A DNA stretch of 64,000 nt from Soonwooa buanensis (GTDB taxonomy: Bacteria; Bacteroidota; Bacteroidia; Flavobacteriales; Weeksellaceae): contig NZ_FUYZ01000008.1 in the NCBI RefSeq assembly GCF_900167905.1, positions 1 through 64,000 of the forward strand, written 5' to 3'. Below the pieces are notes generated by a model. It searched no databases. It was given only the letters and a program-made list of their open reading frames with translations, and had not been told where the DNA came from. The first letter of the stretch is position 1; every line of letters begins with the position of its first letter. The translations under genes and the position numbers were made by a program. Shown one piece after another: positions 1 through 64,000 of this stretch.

Positions 1-292
1 CAAATTCTACGATAACATCTTGTTGGAAATCCTTTATCCACTCCAGTTCTTGGAGCTTTTCTTTTAATTTTTTAATCTCTAATTCTTTGCTCATGGCTTT
101 ACTTTTTGAGGTGTAATTACTTAATTTTTTTCGCCAATAATCGATTGTACTTCTGGAAATATCATACTTCTTTGAAGCAAAGTTAGTAGAAATTTGCCCA
201 TTATTGATTTGCGAGATGACGAAAATTTTGAATTCAAAAGAGGTTTTTTTGCCGTTTCTTTTTCGGCAGGTTTGTCCATTTGTTAAGTCCAT
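1..292 (-). CDS. IS3-type transposase OrfA, cut by the window's left edge
   Basis: The frame starts at the ATG ending at 292 and stays open to base 1, giving 97 visible residues. The N-terminus has a Cys and basic residues followed by a helix-turn-helix (about residues 20-55, with the motif STIDYWRKKL). A charged coiled-coil-like helix follows (KELEIKKLKEKLQELEW), as in the OrfA half of IS3-family transposases. In such elements OrfA binds the terminal repeats and a frameshift links it to the DDE OrfB, which would lie to the left outside the window. Translation was done by eye on the reverse strand. Confidence 0.75.
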   Translation of the reverse strand, partial: MDLTNGQTCRKRNGKKTSFEFKIFVISQINNGQISTNFASKKYDISRSTIDYWRKKLSNYTSKSKAMSKELEIKKLKEKLQELEWIKDFQQDVIVEF

Positions 293-342
293 TGTTTAAT
301 GAAAGTGCTTAATTTTTGGTCAACCTATTTTAGGACGATGCA
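1..342 (-). mobile_element. IS3-type insertion sequence, one end visible
   Basis: The OrfA-like gene at 1-292 is preceded by about 50 non-coding bases ending near 342-345. Read on the minus strand, the outer end begins TGCATCGTCC or TGGTGCATCG, and IS3-family ends commonly start with TG. Coding sequence of an unrelated hydrolase resumes immediately beyond it. The exact base of the boundary and any target duplication cannot be fixed because the other end is outside the window. Confidence 0.6.
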
Positions 343-405
343 CCAAATAAATTCCCACAAAACGTAGAAGAATTTTCAAAACCGGTTTTAGATCTTTTAG
401 CATAA
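334..405 (+). pseudogene. C-terminal remnant of an alpha/beta hydrolase, cut by the IS
   Basis: A plus-strand frame runs from just after a stop at 331-333 to the TAA at 403-405. It encodes APNKFPQNVEEFSKPVLDLL, which looks like the final helix of alpha/beta-hydrolase proteins (after the catalytic His, usually GH-x-P...F...V..FL). There is no start codon and no room for the rest of the gene. The reading frame breaks exactly at the IS end, so the parsimonious reading is disruption by the insertion. The family call rests on about 20 residues. Confidence 0.45.
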
Positions 406-480
406 AACAAAACTACATAATTATTTGCTTCTTTCAACAATATCGACATTCTTAAAGTCTAAATAATTAAATTTGCTGTT

Positions 481-1494
481 ATGGAATCACATATCAAAGA
501 ATTCTTTAACAACTTTTGTCAGAGCGAAAACACCAATATTGTTGCACTGCCCCAAAGCGGATCTTCGCGCAAAAATTATATCGCAAGTTTTGATGATAAA
601 AAATACATTATCACAGACAACGACAATCTGCGAGAAAATGAAGTGTTCTTTTACTTCACAGAGATTTTTTCAAAATTAAATCTTAATACTCCTAAAATTT
701 TTAAAATCTCAGAAAATCGTCAAGTCTACATCCAAGAATATTTAGGAGAACATACGCTTTCAGAAATTATTTCTACCGAATTTGATGAAACAAGAATTAA
801 ATCGCTTGCAAAGAAAACACTAAAGCAACTATTTGATTTACAACAAAAAAGCATCAATAAAATCGATTACACAAAAACATTCGATTACGAAGAATATGAC
901 AATCTCGCCATTCTTCACGATTTATATTATTTCAAAAATTTTTTAGTTGATGTTTTAGAAATCAATTATCACAAATCGAAACTTCTAAAAGAATTTCAGA
1001 CGATTACAAAAATAGTTTCAGGATTGGAACCAAAAGCTTTGATGATTCGCGATTTTCAAGCTAGGAATATTATGGTAGATGATAAAGACAATATTTTCTT
1101 TATTGATTATCAAGGCGCAATGTTTGGACCGCTGATGTACGATGTAATCTCGTTTTTATATCAAGCGAAGGCTAATTTTTCCGTTGAATTTAAGCAAGAG
1201 ATGTTAGACTATTATATTTCTCTATTCTCTGAAGAAAAAGTGCGAGAAATGCTTAAAACAGCGATTAATCCAATTATCATGATGCGATATCTTCAAGTAT
1301 TGGGTGCGTATGGTTTCCGAGGTTTAATTCAAAGGAAAAAACATTTCATCAATAGTCTCGACCAAGGCATTAAAAATATTGTTGAATTGTCTACAACTTG
1401 GCCTGATCTACAAGCTTATCCCGAACTTCTAAATGTTATACAACAACTAGAAACTTCGGATACGAAACTTAAAATCAAAAGTATTCTACAATAA
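481..1494 (+). CDS. APH-fold phosphotransferase, AmgK-like sugar kinase
   Basis: This 337-aa protein has the aminoglycoside/choline kinase fold. The catalytic loop reads RDFQARNIMV with Asp191 and Asn196, and the metal-binding motif is FIDYQGA with Asp209, followed by GPLMYDVISFL. That version of the motifs (DFQ.RN, DYQGA..GP..YD) is typical of the AmgK branch, which phosphorylates N-acetylmuramate or N-acetylglucosamine in cell-wall recycling, rather than of resistance enzymes. The C-terminal GFRGLIQRKKHF segment also fits that group. The usual nucleotidyltransferase partner is not adjacent. Kinase fold is secure; the sugar substrate is inferred. Confidence 0.7.
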   Translation: MESHIKEFFNNFCQSENTNIVALPQSGSSRKNYIASFDDKKYIITDNDNLRENEVFFYFTEIFSKLNLNTPKIFKISENRQVYIQEYLGEHTLSEIISTEFDETRIKSLAKKTLKQLFDLQQKSINKIDYTKTFDYEEYDNLAILHDLYYFKNFLVDVLEINYHKSKLLKEFQTITKIVSGLEPKALMIRDFQARNIMVDDKDNIFFIDYQGAMFGPLMYDVISFLYQAKANFSVEFKQEMLDYYISLFSEEKVREMLKTAINPIIMMRYLQVLGAYGFRGLIQRKKHFINSLDQGIKNIVELSTTWPDLQAYPELLNVIQQLETSDTKLKIKSILQ

Positions 1495-1506
1495 CAAGCA
1501 AAAAAA

Positions 1507-1533
1507 AACTTCAAATTACTTTGAAGTTTTTTT
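1507..1533. terminator. Bidirectional rho-independent terminator
   Basis: Stem ACTTCAAA/TTTGAAGT with A-rich and T-rich flanks on both sides lies between the convergent kinase gene (ends 1494) and the NlpC/P60 gene (ends 1545). Confidence 0.8.
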
Positions 1534-1544
1534 ATTATTTAATC

Positions 1545-2219
1545 TTAATTTATTTGACTTTGAGTAGAAGTTTGATTAAGAACTAAACTATTCTCTTTCA
1601 AAATTCTTTTTGCAAAACGATATCTCGGTCCCCAATATTTGTCATTAAGTGACGAGACCATCACACCTCTTGACGTCGCAGAATGTATAAATTTAACTTC
1701 TCCATTCTCATCAACTTCTTCAACAATACCAACGTGAGAAATACGACCTCTACCATGAGAGAAGAATACTAAATCTCCTTTTTTAAGCTCTGACTTGTCA
1801 ACAGAGTCACCTTCTTGCGATTGTGCCGCAGCAACTCTTGGAAGATTAACACCAGCTGCAGCGCCGAAAACTGAAAGTACAAATGCAGAACAGTCGATTC
1901 CGCTTCTAGTTGTACCTCCGTATCTGTAAGGCGTTCCTAGATAAGTACTTGCTTCATCTAATATGCTGTCGATTGTTTTTTCGTGCTTGATAGCTTCTGC
2001 AATCATCGATGCTTTGATCGAGTTAGAAGCGTTATTAAGAGATGCCAACATTCTTTTTGCTTGAATGTTATCTGAAGTTTCAGCTTTAACAACTACTGGA
2101 GTTACTTTGGCATCGGTTTTGTATATATTTGGTTGTGATACAACGTAGTTTGATACACATGATTGTAGTGAGAATGTTGTAACGATTGCTACTAAATAAA
2201 ACAGAACTCTTTTCTTCAT
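1545..2219 (-). CDS. NlpC/P60 (C40) peptidoglycan hydrolase, lipoprotein
   Basis: This 224-aa protein opens with a lipoprotein signal (lipobox SLQSC, Cys21) and a 60-residue linker. The C-terminal NlpC/P60 cysteine peptidase domain runs from about 85 to 210. The catalytic residues are visible: Cys110 in GIDCSAFVLSVF, His162 in RISHVGIV and His179 in KFIHSATSRG. C40 enzymes cleave D-Glu-diaminopimelate bonds in stem peptides, so an envelope role in wall remodelling is likely. It is monocistronic, with its own promoter upstream and a shared terminator downstream. Confidence 0.9.
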   Translation of the reverse strand: MKKRVLFYLVAIVTTFSLQSCVSNYVVSQPNIYKTDAKVTPVVVKAETSDNIQAKRMLASLNNASNSIKASMIAEAIKHEKTIDSILDEASTYLGTPYRYGGTTRSGIDCSAFVLSVFGAAAGVNLPRVAAAQSQEGDSVDKSELKKGDLVFFSHGRGRISHVGIVEEVDENGEVKFIHSATSRGVMVSSLNDKYWGPRYRFAKRILKENSLVLNQTSTQSQIN

Positions 2220-2270
2220 ATATATTTATTTAAACGTGTTAAACAGGTTTCTTTTTGTTCAAATGCATGG

Positions 2271-2278
2271 CAAATTTA
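2271..2278 (-). promoter_or_regulatory. Promoter -7 element for the NlpC/P60 gene
   Basis: Minus-strand TAAATTTG matches the Bacteroidota -7 consensus TAnnTTTG, 52 bases before the start at 2219. No clear -33 box was identified. Confidence 0.45.
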
Positions 2279-2466
2279 GAGAATACCTATAAAAGAGCTT
2301 TTCATATTGAATTATCGGAAGCTCGTTTTAACACATTTTAACATTTTTAATAAGAATGTTAAGTAAAAACAAATCGCAAAGCACCATTTTAGGGACTTTG
2401 CGATTTTATTTTGTTTAAGATTTTTTAACAATTATCATAGACATCTATTTAGATTTTAGAAATCAT

Positions 2467-2931
2467 CTATTTAGTAACGATAGATTTTATAAAACACAAG
2501 CTTGTTTCAATGCCTTGATATTGCCCATAGTTCTCGATAATTTCGTAACCACATTTCTTGTACAACGCAATTGCTTCGGGCTGATTAACGCCTGTTTCTA
2601 AGATTAAGTTTTCGAAACCTAGATCTTTTGCCCATTCTTCTAATTCTTTTAAAAGCTGAGAAGCGAAACCTTGGCCGCGCTCTGACTCCAGAACAAACAT
2701 TCTTTTAACCTCAGCGGTTTTGTCATCATAAAATTTAATTGCGCCACAACCAACTGCTTTTTCATTTTTAAATAAAAGTAAACAATGTTTCAAAGTATCA
2801 ATCCCATTAAACTGATGGTAAAAGTCGTGATCGTCACCATCACGAATGGCTAAGTCCGCATCCAAAAGTTTTACAAGTGATTGGAAATCTAGATTTGTAG
2901 AATCTGTTTTCTTTATTTCGATGTTATACAT
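2467..2931 (-). CDS. GNAT family N-acetyltransferase
   Basis: This 154-aa protein has the single-domain GNAT layout. Motif A (acetyl-CoA pyrophosphate loop) is RGQGFASQLL near residue 85. Strand beta4 precedes it (VGCGAIKFYDDKTAEVKRMFV), and motif B is LETGVNQPEAIALYKKCGYE. It resembles small PaiA/ElaA-like acetyltransferases of unknown substrate. It stands alone, downstream of the structured repeat at 3060 and followed by about 250 non-coding bases before the NlpC/P60 gene. Confidence 0.85.
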   Translation of the reverse strand: MYNIEIKKTDSTNLDFQSLVKLLDADLAIRDGDDHDFYHQFNGIDTLKHCLLLFKNEKAVGCGAIKFYDDKTAEVKRMFVLESERGQGFASQLLKELEEWAKDLGFENLILETGVNQPEAIALYKKCGYEIIENYGQYQGIETSLCFIKSIVTK

Positions 2932-3059
2932 ATATATAAGGTATATTTTTTTGAGTTAAATGAAATTATTTCGGAAGCCTAAAATTTCTATCGAAGTTCT
3001 CGATGCGTTGCGCTGTCAGAATTATTGATATGTATAAAAATAACCTGTTAGTAGTCATT

Positions 3060-3165
3060 AGCCCCGATAGAAACGGCATCCTTTTGTGGTGGAGCGAGGC
3101 GACGGAGCGCAGCGGAGTCGTCCGAGCGACACTACAAAAGATATAGTGGATAGCGGGATTGGCTC
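3060..3165 (+). ncRNA. Flavo-1-like structured repeat, copy 1
   Basis: A GC-rich element in an otherwise AT-rich spacer. It begins AGCCCCGATAGAAACGGCATCC and ends GATATAGTGGATAGCGGG. CCCG near the start can pair with CGGG near the end. An inner stem TTTTGTGGTG/CACTACAAAA encloses a GAGCG-rich tip. The same ends with a different tip recur at 8699-8780. From memory this resembles the Flavo-1 RNA family (Flavobacteriia); a covariance-model search would settle it. Strand is by analogy with copy 2. Confidence 0.55.
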
Positions 3166-3170
3166 CAAAT

Positions 3171-3196
3171 AAAAAGACCTACGATTGTAGGCCTTC
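3171..3196 (-). terminator. Terminator of glnN
   Basis: On the minus strand the stem GGCCTAC/GTAGGTC is followed by TTTTTATTT, directly after the glnN stop at 3202. Confidence 0.8.
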
Positions 3197-3201
3197 TGAT
3201 T

Positions 3202-5400
3202 TTATCTTGTGAACAAAAGTTCTCTGTATTTGGTCATCGGCCAAAGCTCGTCGTCAACCATCATTTCCAAAGCGTCCGAACCATCGCGAATCACATCAAA
3301 CAAAGGCTTTACTTTGTTACAATAAGCGTCAGCTTGCTTGTGGCTGTCTTTTGTGTTCTTCGCAGTTTCTTTTTCTTTAAGAAGTTCGTCAACACCTAAT
3401 TTGATTTTAGAAACGTTTTCAGAAATCTGAGTGATCAAGCTGATTTGCTCTTTTCCTAAAACCTTAAATTCTTTATCGCCGAAGATTTCTTTTAGACCTT
3501 TTACGTTTTCAATTAATCTGTTTTGATAATTAAGCGCCGCCGGAATAATGTGGTTTCTTGCGATATCCGCCAAAACTCTCGCTTCAATATCAATAACTGT
3601 TGAGTATTTTTCGAATTTGATTTCGTTTCTCGCTTCGAATTCTCTGTGAGAATAGATTTTTAGTTCTTCAAAAAGCTCTGAGAATTTCGGATTTAATTCT
3701 TGCTTAAGCGCTTCTGGTGTTGTTTTATGATTGTTTAAACCTCTTTTCTTAGCTTCTTTTGCCCAGTCGTCAGAATAACCATCACCTTCGAACAAAATTG
3801 TTTTAGATTGTTTGATGTACTCTCTCAACACATTGAAAATCGCTTCGTCTTTCTTAAGTCCACCCTCGATTAATGCATCAACTTCTGTTTTGAAAACTCG
3901 AAGTTGTTTTGCAGCGATAGCATTCATTACTGTCATTACTTCAGCACAGTTTGCAGAGGATCCAACCGCACGAATCTCGAATTTATTACCAGTAAAAGCG
4001 AAAGGCGATGTTCTGTTTCTGTCCGTGTTATCCAAAAGGATTTCAGGGATTTTACCAACAACGTTTAGTTTTAATTCTGTTTTTTCTTCTGGAGATAATT
4101 TTCCGTCGGTTACTTTTTCAAGTTCTTCCAAAACGCTAAACAATTGACTTCCGATAAATGCAGAGATAATTGCTGGCGGCGCTTCGTTAGCTCCCAAACG
4201 ATGGTCATTACTTGCCGAAGCGATACTTGCTCTCAACAAATCTGCATAATCGTGAACTGCTTTCAGTGAATTCACGAAGAATGTCAAGAATTGTAAGTTT
4301 TTCTTTGGATTTTTCCCTGGACTTAAAAGGTTTTCTCCTGTATCTGTCGCCAAACTCCAGTTGTTGTGCTTTCCACTTCCGTTAACACCTGCGAAAGGTT
4401 TTTCATGGAACAAAATATGGAAATGATGTTTGTGTGCAATTCTCGCCATAATGTCCATCAACAAAGAGTTGTGGTCAACGGCAACGTTACATTCTTCAAA
4501 CATCGGCGCCAATTCGAACTGATTTGGAGCAACTTCGTTGTGACGTGTCGTAACTGGAATTCCTAACTTCATACATTCAATTTCCAATTCTTTCATGAAG
4601 TTCATTACTCTTGTAGGAATCGATCCGAAATAATGATCGTCTAATTGTTGTCCTTTTGCTGGCGAATGTCCAAGTAATGTTTTACCCGTTAATACCAAGT
4701 CTGGACGAGAAATATATAAGGCAGAATCTACCAAGAAATATTCCTGCTCCCAACCTAAAGTCGGCGTTACTTTGGTTACGTTTTTATCGAAATAAGCTTT
4801 ACAAACGTCCGTAGCAGCTTCGTCAACTGCGTTAAGTGCGCGTAGTAAAGGTGTTTTATAATCTAAAGTTTCGCCAGTATAAGAAATGAAAATCGATGGA
4901 ATACAAAGTGTTGTTCCCATGATAAATGCTGGTGATGTTGGATCCCAAGCTGTGTATCCTCTTGCTTCGAATGTGTTTCTGATTCCACCATTTGGGAAAG
5001 AAGAAGCGTCTGGCTCTTGTTGAATCAACATTCCACCGTTGAAACGCTCGATTGCTCTATCACCTTCAATTGGTGTAAAAAATGAATCGTGCTTTTCTGC
5101 AGTTGTCCCAGTTAATGGCTGAAACCAGTGCGTGTAGTGCGTTACACCTTTGGACATTGCCCAATCCTTCATGGCAACTGCAACTTGGTCTGCAATATGT
5201 CTTTGGATTTGAGTTCCTTTTTTGATTGCATCCATAATAGAATTGAATGCTTCTTTTGTTAAATACTCTCTCATGGTGTATTCTGAAAACACGTTGTTGC
5301 AGAATAATTCTGAAAGTTTTACTGGAACGTCCACGAAATTGTCTTTTCTGTAATTTCTGAAAGGAAGTTCTGCTAAGGCTTTAAATCTTAATGTTGACAT
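3202..5400 (-). CDS. glnN: Glutamine synthetase type III
   Basis: At 732 aa this is the size of the GSIII (GlnN) family, far longer than GSI/GSII at 350-470 aa. It makes glutamine from glutamate, ammonia and ATP in the cytoplasm. Visible family features are the N-terminal FGSIPTR/VTTRHNEVAPNQFELAP region, the FHEKPFAGVNGSGKHNNWSL segment that binds substrate, and RNRTSPFAFTGNKFEIRAVGSS. A long helical C-terminal region (about 580-720) follows, typical of the dodecameric GSIII. The gene is monocistronic, with a -7 promoter match 21-28 bases upstream and its own terminator. Confidence 0.97.
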   Translation of the reverse strand: MSTLRFKALAELPFRNYRKDNFVDVPVKLSELFCNNVFSEYTMREYLTKEAFNSIMDAIKKGTQIQRHIADQVAVAMKDWAMSKGVTHYTHWFQPLTGTTAEKHDSFFTPIEGDRAIERFNGGMLIQQEPDASSFPNGGIRNTFEARGYTAWDPTSPAFIMGTTLCIPSIFISYTGETLDYKTPLLRALNAVDEAATDVCKAYFDKNVTKVTPTLGWEQEYFLVDSALYISRPDLVLTGKTLLGHSPAKGQQLDDHYFGSIPTRVMNFMKELEIECMKLGIPVTTRHNEVAPNQFELAPMFEECNVAVDHNSLLMDIMARIAHKHHFHILFHEKPFAGVNGSGKHNNWSLATDTGENLLSPGKNPKKNLQFLTFFVNSLKAVHDYADLLRASIASASNDHRLGANEAPPAIISAFIGSQLFSVLEELEKVTDGKLSPEEKTELKLNVVGKIPEILLDNTDRNRTSPFAFTGNKFEIRAVGSSANCAEVMTVMNAIAAKQLRVFKTEVDALIEGGLKKDEAIFNVLREYIKQSKTILFEGDGYSDDWAKEAKKRGLNNHKTTPEALKQELNPKFSELFEELKIYSHREFEARNEIKFEKYSTVIDIEARVLADIARNHIIPAALNYQNRLIENVKGLKEIFGDKEFKVLGKEQISLITQISENVSKIKLGVDELLKEKETAKNTKDSHKQADAYCNKVKPLFDVIRDGSDALEMMVDDELWPMTKYRELLFTR

Positions 5401-5420
5401 CAGCTTATATTTTGATAGGG

Positions 5421-5428
5421 CAAATTTA
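5421..5428 (-). promoter_or_regulatory. Promoter -7 element for glnN
   Basis: Minus-strand TAAATTTG lies 21-28 bases before the glnN ATG. A TTTTG lies about 15 bases further upstream. The remaining 309-bp spacer 5401-5709 is AT-rich and otherwise shows only the divergent promoter at 5676. Confidence 0.5.
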
Positions 5429-5675
5429 CTAAAAAACTAAAAACAAAATCATACACCCCTTAAATTTTAATGTTAAATTTTAAAAAAGATATAAATTTAA
5501 CAAACAACCCCTACAAATAAATGGCGTTATAAATTTTAAGTAACAAAACTTATATCCAATATTAATGCATTATGAATTTTTTGAAAACACAATCAAATAT
5601 CATATTTAATACACATAAAATGCTTTTGATTAACAGTATCTTTACATAGAATTAGCTTTATATAATTAAATTTCG

Positions 5676-5683
5676 TAACTTTG
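5676..5683 (+). promoter_or_regulatory. Promoter -7 element for the 555-aa conserved gene
   Basis: TAACTTTG matches TAnnTTTG exactly and ends 26 bases before the ATG at 5710. Confidence 0.5.
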
Positions 5684-5709
5684 CCCACTTTTCTAAAAAC
5701 AAAAACATT

Positions 5710-7377
5710 ATGGTAAATTCTAGAGCAAGAGAGACCACAGAAGCGATCGAAAGATTATATGTTTCTATGAGACACTTATTTTATAGAGGATTTTTTAAAC
5801 CTTCTGGCGTTTCTGGTGAGTCATTGAGAAAACTTCTTATGATTATCCAACCCGAAATCTATGGAAGTATGGGCAATCCACATAAAATAGAACTCAGCGG
5901 TCTACTTTATGTTTTGGATCGTTTGCCCGAAGGTATCGAAGAATGCGCTTTTATACATTTGACTTCTGATGAAGGATTTGAAAAAGGTAGCTTCGAGCCA
6001 ATCGTTCCGAAAAAACGTCGCAGAAATTGTTATAGAATCGACGAACACCAAATGAACATCGAAGTTCTACTAGGTCGTTCCGAAATTTATGATATCCTTA
6101 CTCACTTAACATTCTTATATCTAGAAGCGGACAAAATCAGAAATATTGGTTTTGATATGCAAGATGGCGGACGTCCAAGACGCGTTTGGAAAATCATCGA
6201 AGAAGTTGCTATCGGCGAGAAAAAATACAGTCGTAAAGAAAAAGAAGTTGCATTAATACATCTTTCATCTTTATTAGGAAGAACTTTTGATGAGACTTTG
6301 GACGCTTACAACGACTTTGGTGACGATGCAAATCCTGATAGATTATTCAAAATTATCTATTGGTTAGGTCAAGTTAGCTTAGAAGATTGGAAGGAAGTTA
6401 GAAATCGTGAAATTTATTTTTCGGCAATTCTTCAAGAACGTGTTGGACATCACCTTTTCGGAGAAAGATGGGCAAACAAAATAAAGTCTGTTCTTTACGA
6501 AAACAACCTGCACATGCGTCCGCTACACATCATTAGTGCGAACATGCACAGTGTGAAAAACATGTTGTACGCCAACGATGCTTTAGGTAAAAAGGCGAAA
6601 AAAGAAATCGATTACAAACTTTTTGAAGAGATATCTAACAAGAAAGCTTTACAAGACAAGATTCTTCACACATCGCAAGAGCAAGGTCTTATCTATATTA
6701 AAGACACAAGTGGAAGTAACATTGATGTACAAATAATTGATGTTTCTAAAACGAATCTTAAAAACACCGCTTTCGCAGATTCTGCACCAACAGGTGATGA
6801 AGTGATTTTGGTTTTCGATTATGCTTTTGGTGAGCAAGCTTACGAAGTTATGGACGAATTATTAAGACCATACGATGCAAACGGCGAAATCTACACCATG
6901 AAAGTAAAATCTATTTCGATCATGGGTAAAGCTGGAATTTTGGAAGGTCAAAAAGGCGACATTATGATTCCAACGTCTCACATTTTTGAAGGAACTGCGG
7001 ATAATTATCCATTCGTGAATGCTTTAGATTTGGAGGATTTCCAAGATGATGAATTAAAAGCTTTTGAAGGTCCGATGATTACCGTTTTGGGAACATCGCT
7101 TCAAAACAAAGATATTCTTTCATATTTTATGAACACTTCTTGGAAAGCTATTGGACTAGAAATGGAAGGTGCGCATTATCAAAAAGCCATCCAAGTTGCT
7201 AGCAAAATCCGTCACCACATTAGCGAAGACCTTTTCGTTTGTTATGCTTATTACGCATCGGATAATCCGTTAGAAACAGGTAGCACATTATCTTCTGGCG
7301 GTCTTGGACTAACAGGTGTAAAACCAACTTATCTTATTACATTAAGAATCCTTGAAAAGATTTTTGGTAAAGCATAA
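5710..7377 (+). CDS. Conserved Bacteroidota protein (DUF6909-like) with phosphorylase-like C-terminus
   Basis: I recognise this 555-aa protein as a conserved Flavobacteriia family of unknown function (DUF6909, from memory). There is no signal peptide or membrane segment, so it should be cytoplasmic. Residues 1-310 are helical and unassigned. The C-terminal half contains GDIMIPTSHIFEG, GPMITVLGTSLQNKD, GLEMEGAHYQKAI and CYAYYASDNPL in that order. This resembles the later half of the nucleoside phosphorylase fold, where the EMEG motif contacts the ribose and an SD motif follows. No catalytic claim can be made. The gene is monocistronic between a good promoter and a terminator. Confidence 0.85.
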   Translation: MVNSRARETTEAIERLYVSMRHLFYRGFFKPSGVSGESLRKLLMIIQPEIYGSMGNPHKIELSGLLYVLDRLPEGIEECAFIHLTSDEGFEKGSFEPIVPKKRRRNCYRIDEHQMNIEVLLGRSEIYDILTHLTFLYLEADKIRNIGFDMQDGGRPRRVWKIIEEVAIGEKKYSRKEKEVALIHLSSLLGRTFDETLDAYNDFGDDANPDRLFKIIYWLGQVSLEDWKEVRNREIYFSAILQERVGHHLFGERWANKIKSVLYENNLHMRPLHIISANMHSVKNMLYANDALGKKAKKEIDYKLFEEISNKKALQDKILHTSQEQGLIYIKDTSGSNIDVQIIDVSKTNLKNTAFADSAPTGDEVILVFDYAFGEQAYEVMDELLRPYDANGEIYTMKVKSISIMGKAGILEGQKGDIMIPTSHIFEGTADNYPFVNALDLEDFQDDELKAFEGPMITVLGTSLQNKDILSYFMNTSWKAIGLEMEGAHYQKAIQVASKIRHHISEDLFVCYAYYASDNPLETGSTLSSGGLGLTGVKPTYLITLRILEKIFGKA

Positions 7378-7410
7378 ACTAGCCTTTAAAACTAAATTTT
7401 TCGATATAAA

Positions 7411-7437
7411 AATCCCAGCATATTTTGTTGGGATTTT
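7411..7437. terminator. Bidirectional terminator
   Basis: AATCCCA/TGGGATT stem followed by TTTTTTATTTTT, between the 555-aa gene and the convergent gene ending at 7469. Confidence 0.8.
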
Positions 7438-7468
7438 TTATTTTTAAAACTAATAAATTCTAATCGTT

Positions 7469-8023
7469 TCAATCTTCTTTTTTATACAAATTAGCTTTTT
7501 CGATTCCGTTATTAATTTTATTAAAAGGAGAATCCATTTTCCAAGTCGGAAGATTGTCTGCTAATTGATTGGTTAACTTATACACTCCCGCGGATTCAGC
7601 ATCGAGCTTGTAAGTTTTTTGAGCAGTAATTATTTCGTATCCTGATTGTTTAGTATTTTCAAAAAACCGAATACTAAAAGCATTAACCTCAACTATTTCG
7701 GACCATTTTACATATTCTTGAGAGTCTTCTTCAATAAAGGAAAATCCATATTTATTATATTTGAAAATACCGTCAAAATCTTCTAGTTCATTATTCCTAT
7801 CTTCAACTAATTGGTATTCATCAATTTTATCAGTTGGACTTTTAATCTTAGCAAATGAAAATGATATAAATACTAAACAAACTAAAATTGCAACATAAGC
7901 AATGCCTTTATTTTCGAATTCTGAATAGTAAAAAAGAACAAAAGCTAAAGCGACTACGCTCGAAAACAAAACAATTTTATCTCGACCAGAATTAAGAAAG
8001 AATTGCTTCAGTTTCAATTTCAT
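7469..8023 (-). CDS. Two-helix membrane protein of unknown function
   Basis: This 184-aa protein has two adjacent N-terminal membrane helices, about residues 17-33 (IVLFSSVVALAFVLFYY) and 39-57 (GIAYVAILVCLVFISFSFA). A soluble domain of about 120 residues follows, rich in Glu, Asp and Asn, with an IVEVNAFSIRFFEN strand pattern resembling a PH-like or bacterial PH fold; that is only a guess. It lies 6 bases after the outer-membrane gene at 8030 and is probably co-transcribed with it. Confidence 0.6.
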   Translation of the reverse strand: MKLKLKQFFLNSGRDKIVLFSSVVALAFVLFYYSEFENKGIAYVAILVCLVFISFSFAKIKSPTDKIDEYQLVEDRNNELEDFDGIFKYNKYGFSFIEEDSQEYVKWSEIVEVNAFSIRFFENTKQSGYEIITAQKTYKLDAESAGVYKLTNQLADNLPTWKMDSPFNKINNGIEKANLYKKED

Positions 8024-8029
8024 AAAAAA

Positions 8030-8557
8030 TTAAAGTCCGACAACAAAGCCTACGCTCGGCATTAATCCGCTTGAGAAGATACTTTTGTTTTCTTTCCAAA
8101 GGACATTGTACATTAACCCAATTTGGAAGTACGAACCATTTCCGATTCTTGTCATATAACCGCCACCAAGATATAAAGCAGATTCGTCTGTACTAAATTT
8201 GTAGCCGTTGTCTTGTTTTATGTTGTAATTCACAAAATATTGTTGAAATGTACTTCCTAAATAAAAGTTACGTGCAAAATAATAATTAGCAAATGGTCCA
8301 ATACCAAACATCGTAGAATTGTAATAATTGCTGGTTTGGTAAGTGAAATTCCCCATAAGTCCTGCTTCGAAATCTTCGGTTAAACGATAACCAACTCTCG
8401 GCGAAACACCAATATTAAAAGAGCTATTGCTGCCAAAACCTACACCCAAACCGCCACCATAAGTCCAACGGTTCGAGCTTCCTGTTTGCGAAATGCCAAT
8501 CTGCGAGAATGCAAACATACTTGCAAAGACTAAACAAAAACTAATAATTTTTTTCAT
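8030..8557 (-). CDS. Small outer-membrane beta-barrel protein
   Basis: This 175-aa protein has a Sec signal peptide (MKKIISFCLVFASMFAFSQ, cleavage after about residue 19). Alternating hydrophobic/aromatic strands follow (GGGLGVGFGS, VGYRLTEDFEAGLMGNF, FANYYFARNFYLGSTF), ending in a C-terminal strand (MPSVGFVVGL). This is the eight-stranded barrel pattern of OmpA/OmpW-like or PorT-like proteins. The job is unknown. It is the first gene of a two-gene unit with the membrane protein at 7469. Confidence 0.75.
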   Translation of the reverse strand: MKKIISFCLVFASMFAFSQIGISQTGSSNRWTYGGGLGVGFGSNSSFNIGVSPRVGYRLTEDFEAGLMGNFTYQTSNYYNSTMFGIGPFANYYFARNFYLGSTFQQYFVNYNIKQDNGYKFSTDESALYLGGGYMTRIGNGSYFQIGLMYNVLWKENKSIFSSGLMPSVGFVVGL

Positions 8558-8613
8558 ACTATCGATTTTTTCAATGTCTAAAATTAAAACTTTTTTAGCG
8601 ATTATATTCGTTG

Positions 8614-8621
8614 TATTTTTG
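8614..8621 (+). promoter_or_regulatory. Promoter -7 element upstream of mnmA and the structured repeat
   Basis: TATTTTTG fits TAnnTTTG. A transcript from here would carry the structured element 8699-8780 in a leader of about 205 bases before the mnmA ATG at 8833. Confidence 0.4.
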
Positions 8622-8698
8622 CATCGTGAAATTGGGCGCGAGCGAAGCGAGCGTCAAAGCAGTATGTTGATTGTCTTATTATTACAAAACTTCAACAT

Positions 8699-8780
8699 AG
8701 CCCCGATGGAAGCGACATCCTTTTTTTGGTGGCTGAGCGGAGCCGAAGCTACCAAAAAAAGATATAGCGGACAGCGGGCG
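8699..8780 (+). ncRNA. Flavo-1-like structured repeat, copy 2
   Basis: It begins AGCCCCGATGGAAGCGACATCC and ends GATATAGCGGACAGCGGG, matching the ends of 3060-3165. The inner stem differs in sequence yet still pairs: TTTTTTTGGTGGCT with AGC(T)ACCAAAAAAA. The paired change between copies argues for selection on structure. Here it sits in the probable mnmA leader. A second GC-rich patch (GCGCGAGCGAAGCGAGCG) lies at about 8636-8653. Confidence 0.6.
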
Positions 8781-8832
8781 AGGATTTTCCTAACGAAGAG
8801 AAAATCGTCCTGCTCCTAAAATTAAAAACATT

Positions 8833-10020
8833 ATGAAAGTAGTAGTTGGTTTGTCCGGAGGCGTCGATTCGAGCGTGACAGCGTATCTTTTGCAACAGCA
8901 AGGACACGAGGTTATCGCCCTATTTATGCGTAATTGGAATGATGCTTCGGTGACTTTGGAGGACGAATGTCCGTGGGTTGAAGATAGTAATGATGCGCTG
9001 ATGGTGGCGCAAAAATTGGGAATTCCGTTTCAGGTGATTGATATGAGCGAACTTTATAAGGAACGCATCGTCGATTATATGTTTGATGAGTATCAGAAAG
9101 GTCGTACGCCAAATCCTGACGTGCTTTGTAACCGCGAAGTGAAGTTTGATGTGTTTATGAAAACGGCAATGTCTTTGGGCGCTGACAAGGTTGCGACTGG
9201 ACATTATGCTCGTGTTGATTCTACAATTGATGAAAACGGAAAAGAGGTTTTCCATCTTTTGGCAGGGAAAGATAACAATAAAGATCAGTCTTATTTCTTA
9301 TGTCAATTGAGTCAAGATCAGTTGTCGAAAGCGCTTTTCCCAATCGGGGAATTGACAAAGCCAGAAGTTAGAGAAATTGCTAAAGAAATTGGTTTGGTTA
9401 CTGCTGATAAAAAGGATTCGCAAGGTCTTTGCTTTATCGGAAAAGTAAGTCTTCCGACTTTCTTGCAACAACAATTGGTACCAAAAGAAGGTGAAATCGT
9501 GGAAATCTTTAGAGATTTCGCAGGTTTTGCTGAGGAAGCACCTAATTTTGAAAACAAAGAAGAGGAATTAAAATACCTGTCTCGCAACATAAAATACGAA
9601 AAAGCGGACGGAAAAGTGATTGGCAAGCATCAAGGTGCGCAATTCTACACGACTGGGCAAAGTAAAGGTCTTGGCATCGGCGGTCACAAAGAAAGTTGTT
9701 TTGTGATTTCCCGCGATATGGAAAACAACATCATCTTCGTTGGCGAAAGTCACAGTTTCCCTGGATTACATAAAAAAGCTTTGAAAATTGACAACTCGGA
9801 AGTGCATTGGGTTCGTGAAGATCTTCGTTTGAAAGCTGGCGAAAGCATGCGCGTTTTGGCGAGATATAGATATCGTCAAGATTTGCAGGAAGCGACAATT
9901 TTTCAGTTTGAAGATGCTTTCTATGTAGAATTTGACAAGCCTCAATCTGCAATTGCGGAAGGCCAATTTGCAGCTTGGTATTTGGACGACGAATTAATTG
10001 GAAGTGGCGTGATTTCTTAG
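8833..10020 (+). CDS. mnmA: tRNA-specific 2-thiouridylase MnmA
   Basis: This 395-aa enzyme installs the 2-thio group on U34 of tRNA-Lys/Glu/Gln, using ATP and a persulfide relay. The PP-loop SGGVDSS starts at residue 8. The two catalytic cysteines are Cys99 ([12 protein letters not shown]) and Cys200 ([10 protein letters not shown]). GHYARV and the [17 protein letters not shown] segment of the central domain are all present. Length is somewhat above the E. coli protein (368 aa), as is common in Bacteroidota. It is monocistronic, with an unusual long structured leader and its own terminator. Confidence 0.97.
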
Positions 10021-10049
10021 ATTTAGAAATTGTTTTAAACATAAAATTG

Positions 10050-10081
10050 AAAAGCTTTCTCAGGTGATGAGAAAGCTTTTT
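10050..10081. terminator. Terminator downstream of mnmA, usable in both directions
   Basis: Perfect 13-bp stem AAAAGCTTTCTCA/TGAGAAAGCTTTT, followed by a short T run. Confidence 0.85.
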
Positions 10082-10096
10082 GACTTAATTGTAATT

Positions 10097-10582
10097 TTAT
10101 TTATAGCCTTTACGGCTCTTCTTCCCTTTTGGTGTTTTGTATTTTTTGAGTTTTTCTTTTGCAAAATCTGTCGCTAAACAACATACATTCAAAAAACTAT
10201 CTTTCGTTTTGCTTTTGTTATAAGCATTAATAAAGTTGAAATAAAAAACTTGCGTTCCCTTATGCTTTTTTGCTCTTATTAAAGTTTCATAGGATGAACT
10301 TCTGTAATCGCTTGCATAGACATCATTTACTATATTTCGTAATTCTTGATCCGAAACAAAAACCTCAGCATCAAGTTCTTGACGTTCTAGTTTGCGTTCT
10401 GTTTTTTCGGTGCTAGATTCGTCACCAATACTTCTTAAGACAACTTGTTTCATAGCTAAATAATCTTCCTCTTTACGAGCAGGAAAAGCCATTCTAGAAG
10501 TACCATCTTCAGACCTTGGATAAAGCCAAAATTGTTTCGATAGCTTCTTTTTTTCTAAACGATTTAATTTGAATTTTTTCAT
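10097..10582 (-). CDS. Basic protein of unknown function at the end of the LytTR operon
   Basis: This 161-aa protein is strongly basic, with Lys-rich ends (KKFKLNRLEKKKLSK at the start, YKTPKGKKSRKGYK at the end), no signal and no membrane helix. I recognise no domain; the Lys/Arg-rich tails would suit nucleic-acid binding, which is inference only. It follows the response-regulator gene by 11 bases, so it is the last gene of the minus-strand operon that starts at 14119. Confidence 0.65.
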   Translation of the reverse strand: MKKFKLNRLEKKKLSKQFWLYPRSEDGTSRMAFPARKEEDYLAMKQVVLRSIGDESSTEKTERKLERQELDAEVFVSDQELRNIVNDVYASDYRSSSYETLIRAKKHKGTQVFYFNFINAYNKSKTKDSFLNVCCLATDFAKEKLKKYKTPKGKKSRKGYK

Positions 10583-10593
10583 TCTTTAAAATT

Positions 10594-11340
10594 TTAGCTC
10601 GACAACCAATCTTTAAAATCTTTAACACGATCGCGACTTACCGTGATTTCTTCATCTGGTTGATAATCTAATTCGACTTTGTAAGTTGGTGACGTGTGAA
10701 TGTTTTTTATAAATTTAGAATGAATAATATATTGACGATTAACCCGGAAAAAATCCTTTTCGTCCAAAACATTTTCTAATTCGTCTAAAGTAAAATCTGT
10801 CGGAAAACTTCGCTCGGATGTTTGTAGATACACGATTTTGTTTTCGCTGAAGAAGCAACTGATTTCGCTAGTTTGGACAATCTTGAGGTTGTAACCAATT
10901 TTAACCAAAATTCGAGAAAGTGTAGACTTGTCTTTCTTTAATATCTGTTTGATTTCTTGCGAATTAACAAATCCATCTTCTGGTAAAAACGACTTAAACT
11001 TTTCAATAGCTTTTGTTAAATCTTCTTCCATAATTGGTTTTAGAAGATAATCAATGCTATTTAATTTAAAAGCTTTAAGTGTATATTGATCGAAAGCGGT
11101 TGTGTATATGATAAAAGCTTTAGTTGCTACTTTTTCAAAAATATCAAACGACAATCCATCTCCCAAAACGATATCAGAAAATATCAGTTGTGGATGTTCA
11201 TTTTCGCTAAACCAAGCCACGGCTTCCTCCACAGAATTTAGCGTTGCAACCAATTCTAAATCAGCATAATTAGCTAACATTCTTTCCAACTTTCTAGCCG
11301 CTGGTTTTTCATCTTCGATGATGATTGTTTTAATGCTCAT
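10594..11340 (-). CDS. LytTR-family response regulator
   Basis: This 248-aa protein has a receiver domain (about 3-118) with the acidic pair IIEDE, phospho-acceptor Asp56 (LIFSDIVLGD), Thr in IIYTTAFD and Lys in YLLKPI. A LytTR DNA-binding domain (about 140-246) carries FFRVNRQYIIHSKFI. It should be phosphorylated by the LytS-like kinase at 12791 and bind direct repeats at target promoters. It lies 8 bases after the methyltransferase gene within the operon. Confidence 0.92.
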   Translation of the reverse strand: MSIKTIIIEDEKPAARKLERMLANYADLELVATLNSVEEAVAWFSENEHPQLIFSDIVLGDGLSFDIFEKVATKAFIIYTTAFDQYTLKAFKLNSIDYLLKPIMEEDLTKAIEKFKSFLPEDGFVNSQEIKQILKKDKSTLSRILVKIGYNLKIVQTSEISCFFSENKIVYLQTSERSFPTDFTLDELENVLDEKDFFRVNRQYIIHSKFIKNIHTSPTYKVELDYQPDEEITVSRDRVKDFKDWLSS

Positions 11341-11348
11341 ATTTTAAT

Positions 11349-11918
11349 TTAATAAATAAAAGGAATTAACTTTTTGGTATGCAAACGATAGTCCTCGTAG
11401 TTTTTTCCAAATTGTTCAATTAATGCTTTTTCCTCAACAAAAATACGATAAGAAAACGCAATAAAAGGCGGAATAAAAGCGATTGCCAACGACACCCAAT
11501 TGTTAAGCGCTAATCCTAAACCCAAGAAAGTTAACATCGAAAATGCATAAGACGGATGTCGAACATAAGTATAAAAACCATCAGACTTTATCGCATGATC
11601 ACTTTTGATACTAACATCGACTGTAAAATATTTTCCTAAGTTTTTAATGATGATAATACGCGTTACAATGCCGACAAATAAAAGAATAATTCCGATCCAA
11701 TACAACCAATCTCCGCTAGCAATGGGATAATTAAAAATACTAGAAACTGAAATCGAAGTCCATATCGATAACGGAATTATAATCCACAAAATAAGTAAAG
11801 AATGGCCGTCTTTTCCTTTTTTGTCTTGCTTTCCCGAACGCATACTTATGGCGTAGTAAATTTCTGTAACCAGCCAAGCTAGCATTAAACTATAAAAACA
11901 AATTTGTAAAATCCCCAT
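11349..11918 (-). CDS. Isoprenylcysteine/PEMT-type membrane methyltransferase
   Basis: With the start at 11918 (MGILQICFY) the protein has 189 aa. The longer frame from 11978 would overlap the upstream gene by 49 bases and begins with a charged non-hydrophobic stretch, so I reject it. Several membrane helices precede the ICMT/PEMT signature TYVRHPSYAFSMLTFLGLGLAL and EEKALIEQFGKNYEDYRLHTKKLIPF, where R-H-P and E-E bind S-adenosylmethionine. Related enzymes methylate lipids or isoprenylated groups. The substrate here is unknown; the position inside a two-component operon suggests envelope modification. Confidence 0.8.
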   Translation of the reverse strand: MGILQICFYSLMLAWLVTEIYYAISMRSGKQDKKGKDGHSLLILWIIIPLSIWTSISVSSIFNYPIASGDWLYWIGIILLFVGIVTRIIIIKNLGKYFTVDVSIKSDHAIKSDGFYTYVRHPSYAFSMLTFLGLGLALNNWVSLAIAFIPPFIAFSYRIFVEEKALIEQFGKNYEDYRLHTKKLIPFIY

Positions 11919-11929
11919 AGTTATTGCAT

Positions 11930-12232
11930 TTAAGAATTCTCTTTCTTCATCAACTCTCGAATCTTGCGTTCTTCCCAATTTTTAGAAAAGATAAAACTTG
12001 GTACAAAAACGGTCATTGCATGGGTAATAATACCAAGTCCCCAAAGCACTGGTGTTATCCAAATTTGCCAAGACCAGATGCTAGCGCCATTTGGAAGTTC
12101 TCTGTAATTCATCACAAAGAGAAGAATGTTAACAGCTAGATATACAAACAGATGCGTATAAAAACCTTTCAAATCTTTGACGCGCTTTGCTGCCATTTGG
12201 TATTTGATGCTTTGACTATCGTTGGTATCCAT
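11930..12232 (-). CDS. 2TM domain protein
   Basis: This 100-aa protein consists of one 2TM domain: a basic amphipathic start (AAKRVKDLKGFYTHLFVYLAVNI), two membrane helices around W-x-W residues, and the tail KNWEERKIRELMKKE. The tail is the hallmark of the family and recurs in all four copies in this operon. Function is unknown in general. The start overlaps the end of the upstream paralogue by 17 bases, indicating translational coupling. Confidence 0.85.
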   Translation of the reverse strand: MDTNDSQSIKYQMAAKRVKDLKGFYTHLFVYLAVNILLFVMNYRELPNGASIWSWQIWITPVLWGLGIITHAMTVFVPSFIFSKNWEERKIRELMKKENS

Positions 12233-12512
12233 TGTTTTGATCTTTTTTAAGTTCTTTATTCAACATATCCTTTTCCCAATCAGAATTTAGAAGAAACAAT
12301 TTAATAGCTCGTACAGCAAGTATAATTGCCCAAACAATGATAATAAATGATCTTCCTAAATTAACTTCGAAATTCCCTGTTTTTTGAAAATGCCAAAATA
12401 CGATTGCCATTGACACGACTATAAAAATTGCTAGACTTGTATAAAACTTTTTAATGGCTTTAACGCGTTCTGAAGCAATTTCGAAGGCTACTTTTTCTTT
12501 AATATTTTCCAT
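12216..12512 (-). CDS. 2TM domain protein, divergent copy
   Basis: This 98-aa paralogue has the domain order ASERVKAIKKFYTSLAIFIVVSMAI, then IIIVWAIILAVRAIKLFLL, then SDWEKDMLNKELKK. It is the most divergent of the four: the usual proline/tryptophan turn (GWGIG in the others) is absent and the tail has lost the WEERKI motif. It lies 2 bases after the paralogue at 12515. Confidence 0.8.
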   Translation of the reverse strand: MENIKEKVAFEIASERVKAIKKFYTSLAIFIVVSMAIVFWHFQKTGNFEVNLGRSFIIIVWAIILAVRAIKLFLLNSDWEKDMLNKELKKDQNNGYQR

Positions 12513-12514
12513 GA

Positions 12515-12787
12515 TTATTTTTGATTTTCTTTTACTAAAATTTCTTTAATCTTTTTATCTTCCCATTTATTTCCATAAAACAATAAAATGGCATAAGCTA
12601 AGATTCCACTTCCTGCTCCTAAAACAGGAATCCAAAACCATTGTAAATCTGGCGTGCTGATTTGGTTAACATAAATAAGAAATGGAACCAAAACCACATA
12701 TCCAGCCAACATTATGTAAAAAGCTTTTAACTCTTCTACTCGACTTTTTGCACGGTTCAACTTAATTTTTGAAAGCTCGGTTTCCAT
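12515..12787 (-). CDS. 2TM domain protein
   Basis: This 90-aa paralogue begins LNRAKSRVEELKAFYIMLAGYVVLV. The second helix (FWIPVLGAGSGILAYAILLF) leads into GNKWEDKKIKEILVKEN. It lies 3 bases downstream of the kinase gene, whose own C-terminus ends in the same domain, consistent with duplication of that domain into separate genes. Confidence 0.85.
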   Translation of the reverse strand: METELSKIKLNRAKSRVEELKAFYIMLAGYVVLVPFLIYVNQISTPDLQWFWIPVLGAGSGILAYAILLFYGNKWEDKKIKEILVKENQK

Positions 12788-12790
12788 AGT

Positions 12791-14119
12791 CTAAGATTTA
12801 TATTGATCTTTTTCCATAAATTCTTTAATCTTGCGCTCTTCCCAATTTTTTCCAATGGCAAAAACGTTCATTCCGTGAGCAACCAAGCCAATTCCCCAGC
12901 CTAGCATCGGCCAATAAAACCAAAGTTCTTTAGGACTTGTCATTAGGTTGATGATGACTAAAAACGGAATTACAATGCAGTACGAAATTAGATTTCCGTA
13001 GAAGCCTTTTAATTCTTTCACTCTTCTAGCCGCTTTTTCGTAGGCTAGACTTTCGTTAGATGGATTTACAATATTCATTGTGTTAATTTTTTGTTGTTCG
13101 GTTAACATTGGTATTTTGACTTTAAAATAGTCGTCTGATTTTTCTATAAAAACATTTTCTTTGGTTAAAAGCGAATAACGCTGGACAATATTGGATAAGC
13201 CGATGCCGTCTCGATCTTTTGGAAGTTCTCTGGTTTGCAAATTATTTTCGATGCACAAAAATCCATTTTCGGTATAGATTTTCATGACCAAAGGTTTTGA
13301 CGATGTCGCGAAATTATGTTTGATACAATTTTCTAAAAGTAGTTGCAAAGACAACGGCACAACCTTCAATTGATAATCTTCTTTCGGAACGTTGAATTGA
13401 AACTCAACACTATCTTCAAACCTTGTTTTAAGCAGTTCAGCGTAGGTTTTTGCAAATTCCAATTCGTCTTCGACACTCACCAATTCTTTATCTTTTTGGT
13501 CTAAAACGTAACGATAAATTTTAGACATTGACAAAGTAAATTTCTGCGCCTGATCTTGGTTTTCATCAATTAAAGCACTTAAAACATTTAAAGAATTAAA
13601 CAAAAAATGCGGATCCAATTGATTTTTAAGACTTTCAAATTGGGCATTCGCAGACTTTGCAATAATCTTTTGTTCTACAACTTCTTTACGCGTCACTTTT
13701 TTAAGTTCCTCCATAAAGCTTTTGGCATGAAGAAAAGCCGAAATCATTAGCGCAAAATTGATCATAAACCAATTCGCATAATTATATTTATCTGAAAAGA
13801 AAATATCCCAAGTCGTTACTTTTTGGATCAAAACGAAATTAATTCCGTTACATAAATAAGTCAGAAAAACATTAAGAACGATAGTCGCAATAACGCCAAC
13901 AATCGTACGACGTTTTGTCTGATTAACCCACGAGAATCTATGATTAAGATAGTTGTTAAGCAATCCATTGGGCACAGCCATCAAAAATGTGTACATCGTC
14001 GCAATCGATAAACTTATCAAAAAAGAATTCAGGCTTTTTTCACTTGAGAAAAAAATGAAAAAAAACAATCCCGAAAAGAAGGAAATTGAAATATAAGTTT
14101 TAAGCGATTTGCGAGTCAT
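12791..14119 (-). CDS. LytS/YehU-like histidine kinase fused to a C-terminal 2TM domain
   Basis: This 442-aa protein has three or four N-terminal membrane helices (about 10-135) and a His_kinase domain with His171 in LDPHFLFNSLN. The ATP-binding part carries LQLLLENCIKHNF and DGIGLSNIVQRYSLL. A complete 2TM domain occupies residues about 355-440 (AYEKAARRVKELKGFY ... KNWEERKIKEFMEKD). It is the first gene of the operon and the likely partner of the LytTR regulator at 10594. The extra membrane domain after the catalytic domain is unusual: it places the ATPase between two membrane anchors. Confidence 0.88.
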   Translation of the reverse strand: MTRKSLKTYISISFFSGLFFFIFFSSEKSLNSFLISLSIATMYTFLMAVPNGLLNNYLNHRFSWVNQTKRRTIVGVIATIVLNVFLTYLCNGINFVLIQKVTTWDIFFSDKYNYANWFMINFALMISAFLHAKSFMEELKKVTRKEVVEQKIIAKSANAQFESLKNQLDPHFLFNSLNVLSALIDENQDQAQKFTLSMSKIYRYVLDQKDKELVSVEDELEFAKTYAELLKTRFEDSVEFQFNVPKEDYQLKVVPLSLQLLLENCIKHNFATSSKPLVMKIYTENGFLCIENNLQTRELPKDRDGIGLSNIVQRYSLLTKENVFIEKSDDYFKVKIPMLTEQQKINTMNIVNPSNESLAYEKAARRVKELKGFYGNLISYCIVIPFLVIINLMTSPKELWFYWPMLGWGIGLVAHGMNVFAIGKNWEERKIKEFMEKDQYKS

Positions 14120-14297
14120 TATCTTGATTTATGAGACAAATTTATACGAAGCTTTTATAAAATCTAAAAAAAACTTACCGAATTGTCAAATTTGTCCTCC
14201 GAACCGTTTTTTAGTTTTAATAAACATTAACAGTTGTTAGTTTTTATTATGTCTAAAAAGGAATAAAATTTGTATCTTAACCTTCAAATAACATCTT

Positions 14298-14495
14298 ATG
14301 AACAAAAATGTAGAAGTATTACTAGCAGGCGCTTTGGGACTATTCGCGATTGTTGGCGCATTGGCAGTAAGAAAGGTTTTAAAAGAAAAATCTTATAGCG
14401 CAGACTATACAGATACACACAAATTATTTTCGAAAAAGTTTAAAAATCAATTCACGGAACATGGAGATGGCATCGAAATAAATGCATTACTGTAA
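14298..14495 (+). CDS. Small single-helix membrane protein
   Basis: This 65-aa protein has an N-terminal hydrophobic helix (about 7-25, VLLAGALGLFAIVGALAV) followed by a basic, soluble tail (RKVLKEKSYSADYTDTHKLFSKKFKNQF). No family is recognised; such proteins are often stress-related membrane peptides. A good terminator follows and spacing to both neighbours supports an independent gene. Confidence 0.6.
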   Translation: MNKNVEVLLAGALGLFAIVGALAVRKVLKEKSYSADYTDTHKLFSKKFKNQFTEHGDGIEINALL

Positions 14496-14521
14496 AAAAT
14501 GACACTATATATTTGACAGAG

Positions 14522-14547
14522 CCAGCTTCACAAGAGCTGGTTTTTTT
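14522..14547 (+). terminator. Terminator of the 65-aa gene
   Basis: Stem CCAGCT/AGCTGG followed by TTTTTTT. Confidence 0.8.
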
Positions 14548-14663
14548 GTGGAAAACTTTAAGTTAAAAGTCATTTTTATTTCGAAAATCTCTAATATTTT
14601 TACAATAATTCTTGTTCAAAAAAAGAATTGATTTTCATCTAAATTAAATCCAAACTCAACAAA

Positions 14664-15704
14664 ATGTCATCCCAAGCTCCCAAAGGTCAAGGCGCGCAAC
14701 GCAACGTCAACAACCGATTCGACCGTTATACATACGAGCCGGAAGAGGAAGATTTGGAAATGATGAAAACGCAGATTATTGAGGTTTTCCCAAAGACGAT
14801 TCTTAATGTTGTCAAAAGTCCGGATCTTCCTTTGGACTATTCGATGAATCCTTACCAAGGTTGCGAGCACGGCTGTTCTTATTGTTTTGCTCGACCAACC
14901 CACGAATATTGGGGCTACAGCGCAGGAATCGATTTTGAACGAAAAATCATGGTTAAAAAAAATGCTGCAGAGCTTCTTGAAAAAACATTTCAAAAAAGAA
15001 ATTATGTTCCGAAGACCATCATGCTTTCAGGGAATACCGATTGCTATCAACCCATAGAACGGCAATTCGAAATCACAAGAAAACTTTTGGAAGTCTGCCG
15101 CGATTATCGTCATCCCGTTGGGATTATCACAAAAAATGCGTTAGTATTGCGCGATTTGGACATTCTAAAAGACATGGCGGAGAAAAATCTAGTTTCGGTG
15201 TCGTTGAGTGTTCCAACACTTAATGAAAAACTACGTCGTGTTATGGAGCCAAGAACTTCGTCTACTCAAAACAAATTAAAAGCCATCAAAGTCCTTTCCC
15301 AAAACGGAATTCCGGTTAATGTCATGGTTGCGCCGATTATTCCAGCTCTGACTAGTGATGAGACTTTGTCGATTCTAAAAGCTGTTTCCGACGCTGGTGC
15401 GAATAGTGTTGGTTATACTTTGGTAAGGTTAAACGATACGGTTGAACCTGTATTTGTGGATTGGCTGACAACACATTTCCCAGACAGAAAAGACAAAGTT
15501 CTTAATCTTATTAAAAATATGCGTGGTGGAAAACTTGGCGAGAAACGATATTTTGACCGATACAAAGGCGAAGGCAATATTGCAGAAATGATTCATAAAA
15601 CTTTTGAAATTGGCAAGAAGAAATTCTTTGCTAATAAAGAACGTGCGATTCTTTCAACCGAAAATTTTACAGGCAGCCGAACGCAACAACTTCGATTGTT
15701 TTAA
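14664..15704 (+). CDS. PA0069-type radical SAM protein, SplB-like
   Basis: This 346-aa protein carries the radical SAM cluster motif as CEHGCSYCFARPTHEY (Cys-x3-Cys-x2-Cys), preceded by DYSMNPYQG. This is the signature of the PA0069/spore-photoproduct-lyase-like family found in non-sporulating bacteria. NPYQG-CEHGCSYC, the SGNTDCYQPIE segment and SVPTLNEKLRRVMEPR are as in that family. Its natural substrate is not established; DNA repair is only suggested by the SplB similarity. It sits 34 bases upstream of the nitrilase gene, possibly co-transcribed. Confidence 0.88.
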   Translation: MSSQAPKGQGAQRNVNNRFDRYTYEPEEEDLEMMKTQIIEVFPKTILNVVKSPDLPLDYSMNPYQGCEHGCSYCFARPTHEYWGYSAGIDFERKIMVKKNAAELLEKTFQKRNYVPKTIMLSGNTDCYQPIERQFEITRKLLEVCRDYRHPVGIITKNALVLRDLDILKDMAEKNLVSVSLSVPTLNEKLRRVMEPRTSSTQNKLKAIKVLSQNGIPVNVMVAPIIPALTSDETLSILKAVSDAGANSVGYTLVRLNDTVEPVFVDWLTTHFPDRKDKVLNLIKNMRGGKLGEKRYFDRYKGEGNIAEMIHKTFEIGKKKFFANKERAILSTENFTGSRTQQLRLF

Positions 15705-15738
15705 ACTAAATCCTTAACTTTAAGCAAGAATTTTAACT

Positions 15739-16497
15739 ATGTCAAAACTTAAAATTGTCGGTCTTAACCTCGACATCGTTTGGAAAAATAAAACCGAAAA
15801 TTACAAAAATATTGAAGCTGCTTTTGCTAATATTGAAGCCGATATTTTTCTTTTACCCGAAATGTTTTCGACAGGTTTTTGTATGGACGCAGAAGAAATT
15901 GCAGACCGTAATAATGAAACTCTTTCTTGGATGCAAAGCTTTGCAAAACAACAAAATACAGCAGTTGCTGGAAGTGTTTCTATAAGCGAAAACGACAAAT
16001 TTTACAATCGATTTTACTTTGTAAAACCTGACGGAAGTTTTGAGTTTTACGACAAAAAGCATTTGTTTTCTTATTCTGGAGAAGATAAAATTTATACTTC
16101 AGGCGATCAACGAAAAGTTATTGAATACAAAGGTTTTAAAATTCTATTGCAAGTTTGTTATGATTTAAGATTCCCTGTTTTCCAAAGAAATTTGGGCGAT
16201 TATGACCTTATGCTAAATGTGGCGAATTGGCCAAACACTCGCGTCGAAGCTTGGAGAACTTTATTAAAAGCACGTGCTATCGAAAATCAAGCTTTTGTTT
16301 TTGGTTTAAATAGAATCGGAACGGATGGCAACAATCTTAATTATGAAGAAAGCACTTTAGCTTTATTTGCTGATGGAACCGAGGTTTCGACAAGACAAAA
16401 TAATTTAGTTATCGCCGAATTTGATTTGGACGAATTACAAAAATTCCGAGAAAGATTTCCATTCTTAAAAGATGCAGACGAGTTTGAATTAAAATAA
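15739..16497 (+). CDS. Nitrilase-superfamily omega-amidase (YafV/Nit2-like)
   Basis: This 252-aa carbon-nitrogen hydrolase has the catalytic triad visible as Glu in LLPEMFSTGF (about residue 41), Lys in YDKKHLFSYSGE and Cys in LLQVCYDLRFP. The size and motifs fit the YafV/Nit2 omega-amidases that hydrolyse alpha-ketoglutaramate or alpha-ketosuccinamate, closing glutamine-transamination cycles. Exact substrate is inferred from the family. Confidence 0.9.
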   Translation: MSKLKIVGLNLDIVWKNKTENYKNIEAAFANIEADIFLLPEMFSTGFCMDAEEIADRNNETLSWMQSFAKQQNTAVAGSVSISENDKFYNRFYFVKPDGSFEFYDKKHLFSYSGEDKIYTSGDQRKVIEYKGFKILLQVCYDLRFPVFQRNLGDYDLMLNVANWPNTRVEAWRTLLKARAIENQAFVFGLNRIGTDGNNLNYEESTLALFADGTEVSTRQNNLVIAEFDLDELQKFRERFPFLKDADEFELK

Positions 16498-16500
16498 AAA

Positions 16501-16526
16501 AATCCGGAAACATGATCCGGATTTTT
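16501..16526. terminator. Bidirectional terminator
   Basis: AATCCGGA/TCCGGATT stem with A and T runs on either side, between the convergent nitrilase and thioredoxin genes. Confidence 0.85.
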
Positions 16527-16529
16527 CAT

Positions 16530-16829
16530 TTATTGAAACTGCTTTAGAAGTGCCGTTAATCTGTTAACATCGTGGACTCCACTTTCTTTGTATAGCATTT
16601 CTCCCTTTTTGAAAATTGCTAAAGTCGGCACACCACGAACGCCATATTGATTAGCCAAAGCTGGATATTGATCCACATCGACTTTTATAATTCTGGCTGC
16701 TTCACCAATATTTTCTTTTACTGTTGTCAACACCGAAGATTGAACTTTACAAGGTTGACACCAAGTCGCAAAAAAATCGATAAGAACAGGTCTTTCAGAA
16801 TCAATAATTTCTTGAAATTTTTGAGACAT
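16530..16829 (-). CDS. Thioredoxin-family protein
   Basis: This 99-aa single-domain thioredoxin has the redox motif WCQPC (Cys24 and Cys27) and the cis-proline in GVRGVPTLAIF. It is slightly divergent from the canonical WCGPC, which tunes redox potential. It is the third gene of a minus-strand group with a rhodanese and an MBL-rhodanese fusion, so it may reduce persulfide or protein disulfides produced there. Confidence 0.92.
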   Translation of the reverse strand: MSQKFQEIIDSERPVLIDFFATWCQPCKVQSSVLTTVKENIGEAARIIKVDVDQYPALANQYGVRGVPTLAIFKKGEMLYKESGVHDVNRLTALLKQFQ

Positions 16830-16855
16830 TTTATTTTTAATTAATTGTTAATAAA

Positions 16856-17236
16856 TTATTTAGATTTACTTTCTTCTTGTATTGCTTTAACATTCTTCCA
16901 CGACGTTCCAGAATACACATTTTTAATTCCGTGTTTGGTAAGAAGTTCTTTTGCGGAAGCTGCTTGTTTTCCAGTATTGCAGAAAACAACAATTTTATCT
17001 TTAGATTTTAAATCCTCAACTTGAGATTCTAAATCCTTCAAAGGAATATTGACAGCATTATCTGCTGTTCCTTCTGCGTATTGCTCCGGAATCCTAACGT
17101 CGATTAAAGTTGTTTGTGGATCATTAACCAAAGATCTCATATCCACTTTTTGATCAGACACATTTGCATTAGATACTGTTTGGCAAGATGTTAAACTTAA
17201 ACCAACCAGCATCGACATCATCATATATTTTTTCAT
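16856..17236 (-). CDS. Rhodanese-domain lipoprotein
   Basis: I place the start at 17236 (MKKYMMMSMLVGLSLTSC), which gives 126 aa with a lipoprotein signal. A longer frame from 17263 overlaps the upstream gene and would bury the signal. The lipobox cysteine is in LTSC. The rhodanese domain has DVRIPEQYAEG and the active-site loop VVFCNTGKQA, whose Cys carries persulfide sulfur. It is therefore probably a periplasmic sulfur carrier, encoded directly after the persulfide-dioxygenase-like protein. Confidence 0.88.
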   Translation of the reverse strand: MKKYMMMSMLVGLSLTSCQTVSNANVSDQKVDMRSLVNDPQTTLIDVRIPEQYAEGTADNAVNIPLKDLESQVEDLKSKDKIVVFCNTGKQAASAKELLTKHGIKNVYSGTSWKNVKAIQEESKSK

Positions 17237-17237
17237 A

Positions 17238-18647
17238 TTACAAAGTTTTAGACTGACAAACAAAATCTGTTGTCGCTACTTTTTCAGTTTTTTTAATTCC
17301 ATTAAAACCACCTTCAACTTCGGTAAAGTTTCTAATACCTCGAGCATTAAAAATACTTGCAGCAATCATACTTCTATAACCCCCCGCGCAATGTAAAAAG
17401 AAATGTTCGGTATCATCAATGCTATCAACCCATTCGCTAATTTCGGCAAGTGGCCTGTGATAAGCATCATTAATATGTTCTGCGGAATACTCTCCTATTT
17501 TTCTAACATCAATAACTTTATCTTCTGGTTTGAAAGCATCAGCAAATTGTTGCGGAGAAATTCTTTTAACCTCATCAATCTCTTTCCCTGCATTTTTCCA
17601 AGCTTCGAAACTTCCGTCCAAATAACCCAAAACATTGTCAAAACCAACGCGACTCAATCTCGTAATAACTTCCTCTTCTGTTCCTGCATCACTAACCAAA
17701 ATAATCGGTTGATTAACATCAACAATCATCGCTCCTACCCAAGGTGCAAAATCACCTTTCACACCAATATTAATAGAGTTTGGAACAAAACCTTTATGGA
17801 AATCTGCGGCACCTCTCGTGTCCAAAATCAACGCATCCGTATTTTCTGCAATTGTCACGAAATCTTCGACAGACAAAGGATTCTTCCCTTTTTTCATAAC
17901 ATCATCAAAAGAAGCGTATCCGCTTTTATTCATCGCGACATTCATTCCAAAATATTTTGGCGGCGCCGAAAGTCCATCCAAAACTTCAGTGACAAAACTT
18001 TCTTTATCAGGTTGATTAAGTGCGTAGTTTGTTCGTTTTTGATTGCCTAAAGTGTCAACGGTTTCCTTTTGCATATTCTTTCCACAAGCCGAACCTGCGC
18101 CGTGTGCTGGATACACTGTGATATCATCTGCAAGCGGCATAATCTTCTTTTGCAAACTGTCGTATAACAAGCCAGCCAACTCTTCTTGCGTCATACTCGC
18201 AGATTTTTGAGCCAAATCTGGGCGACCTACATCACCTAAAAACAATGTGTCTCCTGAGAAAATTGCTGTTTCTTTTCCGTTTTCGTCAATCAAAAGATAA
18301 GTTGTACTTTCCATTGTGTGACCAGGTGTGTGAAGTGCTTTTATTTTCACTTTTCCAATTTCGAAAATTTGCTCATCACCAGCAATAATAGCATCAAACT
18401 CTGGATTTGCTGTTGGTCCGTAAACAATTGGTGCACCCGTTTTTTGACTCAAATCCAAATGCCCAGACACAAAATCTGCATGGAAGTGCGTTTCAAAAAT
18501 ATATTCTAGTTTTACTTTATCTTTTTCTAAACGTGCTATATAAGGCGATACCTCGCGAAGAGGATCAATAATTGCAGCTTCGTTTTCCGAAACAATATAA
18601 TAAGCGCCTTGTGCCAAGCAACCGGTATAAATTTGTTCTACCTTCAT
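17238..18647 (-). CDS. MBL-fold persulfide dioxygenase-like protein with two rhodanese domains
   Basis: This 469-aa fusion has an N-terminal metallo-beta-lactamase domain (about 1-250) with the metal ligands His54, His56 and Asp58 in ETHFHADFVSGH. ALHTPGHT and FSGDTLFLGDVGRPDL complete the pattern, as in ETHE1/CstB persulfide dioxygenases. The first rhodanese repeat (about 260-355) lacks a catalytic cysteine (IILVSDAGTEEE). The second (about 365-455) has it (FFLHCAGGYRSMIA). This layout matches CstB/PDO-rhodanese proteins that oxidise low-molecular-weight persulfides to sulfite or thiosulfate in sulfide detoxification. It heads the sulfur gene group ending at 16530. Confidence 0.9.
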   Translation of the reverse strand: MKVEQIYTGCLAQGAYYIVSENEAAIIDPLREVSPYIARLEKDKVKLEYIFETHFHADFVSGHLDLSQKTGAPIVYGPTANPEFDAIIAGDEQIFEIGKVKIKALHTPGHTMESTTYLLIDENGKETAIFSGDTLFLGDVGRPDLAQKSASMTQEELAGLLYDSLQKKIMPLADDITVYPAHGAGSACGKNMQKETVDTLGNQKRTNYALNQPDKESFVTEVLDGLSAPPKYFGMNVAMNKSGYASFDDVMKKGKNPLSVEDFVTIAENTDALILDTRGAADFHKGFVPNSINIGVKGDFAPWVGAMIVDVNQPIILVSDAGTEEEVITRLSRVGFDNVLGYLDGSFEAWKNAGKEIDEVKRISPQQFADAFKPEDKVIDVRKIGEYSAEHINDAYHRPLAEISEWVDSIDDTEHFFLHCAGGYRSMIAASIFNARGIRNFTEVEGGFNGIKKTEKVATTDFVCQSKTL

Positions 18648-18767
18648 ATTTTCAGTTGTAAAATTTCTGTTTGTAGTGTTGCAAAAATCGTTCTTTAAAC
18701 TTTAAAAATGTTAAAAATCAGGAATTGCAACAATCGATGTTGTCTATTTGGAATTAAAAAGAAGCTC

Positions 18768-19211
18768 TTATAGAATTTCTTTTACCGTATGAGACTGATT
18801 ACCAAGATCTATCCTATCTCCAATTTTATGATTTTCTAAACTCTTAAATGCTGGAGCCTCTGTAGAAAAACTAATGACAGATTGGTTTTCAAAGTTAAAT
18901 TTTGGGACAGAAAGTCCGACAAAGACAATTACACCATCCAGCACAACCAAACTACCTTTCTCAATTTCGGTGTGTGACAAATCTCTTTCAACCACCAAAA
19001 AGCTCATTTCATCTTGGGCTTTTTTCAAAAGTTGCTCAAAGCGAAGTTGCATATCTTTAGCTTGTACTTGTTGAGACAAATCATCAGGATCAATCGTGTT
19101 GTCTTCTTCCAAATCGGAAGCTGTCACATATCTGTTAACTGAATATTCAAGATTATCAACTACTTTTTGTTGTTCATTGATAATGGCATCCATTATTGCT
19201 ATTCTGTTCAT
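18768..19211 (-). CDS. GreA/GreB-like transcription factor
   Basis: With the start at the second Met (19211, MNRIAIMDAII) the protein has 147 aa; the first Met at 19235 is also possible. The N-terminal half is a helical hairpin (about 10-75, QQKVVDNLEY... QAKDMQLRFEQLLKKA). The C-terminal half is a beta-rich GreA/GreB FKBP-like domain (GSLVVLDGVIVFVGLSVPKF). The acidic tip residues expected in true cleavage factors are not obvious (EEDNTIDPDD may serve). It would bind RNA polymerase; the precise action is unproven. Confidence 0.7.
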   Translation of the reverse strand: MNRIAIMDAIINEQQKVVDNLEYSVNRYVTASDLEEDNTIDPDDLSQQVQAKDMQLRFEQLLKKAQDEMSFLVVERDLSHTEIEKGSLVVLDGVIVFVGLSVPKFNFENQSVISFSTEAPAFKSLENHKIGDRIDLGNQSHTVKEIL

Positions 19212-19350
19212 CTTTAATTTTTTGGTATTTAACAAATTTAATAAAATAAAGCTAGATTAATATTGATTTACATCAAGCAAGCATTTTATTTATCCTTGTG
19301 TTTTTAAGATGAATTTATTTACCTTTATCTTTTTATTTAAATCCAAACAA

Positions 19351-20877
19351 ATGGCGGACAAAGCAAAATTTATTGAAGAACTTAACTCCAGATATAGCCC
19401 AAAAGGCGAACATATTATTTTAGGAAAAGCCATGTTAGATGGTGAAGTGTTACCAGAAGTCAATGTTACTATCCCTCTGAAAACCATTAACAGACATGGT
19501 CTAATTGCTGGTGCAACAGGAACTGGTAAAACTAAAACGCTTCAAGTTTTTGCTGAACAATTATCACACGCTGGTGTTCCATCTTTGGTACTTGATATTA
19601 AAGGCGATTTCTCAGGAATTGCAGAAGCAGGAACTCGAAATGCCATTATCGACGAACGCTATAACAAAACTCAATTAGCTTACGAACCACAAGCTTTTCC
19701 AGTAGAATTGATGACAATCTCAGGCGAAAAAGGTGTTAAACTTCGTGCAACAGTAACAGAGTTTGGTCCGATTTTGTTAAGTAAAATTTTAGGATTAAAT
19801 GATACGCAGCAAAGTATTATGTCCATCGTTTTTAAATATTGTGATGACAAAGGTTTGCCTTTAATTGATTTGGATGATCTTAAAAAAGTTTTACAATATG
19901 TCACTGACAATAAAGACGGCAAAGCTGAATTAGCAGCAAGCTACGGATCGATTGCGCCAGCTTCATTAGGAGCAATTTTGCGTTCTATTGTTGCTTTGGA
20001 ACAACAAGGTGCAACTGCATTTTTTGGAGAACCAAGTTTTGACGTTCATGATTTGTTACAAACGAGAGACGGAAAAGGCGTCGTAAACATCTTAAGAGTC
20101 GCAAATATCCAAAATCAGCCACAGTTGTTTTCCACATTTATGCTTTCGCTTTTTGCTGAAATCTATATGACTTTCCCTGAAGAGGGTGACAGTGGAAAAC
20201 CAAAATTGGTTTTGTTTATTGATGAAGCGCATTTAATCTTTAATGAAGCTTCCAAAACGCTTTTATCGCAAATTGAAACGATGGTAAAATTAATCCGATC
20301 CAAAGGTGTGGGGATTTATTTTATCACACAAATTCCGGGTGATGTTCCAGAAAATGTATTGTCTCAATTGGGTTTAAAAATTCAACATGCATTGAGAGGT
20401 TTCACTGCAAAAGACAAAAAAGAAATAACAAAAGCGGTTGAAAACTATCCAACAACCGAATATTATAACGCTGCTAATCTCATTCAGAATTTAGGAATTG
20501 GTGAAGCTTTTGTAACCGCCTTGGATGAAAAAGGTATTCCAACGCCGTTGGTGCAGACTTATTTAATTTCGCCTGAATCGAGAATGGATGTTCTTAATGA
20601 CGCCGAAGTTTCGGAACTGACAAGCAAATCTGCAATGGTTGCGAAATATGAGCAAAGCATTAATAAAGAATCAGCTTTTGAAATTTTAAGTCAAAGGATG
20701 AATCAAGCAGTAGAAACAGCCGCACCAACACAAAAAACAAAACCTATAAAAGAAGAACCTGGAATGTTCGAATCTGTTATGAAATCGAGCGCAGGAAGAA
20801 CCTTCACCAACACCTTGATGCGAGAAGGCGCAAAAGCGATCCTTGGGATGTTAGGCCTAGGTGGAAGAAGAAGATAA
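19351..20877 (+). CDS. HerA-like ATPase (DUF853 family)
   Basis: I choose the start at 19351 (MADKAKFIEELN), giving 508 aa; the 14 residues before it (from 19309) look like untranslated AT-rich sequence. Walker A is GATGTGKTKT near residue 54 and Walker B is LVLFIDEAHLIF. SKGVGIYFITQIPGDVPENVLSQLG is the arginine-finger region of the HerA/DUF853 helicase-like family, related to FtsK-type pumps. The gene ends LGMLGLGGRRR, like its homologues. Cellular role unknown. The next gene starts 28 bases later. Confidence 0.9.
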   Translation: MADKAKFIEELNSRYSPKGEHIILGKAMLDGEVLPEVNVTIPLKTINRHGLIAGATGTGKTKTLQVFAEQLSHAGVPSLVLDIKGDFSGIAEAGTRNAIIDERYNKTQLAYEPQAFPVELMTISGEKGVKLRATVTEFGPILLSKILGLNDTQQSIMSIVFKYCDDKGLPLIDLDDLKKVLQYVTDNKDGKAELAASYGSIAPASLGAILRSIVALEQQGATAFFGEPSFDVHDLLQTRDGKGVVNILRVANIQNQPQLFSTFMLSLFAEIYMTFPEEGDSGKPKLVLFIDEAHLIFNEASKTLLSQIETMVKLIRSKGVGIYFITQIPGDVPENVLSQLGLKIQHALRGFTAKDKKEITKAVENYPTTEYYNAANLIQNLGIGEAFVTALDEKGIPTPLVQTYLISPESRMDVLNDAEVSELTSKSAMVAKYEQSINKESAFEILSQRMNQAVETAAPTQKTKPIKEEPGMFESVMKSSAGRTFTNTLMREGAKAILGMLGLGGRRR

Positions 20878-20905
20878 AATCCGTTTTTGGAAACGAAGAA
20901 CTAGA

Positions 20906-22138
20906 ATGTTGATGTATTCCGTAGTAGATATAGAAAGTAATGGCGGGCCGTACCGCAAAGAAAACATCATAGAAATTGCAATTTATCGATATGATGGTCA
21001 CGAGATTGTTGACCAGTTTATATCGTTGGTTAATCCCGAAGCAGATATCACGTCTTTTGTGCAAAAACTGACCGGAATAACACCAAACATGGTGAAAACT
21101 GCACCAAAATTCCATGAAATTGCGAAACGTATTGTAGAAATCACCAAAGATTCGACTTTGGTTGGACACAATATTGAATTCGATTATCGCATGTTGCGTC
21201 AATCCTTCAAAAGGCTTGGTTACGACTTCAAAATCAACACTTTAGATACAATTCCGTTAGCGAAAAAATTAATTCCAAACGAAAAAAGTTATTCATTAAG
21301 TAAACTTTGCAAGTCGATTGGTATTCCGTTATCGGAAGCGCATCGCGCAAGTGGCGATGCTAGAGCAACTTTAGATTTACTTAAACTACTGATTACCAAA
21401 GATAAAGATCACGAAATAATCGAATCACAGTTTGAGGAAAGTAAAGCCCAAAACTACGTCAACAAAATAAAAGAGTTAACGGAGGATTTGCCAGCAGATC
21501 GTGGTATTATTTATTTCCAAAACAAAGACGGGAAAATTATTTTCTACGATCTGGTAGACAACATTTATAAAGCAGCGAAAAAAGTATTTAATTCTAATGC
21601 TAAAAAATTAAAAAGCATACAATCCGAAGTTGAGCAAATCCATTACGAATTAACTGGTAATGAAGTGATTGCACAACTCATCATGAAGACCAAAAATCTT
21701 AGTAAAGTTCAAAAACTAAGTTTTGGATTGTTTTTTAAAAACGGAAAATACAGCGTTGATAAATTTAATAAAGAAACAGAACCAAAACCTTTTTTAAAAT
21801 TCAAAAGTTATACGCAAGGGCTCAAAGCTTTGAGTTTTATTAAAAACCAACAAGAGCTTCATGATGTTAATAATCTTACAAAAAAAATCAATCTAAAATC
21901 ACGCAACGAAGTTTGGACTTCGCAAGGCAGACAACTTGGCGAGCGTGTTTTTATCATTTTTGAAAAGGGAAAACTAAAAGGTTTTGGATTCTACGAGCTT
22001 TATCATCAAATCCAAACTTTGGACAAAATCAACAAGTTGATTATTCCGATTTCTAGCGTTTCACCATATTTAAAAAACGAATTACAATTATCACTTTTGC
22101 GCGGTGATTTCGAAATACAAGCGCTTCCACAACACTGA
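20906..22138 (+). CDS. DnaQ-like 3'-5' exonuclease with degenerate GIY-YIG-like domain
   Basis: With the start at 20906 (MLMYSVVDIES) the protein has 410 aa; the frame from 20861 overlaps the preceding gene. The DEDDh exonuclease domain (about 3-165) shows VVDIESNGG (first Asp and Glu), VGHNIEFDYRML and HRASGDARAT. A second domain (about 190-290) has LPADRGIIYFQNKDGKIIFYDLVDNIYKAAKKVF and QIHYELTGNEVIAQL. This follows the DnaQ-UvrC fusion pattern, but the nuclease-specific Y-V-G-K-S is replaced by FYDLVDN. So I expect an active exonuclease with a non-catalytic GIY-YIG fold. Confidence 0.82.
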   Translation: MLMYSVVDIESNGGPYRKENIIEIAIYRYDGHEIVDQFISLVNPEADITSFVQKLTGITPNMVKTAPKFHEIAKRIVEITKDSTLVGHNIEFDYRMLRQSFKRLGYDFKINTLDTIPLAKKLIPNEKSYSLSKLCKSIGIPLSEAHRASGDARATLDLLKLLITKDKDHEIIESQFEESKAQNYVNKIKELTEDLPADRGIIYFQNKDGKIIFYDLVDNIYKAAKKVFNSNAKKLKSIQSEVEQIHYELTGNEVIAQLIMKTKNLSKVQKLSFGLFFKNGKYSVDKFNKETEPKPFLKFKSYTQGLKALSFIKNQQELHDVNNLTKKINLKSRNEVWTSQGRQLGERVFIIFEKGKLKGFGFYELYHQIQTLDKINKLIIPISSVSPYLKNELQLSLLRGDFEIQALPQH

Positions 22139-22240
22139 TTTTAGGTTTAAGTTTTATATTTCAAGTTATTTTCGGTGTTTTTATCTAAAAATTACCGAAA
22201 TTTGCACGTTTATTTTTTCAAAAAAATTTAGTTTAATCCA

Positions 22241-23440
22241 ATGACCAATCAAGATTTATTAAAAATTGCAGATGAGTTCGGTACACCTGTGTATGTGTAC
22301 GATGTAGAATCGATAAAAGTGCAGTACGAAAAGTTGACTGGTTCTTTCTCGAAGAACACACGATTTTTCTACGCTGCCAAGGCTTTGACCAACATTAATA
22401 TCTTGAAATACATTGAGAAACAGGGTGCTAATCTCGATTGTGTTTCGATCAACGAGGTCAAACTTGGATTAAAAGCTGGTTTTTCATCCGACCGAATTCT
22501 CTTCACGCCAAATTGTGTTGACATTACAGAAATCGAGGAAGCAATGGCTTTCAACGTGCATATCAACATCGATAACATTTCGATTTTGGAGCAATTCGGT
22601 AACAAACACGGTGGCAACTACCCTATTTTTATCAGAATTAATCCGCACATTTTTGCTGGCGGAAATTATAAAATTTCCACAGGACATATCGATAGCAAAT
22701 TTGGGATTTCGATCCATCAAATGCGCCACATCGAGCGTATTGTTAAGTCTACAAACATCAATGTAGAAGGACTTCACATGCACACGGGTAGCGAGATTAA
22801 AGATCCAGATGTGTTTTTGCAAGGTTTAGAAATTATGTTCGAATTGGCTGATCATTTTCCAAATCTAAAATACCTCGACATGGGAAGCGGCTTCAAAGTG
22901 CCTTTCCAAGATGGTGATTTAGAAACTGATGTTAAATCTTTAGGAAAAAAAGTTGACAAAGCGATGAAAGATTACACCAAAGAAACTGGAAAAGAATTCC
23001 AACTTTGGTTTGAACCAGGGAAATATTTAGTAAGTCAAAGTGGACATTTTTTGGTAAAATCAAATGTTATTAAACAAACGACTGCAACGGTTTTTGTTGG
23101 TGTTAACTCTGGTTTCAATCATTTGATACGTCCAATGTTCTACGATGCTTATCATAAAATCGAAAATCTTTCTAACCCAAAAGGCCCAGAAAGAATCTAC
23201 ACGGTTGTCGGAAATATCTGTGAGACAGATACTTTCGCATGGGATAGAAAGCTTCACGAGGTTAGAGAAGGCGATGTTTTAGTGTTTAGAAATGCAGGTG
23301 CTTATGGTTTTGAAATGAGTTCAAATTTTAATTCAAGATTAAAACCTGCCGAAGTGATGTTCTTGGACGGAAAAGCAACTTTGATAAGAAAACGTGAAGA
23401 ATTTGAAGATTTATTAAAAAATCAAATCGAAGTTTTGTAA
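22241..23440 (+). CDS. lysA: Diaminopimelate decarboxylase
   Basis: This 399-aa fold-type III PLP enzyme decarboxylates meso-diaminopimelate to lysine. The PLP lysine is Lys47 (FYAAKALTN). HMHTGSEI, MGSGFKVPF and WFEPGKYLV bind cofactor and substrate. VGNICETDTFAWDR contains the catalytic Cys of the partner subunit. Length and motifs are typical for LysA of Bacteroidota. The next small gene follows by 9 bases. Confidence 0.96.
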   Translation: MTNQDLLKIADEFGTPVYVYDVESIKVQYEKLTGSFSKNTRFFYAAKALTNINILKYIEKQGANLDCVSINEVKLGLKAGFSSDRILFTPNCVDITEIEEAMAFNVHINIDNISILEQFGNKHGGNYPIFIRINPHIFAGGNYKISTGHIDSKFGISIHQMRHIERIVKSTNINVEGLHMHTGSEIKDPDVFLQGLEIMFELADHFPNLKYLDMGSGFKVPFQDGDLETDVKSLGKKVDKAMKDYTKETGKEFQLWFEPGKYLVSQSGHFLVKSNVIKQTTATVFVGVNSGFNHLIRPMFYDAYHKIENLSNPKGPERIYTVVGNICETDTFAWDRKLHEVREGDVLVFRNAGAYGFEMSSNFNSRLKPAEVMFLDGKATLIRKREEFEDLLKNQIEVL

Positions 23441-23449
23441 ATTAGAATT

Positions 23450-23959
23450 ATGAAAAAAATAGCTTTAGTTTTTAGTTTGATTTCGGCTTTCTCTTTTGCG
23501 CAAACCGATGTTGAAGACCAAGCACCAGAAAGTATGGTAAGCTTGCAAACGGCGCAAAATGTCATGACTTACGACCTGCGTGGTATTTATCAGATTGCTG
23601 ATAAAACTTGCCCTGCTGATCAAGGTCATACTTTTAATTCTGTAAAATATTCTGAGGGCGAGCAACAATTAAATACGGACCTTAAGAAAAGAATCAATCA
23701 ATATCTTAACTCCGATGCTTATGCAGCAGACGGACATTTTTATATTGATTTGACCATCAGTAAATCTGGCGATATTAAGCAAATTAATGTTGGTCCAGAT
23801 GTTCCTAATACACGTTATTTTTATGAAGATCTAAAATCTGCTGTAAAAAAACTAAAAGGAAAATGGATACCTGCAAGTTGTGACGCAACGCCGATAGAAT
23901 CTAAAGTGCGAGTTAAGCTACTTTTCGATTCTTTAGTTATTGACAACAACGCAAATTAA
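23450..23959 (+). CDS. Secreted protein of unknown function
   Basis: This 169-aa protein has a signal peptide (MKKIALVFSLISAFSFAQ) and no further membrane segment. The mature part contains two cysteines (KTCPADQGHTF and IPASCDAT) and GHFYIDLTISKSGDIKQINVGPDVPN. The second stretch resembles the strand pattern of TonB C-terminal-like energy-transducer domains, but it is too weak to call. It is probably co-transcribed with lysA (9-base gap) and ends at a strong terminator. Confidence 0.65.
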   Translation: MKKIALVFSLISAFSFAQTDVEDQAPESMVSLQTAQNVMTYDLRGIYQIADKTCPADQGHTFNSVKYSEGEQQLNTDLKKRINQYLNSDAYAADGHFYIDLTISKSGDIKQINVGPDVPNTRYFYEDLKSAVKKLKGKWIPASCDATPIESKVRVKLLFDSLVIDNNAN

Positions 23960-23963
23960 TATA

Positions 23964-23993
23964 AAAGCTCGGTTAATCCGAGCTTTATTTTTT
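23964..23993. terminator. Bidirectional terminator
   Basis: AAAGCTCGG/CCGAGCTTT stem followed by ATTTTTTT; it overlaps the last codons of the convergent methyltransferase gene. Confidence 0.85.
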
Positions 23994-24671
23994 TAGTTCA
24001 ACCAAATATTGATAATGATTATCTTCGAAAAGGACTTTCATTTCCCAGCCCAATTCTTCTGCAACTTCTCGCAATTTATCTTGGTCAATATATAACCATT
24101 TGAAGAAATCTGTTTTAAGATTTTTGTAAGAGTAAGCGCATTCAACTTCACCATAATAGCGTTCTGGCAAAATATCATGTTCGTACATATAGATCGTATC
24201 TGACGAATCAAAAACCAATCTTCCATCTTCGTTAAGAAGTTCTTCCGACTTTTTTAAAAATGTTTTTAAATTTTCAATTGTTCCGCAAAGTCCAATACCA
24301 TTCATTAAAAGTAAAATCGTATCGAATTTTTCCTCTGAATTAAACTTAAAAAAGTCGGCACAAATTACATCTTTCACGCCACGAGATTCCATAACTTCAC
24401 AAGCCGCAGGAGAAATTTCTAATGCTGAAACGTCGAGTCCTTTCACTTGCAAAGCCAAAGCGTGAGAACCTGCGCCAGCGCCAACATCCAGAATGCGTCC
24501 TTCACAATTTTCTAATGCAACATCCTCCAATTCTGGCATTTCGACCTCATCGCGGAAATACATAGAAATCGGCATTTCTACTTTTGGACCAAATTGATCG
24601 TGAACATAAAGTTTTGATTTTAATTTTTTTTCGTAAAAATCTTTGATGGCCAAGCCCGGAAGATCTGTCAT
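23985..24671 (-). CDS. Class I SAM-dependent methyltransferase
   Basis: This 228-aa protein has the Rossmann methyltransferase motif I as ILDVGAGAGSHALAL (about 59-73), motif II around VSALEISPAACEVM and motif IV LLLMNGIGLCG. It lacks any substrate-specific domain that I recognise. It is a single gene, convergent with the lysA unit. Confidence 0.88.
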   Translation of the reverse strand: MTDLPGLAIKDFYEKKLKSKLYVHDQFGPKVEMPISMYFRDEVEMPELEDVALENCEGRILDVGAGAGSHALALQVKGLDVSALEISPAACEVMESRGVKDVICADFFKFNSEEKFDTILLLMNGIGLCGTIENLKTFLKKSEELLNEDGRLVFDSSDTIYMYEHDILPERYYGEVECAYSYKNLKTDFFKWLYIDQDKLREVAEELGWEMKVLFEDNHYQYLVELKK

Positions 24672-24779
24672 AAACTGAATTTGAAAGTGTAAAAATACTC
24701 AAATCAACTGAAATTATCTATCGAAAAACAAAGCTTAAAACTCAAAAATGAAATAGCTTTGCAAAGAAATTTAATCTAA

Positions 24780-25529
24780 ATGAAAACAACTCTCATAACT
24801 GGCGCAACGTCAGGAATTGGAAAAGCAACCGCTTATCTTTTAGCACAACAAAAGCATCAACTTATCCTTTGTGGACGCAACGAAGCTGCTTTAGAAACGA
24901 TAAAAAACGAACTTTCTCAACTAACCGAAGTTTGTACTTTAGCATTTGATGTTCGTGATCGCAATCAGGTTGAAACCGCTTTTAAAAACATTCCTGATCA
25001 TTTTAAAAACATTGATAATCTCATCAACAATGCTGGAAATGCGCACGGTTTGGACTCTTTAGAAAACGGAGATATGGACGATTGGGACGCGATGATGGAT
25101 GGTAATGTGAAAGGTTTGCTTTATGTTTCTAAACAAGTTATTCCGCAGATGAAAGCTAGAAACTCTGGACATATTGTGAACATCTCCTCAGTTGCTGCAA
25201 GACAAACTTACGCAAACGGTGTTGTCTATTGTGCGAGCAAAAAAGCAGTTGATACCATTTCTGAAGGCATGCGAATCGAGTTGACAGAATTCGGAATTAA
25301 AGTGACCAATATTCAGCCTGGCGCTGTGGCTACAGATTTCTCTAAAATTCGTTTTAAAGGCGATGAAGAAAGAGCTGCAACGGTCTACGCAGGTTACGAA
25401 GCTTTGAAAGCCGAAGATATTGCAGATGCCATTTCGTATTGTATTAATGCTCCTGATCGTGTTTCGATTGCTGAACTTTGCATTTATCCAAAAGCGCAAG
25501 CAGAACCCAGAATTATTTATAAAAAGTAA
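24780..25529 (+). CDS. SDR-family oxidoreductase (YdfG-like)
   Basis: This 249-aa short-chain dehydrogenase has the NAD(P)-binding TGATSGIGKA and NNAGNA motifs. The catalytic set is Ser136/137 (NISSVAA), Tyr150 and Lys154 (YCASKKA). IQPGAVATDF and the C-terminal CINAPDRVSIAELCIYP match the YdfG/serine 3-dehydrogenase branch. Its stop codon overlaps the start of the next gene by one base, so the two are coupled. Confidence 0.92.
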   Translation: MKTTLITGATSGIGKATAYLLAQQKHQLILCGRNEAALETIKNELSQLTEVCTLAFDVRDRNQVETAFKNIPDHFKNIDNLINNAGNAHGLDSLENGDMDDWDAMMDGNVKGLLYVSKQVIPQMKARNSGHIVNISSVAARQTYANGVVYCASKKAVDTISEGMRIELTEFGIKVTNIQPGAVATDFSKIRFKGDEERAATVYAGYEALKAEDIADAISYCINAPDRVSIAELCIYPKAQAEPRIIYKK

Positions 25530-25960
25530 TGACTTACAAATATTTAAGCTTATTTATTTTAGTATTTAATTTAAGTCTATTTTCAGCACAGACTTTAGAG
25601 CGAACGTTAGAAATCAAAGTCAAAGCTTTGGATAGTTTGATGCAAACGAACAATCCTAATATTCTTAATTTGCTTGCTAAAGATGTTAGTTTTGGACATT
25701 CTAATGGTTGGATTCAAAATATTGATGATTTTAAAAAAGATATTATTTCTAAAAAAATCGATTACAAGTCTGTAAAACAAACCGCATTAAAAGAGTTTAA
25801 AACTTATAAAAAAACCGCTTCTATTCGCAGAATTGTTCATGTTATAGGAACTTACAAAAGCTATGATTTTACAATGGATTTGTCGGTTTTAGAAATTTGG
25901 ATTAAAAAAGCTGGCGACTGGAAATTGTGGTCGCGACAAAGTGTGGAAATAAAAAACTAA
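25529..25960 (+). CDS. Secreted NTF2-like (DUF4440) protein
   Basis: This 143-aa protein has a signal peptide (LSLFILVFNLSLFSAQ). The mature domain has LEIKVKALDSLMQTNNPNILNLLAKDVSFGHSNGWIQN and VLEIWIKKAGDWKLWSRQSV, the pattern of SnoaL/DUF4440 NTF2-like domains. Ligand unknown. It is translated from a start overlapping the SDR stop. Confidence 0.8.
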   Translation: MTYKYLSLFILVFNLSLFSAQTLERTLEIKVKALDSLMQTNNPNILNLLAKDVSFGHSNGWIQNIDDFKKDIISKKIDYKSVKQTALKEFKTYKKTASIRRIVHVIGTYKSYDFTMDLSVLEIWIKKAGDWKLWSRQSVEIKN

Positions 25961-25981
25961 TTTTGACAAAGGATTTACAAG

Positions 25982-26617
25982 ATGACATTCGAACAAGATT
26001 TTAAAGACGCACTCGCCAATATTCCGGACAAGGAAAAGGATAAATTGATTTTAAGACTTTTAAAAAAAGATATTATTCTTGCTAAACGTCTTCAATACGA
26101 ACTTTTGAGCGAAGAATCGGTTGAGGACAAACGCCAACAGCTGCAAGAGATTCTTGACAAAAAAATTGAAAGCGCTATCAAACATTTTAAATCGCCAGGC
26201 TACCTGTCGATGGATGTTCGCTATATGAGCGGGATGATTACCGAACATGTCAAAATAACAAAAGACAAATTCGGTGATATTTGGCTTAACCTTTATATGT
26301 TGACGAAACTTGTCCCAAATCTGGAAGAGCAACTTGCGTATTTCTCGAGAAGACAAGGCGAAAAATTCTACATTCCAGCTTTGGCAAGAGTTTTTAAAAT
26401 ATTAATGGCAATTGTAAAACTGCATGAAGATGATCAATATGAGTTTAGAGAAAATTTGCAAATTCTCGGGAACAGCATTGGTGACAACGACCACTTTATG
26501 ATGACCGCGATGCACCACGGTCTAGACGTCAATTGGTTGACACAAAACAACATTCCTGAAGATATTGTTGACATCCATAAAGAGATTAAAAACAATGGCT
26601 TTCTAAAGCTAAGTTAA
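25982..26617 (+). CDS. Helical cytoplasmic protein of unknown function
   Basis: This 211-aa protein is predicted all-helical and rich in charged residues. Features include an N-terminal LRLLKKDIILAKRLQYELLSEES region, VRYMSGMITEHVKITKDKFGDIWLNLYMLTKLV in the middle and MHHGLDVNWL near the end. I recognise no family. It lies 21 bases after the DUF4440 gene and 23 before tsaB, all on the plus strand, so it may be part of the same transcript. Confidence 0.65.
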   Translation: MTFEQDFKDALANIPDKEKDKLILRLLKKDIILAKRLQYELLSEESVEDKRQQLQEILDKKIESAIKHFKSPGYLSMDVRYMSGMITEHVKITKDKFGDIWLNLYMLTKLVPNLEEQLAYFSRRQGEKFYIPALARVFKILMAIVKLHEDDQYEFRENLQILGNSIGDNDHFMMTAMHHGLDVNWLTQNNIPEDIVDIHKEIKNNGFLKLS

Positions 26618-26640
26618 ACGATCAATTATTTACAAAAAAA

Positions 26641-27327
26641 ATGAAAATTTTACATATCGAAACTTCTTCTAAAAACTGTTCTGTAGCTATTTCTGATGGT
26701 GATAAGTTACTTTGTCTTTGTGAGGAGGTTTCCGAAAATTATAAACAATCCGAAAGTCTCCACACTTTTGTAGAATGGGCTTTGGAAGGCGCCGAGATAG
26801 AACTAAAAGACCTCAACGCTGTGTGCCTTGGGAAAGGTCCCGGATCTTACACCGGATTAAGAATTGGCGCAGCTTCTGCAAAGGGATTTTGTTTTGGATT
26901 AAATCGTCCTTTGCTATCAATTAATTCTTTAGATAGCATGGTTGAAAAATTTGTTAATCAAGGATTTGACAAAATAATTCCGTTGATTGATGCGCGAAGA
27001 ATGGAAGTCTACACCGCAACCTATGACGGAAAAACGGGCAACGAGATTTCGACAACTGAAGCTTTGATTTTGGATGAGAATTCATTCCAAGGTTTAAAAG
27101 AAGAAAAAGTTTTATTTGTGGGAGATGGCGCGACAAAAGCGCAAGACATTCTTAATCTTCCAAATGCTAGTTTTGATGCTACAATTTATCCATCAGCTCA
27201 ATATTTAATTAAAAAAGCGCTGGAAAAATTTAATAATAAAGACTTTGAAGATGTAGCTTATTTTGAACCATTTTATCTAAAAGATTTTCATGGTGTCAAA
27301 AGAGCCGATCGCATAAAAAAATCCTGA
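26641..27327 (+). CDS. tsaB: tRNA t6A biosynthesis protein TsaB
   Basis: This 228-aa protein belongs to the ASKHA superfamily and scaffolds TsaD/TsaE in making threonylcarbamoyl-adenosine at position 37 of tRNA. It starts LHIETSSKNCSVAI and has the TsaB signature VCLGKGPGSYTGLRIGAASAKGF, then PLIDARRMEVYTATYD. Length is typical. A terminator follows immediately. Confidence 0.95.
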   Translation: MKILHIETSSKNCSVAISDGDKLLCLCEEVSENYKQSESLHTFVEWALEGAEIELKDLNAVCLGKGPGSYTGLRIGAASAKGFCFGLNRPLLSINSLDSMVEKFVNQGFDKIIPLIDARRMEVYTATYDGKTGNEISTTEALILDENSFQGLKEEKVLFVGDGATKAQDILNLPNASFDATIYPSAQYLIKKALEKFNNKDFEDVAYFEPFYLKDFHGVKRADRIKKS

Positions 27328-27350
27328 GCCACAACTCAGGATTTTGTTTT
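27318..27350. terminator. Bidirectional terminator
   Basis: AATCCTGAG/CTCAGGATT stem flanked by A7 on the left and TTTTGTTTTT on the right. Confidence 0.85.
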
Positions 27351-28564
27351 TATTTTTTAGAAATTTTATAAAGTTTTCCACTGTCCGTAATGGCGTAAAG
27401 CGATCCATCTTTTGCATCCAAAACATCTCGAAAACGTTCGCCATCATCTTCTAACAGACGTTCTTCTCCAACAACTTTATTATCTTTAATGACGATTCTG
27501 TCGATATGTTCGCCACTGAGACAAGCGATAAACAGATTGTTTTTCCATTCGTCAATAGAACCGGTGTAGAACGTAATTCCGCTCGGAGAAATCACGGGAT
27601 CCCAATAATAAACGGGCTGCTCCATACCTTCTTTCTGAGTAATATGTTTTCCGATATTATCGCCGCTATATTCGATACCATAAGTAATCGTTGGCCAGCC
27701 GTAATTTTTTGCAGGTTTTATCAAATTAATTTCGTCGCCACCGCGTGGTCCAAACTCGGAGTTCCAAAGTTCTCCTGTCGAAGGATCAATCGCCAAACCT
27801 TGTACATTGCGATGTCCATAAGAATAGATTTCGGGTTTTGCATCTTTATTATTGAGGAAAGGATTTCCAGAAGCTGGTTTCCCGTCTTTTGTAATTCTAA
27901 CAATCTTTCCGAGATAGGTTGTTAAATCTTGTGCCAAAGGTCGCGTAACTTTATCAGAACGTTCGCCTGTGCTCACAAAAAGATTTCCGTCTTTATCAAA
28001 AACGATACGACTTCCATAATGCAATTTGCCATCATAAGAAGGCGTTGCTCGAAAAATGACTTGTGGATTTTCTATTTTGGACTCGTCAGCAGAAAGTTTT
28101 CCTTTCGCAACTGATGTTAAATTTCCTTTCTCGAAAGGTTCGGAAAAACTCCAAAAAATCATTTTATTGTTTTGAAAATCAGGATCAACTGCAACATCCA
28201 AAAGTCCGCCTTGTCCCGATGCATCAACTTTTGGAAAACCTTGAATTTTTTTGTTCGTTTTTCCATCTGCGGCAACTAAATTTACAAAGCCTGACTTTTC
28301 GGTTACCAAAAATCGTCCGTCAGGAAGTTGGGCAATTCCCCAAGGTTTTCCTAAAGAAGAATTGAGAACTTCGGTTTTATATTCGGTTTTGGATTTAACG
28401 GCAGCAATTCTTGTTTGTCCCGAAAAAGCTGGCTTCAGATCCACAGAGTTTGGTTTCCCAGTTTCGACAGATTTTGTTACATCAAGTTTGTTTTGAGATT
28501 TGGAGTCGCAAGAACATAAAAAACTTAAGGCAACAACTGCAAATATTTTATAATTGATTTTCAT
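27350..28564 (-). CDS. PQQ-dependent soluble-type aldose dehydrogenase, lipoprotein
   Basis: I place the start at 28564 (MKINYKIFAVVALSFLCSC), giving 404 aa with a lipobox (FLCSC); eight further residues are possible from 28588. The GSDH six-bladed propeller follows: GKPWGIAQLPDGRFLVTEKSG, LDVAVDPDF, GSRIVFDKDGNLFVSTGER, EIYSYGHRNVQGLAIDPSTGELWNSEFGPRGGDEIN and the C-terminal VLDAKDGSLYAITDSG. In the family these residues bind PQQ and calcium for oxidation of sugars in the periplasm. Cofactor supply in this organism is not shown. Confidence 0.92.
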   Translation of the reverse strand: MKINYKIFAVVALSFLCSCDSKSQNKLDVTKSVETGKPNSVDLKPAFSGQTRIAAVKSKTEYKTEVLNSSLGKPWGIAQLPDGRFLVTEKSGFVNLVAADGKTNKKIQGFPKVDASGQGGLLDVAVDPDFQNNKMIFWSFSEPFEKGNLTSVAKGKLSADESKIENPQVIFRATPSYDGKLHYGSRIVFDKDGNLFVSTGERSDKVTRPLAQDLTTYLGKIVRITKDGKPASGNPFLNNKDAKPEIYSYGHRNVQGLAIDPSTGELWNSEFGPRGGDEINLIKPAKNYGWPTITYGIEYSGDNIGKHITQKEGMEQPVYYWDPVISPSGITFYTGSIDEWKNNLFIACLSGEHIDRIVIKDNKVVGEERLLEDDGERFRDVLDAKDGSLYAITDSGKLYKISKK

Positions 28565-28679
28565 AATTTTAAATTTAAAAATTAACATTCAAAAAGCGTG
28601 ATTCGTAAAGTTAGTTATTTTTTATTTTTTTGATTTAAACTTAAAAACAGTCTGAATTTCATTTAATAATAAAAACAAA

Positions 28680-28702
28680 AAAGCCCCGAAAAATCGAGGC
28701 TT
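28680..28702 (-). terminator. Terminator of the T9SS cargo gene
   Basis: Minus-strand stem GCCTCG/CGGGGC followed by TTTTTTG. Confidence 0.75.
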
Positions 28703-28728
28703 ATTGAGTTTAAAAATAAAACTAAATT

Positions 28729-30525
28729 TTAATTTTTAATTACTTTAAGTGTTTGTGATTGTCCATCAGCAAGCTCAACTTTAAGAAGATAAGTTCCTGG
28801 CGCTAATTGTGACATATTAAGTTTCGCATCTTTAATCTGAGATTTTGAAGAAACGATTTGTCCCGCAACATTATAAACAACAACTTGTTTGATTTCTTTT
28901 TTAGTATTGAAATTAACAACATCTTTAACTGGGTTTGGATAGAATGTTAATCTTTCAGTTTTAACATCAGACGTTGCTAATATCGAACATTCGATACCGT
29001 AAATTAACTCTTGCGGAATTGTAATCCACATACCTGGTGCAGGGCTAATTGCCATACCAGCACCAATGTTACTTGGTCCTGTAATTTGCCATCCTCCAGT
29101 ATTAGAATCTACAGACATCCAATAAGTTTTGTTAGCATCGAGAGCCATCGGTGTATCAAAACCTAAAACAAAATTATAAACGTCATGACCTTCAGCATTT
29201 CCAACTAATGTTTTCCCTTTAATGCTTGCTGTTAAAGATTTCAGCTCAGATCCAGGCACATTGTTACCTGCGTTGTCATATAACTTAACCGTGAAAGTTG
29301 GTGTCGCTGTAGCATCCGTTTCATAAACATTAATATTAACTCCGTAAGCTGTAAAACCTTGCGCACCAACTGGAATATCAAATGCAGACTTTGTAGGTCC
29401 AAAATTAGCAGAACCTCCAAAATTAGATGCAGTTACTTTTTGCTCAGCGCAAGAAAGAGAAGTTGGTAACTTAACCATAAACGGAACATATTCATGTTGG
29501 GCATTATAGGCATTACCAATAATCAATTTACCATCATCTGAAATCCCTGTAGGGAAAAGAAGATTCATTCCTTTTCTGTCTAGACCTAGATTGTCAACAT
29601 ATGTATTCAGCGGAACGCGTCCTGATGCTTCTGTCCAGATAAAACCTTCGTTAGGTAGACCAACGTTTATTGTAGCTTGTTGATTACCAACAATAACACT
29701 ACCATCGTGATTAATCGCATTAGCAAATCCGTTATATCCATCTTGTGCATTCGGATGAGGGATAACCACAAGACCTGTTTCTTCGCTCCACTTCCAAGCA
29801 TTGTTATTATAAGCTCCACCGATTATCCATTTGCCATTTGCAGAGATATCTAATGCTTCCCAAACTTTAGCTCCTTGTTGGTCAGTTATATAATGTTGTT
29901 GTCCATTTTTCCAATATACAGCATCCCAACTTCCGAACTCGCTTTCTTGCCATCCAACAACAGTCGATCCATCTGCACTTATACCATTGGCTCTTGTATT
30001 ACGTTCTGCAATAGAACTTCCCAAATTAACCAAACCTGTAGCTGCAGTCCACTTGAAGGCGTTCATATTCATATTATTAATCCATCCGCCACCAACAATC
30101 GCAGTACCATCCGTCGAAATGGCATAAGGTGCAGTCGTATTGCCATCAACAGCAGCGCCCATTGCACCAATAAAATTATATTGCTTTGTAACGGGATTAT
30201 AAGTTGCTGCTTCTACTTGATTAGTCTGCGGGTTAGTTGCTGCTAAAGCATATACAGATCCATTGGCTGACAAGGAAGGATTACCTGAAAGAAGACTGTT
30301 ATTCGATAAAGAATCTATCATTTTTAAACCTTGTTGCTCTGTCCATGTGTAATTGGCTTTATTCGTTTTTAAAAGAACTAAACCATCATTATTAACTTTT
30401 GATGCGTAAGTGACTGGTCCTGTGTCTCCTTTAGGGATTTCAAAAACTTGGGCATTCACAATGCCACCTAATAATGCAAAACTCAAAACTGAAAGTTTTA
30501 CATTTCGTAAATAAAGGTATTTCAT
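28729..30525 (-). CDS. T9SS-sorted protein with HAF-type beta-propeller repeats
   Basis: This 598-aa protein has a signal peptide (LSVLSFALLGGIVNAQ). Residues about 60-350 hold repeats of the form WTEQQGLKMI, FKWTAATGLVNLG, GISADGSTVVGW and WSEETGLVVI, the HAF (WT-x-x-x-G plus SxDGxxVVG) pattern that folds as a propeller. A beta-rich domain (about 365-500) follows. The last 75 residues are a type A T9SS tail (FYPNPVKDVVNF ... GTYLLKVELADGQSQTLKVIKN), which directs export by type IX secretion. Ligand or activity unknown. Confidence 0.88.
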   Translation of the reverse strand: MKYLYLRNVKLSVLSFALLGGIVNAQVFEIPKGDTGPVTYASKVNNDGLVLLKTNKANYTWTEQQGLKMIDSLSNNSLLSGNPSLSANGSVYALAATNPQTNQVEAATYNPVTKQYNFIGAMGAAVDGNTTAPYAISTDGTAIVGGGWINNMNMNAFKWTAATGLVNLGSSIAERNTRANGISADGSTVVGWQESEFGSWDAVYWKNGQQHYITDQQGAKVWEALDISANGKWIIGGAYNNNAWKWSEETGLVVIPHPNAQDGYNGFANAINHDGSVIVGNQQATINVGLPNEGFIWTEASGRVPLNTYVDNLGLDRKGMNLLFPTGISDDGKLIIGNAYNAQHEYVPFMVKLPTSLSCAEQKVTASNFGGSANFGPTKSAFDIPVGAQGFTAYGVNINVYETDATATPTFTVKLYDNAGNNVPGSELKSLTASIKGKTLVGNAEGHDVYNFVLGFDTPMALDANKTYWMSVDSNTGGWQITGPSNIGAGMAISPAPGMWITIPQELIYGIECSILATSDVKTERLTFYPNPVKDVVNFNTKKEIKQVVVYNVAGQIVSSKSQIKDAKLNMSQLAPGTYLLKVELADGQSQTLKVIKN

Positions 30526-30544
30526 AAAAATTTTTTGTTAGCAT

Positions 30545-30552
30545 CAAAGGTA
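30545..30552 (-). promoter_or_regulatory. Promoter -7 element for the HAF-repeat gene
   Basis: Minus-strand TACCTTTG matches TAnnTTTG, 20 bases before the start at 30525. The rest of the spacer to 30815 is AT-rich without other structure that I can see. Confidence 0.5.
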
Positions 30553-30803
30553 ATATTTTTAAGAATTTAGCATCAAAAAAATTAATATTTTAACATACTA
30601 TGACAAAATAATATTATATATAATCAAATACTAAGCTTCTAGTTATTATTTAACTAAAAATAATCAATCGATATTGCCAACTATTATTAACACTCAACTG
30701 TATTTACCAGAATATTGTTTTGAAAAATCAGTGTGAAATTAATCGCTATTAAAACCAAAAATAACTTAGCTAAAATAATTATTAAAAGAAAAATTGCTTT
30801 TCG

Positions 30804-30811
30804 TAATTTTG
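30804..30811 (+). promoter_or_regulatory. Promoter -7 element touching the uvrB start
   Basis: TAATTTTG matches TAnnTTTG and ends only 4 bases before the uvrB ATG at 30816, so a transcript starting about five bases downstream would have almost no leader. No good -33 box is visible. Confidence 0.35.
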
Positions 30812-30815
30812 ATGT

Positions 30816-32807
30816 ATGAATTTTAAACTTCAATCTGAATATCAACCGACTGGTGATCAACCACAAGCCATCGAAAAACTGGTAGAAGGTCTCCAAATTG
30901 GTGAAAAATATCAAACGCTACTCGGCGTAACGGGTTCTGGTAAAACCTTTACGATCGCAAATGTTGTCAACCAAATCCAACGTCCAACAATTGTCTTGGC
31001 GCATAATAAGACTTTGGCGGCGCAACTTTTTATGGAGTTTAAAGAGTTTTTTCCAGATAATGCGGTAGAATATTTTGTAAGTTACTACGACTATTATCAG
31101 CCAGAAGCCTATATTGCAACGACCGGAACTTACATCGAAAAAGATCTCAGCATTAACGAAGAAGTTGAAAAGCTTCGTCTTTCGGCAACCGCATCTCTAC
31201 TTTCAGGACGTCGCGATGTATTGATTGTCGCTTCTGTATCGTGTATTTATGGTATCGGAAACCCAACCGAATTTCATAAATCTTTGATTACAATTGAGAA
31301 AAATGAAAAAATATCGAGAACCAAACTTCTTCACTCTCTAGTTAACGCATTATATTCTAGAGCATTAAATGATTTTCAGCGAGGAACTTTCCGAGTAAAA
31401 GGTGATGTTGTAGACATTTTTCCAGCTTATGCGGATAATGCTGTTAGAATTCAATTCTTCGGTGACGAAATTGAAAAAATCCAAAGTTTCGATCCCGTTA
31501 GTGGCAATGTAGAAGCTAGTTTTGATCAAATTAATATCTATCCTGCCAACTTGTTTGTTGTTTCTCCGGATACCATGCAAGGCGCTATTCGCGAGATTCA
31601 GGATGATATGGTTAAGCAAGTCGATTTTTTTAATTCTGTTGAAAAACCTTTGGAAGCAAAACGTCTACAAGAGCGTACAGAATTAGATTTAGAAATGATA
31701 AAAGAACTTGGTTACTGCTCTGGTATCGAAAACTATTCTCGTTATATGGATGGCAGATTGCCTGGATCTCGACCATTCTGCCTTTTGGACTATTTCCCGA
31801 AAGATTTTTTGATGGTTATTGATGAAAGTCATGTAACCATTCCGCAAGTTCATGCGATGTATGGCGGCGACCGAAGTCGTAAAGAGTCGTTGGTTGAGTA
31901 TGGTTTCCGTTTGCCTGCAGCGATGGACAATCGTCCGTTGAAGTTTCCTGAATTCGAACAAATGCAAAATCAGGTTATCTATGTATCAGCAACGCCGGCA
32001 GATTACGAATTAGAGAAAACTGGTGGCGAATATATCGAGCAAATTATCCGTCCGACTGGACTTTTAGACCCAATTATTGAAGTAAGACCAAGCCTCAATC
32101 AAATTGATGATTTAATTGAAGAAATACAAAAAAGATCAGAAGTTGATGAACGAACTTTGGTAACAACTTTAACCAAAAAAATGGCGGAAGAACTTACCAA
32201 ATATTTCACAAAATTCGGAATAAGAACACGTTACATTCACTCTGATGTAGAAACACTTGAACGTATCCAGATTATGCAAGATTTACGTTTAGGACTTTTC
32301 GACGTGTTGATTGGTGTTAATCTTTTAAGAGAAGGTTTGGATTTGCCAGAAGTATCGTTGGTTGCGATTTTGGATGCAGATAAAGAAGGTATGTTAAGAA
32401 GTCGCCGATCGATGACACAAACTGTTGGTCGTGCAGCAAGAAATGTAAATGGTAAAGCGATTATGTATGCTGATAAAATGACAAAATCCATGCAAGCTAC
32501 TATTGATGAAACCTTGTATCGACGCGAAAAACAAATCCGTTACAACGAAATTAATGGTCTTGTCCCAACTGCTTTGAATAAAAAAATTAGTGAAAATCTT
32601 GTGGGAAGAAGCAAAGATTTCCCTGATGAAAAATACACTCAAAAATCTATATTACAAGAAGTTGCAGAAGTTAAAGCAACCTATGCGAATGAAGATATTC
32701 AGAAATTAATTGAGCAAAAACAAAAAGAAATGGAAGAAGCTGCCAAGAAATTAGACTTTATTGCTGCAGCCAAATTGCGTGACGAAATCGCAGCTTTGAA
32801 GGCTTGA
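30816..32807 (+). CDS. uvrB: Excinuclease ABC subunit B
   Basis: This 663-aa protein is the helicase-like damage-verification subunit of nucleotide excision repair, loaded by UvrA and recruiting UvrC. Walker A is GVTGSGKT (near residue 40) and the DNA-clamping beta-hairpin is in YYDYYQPEAYIATTGTYIEKD. DEXX is MVIDESH, and motif VI is MTQTVGRAARNVNG. The C-terminal UVR motif (QKEMEEAAKKLDFIAAAKLRDEI) binds UvrC. Length is standard. Confidence 0.98.
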   Translation: MNFKLQSEYQPTGDQPQAIEKLVEGLQIGEKYQTLLGVTGSGKTFTIANVVNQIQRPTIVLAHNKTLAAQLFMEFKEFFPDNAVEYFVSYYDYYQPEAYIATTGTYIEKDLSINEEVEKLRLSATASLLSGRRDVLIVASVSCIYGIGNPTEFHKSLITIEKNEKISRTKLLHSLVNALYSRALNDFQRGTFRVKGDVVDIFPAYADNAVRIQFFGDEIEKIQSFDPVSGNVEASFDQINIYPANLFVVSPDTMQGAIREIQDDMVKQVDFFNSVEKPLEAKRLQERTELDLEMIKELGYCSGIENYSRYMDGRLPGSRPFCLLDYFPKDFLMVIDESHVTIPQVHAMYGGDRSRKESLVEYGFRLPAAMDNRPLKFPEFEQMQNQVIYVSATPADYELEKTGGEYIEQIIRPTGLLDPIIEVRPSLNQIDDLIEEIQKRSEVDERTLVTTLTKKMAEELTKYFTKFGIRTRYIHSDVETLERIQIMQDLRLGLFDVLIGVNLLREGLDLPEVSLVAILDADKEGMLRSRRSMTQTVGRAARNVNGKAIMYADKMTKSMQATIDETLYRREKQIRYNEINGLVPTALNKKISENLVGRSKDFPDEKYTQKSILQEVAEVKATYANEDIQKLIEQKQKEMEEAAKKLDFIAAAKLRDEIAALKA

Positions 32808-32874
32808 TAAATTTTGAAACAATCAAGCATTTTCTATCATAATTAATTCAATTTTTTTCAGTAAACTAAAATTT

Positions 32875-33381
32875 ATGAAGTTAGAAAGCATCTTTTTCTT
32901 AGCCGTTTTTAGTCTAGGAAGTTTATCTTGTCAAAAAGAGGAAAATAAGATTCAAAATAAAATTGAACAATCTGATTCTATTCCTAGTGTTAAGGATGTC
33001 AAAATTGGAACGATTACGGTTCCAGATGACAAAATCGGAATATGTTGTATTACCGAATATTATCGGAAAGGAAAAGATCATAAAGATTTAATTTTTATGC
33101 AAACTGGTGCGCCTGATGAAAAAGGTTGGCTTAATTTTTTAAACATTGATGGAAAGCAGATTGAATTTTATACAAAAGAATCTAGCTCCGGAGAAAATGA
33201 TGACGAAAATAAATTCACTATTAAATTAGAAAACGACAATTACCAAGTAACAATTGATGCCATTATAGGAGAAGTAAGTGTTGAAAGTGATAGCGCACAA
33301 GCCCACGGAATAATAAAAGTTACCAATAAAAAAACAAAAGCAACAGGCTCAATAGAATTTGAAGGTGGAACCAGTTGTTAA
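32875..33381 (+). CDS. Lipoprotein of unknown function
   Basis: This 168-aa protein has a lipoprotein signal with the lipobox SLSC (Cys19). An acidic linker leads to a beta-rich C-terminal domain (FTIKLENDNYQVTIDAIIGEVSVESDSAQAHGIIKVTNKK). No family is recognised. It lies 67 bases after uvrB and ends at its own terminator. Confidence 0.7.
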   Translation: MKLESIFFLAVFSLGSLSCQKEENKIQNKIEQSDSIPSVKDVKIGTITVPDDKIGICCITEYYRKGKDHKDLIFMQTGAPDEKGWLNFLNIDGKQIEFYTKESSSGENDDENKFTIKLENDNYQVTIDAIIGEVSVESDSAQAHGIIKVTNKKTKATGSIEFEGGTSC

Positions 33382-33402
33382 GTTTTCAAAAACTTAAAAT
33401 TA

Positions 33403-33432
33403 AAAAGGGAATTTCATTGGTGAAATTCCTTT
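33403..33432 (+). terminator. Terminator of the lipoprotein gene
   Basis: GGAATTTCA/TGAAATTCC stem followed by TTTT. Confidence 0.8.
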
Positions 33433-33439
33433 TCTATTT

Positions 33440-33479
33440 AAACAAAAAAGACTCACATTTCTGTAAGTCTTTTAGCTCC
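33440..33479 (-). repeat. 40-bp direct repeat R1 containing a tRNA-type terminator
   Basis: These 40 bases are identical to 33887-33926. On the minus strand they read as a terminator (AAAAGACTTAC/GTGAGTCTTTT then TTTT). R1 directly follows the decayed tRNA-Asn at 33476-33556; R2 lies inside the island. The pair suggests a duplicated or nested insertion at this tRNA locus. Confidence 0.85.
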
Positions 33480-33556
33480 TCCTGCTGGGCTCGAGCCAGC
33501 GATGCTTTGATTAATCCCGAAGTTTCGGGACTCTAACCAACTGACTAAGCCTCCCC
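33476..33556 (-). pseudogene. Decayed tRNA-Asn-like gene
   Basis: Read on the minus strand, the 3' half matches the intact tRNA-Asn (ATCGCTGGCTCGAGCCCAGC, then AGGAGGAG) and the D-arm is kept (TTAGTCAGTTGGTTAGAG). The anticodon arm is replaced by TCCCGAAACTTCGGGA. The 5' acceptor strand GGGGAGG cannot pair with the 3' AGGAGGA, so no acceptor stem forms. I call it a pseudogene rather than a novel tRNA. It lies outside the island, next to attL. Confidence 0.7.
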
Positions 33557-33604
33557 AGTGGACTAAAATCTGAATTGAAAATTTTTCCAACTAACTTTAA
33601 TGTA

Positions 33605-33640
33605 CAAAAAAAACACCTACTAATTAAAGTAAGTGTTTTA
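33605..33640 (-). terminator. Terminator of the left tRNA-Asn
   Basis: On the minus strand, AAAACACTTAC/GTAGGTGTTTT followed by a T run, 10 bases after the tRNA 3' end. It lies on the chromosomal side of attL. Confidence 0.8.
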
Positions 33641-33648
33641 GTAAAGAA

Positions 33649-33727
33649 GCTCCTCCTGCTGGGCTCGAACCAGCGACCCTCTGATTAACAGTCAGATGCT
33701 CTAACCAACTGAGCTAAGGAGGAATGT
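33649..33727. repeat. attL: 79-bp direct repeat containing tRNA-Asn
   Basis: Identical to 42467-42545 over 79 bases, covering the whole tRNA-Asn plus one base on its 3' side and four on its 5' side. Outside this core the flanks diverge on the 3' side at once. On the 5' side they stay similar, with scattered differences, through the promoter. Confidence 0.9.
33650..33723 (-). tRNA. tRNA-Asn(GTT), left copy
   Basis: A 74-base cloverleaf on the minus strand: acceptor TCCTCCT/AGGAGGA, D-arm TTAGCTCAGTTGGTTAGAGC, anticodon arm CTGACTGTTAATCAG with GTT, T-arm CGCTGGTTCGAGCCCAGC, and discriminator G with no encoded CCA. It is identical to the copy at 42468. Its promoter lies inside the island and its terminator in the chromosome. 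Confidence 0.96.
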
Positions 33728-33745
33728 TCTTCGTTTGAAGTGGTG

Positions 33746-33753
33746 CAAATATA
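33746..33753 (-). promoter_or_regulatory. Promoter -7 element for the left tRNA-Asn, brought by the island
   Basis: Minus-strand TATATTTG matches TAnnTTTG, 23 bases before the tRNA. The right tRNA has the same element at the same distance, with a few differences between the two intervening stretches. Confidence 0.6.
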
Positions 33754-33886
33754 AAAATTAATTTGTTTCAAATCAAGCCAATCATGCTTTAATACAGAAA
33801 AAAATTCAAAAATTTCTTATCTGTTTGATTCTGAATTAAAAAAATTTAGATAAGTCTGTTTGATTTTGATTCCAACAGGAATTTTA

Positions 33887-33926
33887 AAACAAAAAAGACT
33901 CACATTTCTGTAAGTCTTTTAGCTCC
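33887..33926 (-). repeat. 40-bp direct repeat R2 (terminator copy inside the island)
   Basis: Identical to 33440-33479. It no longer follows a recognisable tRNA: on its upstream (right) side a GGTTCGA near 33952-33958 on the minus strand is the only tRNA-like trace. Confidence 0.8.
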
Positions 33927-34088
33927 CCATACTTTCAAATTATCGAACCAATTAATAGAAGATACAAAGAAAATCTACGAATTAAAGGGCTTTATAGCAG
34001 TTTCAAGTTTGAGCCAAATTCTGACGGCTTCGTAGAAGAACTTAGTATGCTCCTAAGATTAGTATCCAATAATAGACTTGAACCATAG
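33888..34088 (+). other. Start-less open frame in the island's left end
   Basis: The frame is open from 33888 to the TAG at 34086-34088. From about 33927 it encodes a protein-like stretch (PYFQIIEPINRRYKENL, then SMLLRLVSNNRLEP). There is no ATG near its beginning and the first 40 bases are the R2 terminator, so this may be the tail of a gene lost when the R1/R2 duplication formed. A neighbouring frame is also open for about 110 bases, so coding status is uncertain. A hairpin CTTACC/GGTAAG follows at 34098-34115. The stretch 33754-33886 holds nothing that I recognise. Confidence 0.25.
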
Positions 34089-34148
34089 AAATCAAGACTT
34101 ACCAAAAAAGGTAAGAAAGTAGAGAATGTGTAACAAAAATTTATTGTT

Positions 34149-34760
34149 ATGGATAACGAAAAAAGTTTACAAAACTTAACATTTGCAGAGCCTTTTGATA
34201 ACATACGTCATTTGCTACAAACCAACTACGTAACACACGAGGATTTATCAAAATTAAATCAACGAGAAAAGCAGTTATTGGTTTTTGAGGTTAGCCAAAG
34301 ATTAGATGAATTGGCTCGTGTTGATAGACAACAGTACATTAATGAAGCAAAAAAGTATGAGAATGTGCTTGAAGAGAAAAGCAGAAACAGAAATTGGGAT
34401 GCCAATCACATCCGAATTAAAAACTATGTTGAAGAACATTTAAAATCATACGATCGCTTGCCATCTATTACTGAAATGGCTTCCGAAATTGGACTTTCTC
34501 GGCAAACAATTTCAAAACATTTAGCAGAGTTTGAAATGGGGGATTATATGAAAGAAGAAATGCAAATGTTTAATTTAATGTTTAGTGATTTAATGGCTAC
34601 TCTCTACAATACTGCCAAAGATGGAGATGTAAGTGCTATTAAACTTTATGCAGAGATTTTGGAAAAGAGAAATGTGGGTAGTAATACAGTCAATATCAAA
34701 AACCAACAAATCAATGTAATGCTGAAAGAACTTTTTGCAAAAAATTTGAGTAATTCCTAA
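34149..34760 (+). CDS. Island HTH protein, terminase-small-subunit-like
   Basis: This 203-aa protein has a charged helical N-terminal half, then a helix-turn-helix at about 100-132 (DRLPSITEMASEIGLSRQTISKHLAEFE). A helical C-terminus (LMATLYNTAKDGDVSAIKLYAEILEKRN) resembles the phBC6A51-type proteins related to phage terminase small subunits. A DNA-binding role in the island is likely; which DNA is unknown. No terminase large subunit or other phage gene accompanies it. Confidence 0.75.
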   Translation: MDNEKSLQNLTFAEPFDNIRHLLQTNYVTHEDLSKLNQREKQLLVFEVSQRLDELARVDRQQYINEAKKYENVLEEKSRNRNWDANHIRIKNYVEEHLKSYDRLPSITEMASEIGLSRQTISKHLAEFEMGDYMKEEMQMFNLMFSDLMATLYNTAKDGDVSAIKLYAEILEKRNVGSNTVNIKNQQINVMLKELFAKNLSNS

Positions 34761-34823
34761 CTGAAAACTTGCCTTAAAAAGCTGTTAATCATAGATTTAC
34801 ACAACGATATTAAAATTAAAATA

Positions 34824-35300
34824 ATGATTAACAGAAAGTTATATACACTTGGATATGGGAATTTGTCCTTGAAGAATTTCATTGAAAATTTACAGAAAAA
34901 TGAAATCCAAGTATTAATTGACATCAGAACAAATCCAAAATCAAGATGGATGCCGGAATACAATCGAGCAAGCTTATCAGCGTCATTGCAAGAAACAGGA
35001 ATTAAATATGGCTTTCAGGGAGACTCATTAGGGGGGAAACCAAAGGATACGAATCTTTACACAAATGGTAAGTTGGATTATTTAAAAATCCGAAAAACTT
35101 TAAAATATCAGCAAGGTTTGGAATACCTCGAGAAAGGGATAGAGTTAGGACTTAGAATTGCCATTCTTTGTGCAGAGCAGGATTTTAGGGTGTGTCATCG
35201 TTATACTCTCATAGGAGAAGACTTGCACCAAAGAGGTTATGAAATTGTGCATCTTGACCCAAAAGGTGAACCTCAACCCCATCAAACAGAGCTTTTTTAA
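34824..35300 (+). CDS. DUF488 family protein
   Basis: This 158-aa protein begins LYTLGYGNLSLKNFIENL and has LIDIRTNPKSRWMPEYNRASL, GDSLGGKP, and ILCAEQDFRVCHRYTLIGEDLHQRGYEIVHL. These are the DUF488 hallmarks, with a conserved cysteine followed by CHR. DUF488 proteins are common on mobile islands and near restriction or repair genes, but no activity is established. It ends at a terminator. Confidence 0.92.
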   Translation: MINRKLYTLGYGNLSLKNFIENLQKNEIQVLIDIRTNPKSRWMPEYNRASLSASLQETGIKYGFQGDSLGGKPKDTNLYTNGKLDYLKIRKTLKYQQGLEYLEKGIELGLRIAILCAEQDFRVCHRYTLIGEDLHQRGYEIVHLDPKGEPQPHQTELF

Positions 35301-35311
35301 AGCTTTTTTTA
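35290..35311 (+). terminator. Terminator of the DUF488 gene
   Basis: AGCTTT/AAAGCT hairpin followed by TTTTTTTA, overlapping the last codons. Confidence 0.6.
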
Positions 35312-35370
35312 TTTTTCATAAAATTTAAGTCTTTTAAACATTCCTCTAAAAAAATTAAATTTCAAAGCCG

Positions 35371-36045
35371 ATGCAAAAATTCGTGGCATATTACAGAGTC
35401 AGCACACAAAAACAGGGAAATTCGGGTCTTGGATTAGAAGCACAGCGAACCGATGTAAGTAAATTCATAACGAAAGGCGGAGAACTGATTGCGGAGTTTC
35501 AGGATGTAGAGAGTGGAAAGAAAAACGACCGTCCAAACCTCATCAAAGCAATTGAGGAATGCAAAAAACAGGGAGCGACTCTACTCATTGCCAAACTCGA
35601 CCGATTGAGCCGGAATGCTTCATTTATTTTTACGCTTAAAGATGCCAAAGTGGATTTTGTTTGTTGCGATATGCCCAACGCAAATACGATTACAATCGGA
35701 ATTATGGCAGTTCTTGCACAGGACGAGAGAGAACGTATCAGCCACCGAACGAAATCGGCATTAGCAGAATTGAAAGCGAAAGGAATAAAATTGGGTACTC
35801 CCGAAAATATGACCATCGAAGCGAGAGCGAAAGGATTGGAAGCACGAAAACAAAATGCACTCCAAAACGAGAACAACCGAAAAGCAACGGCTCTTATAAT
35901 TTCGATGAAAGAAATTGGAAGAAGTTTTGCCCAAATTACAAGAGAGTTAAACGACTTAGGATTTAAAACAAGGACAGGAAAGGTATTTCAACAAAATCAG
36001 GTTCAAATTCTTTACAACAGGTATCAACACAACAATTCTATCTAA
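35371..36045 (+). CDS. Small serine recombinase (resolvase/invertase type)
   Basis: This 224-aa protein has the resolvase catalytic domain: YYRVSTQKQGNSGLGLEAQ with the nucleophile Ser11, DRLSRNASFIFTL with the catalytic Arg, and the MAVLAQDERERISHRTKSALAELKAKG long helix. A C-terminal helix-turn-helix follows (ITRELNDLGFKTRTGKVFQQNQVQILYNR). It is the resolvase size class, distinct from the two large recombinases at 38503 and 40934. It could resolve or invert DNA within the island. The structured element at 36280 follows. Confidence 0.92.
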   Translation: MQKFVAYYRVSTQKQGNSGLGLEAQRTDVSKFITKGGELIAEFQDVESGKKNDRPNLIKAIEECKKQGATLLIAKLDRLSRNASFIFTLKDAKVDFVCCDMPNANTITIGIMAVLAQDERERISHRTKSALAELKAKGIKLGTPENMTIEARAKGLEARKQNALQNENNRKATALIISMKEIGRSFAQITRELNDLGFKTRTGKVFQQNQVQILYNRYQHNNSI

Positions 36046-36279
36046 TCCTCAATAATCATTTAACGGCTCAATTTTCAATATTTAACCACTTTTTGGTCTT
36101 TCTTATACAATATCTTATCGGAGATATTTCAGTCAAATTTTGAAGTTAAAACAACGAGATTATTTTTATCAATTAATTGGAAACTATTATATTTACACGG
36201 AAATTTTTAAAATATTGAAAATAAAAAATTAAGACAATTTTATAACATATAATCAGCGTTAGCTATTATTTGAGTATCT

Positions 36280-36412
36280 CAAAATCGCCAATTTAGAAAC
36301 ACTCTACAAATAATAAGTGAACGCTCACGTTAAGGCGTGGGCTATTCTTATTTGGAGTGTGGGCGTTTGGCGATGCCTGAGAACTGATAAGCTCTTAGTC
36401 CCACGCTGTTTT
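36280..36412 (+). ncRNA. Structured element A: long hairpin with pseudoknot potential
   Basis: ATCGCCAA (36284-36291) closes with TTGGCGAT (36367-36374). Inside, ACACTC/GAGTGT and CAAATAA/TTATTTG stems extend the arm to an apical stem GCTCACG/CGTGGGC (36323-36329 with 36336-36342). A second hairpin CTGAGA/TCTTAG follows. The strand CCCACGC (36400-36406) is then the perfect complement of GCGTGGG (36335-36341), competing with or stacking on the apical stem, followed by TGTTTTTATT. It shares its closing sequences and layout with 37421-37557. The stretch 36046-36279 before it shows nothing else. Confidence 0.6.
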
Positions 36413-36475
36413 TATTAAACAAAACCAAAGTTTAATTATGCTTTTTGGGACGAAAGCAAAAAATCGTTTCAAATT

Positions 36476-37282
36476 ATGTATAAGAATTTTAAATTTTTGC
36501 TTGGTATAGCATTAGGACTATTCTCCATTATCTCCCTGCTTTCTAGTTCTTTCGTGAGTTTTGTTTTAATTCTCAGTTCCGCTTTATTGGTTTTTCCTCC
36601 TACTTGGGAGATGATAAAACCAAAAGCAGGATTTCTGAAAAATCGGATTTTGAGAATTTTGTTAGCAGGACTTATGTATGTGGTTGGTGCTACCAATTTT
36701 GTATCCAATAAAATTGATAAAAATAAATCGGAAAAAGCTACAATAGCGGAAAGCAGTAACCAAAATGCTCCGCAAACCTCAACCGAAACTGCTGCAAGTG
36801 GAGGAACTGTAAAATATGATGAGAATGGTAATAAAGCTTCGTCTGCAAATTTCGAAAGTACCTCATCTTACAAAGGATTGAAGAGTGTTAATCCTGCCGA
36901 TATTTATCTGAATTTTCAGGACAAAGGATTTACCATTGATAAGCAAATTTCTACGGACGGCTCGTTTTTCTATTGTACGAAAGAATATGGTGGAATTAAG
37001 TATGATGTTACCATTTATGCGGAAGATAATGTGAACGAGGTTACTGAGATAAAACTCAACGCCTACCGAAATCAGGCAAATCTCAACTCGGTTGAGGATA
37101 TGAAACCGTTTTTGAAATACGCCGTTTCAATCCCGTATGACGGAGCAGACGTGGAGAAAGTTCAGAATTACATTGACAAAAATTACAATAAAAACAAAGC
37201 AAGTATTACAGTCTCAGGAGTGAAGTTCACTATTTACTGTCCGTCTAAATTTGTGAGGTTGGTAACAGTGGAGAATGAGTAA
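36476..37282 (+). CDS. Membrane-anchored protein of unknown function (island cargo)
   Basis: This 268-aa protein has two or three N-terminal hydrophobic helices (about 5-45, LLGIALGLFSIISLLSSSFVSFVLILSSALLVF, and 58-76, ILRILLAGLMYVVGATNF). A low-complexity linker follows (Ser/Thr/Ala/Asn-rich, about 85-125). A compact mixed domain of about 140 residues begins NPADIYLNFQDKGFTIDKQ and holds the protein's only two cysteines. I recognise no family. It lies between structured elements A and B, starting 64 bases after A, so it may be regulated by A or carried with it as a cassette. Confidence 0.7.
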   Translation: MYKNFKFLLGIALGLFSIISLLSSSFVSFVLILSSALLVFPPTWEMIKPKAGFLKNRILRILLAGLMYVVGATNFVSNKIDKNKSEKATIAESSNQNAPQTSTETAASGGTVKYDENGNKASSANFESTSSYKGLKSVNPADIYLNFQDKGFTIDKQISTDGSFFYCTKEYGGIKYDVTIYAEDNVNEVTEIKLNAYRNQANLNSVEDMKPFLKYAVSIPYDGADVEKVQNYIDKNYNKNKASITVSGVKFTIYCPSKFVRLVTVENE

Positions 37283-37394
37283 TCTATAATTTTACAATTA
37301 CGGCAGAAAATATAAAAAAAACTAGCACATTCATTTGTATCAAATTAAAAATGAAAAACTTACGAATATTGATATGTCATTTGTAGAAAAAATA

Positions 37395-37402
37395 TAAATT
37401 TG
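37395..37402 (+). promoter_or_regulatory. Promoter -7 element just upstream of structured element B
   Basis: TAAATTTG matches TAnnTTTG. A transcript starting near 37408 would begin about 18 bases before the closing stem of element B, so B would form the 5' leader of the ParB-like gene. The rest of 37283-37394 is featureless AT-rich sequence. Confidence 0.45.
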
Positions 37403-37420
37403 CAATAGTATTCTCGCTTT

Positions 37421-37557
37421 AAGAAATCGCCAATTTCAAATTAACTACAATAACAGGAATACGGAAAAATTCTCACACGAGATAATGTGAGGATTTTCCG
37501 TATTGTTATTAGGCGTTTGGCGATGCCTTTAAAGCATACGGTTAAGTCCTCATAACA
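37421..37557 (+). ncRNA. Structured element B: same architecture as element A, different stems
   Basis: ATCGCCAA (37426-37433) closes with TTGGCGAT (37517-37524), as in element A. The arm contains AATACGGAAAAAT/ATTTTCCGTATT (37458-37470 with 37493-37504) and an apical stem CTCACA/TGTGAG (37472-37477 with 37486-37491). A short hairpin CTTTAA/TTAAG follows. The strand CCTCA (37548-37552) then complements TGAGG (37488-37492). Flanks ATCGCCAATTT and GGCGTTTGGCGATGCCT are identical in A and B, while the inner stems are unrelated in sequence but still pair. Confidence 0.6.
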
Positions 37558-37590
37558 AATAGAAAATTAAAACTTAAATTTTTGAATTTC

Positions 37591-38499
37591 ATGAGCGACA
37601 ATGACAAAAACAGTCTATTAGACACACTTAAACCCTATCCATTTCAGTTTGAGGAATTGCCTGTTGATTTAATAGAAACCGACTCAAAACAACCGAGAAA
37701 GGTTTTTGAACTTAGAGGAGGCGGAGACCTAAGTCGTCTTCTAAAATCCATTCAGCATTATGGAATTGAAGACCCGATAAAAGTGAGTAAAATTGAAGAT
37801 GGACGTTATATCATTATGGACGGGCACAGAAGATATAGTTGTGCTAGAGAACTAAAATTTGAAAAAGTGCCGTGCCGTATATATCCAAAAATGAATGATG
37901 GAGAATTTGAGGCTCGCAGATACGAAATGCAAAACAACCGTAAAGATTGGCGACCTATTGAAAGAGCAAATTCATTGCATAAAATAAGGTCTGAATACAA
38001 AAATGCCAATGAAAAGGAGATTGCTGATTTAGTAGGAATTACACAGGCTAACCTATTTCACTACACGGAATTGAGAGATACACGGCTTGAATACATATCT
38101 CTAATGGAAAGGCATAAACTAAAAGAATATCAGCAGGTCGGATTTACACGGCTGATACCTAAATTACGGAGGGTAAAACAATATCAGGTGGATGACATTA
38201 TACAAATTCTGTTTCAAAAAATTAATGACAACCTGCTATATAGGGTGTCAGACTTCACAACTCTTTCCAAAGTTTTTTCGACAGCATCGCTGAATGAGGA
38301 AGAAATTTTCAAATTCCTTTCAGACCCTCAGATTTCAACAGTAGAATTATCTGAAATGACACAGTTGTCGGGGATTTCAACCCAAATCAGAACCCTCATA
38401 AAGGATTTAGGAACAAAGAAAAATTTGGGTATTAATTTGACCGAAAAAGAACAAGTCGTATTTGAAGACTTGTATAAATTAATGCAAACATTTATGTAG
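37591..38499 (+). CDS. ParB/Spo0J-like DNA-binding protein
   Basis: I use the ATG at 37591 (MSDNDKNSLLD), giving 302 aa. The ParB N-terminal domain is clear: LIETDSKQPRKVFEL, LLKSIQHYGIEDPIKV, IIMDGHRRYSCARELKFEKVPCRIYP with the GHRR box. A helix-turn-helix follows (NEKEIADLVGITQANLFHYTELRD). There is no ParA partner. It lies 3 bases upstream of a large serine recombinase, implying one transcript and suggesting that it acts with that enzyme, for example as a site-specific accessory factor, rather than in partitioning. Confidence 0.88.
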   Translation: MSDNDKNSLLDTLKPYPFQFEELPVDLIETDSKQPRKVFELRGGGDLSRLLKSIQHYGIEDPIKVSKIEDGRYIIMDGHRRYSCARELKFEKVPCRIYPKMNDGEFEARRYEMQNNRKDWRPIERANSLHKIRSEYKNANEKEIADLVGITQANLFHYTELRDTRLEYISLMERHKLKEYQQVGFTRLIPKLRRVKQYQVDDIIQILFQKINDNLLYRVSDFTTLSKVFSTASLNEEEIFKFLSDPQISTVELSEMTQLSGISTQIRTLIKDLGTKKNLGINLTEKEQVVFEDLYKLMQTFM

Positions 38500-38502
38500 C
38501 AG

Positions 38503-39858
38503 ATGTTTGGTACTTTTGAAAAAACACCTAAAAAAGCAATAGCATATTATCGGCATTCTGCCGAAGATAAGCAGGAGAACTCTGTGGCTATCCAACGACA
38601 ACACACAGAAAAATTTGCACGTGAAAATGATATTGAGATTATCCACGAGGAGACAGACGAGGGAAAGAGCGGACTTCTTGCCACTCGTCCCGGATTTGAA
38701 AATCTGTTTGCAAATTGGGTAGAAAATCCCGAAGCCCCACAATTCGATTATGTGTTGGTTTATGATGTTTCACGTTGGGGGCGTTTCCAAAATCAAGACG
38801 AGGCGGCACACTATACTTATCGTTGCAGTATGCAAGGTAAGGAAGTTGTCTATGTTTCGAGGGGATTTTCTGACAAAACCAACCCTCTCTATTCAAGTTT
38901 GGAGACTTCACTTCACAGATATATGGCAGGAGAATATAGTCGTCAATTAAGTGCTAAGGTATTCTACGGCTGTGTAAAAGTTTCCGAGCAGGGATATTCT
39001 GCAGGTGGAACGGCAGTCTATGGAATGGCAAGACAATTATTGGATGTGAATAAAAATCCCATTCGTATTCTCAATTTAGGAGAACACAAGCAAATTGCGA
39101 ACGAAAGAGTTACTTTTACACCGAAAAATGACGAAACGACAGAAACAGTAAGAGAAATTTTTCATTTGTTCGTAAACAAAAAATATTTAATTCCTGATAT
39201 TGTCTCTTATCTCAACCGTAAGGAAATACTGTCTGCTAGCGGGAAGCGTTGGGGCTGGTCGAAAATTATAAAAATTCTGACAGATGAAACCTATATCGGA
39301 ACTCGGATTTATAACAAAACCTGGGGACGATTAAAAGAAAAATCTCACGCAAACCCTCGTTCAGAATGGGTAATTGTACCTAATGCGTTCGAGGGAATTA
39401 TTGATGAGGATTTATTTAAAAATGCACAAGAACGTTTGTATTGGATTTTACCGAGTAACTGGAGAAAAGGAATAAGAGCAAAAAATCGAGCAAGAAAATT
39501 TTTTCTCAACAATATACGTCAATGGTTGTTAAGCAAGGGAATGACACCTTTTGAGGCGGAAAAAATCATTATAGAACTCCCCATTATTTTTGCGGTTAAA
39601 CTCGAAAATAAACACCTCATTCAATGGTGCTTTCTAATATCCGAAAAAACACGGAATTTTGATGAAGTTTTGTCGATAAGCGTTACTACTGACCATAAAC
39701 AAATAATTGATGAATTTTTTCTGATTCCGACAGAAAGTTTTGCCGTTACCGATTATCTGATTTTGAATAAAAATAGTTCTACATACTATAATTGTAAAAT
39801 TGATAAAGACAAGATTGAGGAAATAATGAATCATCTTGTTAGCCAAATTAAAAAATAA
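38503..39858 (+). CDS. Large serine recombinase without zinc ribbon
   Basis: This 451-aa protein has a resolvase domain YYRHSAEDKQENSVAIQRQ with the nucleophile in RHS, VYDVSRWGRFQNQDEAAHYTY, and LETSLHRYMAGEYSRQLSAKVFYG. The recombinase domain follows (ETVREIFHLFVNKKYLIPDIVSYLNRKEI ... ILTDETYIGTRIYNK). The C-terminal 130 residues lack the usual Cys4 zinc ribbon. Translation is probably coupled to the ParB-like gene. Such proteins in tandem with another recombinase often act as co-integrases or domesticated factors; which applies here is unknown. Confidence 0.9.
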   Translation: MFGTFEKTPKKAIAYYRHSAEDKQENSVAIQRQHTEKFARENDIEIIHEETDEGKSGLLATRPGFENLFANWVENPEAPQFDYVLVYDVSRWGRFQNQDEAAHYTYRCSMQGKEVVYVSRGFSDKTNPLYSSLETSLHRYMAGEYSRQLSAKVFYGCVKVSEQGYSAGGTAVYGMARQLLDVNKNPIRILNLGEHKQIANERVTFTPKNDETTETVREIFHLFVNKKYLIPDIVSYLNRKEILSASGKRWGWSKIIKILTDETYIGTRIYNKTWGRLKEKSHANPRSEWVIVPNAFEGIIDEDLFKNAQERLYWILPSNWRKGIRAKNRARKFFLNNIRQWLLSKGMTPFEAEKIIIELPIIFAVKLENKHLIQWCFLISEKTRNFDEVLSISVTTDHKQIIDEFFLIPTESFAVTDYLILNKNSSTYYNCKIDKDKIEEIMNHLVSQIKK

Positions 39859-39860
39859 TT

Positions 39861-39914
39861 ACTTACATCGGTGTAATTTTCATATCTTTACAAAAAAATT
39901 ACATCAACGTAAGT
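39861..39914 (+). promoter_or_regulatory. Paired palindromic operators around the MerR-like gene's promoter
   Basis: Two 20-base arms, 39861-39880 and 39895-39914, are inverted copies of each other (17 of 20 match). Each contains its own palindrome, TTACATCGGTGTAA and TTACATCAACGTAA. Between them lies TATCTTTA, one base off the -7 consensus TAnnTTTG. The gene with the MerR-like HTH starts at 39917, so autoregulation is the obvious reading. Confidence 0.55.
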
Positions 39915-39916
39915 TT

Positions 39917-40750
39917 ATGGAAAAAGAAAAATTTTTACCGCTCGAAACCTTAGGAGGAATATATCAGATAGCCAAGGAAAAAGAGTTCTACTCCGCTTTC
40001 AGTCAGTATATCCACTCGAAAGAGAATGACTATTTGTGGGCATATTTTAACGATAAGAAATATAGAATATCGGATAATCTCATATCCTATCGCATTGCGA
40101 ACCATTGGGAGAAAGAAAGTATTTTGGATGTTAAGCAAAGCGACGGAGGATGGAGAAAATATAGCCTTATGGATGTTATTTGGCTTATTATAATTAAAGA
40201 ACTTCGTCATTTCGGATTAGGGCTCGAAGAAATAAGAAAAGTAAAAAAAACACTTACTGCGAGTTATGAGCAATGCGAATACGGCGAACTCGAATTTTAC
40301 ACAGCGTTGGCTTATATAAACAAAACACCTGTTTCAATACTTGTTTTTTCGGATTTTAGAGCAGAAGTAGCAACAGTTTATGAAGTAATTGGAAGTTCGG
40401 ATACATACGGAATTTTAAATCATATCAAAATCGACCTCAACCAAATTTTACAAAATATTTTCCCTGAGAAAAATTTTAAGCCCATATATCAAAATTTTAT
40501 TGAAATCTCTGATGAACAAAAAATGATATGGGAGAAAATTAAAGAAAAAGAAGTGGAGGAAATTACGGTTTCAGTAAAAAATGGTGTCCCTGTAAGTATG
40601 ATTTATACTGTGAGCGAGCCTACGAATAGTAACGTAGGGCAACTCAAAAACAAAAATGCTTTCCAAAGTATTACACATACTCAGCATAAAGGAAAAACCA
40701 TCGCAGTTAAACGTACAGTATCAAAAAAATTTAAAAGTGATGAAGAATAA
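39917..40750 (+). CDS. MerR-like HTH regulator of the island
   Basis: With the start at 39917 (MEKEKFLPLE) the protein has 277 aa; 27 upstream residues from 39836 would read through the operator. A winged-HTH of MerR type is at about 45-110 (YRISDNLISYRIANHWEKE, GGWRKYSLMDVIWLIIIKELRHFGLGLEEIRKVKKTL). The C-terminal 160 residues are not recognisable as a known effector domain and end in a basic tail (KGKTIAVKRTVSKKFKSDEE). The operator pair directly upstream supports autoregulation, possibly coupled to excision control. Confidence 0.75.
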   Translation: MEKEKFLPLETLGGIYQIAKEKEFYSAFSQYIHSKENDYLWAYFNDKKYRISDNLISYRIANHWEKESILDVKQSDGGWRKYSLMDVIWLIIIKELRHFGLGLEEIRKVKKTLTASYEQCEYGELEFYTALAYINKTPVSILVFSDFRAEVATVYEVIGSSDTYGILNHIKIDLNQILQNIFPEKNFKPIYQNFIEISDEQKMIWEKIKEKEVEEITVSVKNGVPVSMIYTVSEPTNSNVGQLKNKNAFQSITHTQHKGKTIAVKRTVSKKFKSDEE

Positions 40751-40821
40751 TATCATACATTCACAGTCCACACCGAAAGCCCTATCAGTAGCACTGAACG
40801 GCTTCACTACGATAATAAGCT

Positions 40822-40998
40822 ATGCTTTCCATCGAAAAGTGCCGTCAGAAAATCAACCAAGGAAGTCTGAAATTTGGAGAACAAGAAACTCAGTTATTAA
40901 GAATGCTATGTTATAAACTTGCCCAAATAGAATATGAAAACTTCAAAAAACTACAAGGAAAGAAACGTAGTCATCTACACAAGGGTATCGACAGATGA
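40822..40998 (+). CDS. 58-aa ORF overlapping the integrase start
   Basis: A frame of 58 codons runs from ATG at 40822 to TGA at 40996-40998. It overlaps the first 65 bases of the integrase gene in another frame. The protein has a regular helical pattern (FGEQETQLLRMLCYKLAQIEYENFKKLQ) ending in LHKGIDR. From memory, similar short ORFs ending in H-x-GIDR precede serine recombinases on Bacteroidota elements. Overlap suggests translational coupling. Alternative frames here (40740-40916) look less protein-like. Confidence 0.6.
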   Translation: MLSIEKCRQKINQGSLKFGEQETQLLRMLCYKLAQIEYENFKKLQGKKRSHLHKGIDR

Positions 40999-42502
40999 AC
41001 AAAAAGAGAATGGGTTCAGTCTGCAAGACCAATACGCAAAGCTTGTTAAGCATTGTGAAAGAGGTAATTTTAATATTCTTGCACATTATCAGGATGACCA
41101 TTCTGCCAAAAATTTTAATCGTCCAAGTTTCAATGCTTTCTTGGAAGACGTAAAGTCTAAGAAAATAAAGCCCGACATGTTTCTTTGTGTCCGTCCTGAC
41201 AGATTTTCGAGAAATCTTGAAAATACTTTGTCAATGCTAACCAAGTTCAGAAAATTTGGAATTGAATTTAGAACACTTGAAAATCATACAGATTTGGATA
41301 GCCCCGAAAGTTTACTACCATTCATAGTGAATAATTTATTACCTCAAATAGATAATGAAAGAAAAGGTCTAAATACGAAGCAATGTATGCGTCAGGCAAT
41401 GAGGGAGGGAAGAACAATGGGACGACCTCCTGTCGGCTATATGAATGACAAAATAAATAAAACCATTGTTCTGCATCCGACCAATGCTCCACTAATAAAA
41501 AAAGGTTTTGAACTGTTGTCAGGCGGAGTGTATTCCATAGAAGAGGTTAGGCAAATGTTGATTAAAGACGGTTTAAGAAACTGCTGTAAACAAAACTTCT
41601 TATATACTGTCAAAAATCCGTATTACTACGGACTTATTAAAATTCCTGCTTGGAAAGATGAGCCGGAAATGGAGGTAATCGGCTTACACGAGCCATTGAT
41701 TAGTAGAGAAGTATTCGATGAAGTTCAGGATATAATTTCGGGTAGAAAGAAAAATACGCCAAGCAAACTAACACGAAAAGACGAACTTCCTCTGAGGGGG
41801 CATTTGAGTTGTCAAAGATGTGGTGGAAAATTAACAGGTAGTCGCTCTACAAGTAGGAATGGTTCAAGAATTTTTTACTACCATTGTCAGAAAGGTTGTA
41901 AGGAACGTTTCAGAGCCGATGCTTCTAATGAGTCATTTGAGGAATTTCTCGGTTCTTTTGTGATTTCTGAGCAGGTTCTTGGTTTATATATTGAGATTCT
42001 CAAAGATGTTTTCGGACAAGGAGAAGTCGAAAGAAATCGACAACTCAAAATTATTGACGATAACATTGAAAAAGTAAAAAGTCGGCTGTATAATTTAGAG
42101 AACAACTTTTTGGATGAAAAAATTGATGTTCAGGATTATCAGGGAATGAAGAGGAGATTACAGAGTGAAATTGAAGAATTGGGAGACAGAAAGGAGGAAT
42201 TTACTATCGAAAAAACTGATTTGGAAAAATATTTTGAATATGGCTCTGCGTTCTTGTATGATATGAAAAAGTATTATCGGGAAGCACCGTTAGAAATTAA
42301 ACAAAAAATTGTTGGTTCGATATTTCCTGAAAATTTAGTTTTCTCCGAAAATAAATATCGAACCACCCAAATTAATAAGTTACTTAAAATTTTAACCTTA
42401 AATATCAACGGATTAGGAGAAATAAAAAAAGGACAAGAAGATAAAAATATCAACTTGTCCAATATGGCTCCTCCTGCTGGGCTCGAACCAGCGACCCTCT
42501 GA
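40934..42502 (+). CDS. Large serine integrase of the island
   Basis: This 522-aa large serine recombinase has IYTRVSTDEQKENGFSLQDQ (nucleophile Ser), CVRPDRFSRNLENTL and the recombinase domain (TMGRPPVGYMND ... NPYYYGLIKIPAW). The zinc ribbon is LSCQRCGGKLTG ... YHCQKGC, and a coiled-coil (about 365-440) follows. It is adjacent to attR and is the best candidate for integration at tRNA-Asn. The last 12 residues, MAPPAGLEPATL, are encoded by the antisense of the tRNA inside attR, so the C-terminus changes between integrated and excised forms. Confidence 0.93.
   Translation: MKTSKNYKERNVVIYTRVSTDEQKENGFSLQDQYAKLVKHCERGNFNILAHYQDDHSAKNFNRPSFNAFLEDVKSKKIKPDMFLCVRPDRFSRNLENTLSMLTKFRKFGIEFRTLENHTDLDSPESLLPFIVNNLLPQIDNERKGLNTKQCMRQAMREGRTMGRPPVGYMNDKINKTIVLHPTNAPLIKKGFELLSGGVYSIEEVRQMLIKDGLRNCCKQNFLYTVKNPYYYGLIKIPAWKDEPEMEVIGLHEPLISREVFDEVQDIISGRKKNTPSKLTRKDELPLRGHLSCQRCGGKLTGSRSTSRNGSRIFYYHCQKGCKERFRADASNESFEEFLGSFVISEQVLGLYIEILKDVFGQGEVERNRQLKIIDDNIEKVKSRLYNLENNFLDEKIDVQDYQGMKRRLQSEIEELGDRKEEFTIEKTDLEKYFEYGSAFLYDMKKYYREAPLEIKQKIVGSIFPENLVFSENKYRTTQINKLLKILTLNINGLGEIKKGQEDKNINLSNMAPPAGLEPATL
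42424..42460 (-). terminator. Terminator of the right tRNA-Asn, inside the integrase gene
   Basis: On the minus strand the stem GGACAAG/CTTGTCC is followed by TTTTTTTATTT, starting 7 bases after the tRNA 3' end. It is island sequence and also codes for the integrase's final residues on the other strand. Confidence 0.75.
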
Positions 42503-42545
42503 TTAACAGTCAGATGCTCTAACCAACTGAGCTAAGGAGGAATGT
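42467..42545. repeat. attR: 79-bp direct repeat containing tRNA-Asn
   Basis: Identical to 33649-33727. The island's integrase ends within it. Confidence 0.9.
42468..42541 (-). tRNA. tRNA-Asn(GTT), right copy
   Basis: A 74-base cloverleaf identical to 33650-33723, anticodon GTT, no encoded CCA. Its promoter is chromosomal and its terminator belongs to the island, the reverse of the left copy. Confidence 0.96.
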
Positions 42546-42563
42546 CCTTCGTTTAAAGTGGTG

Positions 42564-42571
42564 CAAATATA
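42564..42571 (-). promoter_or_regulatory. Promoter -7 element for the right tRNA-Asn
   Basis: Minus-strand TATATTTG, 23 bases before the tRNA, exactly as for the left copy. Confidence 0.6.
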
Positions 42572-42625
42572 TATAGATTTTATATTCGCACCAAATTTAT
42601 TTTGAACTTTTTTTGAAAATATTTT

Positions 42626-43963
42626 TTAGAACTTCCCTGTTATCCACTTAACAATGTCATTTCCAAAGATTAACACCATTAGTCCAAGTAAGAAAATAAC
42701 ACCAATCATTTGTGCATTTTCTAAGACTTTTTGCGGAACAGGTTTGCCTGTAATCATTTCCCACAATGTGAAAACAACATGACCACCATCTAAGCCCGGA
42801 ATCGGGATTAAGTTAAGGAAGGCTAACCAAACAGAAAACATAGCTGTAAAGCTCCAGAAAAACTCCCAATTAATAGTCTCTGGCATTTGTTTGATGATAC
42901 CAATTGGTCCAGATACTTTTTTGTAACCTTCTGTTTTGCTGTTAAAGATAATTTTGAACTGCTTAACCTGCATTACCAATACATCGATAGTTCTTTCGAA
43001 ACCTCTTGGGATAGACTCTAGGAAAGTGTAGTTTTTAACAACTTGTGTTTTGTCAAGTTCTTTTTGCGCTAAAGCCCCATTAATACCAAAACCTAATTTA
43101 CCATCTTTACCAAGTGTCGTTTGTAAAGTTTCAACTTGATTATTTCGATCAACTTTTACTGAAATTGGTTTTCCAGCATTTTGTAATAAAGCTGTAGTCA
43201 CTTGATCGTAATATTGTGTTGGTTGATTATTAATCTCAATAATTTTGTCACCCTTTTTCAGTCCCATTGCCGCTGCAGGAAGATTAGGTGCAATACTATC
43301 TACAACTGCTGGAAAACGGTTACTGAAATACAATTTTGCTTCATTCGCTTTCAGGACTTCTGCAACACCATCCTCATTAACAGGGAAAGTCACCTCCTTA
43401 CCATCACGCAATACAGTTACATTATTTGCAAAAAGCATATTCATAATAGAAGTTTGCATGCGCTCTGCAGGCTTACCATCTATTTTTAAAATTTTATCTC
43501 CCGTTTTAAGACCCATTTTTGCGCCTTCTGAAGTGACTGCGATTCCAGCTTCAAACTTTGCATTGTCGTAATATTTTTCACCTTTAAAATAAGAAAGACA
43601 AGAATAGATTAACCAAGCCAAAAAGAAGTTAACCGTAACACCTCCTAACATAATGATAAGGCGTTGCCAAGCTGGCTTGCTACGGAATTCCCAAGGTTCT
43701 GCAGGTTTCTTAAGTTGATCGGTATCCATACTTTCGTCAACCATACCTGCGATTTTTACATAACCACCAAATGGAAGCCAACCGATACCATATTCGGTTT
43801 CGCCGATTTTCTTTTTAGCAATTGAAAACCAAGGATCAAAGAATAGATAGAACTTCTCTACTTTAGTTTTAAAAAGTTTTGCTGGGATAAAGTGTCCAAG
43901 CTCATGTAGAATAACAAGGATAGAAATACTCAGTATAAATTGAAATAACTGTTCTGGTGCCAT
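42626..43963 (-). CDS. rseP: Site-2 protease RseP
   Basis: This 445-aa integral-membrane zinc metalloprotease cuts anti-sigma factors within the membrane. The active site is HELGH (His20, Glu21, His24). Two PDZ domains lie at about 125-210 and 215-300 (GAKMGLKTGDKILKIDGKPAE and AAAMGLKKGDKIIEINNQPTQ). The second motif NLIPIPGLDGGH supplies the third zinc ligand. GGYVKIAGM follows the first helix. Length is typical. It has its own promoter and lies next to attR. Confidence 0.96.
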   Translation of the reverse strand: MAPEQLFQFILSISILVILHELGHFIPAKLFKTKVEKFYLFFDPWFSIAKKKIGETEYGIGWLPFGGYVKIAGMVDESMDTDQLKKPAEPWEFRSKPAWQRLIIMLGGVTVNFFLAWLIYSCLSYFKGEKYYDNAKFEAGIAVTSEGAKMGLKTGDKILKIDGKPAERMQTSIMNMLFANNVTVLRDGKEVTFPVNEDGVAEVLKANEAKLYFSNRFPAVVDSIAPNLPAAAMGLKKGDKIIEINNQPTQYYDQVTTALLQNAGKPISVKVDRNNQVETLQTTLGKDGKLGFGINGALAQKELDKTQVVKNYTFLESIPRGFERTIDVLVMQVKQFKIIFNSKTEGYKKVSGPIGIIKQMPETINWEFFWSFTAMFSVWLAFLNLIPIPGLDGGHVVFTLWEMITGKPVPQKVLENAQMIGVIFLLGLMVLIFGNDIVKWITGKF

Positions 43964-43988
43964 TTATTTTGTTTAAAATTAAATTACG

Positions 43989-43996
43989 CAAAGGTA
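43989..43996 (-). promoter_or_regulatory. Promoter -7 element for rseP
   Basis: Minus-strand TACCTTTG matches TAnnTTTG, 26 bases before the rseP start. Confidence 0.5.
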
Positions 43997-44028
43997 AGCA
44001 ATTGGAGTTACATTTCTTTACAAGAAAA

Positions 44029-44057
44029 AGACCCTATCCGTAGATAAGGTCTTTTTT
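44029..44057 (-). terminator. Terminator after the 158-aa barrel gene
   Basis: Minus-strand AAAGACCTTATC/GATAGGGTCTTT stem with a T run; the reverse also ends in Ts. Confidence 0.8.
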
Positions 44058-44079
44058 AACTATTTTTATAAATAATTTC

Positions 44080-44556
44080 TTATTTCAAAACATATTTGAA
44101 TCCTAAAGTAAAGCGTCCAGCTTCGAAGTTAGAATCGTTAGAAAGATTCCACCAAGGCTTCCAGTCAAAGCTCATTGCTAATGGAGCAGATGGGATTTTG
44201 TATTCTAAACCTAATTGTGGTCTAATAGCAAATGAAGTATCGCTATATCCTCCAGCTTTCCAAAATGTAAGTTGTGGACCAACACCGATGTACCATCCAA
44301 GGCCACCAGCACCGTTGAATTTTTGATTGTAGGTATAATCTGCACCTAATACAGTTGTGTTATCTCCAAACAACACTTGTACGTTACCTGCATTTCTTCC
44401 ATCGAAAGAGTGCTTATATTGAGGACCAAATAATGTTGGACCATCTCCTAAATCTACTGCAAGACCTAATGCGTCTCTATAAGACTGCGCATTTGCAAAT
44501 TGACTCCCTAGTGCTACTGCACCTAATAAAGTGATTGATTTAACTAAGTTTTTCAT
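44080..44556 (-). CDS. Outer-membrane beta-barrel-like protein
   Basis: This 158-aa protein has a signal peptide ending NAQ (LVKSITLLGAVALGSQFANAQ). Barrel-like strands follow (YRDALGLAVDLGDG, GNVQVLFGDNTTVLGADYTY, GLGWYIGVGPQLTFW, LGLEYKIPSAPLAMSFDWKPWW), with a C-terminal FTLGFKYVLK strand. Function unknown. It follows the similar barrel gene at 44603 by 46 bases, so the two probably form one unit. Confidence 0.8.
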   Translation of the reverse strand: MKNLVKSITLLGAVALGSQFANAQSYRDALGLAVDLGDGPTLFGPQYKHSFDGRNAGNVQVLFGDNTTVLGADYTYNQKFNGAGGLGWYIGVGPQLTFWKAGGYSDTSFAIRPQLGLEYKIPSAPLAMSFDWKPWWNLSNDSNFEAGRFTLGFKYVLK

Positions 44557-44602
44557 TATTGTAAATTTTAATAGTTTGTGTAATATTTCTTATTCTGATT
44601 TT

Positions 44603-45037
44603 TTATAAATTAACTACGACTCCCAAGCCGCCACGGTTTCCTAATTCTACAAAACCTCCAATTTTCTCTGTGAAGAAGTATCTAACACCGACATGTGCCC
44701 CAAAATCAAAAGTATCGCCCAAAACACCTAGAGTTACACCTGGATAAATGTCCAAATTGTTATCTAAATTGAGTAAATCATGCAAGTGATAATTAAAGCG
44801 TCCATGTATTGAAAAGTCAGATTTAGAATCGTTTTTTCCAAAATAGAGACCTAATCCTGCACCTACAGAAATGGCATCTGCGATACCATAATCATAACTA
44901 CCTTTAAGACCTAGACCTTCACTTCCATAAAAATTAAGACCTGCTTGTACCTTTTGATCGCCTTTTCCGTTCCAAGCTTGAGCCGAAGCTGTTGTCATCA
45001 TAAAGCAACCTAAAGCTGCTAGCATCAATTTCTTCAT
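44603..45037 (-). CDS. Outer-membrane barrel protein (DUF6646-like)
   Basis: This 144-aa protein has a signal peptide (MKKLMLAALGCFMMTTASAQ). It carries Gly/aromatic-rich strands (VQAGLNFYGSEGLGLKGSYDYGIADAISVGAGLGLYF) and ends FVELGNRGGLGVVVNL. I associate it, from memory, with the DUF6646 family of Flavobacteriia. Role unknown. Confidence 0.75.
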   Translation of the reverse strand: MKKLMLAALGCFMMTTASAQAWNGKGDQKVQAGLNFYGSEGLGLKGSYDYGIADAISVGAGLGLYFGKNDSKSDFSIHGRFNYHLHDLLNLDNNLDIYPGVTLGVLGDTFDFGAHVGVRYFFTEKIGGFVELGNRGGLGVVVNL

Positions 45038-45289
45038 ATTGTTTCTTCTATTTAAGTCCTAATCAAAAATAAGACCAAGAATTTATGGAGCGCATAATTT
45101 TTTAATAAAAAATAACAAAACATCGTGTTAAAATCCTCATAATTAAGTGTTTTAGATTCTTAAATATTAGTTTATTTTAAATTGTTCTAATGTTAATTGG
45201 ATTAGATCTTTGCAATATTTTTAAGCTTTTTACATTGTTGTTATGGATTTTTGAAAAATATCGCTACTAAAAATGCCATGTTTTTTGAC

Positions 45290-45297
45290 TAATTTTG
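45290..45297 (+). promoter_or_regulatory. Promoter -7 element for menD
   Basis: TAATTTTG matches TAnnTTTG, 21 bases before the ATG at 45319. The spacer 45038-45289 is otherwise featureless. Confidence 0.45.
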
Positions 45298-45318
45298 CCA
45301 AACTTAAGATTATATCTA

Positions 45319-46992
45319 ATGAAACAATATTCCTCAATACGAAGCGTACAGATTTTAGCACATGTTCTACAACAATATGGCATCGATAAAATTGTTGTAT
45401 CACCAGGTTCTAGAAACGCGCCTTTGGCAATTCATTTTTCCGAACTGGACGAGATGCAATGTTATAGTATTGTGGATGAGCGCTCAGCAGCTTTTGTCGG
45501 AATGGGGATGGCTAAAGCTCTTAAAAAACCTGTTGCATTAACTTGTACCAGTGGATCGGCAGCGACTAATTATTACCCTGCGATTGTTGAGGCTTTTTAT
45601 CAAAACATTCCGTTGTTGATTTTAACAGCAGATCGACCTGCAGATTATGTTGATATTTTTGATGGACAAACGATTCGCCAGAATCATCTTTATCAGCAAC
45701 ATTCCTATGGAGATTTTCAGTTAAAAGAAGACAAAGAGGAAGGTTCTTATGATTATAATCTTGATACTGTGAAAAAAGCAGTCGAATTATGTTTTGAAAA
45801 AAGTGGTCCTGTACACATCAATGTTCCTCTGAGTGAGCCACTTTATAATCTAGTGAACGAACTTCCTGTTTTACCAAGTGTTGAGTCAACTATTCAAAAA
45901 AAGAAATTTGATTTTGCACCAAACTTGACTGCAGAATGGAATACTTCAAAACGAATTTTGATTTTAGTTGGTAGTCAAGCTCCAAACCCAGAATTGCAAA
46001 TGCAATTATCGCAATTGGTTAAAAATCACAGTGTTGTAATTTTAACAGAAGTAACATCTAACTTAAACAACGAAAAATTCTTCTCACATATTGATCGATA
46101 TATTTTTAATTTTAATGAAGAAGATTTCAAAACATATGCACCAGATTTGCTGATTACAGTGGGTCAAAATGTTGTTTCTAAGAAGGTTAAGAAATTTTTA
46201 CGCGAAGCAAAACCAAAACATCATTGGCATATTGATGAGAACTGGCAACCAGATACTTACTTTGTTTTAGACCGAAATATTGAAGCAAAGCCAGAAGTGT
46301 TTTTCTCTAAATTGTTGAATAACATCAATCTAGAACCATCATCATATTACAATCTGTGGGATGTTTTGAGAGATAAAGCCGATGCGCGTCACGATGCTAC
46401 ACTTCCAAAAATTGGCTATTCAGATTTCTATTTGTTTAACATGCTTTCGGACGTTATTCCTGCTAATTATAAAGTTCATTTCTCAAACAGTTCGGCGATT
46501 CGTTATGCTCAACTTTTTGATTTTAATAAATTTGATTGTTACTGTAATCGTGGGACAAGTGGCATCGATGGTTGTACCTCAACTGCGATGGGATTTGCGA
46601 TGATGACTGACGAGCCAACACTTTTGATAACTGGAGACATTAGCTTTTTCTACGACATTAACGGACTTTGGAATCAATACATTCCGCCGTTTGCGAGAAT
46701 CGTGATTTTTAATAATGGCGAAGGCAACATTTTCAGAATTATTCCGGGACCAAGTGACACCAACGCGGTCGATGAGTTAATTGCCACGCAACATCACAAA
46801 AGTGCCGAACTTCTTGCTAAACATTTCGGTTTCGATTACATAAAAGCGGAAGACGAATTGAGTCTAGATCGTGTTGTTGAGACTTTCTTTAAACCTGGTC
46901 AAAAGCCAAAAATTCTTGAAGTGATGACAAAAGGACATCATAACGAAGATCAGTTAAAAGCTTATTTTGAAAACTTAAAACAGACTTTATAA
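45319..46992 (+). CDS. menD: SEPHCHC synthase (menaquinone biosynthesis)
   Basis: I use the ATG at 45319 (MKQYSSIRSVQIL), giving 557 aa; the eight extra residues from 45295 overlap the promoter. MenD is a thiamine-diphosphate enzyme joining isochorismate and 2-oxoglutarate, the first committed step to menaquinone. Visible motifs are VVSPGSRNAPLAIHF, VDERSAAFVGMGMAKAL, CTSGSAATNYYPA, DIFDGQTIRQNHLY and the cofactor motif LLITGDISFFYDINGLWN...IVIFNNGEGNIF. It converges on the pabC-like gene with a 6-base overlap. Confidence 0.95.
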   Translation: MKQYSSIRSVQILAHVLQQYGIDKIVVSPGSRNAPLAIHFSELDEMQCYSIVDERSAAFVGMGMAKALKKPVALTCTSGSAATNYYPAIVEAFYQNIPLLILTADRPADYVDIFDGQTIRQNHLYQQHSYGDFQLKEDKEEGSYDYNLDTVKKAVELCFEKSGPVHINVPLSEPLYNLVNELPVLPSVESTIQKKKFDFAPNLTAEWNTSKRILILVGSQAPNPELQMQLSQLVKNHSVVILTEVTSNLNNEKFFSHIDRYIFNFNEEDFKTYAPDLLITVGQNVVSKKVKKFLREAKPKHHWHIDENWQPDTYFVLDRNIEAKPEVFFSKLLNNINLEPSSYYNLWDVLRDKADARHDATLPKIGYSDFYLFNMLSDVIPANYKVHFSNSSAIRYAQLFDFNKFDCYCNRGTSGIDGCTSTAMGFAMMTDEPTLLITGDISFFYDINGLWNQYIPPFARIVIFNNGEGNIFRIIPGPSDTNAVDELIATQHHKSAELLAKHFGFDYIKAEDELSLDRVVETFFKPGQKPKILEVMTKGHHNEDQLKAYFENLKQTL

Positions 46993-47616
46993 ATCGTCGA
47001 TATCCAAAATTTTGGAAGGTAGATTTTTAATTTTTGATATAGGATAAATGAAATTTTCGTCAAAATCATTCAATGCATTAATGATTTGAAAATGAGAAAA
47101 TTCCAAAATATTATCAACCGAAATTGCTGTTGACTTTATTTGATTTTGTTTTAAAAGATGTTGTCTTTGTACACCATTTAACAAATAAGTTTCGGGCGTG
47201 TACCAAGTTTTATCTTTTAGGAAAAGCAAATTGCTAAAACAGGTATCTGTTACATTTCCGTTTTGTAAAATAATGACTTCGTCAGCTTGAGATTTTTGTT
47301 TTAAATGATCAAAATTTTTCCTATCAAAATACTTAAATTGATAGTTGAGATTATCATCAGTAACTAATTCGAAATCTTCAATTTCTGAAATTGCATAGGG
47401 TAACATTTGTGTTTTAATATTATTTTCTAAATCATAAACCAAACGGAATTTGTACAAGCCATCTTCATCATGATTCAAATTTTCAAAAACTTCTAAAACA
47501 TCGATTCGACAATCTTTTTCGAAGTGCGAAAAAGTCTCAATTATCCGTTGTTGATGCAATTCTGCAAGGAAGATTTTTTGATCTTCAACTTTGATACTTT
47601 CAATAAATTGGAGCAT
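46987..47616 (-). CDS. pabC: Aminotransferase class IV, aminodeoxychorismate lyase-like
   Basis: This 209-aa protein is shorter than typical PabC (about 270 aa). It retains FRLVYD (substrate loop), the Lys-bearing FKYFDRKNFDHLKQKS, EVIILQNGNVTDTCFSNLLFLKD and YLLNGVQRQHLL. It should release pyruvate from aminodeoxychorismate to give 4-aminobenzoate for folate. It is encoded directly after the pabB-like gene with a 17-base overlap, so coupling supports the assignment. Confidence 0.8.
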   Translation of the reverse strand: MLQFIESIKVEDQKIFLAELHQQRIIETFSHFEKDCRIDVLEVFENLNHDEDGLYKFRLVYDLENNIKTQMLPYAISEIEDFELVTDDNLNYQFKYFDRKNFDHLKQKSQADEVIILQNGNVTDTCFSNLLFLKDKTWYTPETYLLNGVQRQHLLKQNQIKSTAISVDNILEFSHFQIINALNDFDENFIYPISKIKNLPSKILDIDDL

Positions 47617-48577
47617 AAATTTTATTTTTCATTTCTTCGTATTCGTCGAGTAGTTGGCTTTGATGCGTAATGCCGCCGCCACTTTTAAAAACAAACTTGT
47701 CGCCATCTTTTTCAATAAAACGAATCATGACGCAAGAATCTAAATTTTCGCCATCAAAAAATCCAGAAACGCCAGAATAAAAACTTCGGTCATAGTTTTC
47801 GGCTTCCAAAATTATTTCTAAAGTTTTCTTTTTTGGCGCGCCAAGAATAGAGCCAGCTGGCAAAAGAAGATTAAGAATGCTACCGATTTTATACTGAAAT
47901 TTAGGTTTTAAAGTTCCTGAAATTTCAGAACTCATTGCAAAAAGATTTTTTTGTTGCGTTTGAATATAATCAATCCGTTGAAACTCATCCACTTTAACAT
48001 CATTTGCGACCATACTTAGGTCATTTCGTAGCAAATCCACAACGGTATAATGTTCAGCTTTTTCTTTGATGTTGGCTTTTAGAAGCTCTTTTGCATTAGG
48101 AATATCGGCATCAATTGTACCCTTCATTGGATGTGTAACAATCTGATTGTCTTTTATTTCAATAAAAGTTTCGGGAGAAAAAAACACAAATTTATTCGGA
48201 ATACAAGCTTTATATTTCGCTTTAGAATGTGCAAAAACTTCTTCTAAAGTATAATTAATTTCGATAGGCGTTTTTCTCGTATAATTCACTAAATATGAGT
48301 TGCCTTTCTTCAAATTTTCTTGAACTAAATCAAATCCTTTTTGGTAAGATTCTAAAGATTCAGCATTAAAGCTAAGATTGAATTTTTTATTATTAATTAC
48401 TTCTTTACTAGCACTTTGTATATTTGGAAATTCTATTTTAATATTCGAATTTTTAAGTTCACTTTCTGTTAAAAGAATCATTTTTTCTTTTAGAAAATCA
48501 ATAAAAAACACAAACGGAATTTTTGACAAAGAAAGTTTGTCAATAGCTGCGAAATCAAAATCAATTTCTTGTAACAT
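47600..48577 (-). CDS. pabB: Aminodeoxychorismate synthase component I
   Basis: I place the start at 48577 (MLQEIDFDFAA), giving 325 aa; the 13 residues before it run into the divergent promoter region. The chorismate-binding enzyme motifs are NYTRKTPIEI, FVFFSPETFIEIKDNQIVTHPMKGTI, LLRNDLSMVAND, LLPAGSILGAPKKKTLEII and FYSGVSGFFDGENLDSCVMIR. The short length without an N-terminal domain matches the compact PabB of Bacteroidota. It overlaps the pabC-like gene, so together they would make 4-aminobenzoate; the amidotransferase subunit is not in the window. Confidence 0.9.
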   Translation of the reverse strand: MLQEIDFDFAAIDKLSLSKIPFVFFIDFLKEKMILLTESELKNSNIKIEFPNIQSASKEVINNKKFNLSFNAESLESYQKGFDLVQENLKKGNSYLVNYTRKTPIEINYTLEEVFAHSKAKYKACIPNKFVFFSPETFIEIKDNQIVTHPMKGTIDADIPNAKELLKANIKEKAEHYTVVDLLRNDLSMVANDVKVDEFQRIDYIQTQQKNLFAMSSEISGTLKPKFQYKIGSILNLLLPAGSILGAPKKKTLEIILEAENYDRSFYSGVSGFFDGENLDSCVMIRFIEKDGDKFVFKSGGGITHQSQLLDEYEEMKNKIYAPIY

Positions 48578-48628
48578 TCTTTTATTAGGCTTTGAAGCTT
48601 TATTTTTGCAGCTCAAATATAAATCAAT

Positions 48629-49348
48629 ATGGAGAATACTCCCAACAATTCTGAAATCAATATTGTACTTTCTCGTGCTTTTGCTTTGTGGAGCAATACG
48701 ATGAAGTTCCAGATAAGTTTTAGCATCTTTTATTTTGCAATACTTTTAGTTTTGGCATCTTTTGCGTTTAATTATTTCGGAATTAATAAAAAGGTTGAAG
48801 ACTTTGCACCTCTGATGCAGTCGGATCCAGATGCTTTCATGGCAAAACTTCGAGAACTTGCGGTGACACCAGAATATTCGAATTTTGTGTATGTTATTGT
48901 TTTAATAAAAGCTTTGGTTTTCCCTCTTAATATTGGGATGTTTAAAGTCTATGCCATGAAGGAGATGGGCGAAAATCCTGGTCTGAACGATATGTTGGCG
49001 GGTTACCAAGGCCTTAGTTTTTTCAAATATTTCACCTACGGGATTTTCTGGGGTTGCGTTTATTACTTATGTTCTATTTTTGCGCCTTTGCTGTTGGTTT
49101 GGGTTTTAGTTACTTTTTTTGTTAGTCCGCTGATGTTTTTTACAAACATTAATAGTTTTCAGGCGATTGGTAAGAGCTTTCAAGCGATTCGTGCTAACTT
49201 CTTCATTATTTTCGTTTGTACAATTGTTGCGATTTTGTTTTCATATTCTGGTATTTTGATGTTTGGATTTGGAATATTATTGACGTTTCCGTTTTGGAAT
49301 GCTATCATTTATTCGTGTTTTCGACAGATTTTTACTGTGAAAAATTAA
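48629..49348 (+). CDS. Polytopic membrane protein, paralogue of the next gene
   Basis: This 239-aa protein has about five membrane helices (30-50, 95-115, 135-170, 195-215, 215-235). The pattern SRAFALWSNTMKFQISFSIFYFAILLVLASFAF and ISKA-like FQAIGKSFQAIRANFFIIFVCTIVAILFSY recurs in the gene at 49414 (DAISKAFNIAKENYGTFLGVAVLSAIISF). Function is unknown. It resembles membrane domains of the glycerophosphodiesterase/DUF975 type. Confidence 0.75.
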   Translation: MENTPNNSEINIVLSRAFALWSNTMKFQISFSIFYFAILLVLASFAFNYFGINKKVEDFAPLMQSDPDAFMAKLRELAVTPEYSNFVYVIVLIKALVFPLNIGMFKVYAMKEMGENPGLNDMLAGYQGLSFFKYFTYGIFWGCVYYLCSIFAPLLLVWVLVTFFVSPLMFFTNINSFQAIGKSFQAIRANFFIIFVCTIVAILFSYSGILMFGFGILLTFPFWNAIIYSCFRQIFTVKN

Positions 49349-49413
49349 AATTTTTATATAATTAATCTAAATCTTTAGAAAAAATTGTAATTTGGAACAA
49401 CAAAAAATAAAAT

Positions 49414-50142
49414 ATGGAAACATTTAACGAATTTGATTCGCAAGCAAAAGTCCCAGCTAAGAACACGGGCGACATTATTTCTCATGCTTTTGAGACGTAC
49501 AAAGGTGTAGTGCTTTACGCAATTGTAACGATGATTCTTTACCTTATTATTTCTTTTATAATCCAAGCAATTTCTGGCTTTAACTCTCAAGCAATTTATG
49601 AAGAAGCTATGATTAGTGGTGGCCAGATTGACTATTTAGCAATCCCAGGACTTAAAACTTATTATGCAATTTCTTCTCTATTTGGACTTTTATTGTCTCC
49701 ACTATTTTTGGGATTAATTTATATTTCTCATAAAGTAAATACGAAACAACAAGTTTCTTTCTCGGATTTGTTTTACGCTTACAAAGAGAATTTAATTAAC
49801 ATTATTGTTTATAGTTTAATTACAGGTATTATTTTAACTATCGGATTTACTGCTTGTTTAATTCCTGGTTTATTATTAATGCCATTATTTTTTATTGGTT
49901 ATCCAATTTTGATTTTCGAAAAAGCGAGTGCAATTGATGCTATATCAAAAGCTTTTAACATCGCTAAAGAAAATTATGGTACTTTTTTAGGTGTTGCGGT
50001 TTTATCAGCGATTATTAGTTTTGCTGGTATTATTCTTTGTGGTATTGGACTATTGGCAACAGCGCCATTTTATCTAACTGCTGCTTATTCATTATATATT
50101 GCATTTGTTGGACTTCCAAAACAAATTACTTACAATCCTTAA
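49414..50142 (+). CDS. Polytopic membrane protein, second of a related pair
   Basis: This 242-aa protein has about six membrane helices, with IISHAFETYKGVVLYAIVTMILYLIISFIIQ at the start. CLIPGLLLMPLFFIGYPILIFEKASAIDAISKAFNIAKENYGTFLGVAVL carries the conserved W/P-x-P-L-x-x-E-K-x-S-x-x-x-A-x-x-x-S signature seen in DUF975/DUF7544-like membrane proteins. It lies 18 bases upstream of the permease gene. No substrate can be inferred. Confidence 0.75.
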   Translation: METFNEFDSQAKVPAKNTGDIISHAFETYKGVVLYAIVTMILYLIISFIIQAISGFNSQAIYEEAMISGGQIDYLAIPGLKTYYAISSLFGLLLSPLFLGLIYISHKVNTKQQVSFSDLFYAYKENLINIIVYSLITGIILTIGFTACLIPGLLLMPLFFIGYPILIFEKASAIDAISKAFNIAKENYGTFLGVAVLSAIISFAGIILCGIGLLATAPFYLTAAYSLYIAFVGLPKQITYNP

Positions 50143-50160
50143 TTAAATAAAACTATTAAA

Positions 50161-51255
50161 GTGCCTAATTCTGAAAAACAAATTAGCGGAAACGTTATTA
50201 AACAAATCGCCCTTATCTTACTGATTGTCATATTAGTTGGGCTTATCTGTTATAATCTTGCTTTATTTATTCCTTCATTATTAGGCGCTTTAACTTTATA
50301 CATTATTTCCAGAAAATATCTTCTTTATCTTATCGAAGTTAAAAACTGGAAACCATCTTTAGCTGCCACAGTTATAATAATTGCAACGCTTCTAGTTCTT
50401 ATTCTACCAGTGTATTGGATCGTAGATATGCTCATTGAGAAGTTGGGAAATGCCCAAGCTTATATGGGAAAATTCAATGCATTTATCGATAAAGTGCATG
50501 ATTATGTCTATGCGCAAATTCATGTTGATATCCTTAGCAAAGAAAATCTTGACAAACTAAAAGCTGCAGCAGGCAAGTTTTCGACATCAGCTCTTAGTAC
50601 AACTTTTAATACATTCACGATTATATTTTCGATGTATTTTATTTTGTATTTTATGCTGGTTGATCCTCGAAAGTTTGAGAAATTACTTACAAATGCAGCA
50701 CCTTTCAAAAAAGCAAATATCAATTTATTAGGCGAAAAAATCCGAAAAATGGTAATCGCAAATGCGATCGGAATTCCTGTAGTTGCACTTGGACAAGGTA
50801 TTGTTGGCTTAGTCGGTTATTTTATTTTTGGAGCGCCGAGTCCAGTTCTTTTATTTGCATTGACATTTGTTGCAAGTATGATTCCAATAGTTGGTGCCGC
50901 GATTGTCTATGTTCCGGTTTGTATTTTTATGATTGCTGAAGGTCAAACAGGTCCAGGACTAGGATTAGCTGCTTATTGTTTGGTTGTAGTTGGTTTAACA
51001 GACAATCTACTTCGATTTACATTATTAAAAAAACTAGAAAACATTCACCCTCTAAATACGGTCTTCGGAATTATTGCAGGGATGAATATTTTTGGTTTTT
51101 TAGGTTTAATATTTGGGCCAATTTTGGTGTCTGTGACGGTTTTATTAATTCAGGTTTATCGCAACGAATTTTCAGACGACGATGACGAAACTCCCAAAGA
51201 TATTGTCTTACCCGACAATGACCAACTTGAACAAAAAGTAGATTTAATTATATAA
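50161..51255 (+). CDS. AI-2E family transporter
   Basis: This 364-aa protein starts at a GTG (50161), 18 bases after the preceding stop. It has eight or so membrane helices and the family's conserved region VIANAIGIPVVALGQGIVGLVGYFIFGAPSPVLLFALTFVASMIPIVGAAIVYVP. LLKKLENIHPLNTVFGIIAGMNIFGFLGLIFGPIL follows. Family members export autoinducer-2, ions or unknown solutes; the name does not fix the substrate. An acidic tail follows (DDDDETPKD). Confidence 0.92.
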   Translation: MPNSEKQISGNVIKQIALILLIVILVGLICYNLALFIPSLLGALTLYIISRKYLLYLIEVKNWKPSLAATVIIIATLLVLILPVYWIVDMLIEKLGNAQAYMGKFNAFIDKVHDYVYAQIHVDILSKENLDKLKAAAGKFSTSALSTTFNTFTIIFSMYFILYFMLVDPRKFEKLLTNAAPFKKANINLLGEKIRKMVIANAIGIPVVALGQGIVGLVGYFIFGAPSPVLLFALTFVASMIPIVGAAIVYVPVCIFMIAEGQTGPGLGLAAYCLVVVGLTDNLLRFTLLKKLENIHPLNTVFGIIAGMNIFGFLGLIFGPILVSVTVLLIQVYRNEFSDDDDETPKDIVLPDNDQLEQKVDLII

Positions 51256-51256
51256 A

Positions 51257-51511
51257 ATGACGCCCGAAATTCTGCAAGAACTTTGCAAAGTAAAAATGCC
51301 GTATGGGAAACATAAAGACCAATGGATTATTGACCTTCCGATTTCTTATTTGGAATGGTTCAATCGCAAAGGTTTTCCTCAAAACAAACTAGGTTCGCAG
51401 TTAGCAACGATTTATGAAGTTAAGCTTAATGGTCTAGATCATATCTTTACAGCGATACGTGAGCACAAAAAGCCCGAAGCTCCTTCGAAACCTCGGGTTT
51501 ATAAATTATAA
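51257..51511 (+). CDS. DUF3820 family protein
   Basis: This 84-aa protein has MPYGKHKDQWIIDLPISYLEWFNRKGFPQNKLGSQLATIYEVKLNGL, the hallmark of DUF3820 (P-[YF]-G-K-[HY]-K-G...L..Y...F). The family is suggested to bind nucleic acids as a quorum-sensing-regulator-like fold, without proof. It starts 1 base after the permease stop, so it is co-transcribed. Confidence 0.9.
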   Translation: MTPEILQELCKVKMPYGKHKDQWIIDLPISYLEWFNRKGFPQNKLGSQLATIYEVKLNGLDHIFTAIREHKKPEAPSKPRVYKL

Positions 51512-51568
51512 TTTTCTTTTCTAAAATCTTTTTTCTCAATAAAATCTTTGTTTTTGTATTTTTAGAAC

Positions 51569-53170
51569 ATGGAAGCTTGTCCTTATTCTAAAATAAAACG
51601 ACTTGGGTTTTGTATTATTTTGTTTTTTCTGTTGGCTAATTTTAGTATAGCTCAAAATAGAAAGAATGAAATCAACACGCTGATAACCAAAGCTCAACAA
51701 TACAAATTCAAAGATTGGACAAAAGCGGAAAACTTTCTAAATGAAGCACAAAAGCAAGCAAAAGCACCTGAAGAACTTGGTGATTTCTATATAGAGGCGT
51801 CAAAAATATATTCCGAAACCAATCGCTTTGACATTGCATTAGATTATTCTCGTAAAGCATACAATATTTTTTATAAAACATCGCCACAAAAAATTGCTGA
51901 GATTAATGATATGTTCGCTTTTGTCTACACGCAACTTAACGACACACCCAAGGCAATACAGTATTATAAAAAACTATTAGCTGAACACATTAAGAATGCC
52001 AATACTTACGAAGAAATAAAGACTTACAACAATCTCGGAAATGCATTTTTTGTCATTAAAAAGCTAGATTCTTCCAATTATTATTTTTCTAAAGCTTTAA
52101 CAAGGCTTGATACTTATAACAAACCAGAATTAAAAGTTTACGTTCTTGCAAATTTGGGTAAGGTAGCCTCTTTTCATGGTGAGAATACAAAAGCTTTAGA
52201 TTATCTGGAACGAGCAGAAACTATTCTTAACACTAATAAAATTGAAAATCCAAAAGCTTTTTCTCTAGTATATTTCTACCTAACTAATTATTACAACAGT
52301 GTTAGTCTACATGACAAAGCGCTTAGCTATGTTAAAAAAATGGAGCAATATACCAACAAGTCCAATCCTAATTTCGTGTATCGTGATTTGTTATGGGCAA
52401 CTTATAACACTTATTTCAATCAAAAAGATTATAAAAATGCGGCTTATAGTTTTAAGACTTATGATTCTATTCGGGAACAATTAAATATCGAGGAAAAAGC
52501 TGTTAGCGTTGAACGAACCAAGTTAAAACACGATTACGAATCTCAGAAAAAGATTGATGAGTTATTACAAGATAAAAAACAAAGCTACTACATTGCGAGT
52601 GCAATTTTCCTTTTGCTGTGTATTATAATTTCGGTTCTTGCAGTTATTAATTACCGAAACAAAGTGTCGAAACTAGAGCTGGAAAAACTTCTACAAGTTG
52701 CTAAAACCAATCAATTGGAAATTGAAAACCATATGAAAGAAAAGCAACTCGTTTATAAATCTATAGAACAATCCAAAATAGAAGAAATTTTTAAATCGAT
52801 AATGGAGCAAATCGATCATCTTAAATTAAAAGTTCAAAATCAAAAAACAGTGGACGAAATTTCTCATATTATTTTGGAAATCAAGACCAACATGAAAACC
52901 AATTCTTGGGAAGAATTTGAACATCATTTTGTAAACATTCATGAATCTTTTTATAAAAATCTTGAAGCCAAACATCCAGATCTGACAACTTATGATCGTC
53001 GACTTGCTGCTATAATTTTATTAAAATTAAGTACTAAAGAAATCTCAAATCTTCTAAATGTTACTCCAAAAACTATTGAGAATTCTAGAACGAGACTTCG
53101 TAAAAAATTAAATCTAACCAACACACAAGCAGATATTTACCAATATCTCAATTCTTTCACAAATTATTGA
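51569..53170 (+). CDS. TPR sensor with membrane helix and C-terminal LuxR-type HTH
   Basis: This 533-aa protein has a signal anchor (LGFCIILFFLLANFSIAQ) and TPR-like helical repeats at about 40-320 (PEELGDFYIEASKIYSETNRFDIALDYSRKAYNI, KTYNNLGNAFFVIKKLDSSNYYFSKAL). One membrane helix at about 338-358 (ASAIFLLLCIIISVLAVINY) and a coiled coil follow. The HTH is near the end (LAAIILLKLSTKEISNLLNVTPKTIENSRTRLRKKL). This is the Bacteroidota one-component membrane regulator design. The T9SS gene follows after about 130 bases and may be a target. Confidence 0.88.
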   Translation: MEACPYSKIKRLGFCIILFFLLANFSIAQNRKNEINTLITKAQQYKFKDWTKAENFLNEAQKQAKAPEELGDFYIEASKIYSETNRFDIALDYSRKAYNIFYKTSPQKIAEINDMFAFVYTQLNDTPKAIQYYKKLLAEHIKNANTYEEIKTYNNLGNAFFVIKKLDSSNYYFSKALTRLDTYNKPELKVYVLANLGKVASFHGENTKALDYLERAETILNTNKIENPKAFSLVYFYLTNYYNSVSLHDKALSYVKKMEQYTNKSNPNFVYRDLLWATYNTYFNQKDYKNAAYSFKTYDSIREQLNIEEKAVSVERTKLKHDYESQKKIDELLQDKKQSYYIASAIFLLLCIIISVLAVINYRNKVSKLELEKLLQVAKTNQLEIENHMKEKQLVYKSIEQSKIEEIFKSIMEQIDHLKLKVQNQKTVDEISHIILEIKTNMKTNSWEEFEHHFVNIHESFYKNLEAKHPDLTTYDRRLAAIILLKLSTKEISNLLNVTPKTIENSRTRLRKKLNLTNTQADIYQYLNSFTNY

Positions 53171-53304
53171 TAATCAACATAAAACAGATTGAAGTTGCAT
53201 TAAGTGTGTGTGTTGTAAAATCGACAGTGTGTGCTAAGTGTGTGGTGCTTTTTTAGGTCAAAATTATTTTAATCAATTGCTTTGTACCAACAAATCAAAA
53301 TATT

Positions 53305-54936
53305 ATGAAAAAAATAATTTTATCACTTAGCCTTATCGTAGGAAGTTTTATCAATGCACAATGGACAAATGATACAAACGAGAATACATTACTTGTTGCG
53401 AATAACAATGGAGCATCTTTCTCAGTCGCAACATCAGATGGGCATATTTACCTTGGCTTTTGGCAGAAAGTGGCAGCACCAACTAATTATGAACTTAGAA
53501 TTCAGTATTTGGATAAGAATGGCAACAAACTTTGGGGTGAAGAAGGAAAATTGATTAGCAACCAAATTCCGATGTCAACATACACCATGGTAGAGCAAAC
53601 TGCTTTGGACAAGGATAATAACCTTTTCATTGGTGTTACAGGAACAACAGGAGGTTATCCTGCATTTGCTTATAAAGTAACGCCAAACGGAGATCTGCCT
53701 TGGGGAACTAATGGTATTGCTTTAGGCGAAGGTTATGTACCAACCATTTTGCCACTGAAATCTGGTGATGTTATGATTAGTTATTGGCCAACAAGCAAAG
53801 TACAAGCACGATTACAAAAATTCACGAGTGCTGGTACTCCGATTTGGGCGGAGCCAACTATAATCTATTCTGATGACGTTACTAAAAAAACGGTGCCTGC
53901 AGATCTTTTTGAATTAAGTAACGGAAATGTTGAAATTGTTTTCAATAAAGTCTTAACAGGTGCGTACTCCAATCTTTATGCACAAACTTTTGACGCAGAT
54001 GGAAAACCTGTTTGGAACGCGCCAGTATTATTGTCTCCTAATAGTTCTACTTGGAGCAAGAAAAATAGTACATTTTTTGAGAATGATAAAGTCTACTATG
54101 CATTTACGAGCGGACAAGGTGGACGTTTGGATTCTTATTTAATAAAGATAAATCCTGATGGCACTTTACCTTGGGGAGTTGGCGGTGTTGACTTTAGTAC
54201 CAACAATGCCAATTTCGAAAAAGAGGTTCAGATTGCTTCAAAAGCAGGGACAGATCATATTTGGGGTATTTCAACTTTTACAACTGCTGGATCTCAAAAC
54301 AATTATGGAGAATATGTTCAAAAATTTGATAAAGAAACAGGTGCTCGTTTATTCTCAGATAATGCGAAAGCTGTTTTTCCAATATCATTAAATGATGCAA
54401 AATCGCATGTAGGAACTTTATTATTGGACGATGACAAACCTGTTTTTGCTTACAATAATATTAAACAATTTAATGTTCAGCTTTTTACGACACATTTAAC
54501 AAGACTAAATGAAAACGGCGAGTTTGATTGGAAAGAAAAATCTATCGATTTGATAACTAGAGAATCATTTACATCGCATAACAATTTGTTGAAACTACCT
54601 GAAAATCAAATCGTTTTTAAATATAATGAAAGTCGAGATAGTGCTCCATCATCTGTATATGCACAAAATACAATGATGCCAGATTCTTATTTAGCAACAA
54701 CAGAAATTAATAATTCAAATTTGCGAATGTATCCAAATCCAACATCTTCAGTTCTAAATTTTTCAAAAGATCTCGAAAACGCAAGTGTTAGAATTTATAA
54801 TTTCTCTGGTCAATTGGTAAAATCCGAAACTATCAAAGGCAACATAATCTCTGTCGAGAATCTTCCAAAAGGAAACTATATTATCGAAGTAAATAATAAA
54901 GGCAAAATCTTTAGCACAAAATTTATTAAAAATTAA
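53305..54936 (+). CDS. T9SS-sorted secreted protein
   Basis: This 543-aa protein has a signal peptide (MKKIILSLSLIVGSFINAQ). Repeated propeller-like strands follow (YLDKNGNKLWGEEG, VTPNGDLPWGTNGIALGEG, INPDGTLPWGVGGVDFS, LNENGEFDWKEKSI), each with an N/DG-x-x-x-W core. The C-terminal 70 residues are a type A sorting domain (RMYPNPTSSVLNFSKDLENASVRIYN ... LPKGNYIIEVNNKGKIFSTKFIKN). No catalytic residues are recognised. Confidence 0.88.
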   Translation: MKKIILSLSLIVGSFINAQWTNDTNENTLLVANNNGASFSVATSDGHIYLGFWQKVAAPTNYELRIQYLDKNGNKLWGEEGKLISNQIPMSTYTMVEQTALDKDNNLFIGVTGTTGGYPAFAYKVTPNGDLPWGTNGIALGEGYVPTILPLKSGDVMISYWPTSKVQARLQKFTSAGTPIWAEPTIIYSDDVTKKTVPADLFELSNGNVEIVFNKVLTGAYSNLYAQTFDADGKPVWNAPVLLSPNSSTWSKKNSTFFENDKVYYAFTSGQGGRLDSYLIKINPDGTLPWGVGGVDFSTNNANFEKEVQIASKAGTDHIWGISTFTTAGSQNNYGEYVQKFDKETGARLFSDNAKAVFPISLNDAKSHVGTLLLDDDKPVFAYNNIKQFNVQLFTTHLTRLNENGEFDWKEKSIDLITRESFTSHNNLLKLPENQIVFKYNESRDSAPSSVYAQNTMMPDSYLATTEINNSNLRMYPNPTSSVLNFSKDLENASVRIYNFSGQLVKSETIKGNIISVENLPKGNYIIEVNNKGKIFSTKFIKN

Positions 54937-54970
54937 ATACTAAATCCTTCATTAAATTTAATTCAAATAA

Positions 54971-55001
54971 AAAAGCCCGACTTAAAAAATCGGGCTTTTT
55001 T
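54971..55001. terminator. Bidirectional terminator
   Basis: AAAGCCCGA/TCGGGCTTT stem with A and T runs between convergent genes. Confidence 0.85.
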
Positions 55002-55002
55002 A

Positions 55003-57126
55003 TTATTTTGAAGATTGTTCTAAGGCGTCTAATGTCTCCTTCAGATAAAAATCTTTCTGCAAATTTTTAATCCAATTTTCGGACTTTTTCGCAAAAGCTT
55101 CGTCTTTCTTTTCTCTAGCAACTTCGTCTGCATGCAAACTAATTTTGAGACCATTATTGTATTTATCCAAAGCTTTGAATTTTTCGATCTGCGCTTTACG
55201 CTCTTTCATCAAAGCCATATATTTAGCTTCGTTCAACGTAATTTTTTCTTCTTTAGATAAAGCTTCTCTCCATTTTGCAGACTCTACAAGCAGTTGATAA
55301 TTCGTATTATTTTTAATTTTAGAATCTATTGATTGCTGCAAAGCTGCTGTATTAATGTTATTAACTTTATTGAACTTTGCTGGTGCAATTTTATCCCAAG
55401 GCAAAGCAAATTGGTCATAACGCTCCCCTATTTCTGCATAAGTATACAAATCTTGCATCTTAACATCGGACTCTACACCTTTTCTTTGTGTCGACTCACC
55501 CGTTACACGATAATATTTTTGAATTGTTAATTTAAGATCTCCAAAGTCATCGCTGGTATTTAAAAATCTGTTTAGAGACACAAAAGTCTGCACAGTTCCT
55601 TTACCAAAAGATTGTGGAGAACCAACGATTGCAGCTCTTCCGTAATCTTGCATTGCACCTGTCAAAATCTCAGATGCTGAAGCCGAAAGTTCGTTTTGCA
55701 TAATAACAAGCGGACCTGTCCAAACTGGCGCATTGGTTTTGTTACTAAGAACATTTATTTTCCCGTTTCCATCTTTAACCTGAACAACTGGACCAGCATT
55801 AATAAACAAGCCCATAATATCAACAACTTCTGTTAATGAACCGCCGCCATTATTTCTTAAATCTAAAACAACGCCGTCAACTTTTTGAGCTTTCAGTTTT
55901 AAAAGTTCAGCTTTAACATCGTCTGAAGCGTTTCTTCCTTTACTATCCTCAAAATCCGCGTAAAATCCTGGTAGATAAACATAGCCTAATTTTTTCCCGT
56001 TTGGAGAATTAATAATCGAACTTCTTGCGTAAGTGTCTTCAATCGCAACTTCTTCTCTTATTAAAGTAACATCTTTAACAGTACCATCTGTTTTTTCAAC
56101 AGTTAAAGTGACTGGCGTTCCTTTCTCACCGCGGATAAGTCGCACCGCTTCTTCTGTCAACATACCAACGACGTTAACTGGATCTTCTTTTGGTTTGGAT
56201 CTAACTTTAAGGATTTTATCTCCTTTTGCCAATTGTTTGGACTTCCAAGCTGGTGCGCCGATTGTTAAATCTCCTAAATATAAATATCCTTTTTTCTCTT
56301 GGATTAAAGCACCAATACCAATGATTTTCCCTGTGAAATTAGTATCAAAATCTTCTTTATCTTTTGGTGAAAAATAATTGGTGTGCGGATCAAACACTTC
56401 TGTATAAGCGTTCATATAAACTGTAAACCAATCGTTTTTCTTTCTCTTTTTGTAACGACGGAACATATCCGTGATTAAATCTTTAACCTCACCTTGCGCT
56501 TTGATTCTTTTTTGATCTGCAGAAAGGATTTCTAACTTGACAGTATCTTTTAGTTTATTAGCAATTAATGAGTCTTTTCTTTTCTTAGCAGATTCCTCCT
56601 TGTTGTTCAAGGTTTCCATCTCACGAAGAATATAATACTTAACATAACGTTTCCACTCTGCTTTTTGGTCAGCATTAGTAGTTGCATTTTTCTTAAGTTT
56701 TGGTTCAAGAATCATACTGTCATCTTCATTAAGATCGATTGGCTTGCTCAAGATATCTTGTGTCATTTTATCGATATCATCCAATCTTTGATAAAGACGA
56801 TCTGTTGTTGCTTTATAAAAAGTCAAATCACCGTTGTTAAGGTAATCATCAAGCTTGGTTTTGTGTTTCGAAAACTCATCCATATCCGATTGTAAAAAAA
56901 TCCTTTTGTCTGGATCTGCAGACTCAAAAAATTTATTATAAACTTCTGCTGAATAAGCATCATTAATAGGTTTTGGCGCATAATGCAAATACGAAAGTGT
57001 GTTCTTAACACTTACCATGATGGTTTGCATTTTTTCGTCGTCATTCTGTGGTGCGTTGAAACAAAACATCAGCGTCATAAGTGGCGCAAACATGAAGATT
57101 CTGTTCCATTTAAAATTCTTAAACAT
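55003..57126 (-). CDS. Tail-specific carboxy-terminal processing protease (Prc/Tsp)
   Basis: This 707-aa S41 peptidase has a signal peptide or anchor (IFMFAPLMTLMFCFNA). A helical N-terminal domain leads to a PDZ domain at about 245-330 (GIGALIQEKKGYLYLGDLTIGAPAWKSKQLAKGDKILKV). The protease core carries VDGVVLDLRNNGGGSLTEVVDIMGLF. The catalytic Ser is in NELSASASEILTGAMQDYGRA and the Lys in GSPQSFGKGTVQT. A C-terminal DUF3340-like helical region follows. It degrades or trims periplasmic proteins from their C-termini. It is monocistronic. Confidence 0.93.
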   Translation of the reverse strand: MFKNFKWNRIFMFAPLMTLMFCFNAPQNDDEKMQTIMVSVKNTLSYLHYAPKPINDAYSAEVYNKFFESADPDKRIFLQSDMDEFSKHKTKLDDYLNNGDLTFYKATTDRLYQRLDDIDKMTQDILSKPIDLNEDDSMILEPKLKKNATTNADQKAEWKRYVKYYILREMETLNNKEESAKKRKDSLIANKLKDTVKLEILSADQKRIKAQGEVKDLITDMFRRYKKRKKNDWFTVYMNAYTEVFDPHTNYFSPKDKEDFDTNFTGKIIGIGALIQEKKGYLYLGDLTIGAPAWKSKQLAKGDKILKVRSKPKEDPVNVVGMLTEEAVRLIRGEKGTPVTLTVEKTDGTVKDVTLIREEVAIEDTYARSSIINSPNGKKLGYVYLPGFYADFEDSKGRNASDDVKAELLKLKAQKVDGVVLDLRNNGGGSLTEVVDIMGLFINAGPVVQVKDGNGKINVLSNKTNAPVWTGPLVIMQNELSASASEILTGAMQDYGRAAIVGSPQSFGKGTVQTFVSLNRFLNTSDDFGDLKLTIQKYYRVTGESTQRKGVESDVKMQDLYTYAEIGERYDQFALPWDKIAPAKFNKVNNINTAALQQSIDSKIKNNTNYQLLVESAKWREALSKEEKITLNEAKYMALMKERKAQIEKFKALDKYNNGLKISLHADEVAREKKDEAFAKKSENWIKNLQKDFYLKETLDALEQSSK

Positions 57127-57264
57127 ATAGATTACTTAAGTGATAAAATATTGGTAATTAGCTTTTGATTTTTGTTACAAATCTTTGAAAATTTATTTCT
57201 AAATCATAAGTCGAAGTCACATCAAATTTAATACCTTATTTTTATTCGACTGCTATATTTTAGC

Positions 57265-57272
57265 TAATTTTG
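57265..57272 (+). promoter_or_regulatory. Promoter -7 element for surE
   Basis: TAATTTTG matches TAnnTTTG, 63 bases before the surE ATG. Confidence 0.4.
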
Positions 57273-57335
57273 TGATATTCTTTAAAAAAGAGCATCTACA
57301 AATTAAGATGCATCACGATATTTTTGAAAATTATT

Positions 57336-58103
57336 ATGGAAAAACCTTTGATATTAGTAACCAATGATGATGGCATAACGGCGCCTGGTATTAGAAATTT
57401 GGTGAGTTTTATGAACGAAATCGGCGATGTGATTGTCGTTGCGCCCAACTCGCCACAAAGCGGAAAAGGACACGCAATAACCATCAATGCAACTTTAACT
57501 TACGAAGAAATAAATCTCGAAGGTCCACAAACCGATTATGCGCTAAGTGGAACACCTGTTGATTGTGTGAAATTTGCACTCGATAAAGTTTTAACAAGAA
57601 AACCCGATATTGTGGTTTCTGGGATTAATCACGGTGCTAATTCTTCGATTAATGTTATTTATTCTGGGACAATGTCAGCGGCAGTTGAAGCTGGTGTAGA
57701 AGGTTTGCAAGCTATTGGCTTTTCGTTACTAGATTTTTCTTGGGATGCCGATTTCACCCAAGCTAAAGAATATATCCAAGCGATCGTTAAAAAAGTTCTT
57801 GACAATCCACTTCCAAAAGGAGTTGTGCTAAATGTCAACATTCCTAAACTTGCAAAAGAAGAAATAAAAGGTGTAAAGGTTTGTAAACAAGCGCATGCAA
57901 AATGGGAAGAAAGTTTTGATGAGCGCGTTAACCCGCACGGCAAAAAATATTATTGGTTATCTGGCTATTTTAACAACATGGACAAATCTGAAGATGCTGA
58001 CGAAACGGCTTTGGCAGAGGGTTATATCTCAATTGTTCCTGTTAAGTTTGATCTAACCGCACATGAGTATCTTAAAGAACTTGATACTATCATGAAGTTT
58101 TAA
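57336..58103 (+). CDS. surE: 5'-nucleotidase SurE
   Basis: I choose the ATG at 57336 (MEKPLILVTNDDG), giving 255 aa, over a TTG at 57324. SurE dephosphorylates nucleoside 5'- and 3'-monophosphates. The metal-binding motif is TNDDG at residues 9-13, with NSPQSGKGHAITI, LSGTPVDCVKFAL and VVSGINHGANSSINVIYSGTMSAAVEA following the family order. A hairpin terminator follows. Confidence 0.95.
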   Translation: MEKPLILVTNDDGITAPGIRNLVSFMNEIGDVIVVAPNSPQSGKGHAITINATLTYEEINLEGPQTDYALSGTPVDCVKFALDKVLTRKPDIVVSGINHGANSSINVIYSGTMSAAVEAGVEGLQAIGFSLLDFSWDADFTQAKEYIQAIVKKVLDNPLPKGVVLNVNIPKLAKEEIKGVKVCKQAHAKWEESFDERVNPHGKKYYWLSGYFNNMDKSEDADETALAEGYISIVPVKFDLTAHEYLKELDTIMKF

Positions 58104-58107
58104 AATA

Positions 58108-58140
58108 AAAAGGCGATTCAAAAATTTGAATCGCCTTTTT
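58108..58140. terminator. Bidirectional terminator
   Basis: AAAAGGCGATTCA/TGAATCGCCTTTT stem, the last base touching the stop of the convergent nucleosidase gene. Confidence 0.85.
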
Positions 58141-58713
58141 CTATCTTGCTAAAGCCTTACTCAAAGCTTCAGATGCTCGTTTAACTTCAGTTGTCCAATC
58201 ATCAACGGCATTGCCATCGGCGCCATCAGAAATATATTTTAAAGCCAAAAAAGGAATATTTTCCAAGTTTGCGACTTTAGCTAAAGCATAAGCTTCCATT
58301 TCTATAACATTGTATTCGTGGTTGTTATGTTCCATTTCGAATTGGTCTCCAGTACCACAAATGCCTATCGGAAAATTTGGAAGTTCGATCCCGTTATTCA
58401 AAATAATCGCTGAGTTTTCGAAAGGAGTTTCAAATTTTGCAAAACCTAAAGCCGACACTTCCATATCACGTTGGATAAACGCTGTACAACACACAACACT
58501 TCCACGATCAAAAACAGTACTTCCTGCTGTACCAAGATTAATGATGATATCTGGTTGATATTTCGCAATTGCTTTTGTCAAATGATAGGTTGCATTAACT
58601 TTCCCTACACCAACAAAAACTTTATTATCCTTATCAAAATGACTACCAGCCTCGCTTTCTAATGCAAAAACAAAAAGCGGGTTTTGATAGGTTTTAGTAT
58701 TAATTGTAATCAA
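58141..58713 (-). CDS. MTA/SAH nucleosidase-like protein
   Basis: This 190-aa protein has the nucleoside phosphorylase fold: VFALESEAGSHF, VFVGVGKVNATYHLTKAI, IINLGTAGS, YNVIEMEAYALAKVA (the catalytic E-M-E ribose-binding motif) and LKYISDGADG with the Asp that protonates the purine. It is shorter than MtnN (about 230 aa). It would cleave 5'-methylthioadenosine, S-adenosylhomocysteine or a related nucleoside; specificity is uncertain. Confidence 0.88.
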   Translation of the reverse strand: MITINTKTYQNPLFVFALESEAGSHFDKDNKVFVGVGKVNATYHLTKAIAKYQPDIIINLGTAGSTVFDRGSVVCCTAFIQRDMEVSALGFAKFETPFENSAIILNNGIELPNFPIGICGTGDQFEMEHNNHEYNVIEMEAYALAKVANLENIPFLALKYISDGADGNAVDDWTTEVKRASEALSKALAR

Positions 58714-58928
58714 AACTTAATAGAATTTGGTCAAATATAGTTTTTTTTAGATAAAATATTTTTCAAATTAAATATTTATGGATTTAAAAATTATTGCAAA
58801 TAACTTTTATGAATTAAATTGATATTACAAACGATTATTTTTCTATGATTATATCTTTTTAGTTATTAAATATAGTACAAATCCCTAATTTTATACTGGT
58901 TATTACATAACAAAAACCACTTTCTTAA

Positions 58929-59498
58929 ATGATGAATTATAGAGACTATTTAACCTCATTCGGGATTGAAATGACAGACAAAGATTGGGAAATATATGAA
59001 CCTAGAATTTTTGTCCAAGCCTACAAAAAAAATGATGTTATAATAGAAAAAGGCGAAGTTGAAAATCATCTTTCATTAATAACAACAGGTATTGGACGAT
59101 GCTTTTTAGATAAAAAAGAAAAAGAAATCACTGTTAATTTTCTTTTCGAAAATGATTATTTAACATCATACGAATCTTTTCTCACGCGAGAACCTAGCCA
59201 GTACTCGATACAAGCAATGACCGACATGGTCTTGTGGCGCGCCACCCACGACAGTTTTTTACATTTTTTTGAACATTCATCAATCGGGAATTTTCTTGGT
59301 AGGATTTCGGCGGAAGCACTTTATCTTTCAAAAGCTGGACGAGAGCTTTCTCTATTAACCGAATCGGCCGAGGAGCGCTATCTAAAACTTTTGAAAACAG
59401 ACAAAAACTTGTTGCAAAAAGTTCCGCTCAAATATATTGCGTCATATATCGGCGTTACGCCACAAGCTTTAAGTCGTATTCGGAAGCGAATTAATTAA
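58929..59498 (+). CDS. Crp/Fnr-family transcription regulator
   Basis: This 189-aa protein has two adjacent ATGs (58929 and 58932). The cNMP-binding-fold domain covers about 25-120 (FVQAYKKNDVIIEKGEVENHLSLITTGIGRCFL). A C-terminal HTH follows (LLQKVPLKYIASYIGVTPQALSRIRKRI). There are no clustered cysteines for an iron-sulfur cluster, and the cAMP-contact residues are not conserved. This is the large Bacteroidota Crp-like class with unknown ligand. Confidence 0.92.
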   Translation: MMNYRDYLTSFGIEMTDKDWEIYEPRIFVQAYKKNDVIIEKGEVENHLSLITTGIGRCFLDKKEKEITVNFLFENDYLTSYESFLTREPSQYSIQAMTDMVLWRATHDSFLHFFEHSSIGNFLGRISAEALYLSKAGRELSLLTESAEERYLKLLKTDKNLLQKVPLKYIASYIGVTPQALSRIRKRIN

Positions 59499-59533
59499 CC
59501 CAAGTTCATTTCATATTAAAACTAATAAAAGTA

Positions 59534-59577
59534 CATTTGTGTTAGTATTTTAAATGATACTTCTAAAAACACAAATG
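59534..59577 (+). other. Extended hairpin between the Crp-like gene and the terminator
   Basis: CATTTGTGTT (59534-59543) pairs with AACACAAATG (59568-59577), and an inner AGTAT pairs with ATACT. Together with the following terminator (59585-59608) this could be a short RNA or a stabilised 3' end. No coding frame of note. Confidence 0.4.
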
Positions 59578-59584
59578 ATAAAAG

Positions 59585-59616
59585 GGTTTTGAGACTATTT
59601 TCAAAACCTTTTTTTT
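59585..59616 (+). terminator. Terminator after the Crp-like gene
   Basis: GGTTTTGA/TTCAAAACC stem followed by eight Ts. Confidence 0.85.
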
Positions 59617-61018
59617 AAAACAAAACACGGGTATCTTTTCTCAATTCTTCAAGACGTTTTTGTTTGTCGTCACGGTAAAAAAGATTCATGGTCTCGAAAG
59701 GAATTAGCTTTAAATCTTTATTTACAATATGTACACAAGATTTTTTAACAGCTCGAACATCAAAATCGTGAGCATCCATAAAATTCATGATGATAATTCT
59801 GAACAAATTGTCATAACCCAAATCTGGCGCAACAACTTCTGGAAGACAACATAATAATTGATTGACTTTTGGCTGAACTTTATCCACAGAAATTCCAGTG
59901 CTGAAAATATCAATAAGCTGCATTTTCAAACCTTCGTCCTGTTCGTAAACAATGGTGTTTTTCGATTCATTATTCAGTAAATCAGCAGGATTGATGTATC
60001 GAGTTAAAGGAATAATTTCATCATTCAATTTTAAAATATATCCCATCGCTAAAGCATCTGGATTACACGGAACTGGAATTAAATCATCAGAATTTAAAGC
60101 AGGAAATTGATTCAATATTTCTTGACGAACTTCCGTTAAAGTAATTTTTTCTGAAGCAGAATCGTCGCGATTTCGTCCCGCAATTTCTACGGGTTGGAAA
60201 GTAATTCCTCGAACGCATTGTTGTTTTAAAGCAAAATCGATGATTTTTCCAATTTCATCAATATTTTTACCTTGTTGCAAAACCACAACAAGCGTTGTAG
60301 AAAGATTTAACTCATTCAATTTTGCTAAAGCTTTCATACGAACATCCGTCAAATCTTTTCCTCTGAAATCTTCCAAAACCTCAGGTTTAAAAGAATCAAA
60401 TTGAAGATAAATCTCAAATTCTGGTGCGTAAGTCGCTAGTTTTTCTGCAAAACCTGGATCATTTGCAATCCGAATTCCGTTGGTATTGAGCATTAAATGT
60501 TTTATCGGCTTCGATTTCGCAATATCCATAATTTTAAAAAACTCTGGATGAATAGTCGGTTCACCACCGCTTATTTGGACAACATCGGGCTCACCTTCAT
60601 TTCTTACAATCGTATCGAACATCGCTTCAATTTCTTCCAAACTTCGGTGACTTCCGTAATGCGGCGAAGACATTGCGTAACAAGTCGGACAAGTGAGATT
60701 GCAACGATCCGTAACTTCCACAATCGATAGACAGCTGTGTTGCTCATGATCTACGCACAATCCGCAATCATAAGGACAACCGTAAGCTACATCTGTCCCA
60801 AAATGCAAAGGCATTTCTGAAGCTTTGTTGTAATTTCTGATATTTTTATAATATTCTACATCGGTTGCTATTTTAGTTTTGAAAAAACCATGATCAGGAC
60901 AACGTTTTGTCATGAAAACCAAGTCGTCTTCAATAATAATTTTTGCGCCAACACGCTGCAAACATTCTGGACAAAGGCTTAGTGTATAATCGTAATAAGT
61001 ATAGTTTCTTACTGGCAT
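59615..61018 (-). CDS. Radical SAM enzyme of the Tes/MJ0619-like family
   Basis: This 467-aa protein has several cysteine sites. Three are a zinc-ribbon-like N-terminal set (Cys16, Cys19, Cys40). An extra cluster motif is CPYDCGLC with a later Cys (Cys81, 85, 88, 96). The radical SAM motif is CNLTCPTC (Cys106, 110, 113), followed by SGGEPTIHPEF. A C-terminal CC follows (QLLCCLPEV). This arrangement is that of the MJ0619/Tes group, whose archaeal members join lipid chains. The bacterial substrate is unknown. It is the last gene of a trio with an Lgt-like protein, hinting at lipid chemistry. Confidence 0.82.
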   Translation of the reverse strand: MPVRNYTYYDYTLSLCPECLQRVGAKIIIEDDLVFMTKRCPDHGFFKTKIATDVEYYKNIRNYNKASEMPLHFGTDVAYGCPYDCGLCVDHEQHSCLSIVEVTDRCNLTCPTCYAMSSPHYGSHRSLEEIEAMFDTIVRNEGEPDVVQISGGEPTIHPEFFKIMDIAKSKPIKHLMLNTNGIRIANDPGFAEKLATYAPEFEIYLQFDSFKPEVLEDFRGKDLTDVRMKALAKLNELNLSTTLVVVLQQGKNIDEIGKIIDFALKQQCVRGITFQPVEIAGRNRDDSASEKITLTEVRQEILNQFPALNSDDLIPVPCNPDALAMGYILKLNDEIIPLTRYINPADLLNNESKNTIVYEQDEGLKMQLIDIFSTGISVDKVQPKVNQLLCCLPEVVAPDLGYDNLFRIIIMNFMDAHDFDVRAVKKSCVHIVNKDLKLIPFETMNLFYRDDKQKRLEELRKDTRVLF

Positions 61019-61027
61019 AATTGTAAA

Positions 61028-61261
61028 TTATAAATTAAAACCGCAAATAAATCCGCCTGCTGTAAAAATCAAAAGGCCAAAGAGAATGCCGTATAAAGCT
61101 GGTTTAAAATTATACTTTTTATCTCTGTTCGAGGCTGAAATCATTGCTAAAATAAGAGCGTACAACACCGAAGCACAAAATGCAACCAAGCCTACACCGA
61201 GAAACAACATCCCGACTACAGCAAGATCGCCACCAAAACTACCTACTTCAAGAAATTTCAT
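61028..61261 (-). CDS. 77-aa membrane protein
   Basis: This protein has two hydrophobic segments with glycines (about 10-40, LAVVGMLFLGVGLVAFCASVLYALILAMISA, and 55-75, LYGILFGLLIFTAGGFICGF). It is likely a two-helix membrane protein. It overlaps the end of the Lgt-like gene by 14 bases and ends 9 bases before the radical SAM gene, so it is translationally linked with both. Family unknown. Confidence 0.75.
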   Translation of the reverse strand: MKFLEVGSFGGDLAVVGMLFLGVGLVAFCASVLYALILAMISASNRDKKYNFKPALYGILFGLLIFTAGGFICGFNL

Positions 61262-62015
61262 AACTTAATTTTTTAATCGGTTTATGTTTTTTGATTAAAT
61301 AAATATAGTAAATGATCACCAATAAACAGACAATCTGAATCGTGCTTATATTTAATAATACATCATATTTCGGTTTTAAAAAGTCTAGCAAAAAGCGAAA
61401 AGAAAAATAACTTAACATAAAAACTTGAAACAGAAATCCTGATTTATAAGAATAATTTCGCTCCAAATATTTAATGAAAATAAATAAAAGTAGCAGAAAA
61501 AACATTTCATACAAAGCAACTGGATGACGCAAATAGTCATCTCCTAAATGCATTCCGAAAATCGATTGTGTCGGAAGTCCATAAGTTTCTTCATAAACGC
61601 CTGTAAAAAAGCAACCAATCCTTCCGATAAACATCGCAACAATTAATGGGTAAACCATTCGATCGCCTGTACTTTCTTTTTTACCAATGATTTTTTTCAT
61701 TAATTCAACACCGATTAATCCACCAGCTAAACCGCCAACAATAGTGTTATTTAACCAAATATAAGCTAAAGTATTTGGGGCTTTCATTAAGTTCAATGGT
61801 CTTTCTAAAGAGCCAATAACGTGCGAACCAACTAAGGCTCCAAAAGTTGCAGCAATGACAATTAAAAGCGAATTAACACTACTGAATTTTTCGGTGTCTT
61901 TACGTTTTAGCCAAGTATAATAGCGCATCGCAACAAAAATCCCTAGCGACTCTGTAATGGGATGCAGCAAAATATCTTTTCCGAAAAGATGAAGCGTAAC
62001 GGGAAAATCTATCAT
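61248..62015 (-). CDS. Lgt-like membrane protein (prolipoprotein diacylglyceryl transferase family)
   Basis: This 255-aa protein has seven or so membrane helices and the Lgt-type signature FIGRIGCFFTGVYEETYGLPT, then DDYLRHPVALYEMFFLLLLF. True Lgt attaches diacylglycerol to prolipoprotein cysteines. Here the functional HGG motif after the third helix reads NNTIVGGLAGG, without the His found in E. coli Lgt, and GRIGNF is GRIGCF. So it is probably a paralogue with another job. It opens the trio with the 77-aa protein and the radical SAM enzyme. Confidence 0.8.
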   Translation of the reverse strand: MIDFPVTLHLFGKDILLHPITESLGIFVAMRYYTWLKRKDTEKFSSVNSLLIVIAATFGALVGSHVIGSLERPLNLMKAPNTLAYIWLNNTIVGGLAGGLIGVELMKKIIGKKESTGDRMVYPLIVAMFIGRIGCFFTGVYEETYGLPTQSIFGMHLGDDYLRHPVALYEMFFLLLLFIFIKYLERNYSYKSGFLFQVFMLSYFSFRFLLDFLKPKYDVLLNISTIQIVCLLVIIYYIYLIKKHKPIKKLSYEIS

Positions 62016-62032
62016 AAAATGAAGATAAAAAA

Positions 62033-62050
62033 AGCAGCCCGAAAGCTGCT
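62033..62050 (-). terminator. Terminator of fabG
   Basis: On the minus strand the stem AGCAGC/GCTGCT is followed by a run of seven Ts. Confidence 0.8.
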
Positions 62051-62071
62051 AAATATTGTAAAAAATCTTGA

Positions 62072-62815
62072 CTAAGTCAACATTCCGCCATCAACGTTAA
62101 TCACTTGTCCAGTGATATAACCTGACATATCACTTCCCAAGAATACGCAAGCATTTGCCACATCTTCTGGCTGTCCGCCACGCTTCAAAGGGATTGCTTC
62201 TCTCCAGCCCTTAACCGTATTTTCGTCAAGAACAGCAGTCATTTCAGTTTCAATGAAACCTGGCGCAATCACGTTGCAACGGATGTTACGAGAACCTAAC
62301 TCCAAAGCCACAGATTTAGAAAAACCGATAACGCCAGCTTTAGAAGCTGCGTAGTTTGCTTGACCAGCATTTCCTTTAACACCAACCACCGAAGACATAT
62401 TGATGATAGAACCCGACTTAGCTTTCATCATCGGTTTGATCACCGCTTTTGTAAGGTTAAATACAGAATCCAAATTCACTTTGATAATCGTATCCCAATC
62501 GTCTTTTGACATTCTCAACATCAAATTATCTTTGGTAATTCCTGCGTTATTAATCAAGATATCAATTTGTCCAAACTCTGCCATAACATCGTCTACCAAC
62601 TTTTGTGCAGCATCAAAATCAGATGCATCAGATTGGTAAGATTTAACTGTTGTAATTTTAGAAAGCTCCTCTTCCAAAGCTTTTGCCTTGTCAACAGATC
62701 CTGCATAAGTGAAAGCCACCTTTGCGCCTTGCGCTGCAAAAACTTCGGCAATTCCTTTTCCGATTCCTCTTGTTGCACCTGTAATTAAGGCAACTTTTCC
62801 TTCTAATAGTTTCAT
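62072..62815 (-). CDS. fabG: 3-oxoacyl-ACP reductase
   Basis: This 247-aa SDR enzyme reduces beta-ketoacyl-ACP in fatty-acid elongation. It has TGATRGIGKGIA, NNAGITKDNLMLRMSKDDWD (the FabG-specific stretch), NMSSVVGVKGNAGQANYAASKAGVIGFSKS with Tyr and Lys of the active site, NVIAPGFIETEMT and the C-terminal YITGQVINVDGGM. All are close to the E. coli FabG consensus, so the symbol is justified. Monocistronic. Confidence 0.95.
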   Translation of the reverse strand: MKLLEGKVALITGATRGIGKGIAEVFAAQGAKVAFTYAGSVDKAKALEEELSKITTVKSYQSDASDFDAAQKLVDDVMAEFGQIDILINNAGITKDNLMLRMSKDDWDTIIKVNLDSVFNLTKAVIKPMMKAKSGSIINMSSVVGVKGNAGQANYAASKAGVIGFSKSVALELGSRNIRCNVIAPGFIETEMTAVLDENTVKGWREAIPLKRGGQPEDVANACVFLGSDMSGYITGQVINVDGGMLT

Positions 62816-62896
62816 ATATAGTTTATTCTTTTTCTATTTTCAAATGTAGCGAATAATATTTTTATTGAATTTGAATCAATTTAAAAACACCAAATT

Positions 62897-63571
62897 TTAG
62901 ACAACATTATTCACAATCAATACAATTTCTCCTTTTAAAGTTTTGCTTTTGGAGAATTCAATTAACTCGTTGATTGTACCACGTTTAGTTTCTTCAAACT
63001 TTTTGGAAATCTCGCGACTAAGACTTGCCTTAGTTTCTTCACCGAAAAATTCTTTTATCTGCTCCAAAGTTGTATTAATCTTATGCGGACTTTCATAAAG
63101 AATGATGGTTTTCTTCTCTTCAGCAAGTTGTTTTAATTTGGTTTGACGACCTTTTTTCTGTGGTAAAAATCCCGCAAAATAAAAATCATGATTCGGTAAA
63201 CCAGAAACAACCAAAGCCGGAACAAAGGCTGTTGCACCTGGCAAACAAATCATTTCGATATCGTTATCTGCGCCCGCTTTTGCCAACAAATAACCAGGAT
63301 CCGAAATTCCTGGCGTTCCCGCGTCGGTAATAATTGCAATATTTTGTCCATTTTGCAAATCCTGAATAACCTTTTCCGTAGCTTGATGCTCGTTGTGCAA
63401 ATGATAAGATTTCAAAGGTTTAGCTATTTCATAATGCTTGAGTAAAACGCCAGAAGTTCTGGTATCTTCACACAAAATATAATCGACTTCTTTTAGAACT
63501 TTAATCGATCGAAAAGTTATGTCCTCCAAATTCCCAACAGGCGTCGGAACAAAGTATAAAATGCCTGACAT
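62897..63571 (-). CDS. rsmI: 16S rRNA 2'-O-ribose methyltransferase RsmI
   Basis: This 224-aa protein belongs to the tetrapyrrole methylase fold and methylates C1402 of 16S rRNA. It has YFVPTPVGNLEDITFRSIKVLKEVDYILCEDTRTSGVLLKHY, ITDAGTPGISDPGYLL and LPGATAFVPALVVSGLP, then FAGFLPQKKGRQ and YESPHKI. It starts where the upstream gene stops (1-base overlap). Confidence 0.95.
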   Translation of the reverse strand: MSGILYFVPTPVGNLEDITFRSIKVLKEVDYILCEDTRTSGVLLKHYEIAKPLKSYHLHNEHQATEKVIQDLQNGQNIAIITDAGTPGISDPGYLLAKAGADNDIEMICLPGATAFVPALVVSGLPNHDFYFAGFLPQKKGRQTKLKQLAEEKKTIILYESPHKINTTLEQIKEFFGEETKASLSREISKKFEETKRGTINELIEFSKSKTLKGEIVLIVNNVV

Positions 63572-64000
63572 TACAAAAATCTATTTTCTACCAAAGTCCA
63601 AAGACGTTGTGCGTAACTATCAGCTTTTTCCCAATTTCTGTGGTAATACAAATCGCTCAAAAATTCTTTAGCATCGTCAATATTATCAAATTCATTCAAC
63701 TTATGAACAACTTGATTCAACTCAACTTGACTATTTTTAAACAAGTGTTGTGTAAAGGCAATTTTATCATTTAAATCCAAACGGAATTCTGGTTTTGGTT
63801 TTGGCGCCTCCATATAATCGGTCGGCATATTGCTCTTACCAAGACTTCCAATTTCCTTCGGCTCAGAAATAGGTTCGGAAGTTTGAACTCTTTCTAAAGG
63901 ATCATCATCAAACAAAGTTTTGTGAATACCTTTAATGTTAGATAATTTAATTTTTTTAGAATTTTGGTTGTCATCAGCATTTGATTTTTCAGTATCAAAC
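63571..64000 (-). CDS. Cytoplasmic protein of unknown function, 5' end outside the window
   Basis: The frame is open from the right edge to the stop at 63571, giving about 142 visible residues. An internal TTG at 63915 has been taken as a start by frame-finding, but the frame continues upstream (FDTEKSNADDNQ). The N-terminal part is disordered and acidic. The C-terminal 90 residues form a helical domain (LDLNDKIAFTQHLFKNSQVELNQVVHKLNEF ... FLSDLYYHRNWEKADSYAQRLWTLVENRFL). This resembles the tail of a conserved Flavobacteriia protein next to rsmI. No function known. Confidence 0.75.
   Translation of the reverse strand, partial: FDTEKSNADDNQNSKKIKLSNIKGIHKTLFDDDPLERVQTSEPISEPKEIGSLGKSNMPTDYMEAPKPKPEFRLDLNDKIAFTQHLFKNSQVELNQVVHKLNEFDNIDDAKEFLSDLYYHRNWEKADSYAQRLWTLVENRFL

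Follow-up and report, generated by a model that had tools for sequence, protein, structure and literature searches.

Pseudoknotted riboswitches such as SAM-II and preQ1 carry an expression platform, and integron attC sites conserve their structure while the sequence of their stems varies. Among Bacteroidetes, trp-type attenuation is exemplified by Bacteroid-trp RNA (PMC6414381). Wider inventories comprise 3161 structured-RNA candidates of human microbiomes, several of them from Bacteroidetes (PMC8040213), and 64 structured 5′ regions in Flavobacterium psychrophilum (PMC9723704). The systems that most resemble the locus described here are the trp-type attenuators, the pseudoknotted riboswitches, Flavo-1 RNA (RF01705), and attC sites.

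The locus lies in a 64,000-nucleotide stretch of the Soonwooa buanensis genome (contig NZ_FUYZ01000008.1, positions 1 to 64,000), termed the window, and holds two structured elements, denoted A (36255–36413, from the hairpin P0 to the U-tract) and B (37408–37554). Both almost certainly belong to a large Bacteroidota family of 5′ leader RNAs that act in cis. The best explanation overall, to which we assign a probability of roughly 0.6, is that each leader would be a transcription attenuator, pseudoknotted and built of four strands, that controls accessory genes. The family is present in roughly one in six sampled Bacteroidota genomes, with 81 matches in one of them, yet it has no model in Rfam 15. 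The initial annotation recognized no known family, and Rfam 15 indeed gave no threshold match on any element in the window or in 31 element-holding loci. Two hits on A, JA01 (21.1 bits against a threshold of 111) and, on the other strand, mir-627 (16.7 bits against 86), were rejected as chance matches, and a below-threshold scan of nine loci gave no match overlapping an element. No description of this architecture was found in the open-licence literature searched, which took in parts of PMC9723704, PMC8040213, and PMC6414381, and none of the matches listed by a full-text search for sequence motifs looks related. The candidates in the covered part of PMC8040213 are set apart by description, not by sequence, none being described with this architecture; the lists of PMC8040213 or PMC9723704 may contain parts of the family.

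As in a trp-type attenuator, four strands pairing 1:2, 2:3, and 3:4 lie between promoter and gene, the last followed in most members by a U-tract that by eye often begins a few nt away, and the mutually exclusive pairings 1:2/3:4 versus 2:3 are found in the family. The family differs in that its strands are separated by the helices P1, P2, and P3a, which tie the loops together; moreover, no amino-acid operon is seen, nearly all helix sequences differ between members, and no Rfam match reaches its threshold. With SAM-II and preQ1 it shares a compact pseudoknot core (P2/P5) and A- or U-rich joining strands, followed by a switching arm and a terminator-like end, but the helices of the family are hypervariable and its downstream genes share no pathway. 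Flavo-1 is likewise an orphan structured flavobacterial RNA with two copies in this window (3056–3164 and 8695–8785), but A and B do not score as Flavo-1. The attC sites, by general description, also keep a structure with variable stem sequence, whereas the family has a promoter and a T-tract and stands as single copies before genes.

Both elements were recovered where the initial annotation had placed them, on the plus strand ahead of a gene, with the start codon 64 nt (A, ATG 36476) or 32 nt (B, ATG 37591) past the end of the model match. Folding of A and B is better than in 200 of 200 dinucleotide shuffles (four folding windows tested, z −4.15 to −8.08), and the earlier description of the apical stems and tail strands is confirmed. 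The shared ends are exact, AAATCGCCAATTT at 36282 and 37424 and TTTGGCGATGCCT at 36366 and 37516, and each remaining match to these patterns in a scan of the window has 2–3 mismatches. They had been treated as ends only, whereas together they constitute the helix P2, which is common to A and B though its sequence differs in other members. The earlier reading is also to be corrected by a further variable helix, P1, outside P2, and had missed a strand upstream of P1 that pairs into the arm. The features are as follows.

36255–36264, plus strand: P0 hairpin of A, AGCGTTAGCT, 5′ of the leader strand (sequence; GCGTT matches in the family)
36264–36272, plus strand: strand 1 (leader) of A, TATTATTTG, complementary to strand 2 (by eye; A is outside the 118-member test)
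36277–36281 and 36378–36382, plus strand: P1 of A, TCTCA/TGAGA (sequence, folding, P1 covariation)
36284–36291 and 36367–36374, plus strand: P2 of A, ATCGCCAA/TTGGCGAT (sequence, folding, covariation)
36299–36360, plus strand: whole arm of A (sequence, folding, covariation)
36299–36304 and 36355–36360, plus strand: P3a in the arm of A, ACACTC/GAGTGT
36307–36315, plus strand: strand 2 in the arm of A, CAAATAATA
36323–36329 and 36336–36342, plus strand: P4 in the arm of A, GCTCACG/CGTGGGC
36335–36351, plus strand: strand 3 in the arm of A
36387–36406, plus strand: strand 4 (tail) of A, ATAAGCTCTTAGTCCCACGC, complementary to strand 3 (sequence; family-wide pairing)
36407–36413, plus strand: T-tract of A after the tail, TGTTTTT (sequence)
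36446–36451, plus strand: TGGGAC ahead of the start codon, can pair with tail GTCCCA of A (P6; by eye)
36476–37282, plus strand: gene led by A, encoding a 268-aa protein that by eye is hydrophobic in its N-terminal part
37395–37402, plus strand: promoter box of B, TAAATTTG (TAnnTTTG), directly 5′ of the leader strand (sequence; family-wide test)
37408–37414, plus strand: strand 1 (leader) of B, GTATTCT, pairs with strand 2 GGAATAC at 37456–37462 (strand-pairing test)
37416–37535, plus strand: core of B (sequence, folding, strand-pairing test)
37416–37422 and 37529–37535, plus strand: P1 of B, GCTTTAA/TTAAAGC
37426–37433 and 37517–37524, plus strand: P2 of B
37472–37477 and 37486–37491, plus strand: P4 in the arm of B, CTCACA/TGTGAG
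37544–37554, plus strand: strand 4 (tail) of B, AAGTCCTCATA, pairs with TGTGAGGATTT at 37486–37496
37591–38499, plus strand: gene led by B, ParB-like protein (ORF listed from TTG 37582)

Element A is a normal member, scoring 116.5 bits with the model denoted R2; B is weaker, at 77.4 bits, its match being truncated at the model's 3′ end. The 268-aa protein led by A has no match in Pfam, PHROGs, or NCBIfam.

From 5′ to 3′, members are composed of the promoter, P0, leader strand 1, the 5′ strand of P1, an A-run, the 5′ strand of P2, a U-rich strand, the 5′ strand of P3a, strand 2, and P4; these are followed by strand 3, the 3′ strand of P3a, the 5′ strand of P5 (GGN), the 3′ strand of P2, the 3′ strand of P5 (NCC), the 3′ strand of P1, tail strand 4, and the T-tract. 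Beyond the T-tract, a GGGAC-like motif precedes the start codon. Covariation was counted in an alignment (A4) of 102 rows, one of which is an antisense shadow (L027 +); from the 139-element set, antisense shadows (4 + 3) had been removed beforehand. Because P1, P2, and P4 were built into the model that produced it, the alignment is biased in favor of these helices, in which 97.1% of cells are standard pairs. Both sides changed in 602 of their cells, compared with 164 in shuffles and 81–114 in slid controls, and such changes occur at 16 of the 16 pairs of P1 and P2. There is no G.U cell in P2 in the 102 rows, and P4 has a U.G wobble conserved in 84 of them. Strand 3:4 and P5, absent from the model that made the alignment, are 96.0% paired with 44 both-side cells against 11 in shuffles. 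Fourteen of these cells are in strand 3:4 and 30 in one P5 pair, the only column pair with P5 covariation, where 16 rows are unpaired and 25 gapped. Strand 3:4 alone is paired in 96–98% of cells, mostly by Watson–Crick pairs.

A cross-sequence test compared the pairing of each member's own strands with the median for swapped strands. It parsed 134 of the 139 elements and kept 118 after removal of near-duplicates, with element A and L063 not included. Own pairing exceeded the median in 118/118 for both P1 and P2, a score that is built in because the 118 members were chosen for paired P1 and P2 and the strands picked by complementarity; the covariation count is the better test of these helices. 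The arm pairing 2:3 scored 113/118, strand 1:2 100/118, P5 and P6 86/118 each, and 3:4 62/118, with two control strand pairs at 53/118 and 60/118. The flat result for 3:4 is explained by a mostly invariant helix, and its variants still pair in L026, L033, L060, L119, L123, and element B. Upstream, 84 GCGTT matches were found at −20 to −11 from P1 in 116 members, and a P0 hairpin of at least 4 bp is present in 80%, a modest excess over the 56% in shuffles. A counter-example to the common architecture is seen in the phage copies L063 and L068, where the P1 strands are unpaired and the rest is intact (L063 element, 2292–2433). This is possibly a recombinant or decaying copy, and L063, whose 5′ half is like that of L049, may be recombinant.

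Of 116 members, 77 carry the Bacteroidota promoter box TAnnTTTG (PMC6414381) between −105 and −30 relative to P1; the 60 shuffles average 8.8 (sd 2.8), and the opposite strand gives 6. After the tail, the T fraction is 0.49–0.85 at each of 11 positions, and 102 of the 116 have TTTT no more than 14 nt past the tail. In 117 of 122 members (the 139 minus 16 with too little downstream DNA and one without an ORF, near-duplicates kept), the next ORF, called mechanically, has the same orientation as the element. It starts 43–59 nt past the model end in 64/122 and within 150 nt in 98/122, while upstream ORFs are neutral in orientation (57 plus, 59 minus). The conserved P4 wobble and the arrangement of promoter and T-tract point to an RNA rather than a DNA element. 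Judged from these signals, the family is transcribed and is a leader RNA, with a promoter upstream and a same-strand gene closely downstream.

In the proposed mechanism, strand 1 is the leader, strands 2 and 3 are the 5′ and 3′ sides of the arm, and strand 4 is the tail plus U-tract. In one state, 2:3 would serve as an antiterminator nested inside P1/P2/P3a. In the other, 1:2 and 3:4 would form, both of which are excluded by 2:3, and 3:4 with the U-tract would be an intrinsic terminator. P1, P2, and P3a can persist in both states and in the second would join the loops of the two hairpins, a persistence that is new relative to the logic of the trp attenuator. The 3′ strand of P2, which sits in the loop of the small hairpin P5 (GGN..NCC), would probably form the core that senses the signal. 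When transcription reads through, the tail could pair instead with GGGAC ahead of the start codon (P6); the position of P6 beyond the terminator suggests that translational control may be added. Mean duplex energies in the 118 members are −22.1 (2:3), −6.7 (1:2), and −17.6 (3:4) kcal/mol, as crude duplex sums with pseudoknot terms left out. On this basis the state difference is −2.2 kcal/mol (sd 5.0), within 5 kcal/mol in 64% of the 118, and the two states are near balance. The P4 wobble weakens 2:3, whereas 3:4 is mostly Watson–Crick. Transcription and structure are supported by the sequence evidence; termination, read-through, and any ligand are inferred. If the leaders do work in this way, a single switch at the RNA level would serve many accessory genes of the phylum, and one could look for the signal to which it responds.

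A leader acting mainly on translation or mRNA stability is a plausible minority reading, in which the T-rich stretch would be an unstructured landing site instead of a terminator. Tentatively to the same degree, the tail GTCCC would close the start by pairing with GGGAC ahead of the start codon (P6), or would free it when held by strand 3. The own-pairing excess of P6 and the tight start-codon spacing given above favor this reading. So do many T-tracts that by eye begin a few nt past the stem, a placement ill suited to intrinsic termination, and the case of B, where no T-tract follows the tail and the tail's CTCAT might also base-pair to the start-codon ATGAG (5 nt, by eye only). TTTT is missing within 14 nt of the tail in 14 of 116 members, which counts against an attenuator. 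However, an 11-nt T-rich stretch after a GC-rich helix has the look of an intrinsic terminator, and the start-codon spacing is lost in the 81-match genome described below. It is improbable that each element is a separate small RNA gene acting in trans, with the gene behind it only a neighbor. Its own promoter, terminator-like 3′ end, and 81 matches in one genome would fit such a gene, but the same-strand next ORF and the sharp 43–59 nt spacing, set beside neutral upstream ORFs, would not. A dispersed hairpin repeat without function would account for the multicopy, near-palindromic character of the elements (seen in their antisense matches) and is scarcely credible in view of the compensatory change at every P1 and P2 pair, the promoter, the orientation, and the spacing.

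The initial annotation had also entertained a folded single-strand recombination site flanking a cassette (36413–37420), and in this form, with A and B bounding a gene cassette as folded DNA of the attC or IS200/IS605 type, the reading is very improbable. Its attractions are that structure is kept while sequence changes, that P2 lacks G.U cells in the 102 rows, that genes differ right behind the near-identical elements of L049 and L063, and that P1, P2, and P3a reassort between copies of the 81-match genome. The L049/L063 likeness and the G.U-poor P2 are equally explained by homologous recombination and strict pairing. Against it are the RNA signals (promoters, T-tract, and conserved P4 wobble) and the spacing of matches, as by eye the genome match lists hold no same-strand pair closer than about 8 kb except A/B, and no arrays. 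Among the context matches listed, no recurrent recombinase was seen beside the elements (by eye). The comparison with related islands that had been proposed gave six relatives of the ParB-recombinase module without a model match ahead of ParB (in one, only the C-terminal part of ParB aligns), which makes the link of B to ParB a local one. The ParB occurs in 7 of 316 genomes, the window's own among them, and on the island relatives so identified the recombination site was rejected as the main reading.

The regulatory RNA family, which had been the competing proposal, is supported by many compensating homologues, promoters, fixed orientation and spacing to the gene, and the lack of an Rfam threshold match. 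Its placement in mobile islands holds for A and B and is otherwise too narrow, given that copies occur in other settings: three more in the same genome, others on phage-like viral contigs, and others ahead of SusC-like genes (by eye) and a large FISUMP-type family. The covariance-model search suggested at the outset found many further homologues with compensatory changes. The shared-end pattern is present in 9 of 320 genomes of the host's family, own genome included. Viral contigs gave 53 stretches, of which 13 were accepted by a longer end motif, near-duplicate pairs L024/L058 and L063/L068 included, and the rest were taken as chance; L048 and L069 pass the longer motif and were rejected as members, their other helices missing. 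With a cut-off of E ≤ 1e-3, model R1, built from 18 members, matched 54 of the 295 genomes sampled from the class, and many of the members found have another P2 sequence that is still paired (CCGCGAA/TTCGCGG, CTGGTAA/TACCAG, CGACCAA/TTGGTCG etc.). The conserved P4-tail pattern is found in named genomes in at least 119 stretches and at least 80 loci, by title all but three Bacteroidota; 77 of 80 such loci carry a model match, the others being L177, L190, and L210. The second model, R2, found five copies in the window's genome and, across the phylum, matched 43 of 296 genomes, of which 12 lie outside the class. The control took 199 genomes from the phylum to which a Lachnospiraceae MAG belongs; 198 had no match, and the sole match, in the search-centre MAG itself, is probably a misplaced contig. 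Searched with the model, a MAG that bears the title Fibrobacter gave 5 matches and one from Myxococcota gave none; no match was found for one element region in phage records or for element A in plasmid records.

The first downstream protein was scanned for 97 of 102 members (L010, L181, L202, L214, and L218 left out). These 97 proteins contain 82 Pfam families, some proteins having several and some none, most commonly type IX secretion tails (9), laminin-G-like (6), HSDR_N (3), sigma-70 (3), HlyD (3), and RHS (3). No common pathway was found among them with Pfam, which is unlike a metabolite riboswitch. The controlled genes look accessory, comprising secreted or surface proteins, restriction-modification, RHS, sigma factors, SusC-like proteins, and phage cargo. 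Several genomes from the host's family, order, and class have the element ahead of SusC-like or sigma-factor genes (by eye, among the matches listed), and on phage-like contigs it lies after apparent lysis genes and ahead of variable genes (roles by eye). Six leaders before SusC-like or sigma-factor genes (L113, L137, L139, L145, L147, L148) have a divergent small HTH-like gene about 135–170 nt upstream (by eye). The phage-like L049 and L063 have in common a 450-nt stretch with the element that is 91% alike, and different genes follow; here the element may be a homology anchor for cargo exchange.

The 81 matches are in a Dysgonamonadaceae MAG (G867, isolate Cc175_bin72), where three are antisense shadows of stronger ones and one is a contig-end fragment. 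Forty-two copies were read. Between P0 and the tail, mean identity over their 114 non-stem columns is 92%, and downstream identity is 86% in the first 60 nt and 77% (median 83%) in the next 190 nt. The stem strands are 41–58% identical (P1 42 and 46, P2 57 and 58, P3a 41 and 41) and yet are paired, with 33, 16, and 40 distinct 5′ strands in P1, P2, and P3a and 41 distinct triples. Turnover is thus faster in the stems than in the sequence around them, scaffold and flanks being far more identical. G.U cells number 26 of 376 in P1, 1 of 307 in P2, and 59 of 467 in P3a, in helices picked by best complementarity, so that mismatches are under-counted. The stems reassort, 11 of the 13 copy pairs that share P1 sharing neither P2 nor P3a. 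The G867 copies show no avoidance of shared stems: identical-stem pairs are commoner than with shuffled columns (P1 13 vs 4.5, P2 74 vs 11.5, P3a 7 vs 1.2), an excess that does not support selection for stems differing between copies. Rapid stem renewal is seen; selection for separateness is not. The genome is a natural mutational scan of a near-fixed scaffold with three stems varied and compensated.

Nine G867 copies were read together with a full-length gene, and these genes resemble one another, apparently forming a single secreted family. Three of them were scanned: one exceeds the FISUMP cut-offs of both NCBIfam and Pfam, another falls short of them, and the third has a weak match in Pfam only. 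In these nine copies the FISUMP-type gene starts 318–870 nt past the element, and the fixed lead is therefore not universal. Many contigs of this MAG (L298–L337) end a few hundred bases past an element, a pattern that would arise if assembly failed at the repeated leader and gene start. An extension of the attenuator, distinctly unlikely on present evidence, is that a bistable RNA class would use the helices joining its two loops as exchangeable, rapidly renewed “barcodes” on one switching scaffold. It is just as speculative that each leader would address itself, in cis, through its own terminated fragment, or through an antisense RNA, and not its siblings. If true, a genome could hold dozens of separately addressable switch copies for surface-protein families and newly acquired genes.

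In the window, A and B lie in an island between two tRNA-Asn copies, 79 nt identical (33649–33727 and 42467–42545), that contains three serine recombinase genes and the ParB-like gene. Both tRNA-Asn genes of the island (33649–42545) are complete, and the last recombinase ORF (40934–42502) ends inside the second tRNA copy. At 37582–39858 the ParB-like gene is followed directly by a large serine recombinase. The pair recurs in the six related genomes at 51–62% and 54–67% protein identity, and the window's upstream genes are absent there in the stretches compared. A DUF488 protein (34824–35300) is encoded in the island between a helix-turn-helix gene, with a weak terminase-small-subunit match, and a serine recombinase.
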